Of a stretch of DNA of 10,606 bases, positions 1 to 10,606 are shown in pieces. The notes under the pieces were generated by a model that saw nothing but the letters and a program-made list of their open reading frames with translations, was not told the DNA's origin and did no database searches. The first letter of the stretch is position 1. Every line of letters begins with the position of its first letter. A program made the translations under genes and the position numbers. Origin of the DNA: an uncultured Eubacteriales bacterium (lineage in GTDB: Bacteria; Bacillota; Clostridia; Peptostreptococcales; Anaerovoracaceae); contig CADBRY010000229.1 of the NCBI GenBank assembly GCA_902797195.1, positions 1 through 10,606 on the forward strand, given 5' to 3'.

Positions 1-20
1 AAACCCCATGAGAGCCATCA

Positions 21-49
21 TACTAAAATAAGGAGGCGCAGCCTCCTTA
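21..49 (-). terminator. Intrinsic terminator after the MinD-like gene
   Basis: Bases 29-37 and 41-49 form a perfect 9-bp stem (taaggaggc / gcctcctta) around a 3-nt loop. Read on the minus strand the stem is followed by the T-rich stretch TTTTAGTA. It lies about 50 bp past the stop codon of the MinD-like gene, beyond the tandem repeat, and is in the right orientation to end that transcript. Confidence 0.7.
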
Positions 50-120
50 GCCTTCAGGGATCAGTTTTCAGAAGTCAGCCTTCAGGGATCAGTTTTCAGA
101 AATCAGCCTTCAGGGATCAG
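49..120. repeat. 28-bp tandem repeat, 2.6 copies, spanning a stop codon
   Basis: Units at 49-76 and 77-104 differ at one base, and a partial third copy covers 105-120. Each begins agccttcagggatcag. The last five sense codons of the MinD-like gene lie in the innermost partial copy, and its TGA (103-105) straddles the boundary of the second and third copies. The other copies are therefore duplicated gene-end sequence lying outside the frame. This looks like replication-slippage expansion of the 3' end of the gene, and I see no coding role. Confidence 0.85.
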
Positions 121-828
121 CCTGCCGGCAATAGTTCTGATATTGCTTTTGATATCCTCTCGCTTACCCCGCTCCAAAGGCTTCCCGGTGCAGGTAGATA
201 TGCGTATGTCCCGATCGCTCTGTATCAATCCGATGACCGGTGTGCTGGTGCAGTTCATAATGGATTCCACGTCCATCAGTATACCCGCTTTTACCAGATC
301 CATATCTACATTGTTTACCACCATGCATACATCGTAGATCCCAAGATCCCTCAGGTGGGCTGCTACAGTATCCGCATCTCTCAGCGCCGCTATTTCGGGT
401 TCGGTGACTATCACCGCAGTTTCAGCCGCTGCGGCAGATGCATCCACCAGCTCATCTATCCCTGCGCCCGTATCGATTATTATGTGATCGAAATATTTGC
501 TGAGTGTCCCGCAGAGAGCAATCATATTCTGGGGAGTAAGTCTTGCGTCGCCTTTCCTTGGAGATGCTGCCATAAAGTAGAGGCTGTCAAAGCCATCCAC
601 CTTGATCAGGGCTTTATTGAGTCCGCAGATCCCGGTCATAACATCCATGATATTGAACACGACCTTGTTCTCCATCCCAAGATAGAGATCCATGTTGCGC
701 ATGCCAAGATCCATATCTATAAGCAGAACCCTCCTGCCGCAATTGGCAAGAGTGCCGCCCAGATTTACGGAGAACATGGTCTTCCCTGTTCCCCCTTTTC
801 CAGATGTGACCAGAATAACTTTTTCCAT
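103..828 (-). CDS. MinD-like ParA-family ATPase
   Basis: This is a 241-aa P-loop ATPase of the ParA/MinD superfamily, whose members position division sites, flagella or other cargo by ATP-dependent dimerisation. The deviant Walker A motif SGKGGTGKT (residues 9-17, with the signature Lys11), the Walker A' segment DMDLGMRNMDLYLG (38-51) and the Walker B-like IIIDTGAGI (116-124) are visible. The A' region closely follows the bacterial MinD pattern. The ATG at 828 is preferred because GGGAG sits 8 nt upstream of it; an in-frame ATG at 858 lies upstream of that site. Canonical MinD ends in an amphipathic membrane-targeting helix. Here the C terminus (IRTIAGRLIPEG) does not obviously form one, and no minC or minE is in view, so the role is uncertain. 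An FlhG-like or other cargo ATPase is possible. The gene follows radC on the same strand with about 80 bp between them. Confidence 0.85.
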   Translation of the reverse strand: MEKVILVTSGKGGTGKTMFSVNLGGTLANCGRRVLLIDMDLGMRNMDLYLGMENKVVFNIMDVMTGICGLNKALIKVDGFDSLYFMAASPRKGDARLTPQNMIALCGTLSKYFDHIIIDTGAGIDELVDASAAAAETAVIVTEPEIAALRDADTVAAHLRDLGIYDVCMVVNNVDMDLVKAGILMDVESIMNCTSTPVIGLIQSDRDIRISTCTGKPLERGKREDIKSNIRTIAGRLIPEG

Positions 829-854
829 TACAAAAACTCCCGTGGCTCTAACGT

Positions 855-880
855 CCATTTCTTATTTTGCCACATTATAT
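855..880 (-). promoter_or_regulatory. Putative promoter of the MinD-like gene
   Basis: The minus strand reads TATAAT (875-880 region) followed by GTGGCAAAATAAG. A good -35 at 17 bp is not seen; TTGACG lies only 6 bp upstream of the hexamer. Almost the same module precedes radC at 1633-1657, which supports a real shared signal. Confidence 0.4.
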
Positions 881-908
881 TTTTGCGTCAAGAGTTTTTT
901 GCTTGAAC

Positions 909-1586
909 TCACATCATTCCCTCGGCCTTCATGCTCACGTAGATTCCGTCGCCGATCACGATGTGATCCAACACGGGTATCCCTAAAAGTTCTCCGGCTT
1001 CAGAAAGTCTTCTCGTGGTTTTTATGTCCTGGTCGCTGGGAGTTGGATCCCCCGAAGGATGATTGTGAAGAAGTATCACCGATCCGGCGCTTCTCCTGAC
1101 GGCGTTGTTGAACACTTCCCGGGCGCCTGCGGCAGATGATGACAGATCTCCTATGGAAACTTCCGTCTCTTCGATGATGTCCCCTTTGGCATTGATGAGC
1201 AGACACACAAAGTGTTCCTTCCTGTAATATCTCATTTTCTCCATGAAGATATCAGCCACGTCTTTTGAACCTGCGATCCTGCTGCGCTCCGTGGGAATGG
1301 ATGCGGCCACCCTCCTTCCAAGCTCCACCGCGGCCATAAGCTCGCAGATCTTCGCATCTCCCATGCCTCTGATCTTTCTCAGCTCCTCGGGAGTGCAGTC
1401 GGCGAGGTAACGCACCCCTGACGCATCCATGGAAAGTATCTCCGCGGCAAGGTCCATGACCGTCTTGTCCCTGGTTCCGGTCCTCAGCAGGATGGCAAGT
1501 ATCTCCACGGTAGACAGCCTGTCGCTTCCCTCCCTGATCAGTTTCTCTCTGGGCTTTTCCCATAATGGCAATTCGTTTAATCTCAT
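909..1586 (-). CDS. radC: RadC/JAB-domain protein
   Basis: This 225-aa protein belongs to the RadC (UPF0758) family. An N-terminal region with a helix-hairpin-helix segment (about residues 65-92, TPEELRKIRGMGDAKI) precedes a C-terminal MPN/JAB metalloprotease-like domain. The JAMM signature is intact: HNHPSGDPTPSDQD gives His174, His176 and Asp187 in the HxHx10D arrangement. Length is typical of the family. The historical DNA-repair role is not firmly established, and the true substrate of bacterial RadC is unknown. The ATG at 1586 is supported by AAGGAG 9 nt upstream. Its stop is close to the promoter of the MinD-like gene, so the two may be co-transcribed or separately initiated. Confidence 0.93.
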   Translation of the reverse strand: MRLNELPLWEKPREKLIREGSDRLSTVEILAILLRTGTRDKTVMDLAAEILSMDASGVRYLADCTPEELRKIRGMGDAKICELMAAVELGRRVAASIPTERSRIAGSKDVADIFMEKMRYYRKEHFVCLLINAKGDIIEETEVSIGDLSSSAAGAREVFNNAVRRSAGSVILLHNHPSGDPTPSDQDIKTTRRLSEAGELLGIPVLDHIVIGDGIYVSMKAEGMM

Positions 1587-1632
1587 AATCCCTGTCTCCT
1601 TTCGTGGATGACCTAATTTCTCCCCCTCTCTC

Positions 1633-1657
1633 CCATTTCCTTATTTTGCCATTATAT
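1633..1657 (-). promoter_or_regulatory. Putative radC promoter (-10 region)
   Basis: On the minus strand a consensus TATAAT (revcomp of 1652-1657) is followed by GGCAAAATAAGGAAATGG. The -35 at 17 bp is weak. The module matches the one ahead of the MinD-like gene (855-880) except for two small indels, so one is probably a copy of the other or both are under the same control. Confidence 0.45.
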
Positions 1658-1715
1658 GGAATTATTTTCAAGTAGTTATGCGTATTATTTCATTGTCCAG
1701 AAACCGGCGCAGGAT

Positions 1716-1766
1716 CTGTTCCCCAGAAAAAAATGGGACAAGAACAGAAAAAATATGGGACAAGAA
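1716..1766. repeat. REP-like palindrome plus 22-bp direct repeat
   Basis: The 12-mer atgggacaagaa occurs at 1733-1744 and 1755-1766, a 22-bp period. The first copy is also the right arm of an imperfect palindrome: ctgttc and ccca (1716-1725) face tggg and gaacag (1734-1747). It sits just past the cmk terminator, in the 214-bp gap between cmk and radC. It resembles the small extragenic palindromes scattered in many clostridial genomes, but one window cannot prove family membership. Confidence 0.5.
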
Positions 1767-1787
1767 AAAACGCCTTTTCGGCGCTTT
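1765..1787 (-). terminator. Intrinsic terminator after cmk
   Basis: On the minus strand a hairpin GCGCC-GAAAA-GGCGT (arms 1780-1784 and 1770-1774), extended by three A-T pairs, is followed directly by a T run (TTTTTTC). It lies 14 bp beyond the cmk stop codon, ending the nrdR-cmk transcript. Confidence 0.8.
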
Positions 1788-1800
1788 CTTGCGGTTAAGA

Positions 1801-2478
1801 TCATCTGTTGATCATTTTTAGTATAGTCTGGATGACTTCCTCTTTTCCCATGCCCGTGGAGTCTACTTCCACCGCATCATCGGCCTTTCTCAGGGGATTG
1901 AGCTTTCGGGTCATATCGTTGTGATCTCTCTGCTTTATGTCCCTGAGGACCTCTTCGTAGGGCTGGGGATCACCCTTTTCCTGAAGCTCTTTGAATCTTC
2001 TGTTTGCCCTCTCCTCAGGTGATGCGGTAAGGTAGATCTTGTACTCCGCATCCTTGAGAACATTGGTCCCGATGTCCCGGCCGTCCATAATGACGCTCTT
2101 GCGGGTGCCCATGTTCCTCTGTATGTCCACAAGTTTCTCTCTTACTGCGGGTATTGCAGAGCACTTCGATGCCATCATTGACATCTCAGGTGTTCTTATG
2201 CTGCTTTCTACATCTTCACCGTCCAGGAAGATATGGCCTTTTACAAAGTCAATGTCAGTGTCTTTTAGAAATTCGACCAGATCGTCGCTTCCGAGGAATC
2301 TCTCCAATTCTTCTCCGTCGGAACCCACGTGCTTCGCCACCTTGTATCCGATAGCCCTGTACATGGCTCCCGTATCTATATACTCGATATTCAATTCTTT
2401 TGCTATTGCCTTTGCAATGGTGCTTTTACCGGCTCCGCTTGGTCCGTCCACTGCAATGCGATAGATTCCCTGGTTCAT
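1801..2478 (-). CDS. cmk: Cytidylate kinase
   Basis: This 225-aa enzyme phosphorylates CMP and dCMP to the diphosphates using ATP, in the cytosol, feeding pyrimidine salvage and nucleotide recycling. It has the P-loop GPSGAGKST (12-20), the motif DTGAMYRA typical of bacterial Cmk, the conserved MDGRDIGT segment, and the C-terminal RDHNDMTRKLNPLRKADDA pattern that lines the nucleotide pocket. Length is normal for the family. AGGAG lies 8 nt upstream of the ATG. It starts 12 bp after the nrdR stop, so the two genes form one transcription unit driven by the promoter at 3017-3045. Confidence 0.97.
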   Translation of the reverse strand: MNQGIYRIAVDGPSGAGKSTIAKAIAKELNIEYIDTGAMYRAIGYKVAKHVGSDGEELERFLGSDDLVEFLKDTDIDFVKGHIFLDGEDVESSIRTPEMSMMASKCSAIPAVREKLVDIQRNMGTRKSVIMDGRDIGTNVLKDAEYKIYLTASPEERANRRFKELQEKGDPQPYEEVLRDIKQRDHNDMTRKLNPLRKADDAVEVDSTGMGKEEVIQTILKMINR

Positions 2479-2490
2479 TGGACGCTCCTG

Positions 2491-2955
2491 TCAGATCCTC
2501 TTCTTGGTTGTCAGCAGTCTTTCAACCTCCTGTACGAAGGTGTTCACATCGGTGAACTGCCTGTATACTGAAGCAAAACGCACATAGGCGACTTCATCCA
2601 GTTCCCTGAGCTGTTCCATTACCAGCTCGCCTATGAAGGTGCTCTCCACTTCTTTCTCCATCATATTGTTAAGACCGCGCTCTATATCATTTACTATGCC
2701 CTCCATATCGGAGACAGAAACGGGACGCTTCTCACAGGCGCGGACTATACCATTCAGCAGCTTGTTGCGGTCAAAGGCCTGGCGGCTTCCATCTTTTTTA
2801 ACCACCATGAGGATCATCTCCTCCACCTTCTCATATGTGGTGAATCTTCTTCCGCACGACTCGCACTCGCGCCTTCTCCTGATGGCTCGGCCATCTTCTG
2901 TGTGTCTCGAATCGATTACTTTACTGTCTTCGTTCTCACAATAGGGGCACTTCAT
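2491..2955 (-). CDS. nrdR: Transcriptional repressor NrdR
   Basis: NrdR is a 154-aa zinc-ribbon/ATP-cone repressor of ribonucleotide reductase genes. It senses the ATP/dATP ratio through the ATP-cone and binds paired NrdR boxes. The zinc ribbon uses Cys3, Cys6, Cys31 and Cys34 (CPYC and CESC), with the basic segment RAIRRRRE between them. The ATP-cone runs from about residue 49 to 139 and contains [16 protein letters not shown]. Length is standard for the family. The ATG is supported by GGAGG 6 nt upstream. No nrd structural gene is in view, but a probable NrdR box overlaps its own promoter, suggesting autoregulation that would also affect cmk. Confidence 0.97.
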
Positions 2956-3016
2956 GGGATTCCTCCAAATATCGCGGCATTGGCCGCATCCACAATTTTA
3001 GTTATCAACGAATACG

Positions 3017-3045
3017 ATTGTACTACATATTGTGTTTTTTGCCAA
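3017..3045 (-). promoter_or_regulatory. SigA-type promoter of nrdR-cmk
   Basis: On the minus strand TTGGCA (3045-3040) and TACAAT (3022-3017) are separated by exactly 17 bp. It lies about 60 bp upstream of the nrdR ATG, and nothing else on this strand between here and the symporter could use it. Confidence 0.75.
3020..3035 (-). promoter_or_regulatory. Putative NrdR box
   Basis: The minus strand reads ACACAATATGTAGTAC, which matches the known NrdR-box pattern ACACwATATvtwGTGT at all but the last positions. It fills the spacer and touches the -10 hexamer, so binding would block RNA polymerase. NrdR boxes usually come in pairs about 30 bp apart; a much weaker candidate lies at 2990-3005, giving a centre spacing of 30 bp. 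Confidence 0.6.
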
Positions 3046-3123
3046 GTGTACATCTTCCTTGTTTGCAGCGCGGCGGCTCTGTCAGCTTCATGCTCGCCGT
3101 GCCGGCCTTCCCTGCTCGCAGCC

Positions 3124-3321
3124 AATTGTCCCTAAATCAAGGAAAATCAAAAAAATTACACAATGAAATTGTGCGATTTTTCCCTATATCATGATTTTTA
3201 CACAATTTTGAGCCTGAAATGTGGACTTTTCCTGCTCCAGGGACGTTTTTCGGCTTATAATTTACATATATTTCCAATTCCTTGTGTAAAATCTTCGAAA
3301 AATACCATTTTAGGGACAATT
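3124..3321. mobile_element. MITE-like inverted-repeat element, 198 bp
   Basis: Perfect 13-bp terminal inverted repeats, aattgtccctaaa (3124-3136) and its complement (3309-3321), bound an AT-rich noncoding segment. The arms remain related inwards: at the same distance from each end (32 bp) both contain ttacacaa followed by a similar gaattg-like stretch. I see no ORF, transposase or clear target-site duplication. A non-autonomous element or large structured repeat fits best. Confidence 0.5.
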
Positions 3322-3359
3322 CGACTGAACTAACTAACTGCTATGCCGGGCAACACAAA

Positions 3360-3400
3360 GCCCGGAGGGTCCCAGCGTGTGGGCTGGGAGTCCTCCGGGC
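3360..3400 (-). terminator. Strong hairpin, probable terminator of the symporter gene
   Basis: A two-part stem, gcccggagg with cctccgggc (3360-3368/3392-3400) and tcccagc with gctggga (3370-3376/3383-3389), totals 16 bp around a 6-nt loop. On the minus strand it is followed by TTTGTGTTG, a weak U-tract. It lies about 150 bp past the symporter stop and is the best terminator candidate there. Confidence 0.5.
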
Positions 3401-3428
3401 CGATCTCGTTCTTTTCAAGATTGGCAAA

Positions 3429-3500
3429 CCGCCTGGCGGTTGGCTTTGCCGGCGGAGCTATGTTCCGCCTGGCGGTCGGCTATGCCGGCGGAGCTATGTC
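3429..3500. repeat. 36-bp GC-rich tandem repeat, two full copies
   Basis: Units 3429-3464 and 3465-3500 differ at three positions. A decayed third copy starts at 3501 (ccgcccggcag). Each unit contains the near-palindrome ccgcctggcgg, and arms of neighbouring units (ggcgga / tccgcc) can pair. The block lies in the 3' untranslated region of the symporter gene and is GC-richer than its surroundings. Confidence 0.8.
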
Positions 3501-3549
3501 CCGCCCGGCAGATGACTTGCCGCTCGGCTGGCTCGCCGGCCGAGCCTTA

Positions 3550-5043
3550 TCAGTTCCTCACGTGGAAGTTAAGGTTCTCCTGATATTCTCCGGAATCCAG
3601 TCTCCTGAAGAAGTCATTGGTCTCGTATACGATCACGCCGCTGAGCACAACAAGGGCGATCAGGTTAGGTGCCGCCATAAGTGCGTTGAAGATGTCGGCG
3701 ATGGTCCATACCTGGCTCAGTGTCAGGAAGGGTCCGATCAGTACTGCGAGGATGTATACCCAACGATAGATCTGGATGGCTGTCTTGCTGCCGTTGGTGA
3801 GATAGTCGAAACAGCGTTCACCGTAGTAGTCCCATCCGAGGATGGTGGTGAAGGCGAAGAATGCAAGTGCGGTCATTACCACAAATGCGCCTGCTGCGCT
3901 GGACCAGGGCAGACCCATGCCAAATGCCATCTGGGTAAGGGCTGCGCCGTCGACTGTTGCGTCTGCTCCGTCAAGGATGCCGCCTGCAATGTTCATTTCG
4001 TTGGCTTTATCATATGCACCGGATACCATGAGAGTAAGGCCTGTCATGGTGCAGATGCAGATAGTGTCGATGAATGTACCTGTCATGGTTACCAGACCCT
4101 GACGAACGCATTCGTTTGTCTGGGCTGCAGCTGCCGCGATAGGTGCTGATCCAAGTCCCGCTTCGTTTGAGAAGATACCACGGGCAACACCCTTTTGCAG
4201 GGCTATGAACATGGTTCCTACCACGCCGCCTGTTACCGCGGAAGGATTGAATGCCGCGGTGACGATCTGTCCGATGGCATGAGGTATGTCTGCTATGTGA
4301 TAGAAAATGATGCACAGACATACCAGCACGTAGGCTATAGCCATAAAGGGAACCACAACAGTCGTAACGGATGCGATCCTCTTGATACCGCCGATGATAA
4401 CCAGAGCGGAGAGGAATGCAACTACAACAGCCGTAACAACTACTGCCATTGAATACTGTCCTCCAAAGAGGTTGACCATGTGAGCATCATTGGGATCGAA
4501 GAAGGATTTTGCGGCATTGGCGATACCGTTTACCTGAGTAATGGTACCGATACCCATGGCTCCCGCCAGTGCTCCGAAGAAAGCAAACAGCTTGCCCAGC
4601 CACTTCCAGTTGTGGCCGGTTTTTTCCTTCATGCCTTTTTCAATATAGTAAAAAGGTCCGCCAAGGAAGGTTCCGTCTTCTTTTTTAACTCTGTACTTGA
4701 TGGCCAGAAGTCCTTCCGCATACTTTGTCGCCATACCGAAGCAGGCGGCGATTATCATCCAGAAAAGAGCTCCCGGTCCGCCGGCGACTACAGCTGTAGC
4801 AACACCGACGATGTTTCCTGTACCGATGGTCGCGGACAGGGCTGTGGCCAGAGCACCGAAACTGGTTACTTCTCCCGTGCCTCCCTCTTCATTGTGGACC
4901 ATGTACTTCAGAGCTTTGCCAAGTTTTCTGAACTGCATCAACTTGAGTCTCACAGTCAGAAGGATTCCGGCACCCATGATAAGGACTATAAGAGGTACAC
5001 CCCATACAATCCCATCGACTGTGTCTAGAAATTGAGTTACCAT
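3550..5043 (-). CDS. Sodium:alanine/glycine symporter, AGCS family
   Basis: This is a 497-aa polytopic membrane protein of the alanine or glycine:cation symporter (AGCS) family, which imports alanine or glycine with Na+. The N-terminal hydrophobic segment (about 11-31) leads to the family signature around residues 73-103, with IGTGNIVGVATAVVAGGPG then ALFWM. Further family segments are GGPFYYIEKG (128-137), KGVARGIFSNEAGLGSAPIA and the late TTILGWDYYGERCF. About ten to twelve hydrophobic helices are evident. The ATG at 5043 is chosen because AAGGAG precedes it by 9 nt and the protein then begins like other AGCS members. The open frame continues upstream to 5184 but runs through the riboswitch. 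The glycine riboswitch in its leader indicates glycine as a substrate or signal; substrate preference cannot be read from sequence. Confidence 0.95.
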   Translation of the reverse strand: MVTQFLDTVDGIVWGVPLIVLIMGAGILLTVRLKLMQFRKLGKALKYMVHNEEGGTGEVTSFGALATALSATIGTGNIVGVATAVVAGGPGALFWMIIAACFGMATKYAEGLLAIKYRVKKEDGTFLGGPFYYIEKGMKEKTGHNWKWLGKLFAFFGALAGAMGIGTITQVNGIANAAKSFFDPNDAHMVNLFGGQYSMAVVVTAVVVAFLSALVIIGGIKRIASVTTVVVPFMAIAYVLVCLCIIFYHIADIPHAIGQIVTAAFNPSAVTGGVVGTMFIALQKGVARGIFSNEAGLGSAPIAAAAAQTNECVRQGLVTMTGTFIDTICICTMTGLTLMVSGAYDKANEMNIAGGILDGADATVDGAALTQMAFGMGLPWSSAAGAFVVMTALAFFAFTTILGWDYYGERCFDYLTNGSKTAIQIYRWVYILAVLIGPFLTLSQVWTIADIFNALMAAPNLIALVVLSGVIVYETNDFFRRLDSGEYQENLNFHVRN

Positions 5044-5080
5044 TTTGATACACTCCTTTGAAAATAATAAAAAGATAATG

Positions 5081-5115
5081 AAAACGAAAAAGCCGATCAT
5101 ATCCCTATGAACGAC
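5081..5115 (-). terminator. Riboswitch-linked intrinsic terminator
   Basis: On the minus strand GTCGTTCATA and TATGATCGGC form a 10-bp stem (one T-T mismatch, one wobble) around GGGA (5092-5115). TTTTTCGTTTT follows directly (5091-5081). It lies between the glycine aptamer and the symporter start, where a transcription-termination platform is expected. Confidence 0.75.
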
Positions 5116-5152
5116 TTCTGGAGAGTTATGCAAATAGAAAGATAACCATTCG

Positions 5153-5252
5153 CTCTGTCCTTTTGCCTGAGAGACCGCTGCCATTCGTTGCCTTTGCAGG
5201 AACAGCAGACTGCACCTTCGGCGCCCGACCGTATCCGACCGGAACTCTCCAG
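5153..5252 (-). promoter_or_regulatory. Glycine riboswitch (single aptamer)
   Basis: The minus strand carries the conserved glycine-aptamer blocks in order: GGAGAG (5250-5245), GCGCCGAAGGTGCA, and CTCTCAGGCAAAAGGACAGA (about 5173-5154). The GAGAG/CTCTC pairing closes P1. Only one complete aptamer is visible, so this is of the singlet type. A downstream AACTCTCCAG (5127-5118) can pair with the same 5' strand over 10 bp (CTGGAGAGTT, 5252-5243), giving an alternative fold that competes with P1. A terminator hairpin at 5081-5115 lies before the symporter. Glycine riboswitches of this kind upstream of AGCS transporters are known; whether glycine raises or lowers expression here cannot be read from sequence. 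Confidence 0.92.
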
Positions 5253-5267
5253 AGAAAATTCATATCT

Positions 5268-5290
5268 TCACCTGAAAAAAATGCAGGTGA
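5268..5290. repeat. 7-bp hairpin in the symporter leader
   Basis: Perfect arms tcacctg (5268-5274) and caggtga (5284-5290) enclose a 9-nt A-rich loop. It lies between the predicted start of transcription (about 5305) and the glycine aptamer. It may insulate or stabilise the 5' end of the leader, or it may be an operator. Confidence 0.4.
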
Positions 5291-5311
5291 CTGGTACAAA
5301 CTTACAATAAG

Positions 5312-5340
5312 ATACTATCACACTGCACTTTTCTTTACAA
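5312..5340 (-). promoter_or_regulatory. SigA-type promoter of the glycine riboswitch and symporter
   Basis: On the minus strand TTGTAA (5340-5335) and TAGTAT (5317-5312) are spaced by 17 bp. Transcription would begin near 5305, just upstream of the aptamer, giving a leader of about 260 nt. Confidence 0.65.
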
Positions 5341-5349
5341 TTAAAACGC

Positions 5350-5368
5350 TGTATAAATATTGTATACA
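5350..5368. promoter_or_regulatory. Palindrome upstream of the symporter promoter, possible operator
   Basis: TGTATA and TATACA (5350-5355/5363-5368) form a perfect 6-bp inverted repeat with a 7-bp AT spacer. It sits 9 bp upstream of the -35 hexamer, a position used by activators and some repressors. I cannot assign a regulator. Confidence 0.3.
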
Positions 5369-5422
5369 TTATGCCCGCCCTGCCGTGGGAATCTGTTCCT
5401 CACGTGCCGGCATATCCGCCGC

Positions 5423-6490
5423 TTACTTCCCGGCGGCCTTGGCGTTCTCCATTACCATATCCATCACCTTTTGCATGAGCAGATCAAAATGCAGGTCCTG
5501 CGTCATGGTTCTGCCGGTCAGCTCTTCGTACTGCTCTTCGGAGTATCCCTGACTTTCCAGGCTTTCCTTGGCAGTCTCCAGCTCCTTATCCATCTCCTTG
5601 TCGGTGTATGTGATCTTCTCCTTATCGGCGATATCCTGAATTATCATCTCCTGCTTGATCTTGCCTTCCGCCTGCTCCTTGAGGATCTGGTTCATCGTCG
5701 CTCCGTCGGATGCACCGTACTGTGCGTACAGCTGGCTCTTCTCCATGCCCGACTGCTCCGCCATCATATTGAACTGATTCTTATATCCGCCCTGGATCTT
5801 CTTGACCTGGTCCTCAGGATACTTCTTCACTTCCGATGCTTCTGCCACCTCAGACCATAGCTTGCTTTTCTGCTCGTTGGTCTTCTCCTCTTTAATGGTC
5901 TTTTTAAGAGACTTTTCATACTCGGCGGTAGTCTTATATGTGGTGTTGGACTTTACGAACTCGTCGTTATACTCAGGCTTTACCGTCCTCTTAGCCGAAT
6001 TGATCGTTACGTCGAACACAACGTCCTGTCCGGCCAGTTCTTCGCTCTGATAATCCTCGGGGAAAGTCAACGGAAGGCTTACCTTATCACCGACTTTTTT
6101 GCCGATCAGGCCATCCTCAAAACCGGGTATGAAACTGTTGCTTCCGATAACCAGTTCATGGCCCTGGGCAGTGCCGCCTTCAAATTCCTTGCCATCCTTC
6201 TTGCCGACAAAATCGATATTCGTCGTGTCTCCGTCCTTGATGGTGTCGCCCTTCTTAAGGTCGGTTTCCTTTCCTGCCTGAGTGAGAGCGCTGTCGATCT
6301 TCTCGTCTATGTCAGCCTGGGTCACCTTGTCGTAATCCGCGTCAAGCTTCAGTCCCTTGTACTCGCCCAGCTTCACATAGTCGTCAAGATTCAATCCGTC
6401 GTAGGGCATTTTCTCTCCGCAGCCTGCGAGAACAATACACATTGAAGCAGCCACAACAGCTGCAGCAAAAACAACTAAACTTCTTTTCAT
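5423..6490 (-). CDS. Trigger-factor-like FKBP-type PPIase lipoprotein
   Basis: This 355-aa protein has a lipoprotein signal peptide: KR, a hydrophobic stretch, then the lipobox LAGC with the lipidated Cys24. An FKBP-type peptidyl-prolyl isomerase domain follows at about 87-167 (FIPGFEDGLIGKKVGDKVSL at 120-139). Residues about 170-350 are helical and charged, like the trigger factor C-terminal chaperone domain. The ribosome-binding N-terminal domain of cytosolic trigger factor is absent, and the usual FRxGxxP ribosome signature is not present. It probably helps fold exported proteins at the outer face of the membrane, analogous in role to PrsA. The ATG at 6490 is chosen because AGAGG lies upstream and it gives a clean signal peptide; an upstream ATG at 6532 falls in the -10 element. 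Whether isomerase activity is retained is not certain. Confidence 0.9.
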   Translation of the reverse strand: MKRSLVVFAAAVVAASMCIVLAGCGEKMPYDGLNLDDYVKLGEYKGLKLDADYDKVTQADIDEKIDSALTQAGKETDLKKGDTIKDGDTTNIDFVGKKDGKEFEGGTAQGHELVIGSNSFIPGFEDGLIGKKVGDKVSLPLTFPEDYQSEELAGQDVVFDVTINSAKRTVKPEYNDEFVKSNTTYKTTAEYEKSLKKTIKEEKTNEQKSKLWSEVAEASEVKKYPEDQVKKIQGGYKNQFNMMAEQSGMEKSQLYAQYGASDGATMNQILKEQAEGKIKQEMIIQDIADKEKITYTDKEMDKELETAKESLESQGYSEEQYEELTGRTMTQDLHFDLLMQKVMDMVMENAKAAGK

Positions 6491-6530
6491 TATAAATATT
6501 TCCTCTCTGTCTAAATTTCTGACAAGAGCC

Positions 6531-6539
6531 ATTATACCA
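6531..6539 (-). promoter_or_regulatory. Extended -10 promoter of the lipoprotein gene
   Basis: The minus strand reads TGGTATAAT, an extended -10 (TGn plus consensus hexamer). No good -35 lies at 17 bp, which extended -10 promoters tolerate. The start of transcription would be near 6524, so the coding region cannot begin at the upstream ATG (6532). Confidence 0.65.
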
Positions 6540-6579
6540 CCTATTCGTGTAGATTTGGTGTAACATTTAATGTCTTTGT

Positions 6580-7028
6580 CCGGCGGCGGTTTGTGGCCGG
6601 TTTGTGAAATATCGAGTACGAAATCCTTCTGTTTTGCAAAATCAACGGATTGTTGCTTACATATTATTCCATTTCATACCCGCTTTTGAAATTTTCGAAT
6701 CGGAGACTTTTCAAATTACACAAAACTTTGAGATTTTGTGTAATTTCTAGGCTTGCGTTGCCTTTATATGCAAAATGGTTTACATAATCTCCGTGAAAAC
6801 ACTGTTAAACCAGGCTCTTTTGATTTTTTGAGAAGATAGGAGCCGATTTTTACACAAACCCCCTTGAACAAGCGGCGCCAATGGTCTGGACGCGGCGATG
6901 GAGAGGGTCCGGAGGAGGAAGGTGCGGACTACCTCGTCGTAAACATGCCGGCGCCAATGGAAATACCACAACAACCTGACACGATTTCTTTACCTCTGCG
7001 CTTGACACTATCTCTTTACCCCTGCTCC
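6580..7028. other. Gene-free region between divergent transcription units
   Basis: I see no credible gene here. The left part (about 6600-6860) is AT-rich and contains a perfect 13-bp inverted repeat and copies of ttacacaa. The right part (about 6870-6960) is GC-rich and contains ggcgccaatgg twice (6874-6884 and 6950-6960). A 26-27-bp tandem duplication follows, adjoining the riboswitch promoter. Short frames on both strands lack ribosome binding sites and look random. Confidence 0.6.
6713..6746. repeat. Perfect 13-bp inverted repeat
   Basis: aaattacacaaaa (6713-6725) and ttttgtgtaattt (6734-6746) enclose the 8-nt loop ctttgaga. No U-tract follows on either strand, so it is a poor terminator candidate. 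The arms contain ttacacaa, shared with the 198-bp element at 3124-3321, which suggests a decayed relative. Confidence 0.65.
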
Positions 7029-7029
7029 T
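6977..7029. repeat. 26-27-bp tandem duplication next to a promoter
   Basis: tgacacgatttctttacc (6977-6994) and tgacactatctctttacc (7003-7020) begin two units. A third tgac at 7030 is the start of the functional -35 region. The duplication has created an additional consensus TTGACA at 7002-7007, but no -10 hexamer lies at the right distance from it. Confidence 0.55.
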
Positions 7030-7057
7030 TGACTTCAGCCGGGTGAAATGATAGTAT
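7029..7057 (+). promoter_or_regulatory. SigA-type promoter of the cobalamin riboswitch
   Basis: TTGACT (7029-7034) and TAGTAT (7052-7057) are separated by 17 bp. Transcription would start around 7064, about 12 nt before the aptamer. It is the only plus-strand promoter I can support in the window. Confidence 0.75.
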
Positions 7058-7075
7058 GTGTGCAAGAAAATACAG

Positions 7076-7225
7076 GAAGCGAAACATATTCGGAAGCCGG
7101 TGAGAATCCGGCACTGTGTCTCAGCAACCGTGACATCCACGAACGGGCAGTATGCCACTGAACATGCGATTCGGGAAGGCGCCCAAGTAGGCTAAAGATC
7201 AAGTCGGTAGACCTGTTTCAGCTTC
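7076..7225 (+). promoter_or_regulatory. Cobalamin riboswitch aptamer
   Basis: The B12-box blocks are present: GCCGGTGAGAATCCGGC (from 7097), GCAACCGTGA, and near the 3' end AAGTCGGTAGACCTG (about 7201-7215). The ends pair as a long P1: gaagcgaaaca (7076-7086) with tgtttcagcttc (7214-7225), 11 bp with one bulge. The class senses adenosyl- or methylcobalamin; which form is bound here cannot be read. A promoter lies just upstream and an expression platform just downstream (7232-7307). The next gene on this strand, a 103-aa unknown, is not a recognisable cobalamin gene, which is unusual because these riboswitches normally precede B12 synthesis, uptake or B12-independent isozyme genes. Confidence 0.92.
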
Positions 7226-7231
7226 GGCATC

Positions 7232-7307
7232 CGTCTTCTGAGGTGAGACGATCCGGTAAAATGCTTTTTGCGTATATTCGGCACACTCAGAGACGAGTGT
7301 GTTTTTT
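7232..7307 (+). terminator. Riboswitch expression platform with intrinsic terminator
   Basis: The terminator is cacactc/gagtgtg (7282-7288/7295-7301) followed by six T (7302-7307). An upstream cgtcttctgag (7232-7242) can pair with ctcagagacg (7286-7295) over 10 bp with one bulge. This overlaps the terminator's 5' arm and would act as an antiterminator. The same upstream strand can instead fold locally, cgtct with agacg (7232-7236/7246-7250), freeing the terminator. The usual logic would be that cobalamin binding favours termination; that direction is inferred. Confidence 0.75.
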
Positions 7308-7330
7308 AATTAATATCGCCTTTTCATCCG

Positions 7331-7379
7331 CAGATGCAGGAATCGCCCTGATAATTCGGATCCTTCCTGCATCTGTTTT
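7331..7379 (+). terminator. Second hairpin before the small gene
   Basis: cagatgcaggaa (7331-7342) and ttcctgcatctg (7364-7375) form a perfect 12-bp stem with a 21-nt loop, followed by four T. It lies 15 nt before the GGAGG of the next gene. It could be a second, weaker terminator or a 5' stabilising structure on the mRNA. Confidence 0.5.
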
Positions 7380-7403
7380 CCATTGTATACGGAGGCAGAT
7401 CAC

Positions 7404-7715
7404 ATGATGCGATTTGGATGGTTCAAGAATCAGGACAATGTAGTTTATTCAGATGTCAACGAATTTGCCGACCACTTCGGCAAGGAGACCGGAGTCCAGA
7501 ATTTTCGCCGGAAACTGGAGGATTTCCGCAGCCATCCGGTAAAAGAGGGCATACTGATCAAAGGTAAAAAAAGAACCACCCTCAAGCTCTTTATCCCGGA
7601 TCTGCTCTTTGAGGATAAATCCGAGAAGTTGCCCATGGGTGATACTGTCTGGGTCTATATGGGAGAGTACTACCCCTGCCACTGCGTCTACTGGCCGGAG
7701 ACCTCCGATTCATAA
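7404..7715 (+). CDS. Hypothetical protein, 103 aa, downstream of a cobalamin riboswitch
   Basis: I do not recognise this family. The start at 7404 is well supported by GGAGG (7391-7395) 8 nt upstream; an in-frame ATG at 7383 lies before that site. The product is soluble, with no signal peptide or membrane segment. The middle is basic and amphipathic (about 20-70, including NFRRKLEDF and ILIKGKKRTTLKLFIPDLL), which could suit a small winged-helix or nucleic-acid-binding fold, but that is a guess. The C terminus has an aromatic, Cys-rich patch, YYPCHCVYW (89-97; Cys92, Cys94). It is the only plus-strand gene in the window and the only one placed to be controlled by the riboswitch. Its last 28 bp overlap the 3' end of the convergent histidinol phosphatase gene. 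Confidence 0.65.
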   Translation: MMRFGWFKNQDNVVYSDVNEFADHFGKETGVQNFRRKLEDFRSHPVKEGILIKGKKRTTLKLFIPDLLFEDKSEKLPMGDTVWVYMGEYYPCHCVYWPETSDS

Positions 7716-8470
7716 TCATCGAATTTAAAGCACAGGGTATCGGTGCGATGACTGTCGCTGGACAGTATAAAGCTTCCGCCCTGCTCCCTTATATACTCCC
7801 TCATGCTGTCCGAGGGATAGGGCTGGGATCTCAGCCCCCGGGACATGGCTCCCGTGTTGATCTCAAAGGGAACTCCCGCCGGGATGAGTCTGTCCACAGC
7901 CTTTTTCCATGCCGTAACGTATCTTGGGTCCTCTTCGTCGAAGAGGTTTTCTTTTTCGTTGAACTTTGAAACCAGGTCGAAGTGGCCTATGATGCTGCAT
8001 CCGGTTTTCTCCGCAACGGTCCCCACAGCTTCAAAATATTTTTTTTTTTTTTCAATGATGTCCCCGTCAAAATACTTTTCCGCAGCCTCACGCTGGATCT
8101 CACCGGATTCGTCAACGGGGATATATATGATGCCTTTTTCCGCGCCTGGTTCCGCCTCTACTTTCACGTAGTGCACGGACCCTATCCAATAATCCAATCC
8201 TTCCGTGTCCGCGTCGGAACCAAGATCCATTTCAAGGCCCAGCTTGATGGATATTTGGTCGGCATACTTTTCCCTGAGGGCCAGTATCTCACTGCAGTAT
8301 TCCTTCATGCCCTCTTCCGTCAGGCAGTATGTGTCATCGAAATCCGTATGGCTGTGTTCGGAAAAGCCTATCTCAACAAGCCCCTGCCGGACAGCGGCCT
8401 TTACCATTTCTTCGGCGCTTGCGGTGCCGTCACACCTGTTGGTGTGCATATGATAATCCTTCAGTATCAT
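7688..8470 (-). CDS. hisJ: Histidinol-phosphatase, PHP family (HisJ/HisK type)
   Basis: This 260-aa metal-dependent phosphoesterase of the PHP superfamily should convert L-histidinol phosphate to histidinol, the penultimate stage of histidine synthesis. Metal-binding motifs are all visible: HMHT (His7, His9), SEHSH (Glu38, His39, His41), GLE (Glu80), GSVH (His100), GHFD (His163), and SSDSH (Asp239, His241). Length fits the HisJ/HisK family, and position at the end of a his operon supports the assignment over other PHP phosphatases. Its ATG overlaps the hisIE stop by 4 nt (ATGA), implying translational coupling. Residues 141-144 are four lysines encoded by a run of 14 A (8039-8052), an unusual slippage-prone tract. 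Its 3' end overlaps a convergent small gene by 28 bp. Confidence 0.92.
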
Positions 8471-9129
8471 TCGGTCATCTTCTCCTGTTTTACTTTGTGG
8501 TCGATCACGTGGCGGGAGGCCAGTTCCTTTTTTATATCCTCAAGGGATATGCCCATCTCCACCATCATGACCATAATGTGATAAGCAAGGTCTGAGATCT
8601 CATAAACGGTCTCCTTCTTATCGTTGTCCTTTGCGGCTATGATCACTTCCGTAGATTCCTCTCCAACTTTTTTAAGGATCTTATCCATTCCCTTTTCAAA
8701 AAGATAGGTGGTATATGATCCTTCCTTCGGGTCGGTCTTCCTGCCCTCTATCATTTCCATCAGGCCCTGATAGGAAAAAGCCCCTTCCGTATCGCTCTCA
8801 AACACGGGATATTCAAAACAGGATTCCGTTCCAAGATGACATGCGGGGCCGTCGGCGTTGACTTTGACCACAAGGGCATCCCTGTCGCAGTCGGCCGTTA
8901 TGGATACTATGTGCTGATAGTTCCCGCTGGTCTCTCCCTTGGTCCACAGTTCCTGTCTTGATCTGCTCCAAAAACATGTGAGCCCCTTGTCCATGGATAT
9001 CTCAAGGCTCTCTCTGTTCATGTATGCCACAGTCAGGACCCTGCCGCTGGTGGCATCCTGTACCACTGCGGGAATGAGCCCCTTCTCGTCGAATTTCAGT
9101 TCATCTATATTGACCATAGTCTCGCTCAT
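8467..9129 (-). CDS. hisIE: Bifunctional phosphoribosyl-AMP cyclohydrolase / phosphoribosyl-ATP pyrophosphatase
   Basis: This 220-aa fusion catalyses steps two and three of histidine synthesis: pyrophosphohydrolysis of PR-ATP to PR-AMP, then opening of the adenine ring to give ProFAR. The N-terminal HisI domain (about 1-115) shows [18 protein letters not shown] (53-70), the metal site DCDRD (80-84) and Cys97/Cys104 ([10 protein letters not shown]). The C-terminal HisE domain (about 130-215) shows [20 protein letters not shown] followed by [10 protein letters not shown] and the helical [10 protein letters not shown] segment. Both domains look complete. The start overlaps the hisF stop in TAATG, so translation is probably coupled; the nearest AGGA is about 11 nt upstream. 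Confidence 0.96.
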
Positions 9130-9908
9130 TATCTGTCTGTTCCTTTCTGTATTCTCCTTGTAACTATTCCGGCTTTGTCCATGTCCTCTTTTAGATCCTC
9201 TATTTCGATCTCTCCAAAGTGGAAGACTGAAGCCGCAAGGGCCGCATCAATATCCGGTATCTGCCTGAACAGTTCCAGGAAATCCTCGGTGGATCCCGCT
9301 CCCCCCGATGCAATTACGGGAACGTTCACCGCCTCACACACGGCTTTAAGGAGCTCAATGTCAAATCCCTTTTTTACTCCGTCTGTGTCTATGGAGTTTA
9401 CGACAACCTCTCCCGCTCCCCGTTCAACGCATTCTTTGATCCATGAGATGGCTTCCTTGTCCGTCTCCTCTCTTCCGCCCTTGGCGAAAACTCTGAATCC
9501 ATTGTCGGATCTTGCCACATCCACGGAAAGGACAACGCACTGGTCACCGTACTTTCTCGCGGCGGCATCTATGAGGTCGGGGTTTGCAATGGCCCCTGAA
9601 TTCACGCTCACCTTATCGGCTCCGCATTTAAGCACACGGTCAAAATCATCGAGAGAATTTATCCCTCCTCCAACGGTCAGCGGTATGAAAACCTTGCTTG
9701 CAGTCTCCGTCAGGATGTCCGTAAAAAGGCTGCGGCCTTCAGCCGATGCGGTGATGTCGTAGAACACCAGCTCATCCGCACCGCACCGGGAGTAGTGCTC
9801 CGCCAGCTCCACCGGGGATGATACATCGCTGAGATCCTTGAACTTGACTCCTTTGACCACCCGGCCGTTGTTTACATCAAGACATGGTATGATCCTTTTT
9901 GTAATCAT
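9129..9908 (-). CDS. hisF: Imidazole glycerol phosphate synthase, cyclase subunit
   Basis: This 259-aa (beta/alpha)8-barrel is the synthase subunit of the HisH-HisF complex. It uses ammonia delivered by the HisH glutaminase to turn PRFAR into imidazole glycerol phosphate plus AICAR, linking histidine and purine synthesis. The catalytic pair is present: Asp11 in IPCLDV and Asp130 in VLSVDV. Phosphate-binding loops VGGGI (79-83) and ASGGAGS are visible. Length is normal. GGGAG lies 6 nt upstream of the ATG, which overlaps the hisA stop by one base (TAATG). hisH is not in the window and presumably lies upstream of hisA. Confidence 0.98.
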
Positions 9909-10606
9909 TATCTACTCCCTTCTTCCAGGCCCGTTTCAACAGCCCGGGCAAGATCTATGGCACCTATGTAATATGCCTTTCCGATTATCGCCCCATAAAG
10001 TCCCATGGATGCCAGTCTTCTTACGTCATCCATATTTGAAACTCCACCCGAGGCAACTATGTCTATGTCAAAGCGACCGGTCAGTTCTTCATAAAGGTCC
10101 ATATTGGTTCCCTTCATGGCTCCGTCCTTTGATATGTCGGTGACGATCAGGGTTGAAACTCCCATGTCCTCCATACGCCGGCAGAAATCCATGGCCGTTT
10201 CTTCCGACTTTTCCTTCCAGCCTTTTATGGCCACGAATCCGTCCTTGATGTCAACGCCCACAGCGATCCCGGATCCGTATTTTTTTACCGCTTCTCTGGC
10301 AAAGTCCGGATCGGTCACCGCCGCCGTTCCCAGGATCACCCGGTCAAGGCCGGCTTCCATGTATCTGTCCACCGTATCCATGCTTCTGATGCCTCCGCCT
10401 ATTTCGCAAAAAAGTCCCGAGGCTTTTTTTATTCTGCACACGGTATCGAAGTTGGGAGTCGTTCCCTCTGCGGCTCCTTCAAGATCCACTATGTGGATGT
10501 GCTTTGCTCCGCACTCTGCGAACTTCTCCCCGATGGAGGGCGGGTCGTCACTGTAAACGGTCATCTCATCGTAGCGGCCCTTGTAAAGCCGTACTGCCTT
10601 GCCTTC
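9908..10606 (-). CDS. hisA: Phosphoribosylformimino-5-aminoimidazole carboxamide ribotide isomerase (5' end cut off)
   Basis: HisA is a (beta/alpha)8-barrel isomerase that converts ProFAR to PRFAR by an Amadori rearrangement, supplying HisF. The frame is open to the window edge: 14 codons upstream of the internal ATG at 10564 read EGKAVRLYKGRYDE, a typical HisA N-terminal continuation. Only about ten residues, including the first catalytic Asp, are therefore missing. Visible landmarks are GGGIRS (phosphate binding), the second catalytic Asp in TDISKDG with GTN following, and ASGGVSN near the end. The TAA overlaps the hisF ATG by one base. The true start and the operon promoter lie outside the window. 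Confidence 0.96.
   Translation of the reverse strand, partial: EGKAVRLYKGRYDEMTVYSDDPPSIGEKFAECGAKHIHIVDLEGAAEGTTPNFDTVCRIKKASGLFCEIGGGIRSMDTVDRYMEAGLDRVILGTAAVTDPDFAREAVKKYGSGIAVGVDIKDGFVAIKGWKEKSEETAMDFCRRMEDMGVSTLIVTDISKDGAMKGTNMDLYEELTGRFDIDIVASGGVSNMDDVRRLASMGLYGAIIGKAYYIGAIDLARAVETGLEEGSR

Follow-up and report, generated by a model that had tools for sequence, protein, structure and literature searches.

The P. megaterium metE riboswitch, for which a model of kissing loop, P13 and terminator has been tested by mutation (PMC10653944), is the described system closest to the leader analysed here. As presented in the parts of that paper considered, it shares with our leader an aptamer, a B12 box, an L5–L13 kissing loop and competition between an antiterminator and a terminator. 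It differs in loop sequence (the paper quotes a UCCCG consensus, whereas our leader has L5 CUCAG and L13 CUGAG), in the antiterminator (the 3′ side of P13 in metE; as predicted here, the L13 region and 5′ side) and in an additional CUUUUCAU hairpin, which our leader carries behind the terminator. This leader lies in a 10,606-nt stretch of DNA (the window; contig CADBRY010000229.1) from an uncultured Eubacteriales bacterium and precedes a gene for a 103-amino-acid protein. Computational searches found the riboswitch, its recurrent linkage to this gene, corrinoid-metabolism neighbours and protein fusions, and we count the gene, so far unnamed, among the members of cobalamin regulons. We consider it likely that the window contains a complete single-gene cobalamin-regulon unit whose protein would serve corrinoid or cobalt acquisition and be made when B12 is scarce. 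Titles and abstract openings yielded no published work on the protein family or the CUUUUCAU hairpin.

Features of the leader and gene, with positions in the window
Feature	Position	Strand	Basis
Promoter-like TTGACT-17-TAGTAT, TG ahead of second hexamer	7029..7057	+	Consensus scan, 9/12 matches
Cobalamin riboswitch aptamer	7076..7225	+	RF00174, own model R1, P1 in fold
L5 CUCAG (DNA, CTCAG) of predicted kissing loop	7120..7124	+	Complement of L13
B12 box AAGTCGGTAGACCTG	7201..7215	+	Sequence; largely within RF00174 match
Predicted antiterminator, L13 region with terminator 5′ arm	7227..7300	+	Fold, complementarity in relatives
P13/L13 hairpin, loop CTGAG 7238-7242	7232..7250	+	Fold and duplex
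Intrinsic terminator, stem 7280-7303 plus T run	7280..7307	+	Scan; fold −13.6 kcal/mol
Second element: CUUUUCAUCC, covarying hairpin 7330-7376, UUUCC	7319..7383	+	Fold, covariation, model R2
Shine-Dalgarno GGAGG	7391..7395	+	Sequence
103-aa protein (ATG at 7404; 103 codons), conserved family, no Pfam/NCBIfam model	7404..7715	+	ORF, homologue and profile searches

Riboswitch and predicted expression platform

The riboswitch in the window is an ordinary, complete member of its known class. The initial annotation of this DNA had read an aptamer with B12-box blocks and a closed P1 and had proposed a check against the Rfam cobalamin models, which bore it out: RF00174 matched 7092-7212 on the forward strand with 61.1 bits (gathering score 31.5), the B12 box was present and the P1 arms (7076-7086 and 7214-7225) were paired in the minimum-energy fold. 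Our own covariance model R1, which has the window itself among its seeds, matched 7091-7214 with 86.4 bits. The other features of the class, an L5–L13 kissing loop and an expression platform, are present at the level of prediction. The genome of the window has three RF00174 places, the third slightly under the cut-off.

A promoter annotated ahead of the aptamer is present as a consensus-like pair of hexamers, but the scan of the region found one match against 0.9 expected, which is not significant by itself, and the terminator scan alone was likewise at chance level (one versus 0.9 expected). The annotated antiterminator/terminator pair agreed with folding: segment 7226-7310 preferred an alternative fold (−27.4 kcal/mol) that pairs the L13 segment with the terminator 5′ arm, compared with −13.6 kcal/mol for the terminator segment (7262-7312) folded alone. 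L5 is complementary to L13, and the competing L13 duplexes scored −11.7 with L5 and −12.8 with the terminator arm. Among 16 leaders compared (the window, 7 further loci of the gene and 8 found through the 14-mer CTTTYCATCCGCAG), the L5 motif CTCAGCAAC occurred upstream in all 16, and our script detected a terminator in 12. In 11 of the 12, shuffling the arm with its composition kept gave equally good pairing with L13 no more than 21 times in 500; the exception was L118 (73 of 500).

On this layout, bound corrinoid would let L5 and L13 kiss and P13 form, and the terminator would halt transcription; when corrinoid is absent, the L13 region would pair with the terminator 5′ arm and the gene would be transcribed. 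Such an arrangement would make the leader a transcriptional OFF switch, on while B12 is scarce. We infer the direction of switching from the kissing-loop/P13/terminator arrangement and, because an activating cobalamin riboswitch is also described in the parts of PMC10653944 considered, we word repression by corrinoid as a prediction.

Linkage of riboswitch and gene across loci

As annotated, one gene with a ribosome binding site follows the leader, and its description as unrecognised held, with Pfam and NCBIfam giving no family above cut-off for the protein. Homologue searches recovered 58 proteins at first and then 244 by profile search; carriers of the gene under a cobalamin riboswitch include Emergencia, Anaerovorax, Clostridium aminobutyricum, Flavonifractor and many uncultured gut and rumen bacteria. 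One locus holds a tandem pair in which a divergent member (L047:254-583; 30% identity to the window protein) immediately precedes a normal one (L047:632-919).

Linkage was assessed by searching 80 loci (782,942 bases) with R1, built from 23 cobalamin leaders of which 22 adjoin the gene. A match with E<1e-3 lay at most 700 nt upstream of the gene on the same strand at 34 loci; matches were weaker at 6 (E 0.0016 to 0.099), further upstream at 4 and absent at 36. At the same threshold, the upstream regions held 34 matches in 54,918 bases, compared with 22 in the other 1,510,966 strand-bases. Because 22 of the 34 directly linked loci were themselves R1 seeds, we re-checked all 34 with RF00174, and each exceeded its gathering score upstream of the gene (41.9 to 124.6 bits; L022 and L025 through the same-contig copies L007 and L006). 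Four more loci (L046, L052, L085 and L089) have a riboswitch at the operon head with only same-strand open reading frames between; L089 combines a weak nearby R1 match with a 107.2-bit riboswitch heading a same-strand run that includes PF04071. At L100, a riboswitch 1.7 kb upstream was not counted, as an opposite-strand open reading frame intervenes. At the weak R1 loci L027, L040, L043, L077 and L090, no upstream RF00174 match on the strand of the gene exceeded gathering, and among 17 same-genus loci RF00174 exceeded gathering in 4, with RF01482 below gathering in 2.

The 36 loci with no upstream R1 match within the sequence searched include 7 with less than 1.4 kb of upstream sequence, and RF00174 gave no upstream match at gathering in the 25 of them that Rfam covered (15 directly, 9 as same-contig copies with flanks of at most 1.5 kb, and L041). 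L041 has an RF01482 match below gathering (scored as L018). Riboswitches of other classes also occur near the family, including a lysine riboswitch (RF00168, 69.3 bits; L041:4387-4561, reverse strand) near a family locus and a TPP riboswitch (L008:1847-1947) just downstream of a family copy, where the gene ahead of that copy presumably encodes an adenosylhomocysteinase.

On the 80-row protein tree, 45 rows were labelled as having a riboswitch: all 34 directly linked loci, the 6 with weaker matches, the 4 with more distant ones, and L041. The label changed 15 times, compared with a shuffled mean of 26.4, a clustering to which near-copies add; control has therefore been gained or lost several times, yet not at random. 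The clearest loss is a group of nine close relatives without a riboswitch (L030, L032-L036, L038, L039 and L042), eight of which have as their next gene a member of cluster CL2, which by recognition we take to be NAD(P)H-hydrate epimerase.

The initial annotation had offered two readings, one of which was that the riboswitch had been split from a btu or cob target by rearrangement, leaving the small gene as a chance neighbour. In keeping with that reading, cbiD stands behind a very similar leader in genomes of the genus, and the 15 label changes show that the gene changes neighbourhood. The refuting condition named in the annotation gave a mixed outcome, since other relatives keep the leader before the small gene. 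However, the adjacency in relatives that it had asked about extends across genera, the RF00174-confirmed linkage of 34 loci recurs in distant lineages, riboswitch-labelled rows group together on the tree, and several loci without a direct riboswitch still adjoin corrinoid genes. Because the linkage recurs, rearrangement is disfavoured as the main explanation, and we regard it as very improbable. The upstream sequence, annotated as repeat-rich, contained little of the kind in a repeat search of 6540-7080 (one 12-nt direct and two inverted repeats).

Gene neighbours and the role of the protein

Riboswitch control conserved in relatives, direct or at the operon head, was accompanied by neighbours from corrinoid metabolism, though not everywhere. 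Pfam was run on 25 chosen neighbours. CbiK lies directly upstream of the gene in L085 and L096 (and, by BLAST cluster, in L099), and DUF4430 directly downstream in L031, L050, L070 and L087. Further neighbours include periplasmic-binding proteins (L096 and L099), ABC ATPases (L023, L024 and L028), a protein or proteins with ECF and ABC domains (L066), CbiQ (L054), URO-D (L083) and PF04071 (L089), as well as a prenyltransferase toroid (L074), DUF2284 (L082), SLH (L087) and fn3 (L046). Some neighbours fit poorly (a resolvase in L065, RmuC in L062, CarD in L064 and an HTH/zinc-ribbon protein in L085), and Pfam gave nothing useful for L050:7336-8841 and L089:4779-5156. By BLAST, 31 surface-type proteins, several with DUF4430, formed one single-linkage cluster spanning 18 of the 80 loci.

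At the nearest relative by tree path (L023/L160, 91% identity), the gene ends an all-forward run encoding two large secreted proteins, a lipoprotein, a permease and an ABC ATPase, and the operon is led by an RF00174 match at contig positions 2380-2586, about 9 kb from the gene; L023 was scored 'none' on the tree although riboswitch-led. From reading, and for the ATPase also from Pfam, we take the lipoprotein, permease and ATPase to be BtuF, BtuC and BtuD. In the genome of the window (L161), what reads as the end of an ABC ATPase lies directly before a cbiD-led cobalamin operon; in close relatives, the small gene comes after a similar presumed ATPase end.

The family is also tied to the cysteine-rich small domain PF04071, whose proteins are fused to or lie beside family members, although the 103-aa domain by itself gives no PF04071 match. 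At least 7 of the 244 homologues carry PF04071 (7 among the 120 matches listed). Among 20 genomes holding the gene, PF04071 occurred in 15, at 17 places, of which 8 lay no more than about 1.5 kb from the gene (three in one open frame) and 8 had a same-strand riboswitch upstream. Because the linkage recurs across genera, the neighbours are often genes of corrinoid uptake or synthesis, and some members are PF04071 fusions, these results support the other reading in the initial annotation, that of a new cobalamin-regulon member. Phylogenetic profiles within the genus were not sharp: of the genomes that carry the gene, CbiD was found in 11 of 18 and DUF4430 in 10 of 18, compared with 8 of 23 and 15 of 23, respectively, of those without it.

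Structural and sequence matches of the window protein gave no biochemical function. The structure model has a pLDDT of 92.7; its best Foldseek match, to a different chain, had an E value of 1.9, and the RNase Sa family (1mgr and 1rge) showed 6-9% identity, from which no kinship is claimed. By reading, no signal peptide is apparent, and we infer an intracellular handling role. In its most likely role, the small protein would be made when B12 is scarce and, from within the cell, would help to acquire corrinoid or cobalt; its partners would be BtuFCD-like transport, CbiK, surface proteins with DUF4430 and the cysteine-rich domain PF04071. Corrinoid or cobalt handling is our best guess at its biochemistry, drawn only from the company that the gene keeps. 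Often found beside B12-uptake genes, the small gene very probably adds a new component to B12 acquisition or handling in these gut and rumen bacteria. An unnamed family that recurs under a cobalamin riboswitch offers a concrete target for missing corrinoid-acquisition steps.

Narrower roles were also weighed. An accessory for cobalt delivery or chelation specific to CbiK would suit the gene's place directly behind cbiK in L085, L096 and L099, the fusion with a cysteine-rich, putatively metal-binding domain, and the invariance of C94 in a 28-row alignment; yet CbiK adjoins the gene at those three loci only, and the gene is present where no CbiD was found (for example, in G104, listed as 100% complete), such that we consider this role unlikely. 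The Cys-His-Cys patch highlighted in the initial annotation (C92-H93-C94) was rejected as a metal site typical of the family, C94 being its one invariant residue in those 28 rows. More doubtful still is a regulator that binds RNA or DNA and controls the cobalamin regulon, with the CUUUUCAU hairpin as a possible target: the protein has a small basic segment (KGKKRT) and the gene often comes straight after the hairpin, but the hairpin as the protein's target was rejected, as it is also present where the gene was not found. A general part in corrinoid or cobalt acquisition remains our preferred reading.

A second conserved hairpin behind the terminator

The least expected part of the window is a second element, missed in the initial annotation, between the terminator and the gene start. 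Fold z scores of ten examples ranged from −6.10 to −1.61 (window, −4.42). In the 80 loci, CTTTYCAT occurred 151 times, 32 of them with a strong stem behind, compared with 64 times and 3 stems in reversed sequence. In a 13-row alignment (7 of 20 earlier rows were dropped for misaligned stems), the 12-pair stem had 92.4% standard pairs (shuffled, 83.4) and both partners had changed in 6 pairs (shuffled, 3.5), with a covariation score of 0.350 versus 0.195 for shuffled (0 of 500) and at most 0.179 for slid alignments, scores that related rows inflate. The 14-mer CTTTYCATCCGCAG occurred exactly 18 times in 37 genomes (reversed control, 0), and a cobalamin riboswitch preceded 11 of these occurrences and not the other 7.

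Across 41 genus genomes, model R2 gave 21 matches with E<=1e-5 (13 seeds and 8 non-seeds), all of them 33-154 nt 3′ of an RF00174 match on the same strand; weaker matches (E 3.4e-5 to 9.2e-4) lie outside this count, and many riboswitches of the genus have no second element. The 21 matches were followed by cbiD (5; PF01888), the small gene (5), a secreted protein starting MKK (6) or a DUF4430 protein (1), the remaining 4 being without a clear gene. In the cbiD leaders of the genus (L114, L116, L122, L127 and L129), riboswitch, terminator and CUUUUCAU hairpin follow one another as in the window, the difference being that they precede cbiD whereas the window leader precedes the small gene. The hairpin also immediately precedes the gene in L046 and L052, whose riboswitch is operon-distal, and in L074, where no riboswitch was seen. 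No Rfam family matched the second hairpin at threshold; sub-threshold rows overlapping it were FinP (18.7 versus 45 bits, antisense) and traJ_5 (18 versus 50).

This recurrence behind the terminator suggests a second control element in some B12 leaders. The readthrough mRNA would carry the CUUUUCAU-stem-UUUCC hairpin, an element also found in the genus behind riboswitches of cbiD and secreted-protein genes, and our guess is that it acts as a 5′-stability or translation element. Pairing of the hairpin flanks with the Shine-Dalgarno or start region was rejected, as permutation showed no advantage for own flank–TIR duplexes (n=20, after 14 candidates with a weak contiguous stem were dropped and L027 was excluded by hand): for the 3′ flank, the own mean was −6.42 versus −6.92, with 1932 of 2000 permutations equal or better, and for the 5′ flank 647 of 2000 were equal or better. 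That the locus supplies two new parts at once, a dedicated intracellular corrinoid/cobalt factor family and the hairpin as a second control layer, is possible, though we lean against it. If true, the family would be produced when B12 runs short and, in some species, joined in one protein to a metal domain rich in cysteine, and the hairpin would be a new structured RNA behind the cobalamin riboswitch terminators of several operons.

Other leaders and genes were observed alongside these analyses. At L111:4698-4774 (reverse strand), a short cobalamin-riboswitch-like leader scored slightly under the RF00174 cut-off, and the open reading frames after it presumably encode DUF58, transglutaminase-type and secreted toroid-type proteins. 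Elsewhere in the window, the reverse strand carries a glycine riboswitch (RF00504, 52.4 bits; 5145-5262) where a sodium:alanine symporter gene (PF01235) begins, and a trigger-factor-like protein (5423-6532; FKBP_C and Trigger_C) whose start reads as lipoprotein-like. Convergent with the small gene, a PHP-domain gene is followed by further open reading frames (7688-8470, 8467-9129, 9129-9908 and 9908-10564, all reverse strand); the PHP protein alone was searched, and the frames after it we take, by recognition, to be hisIE, hisF and hisA.
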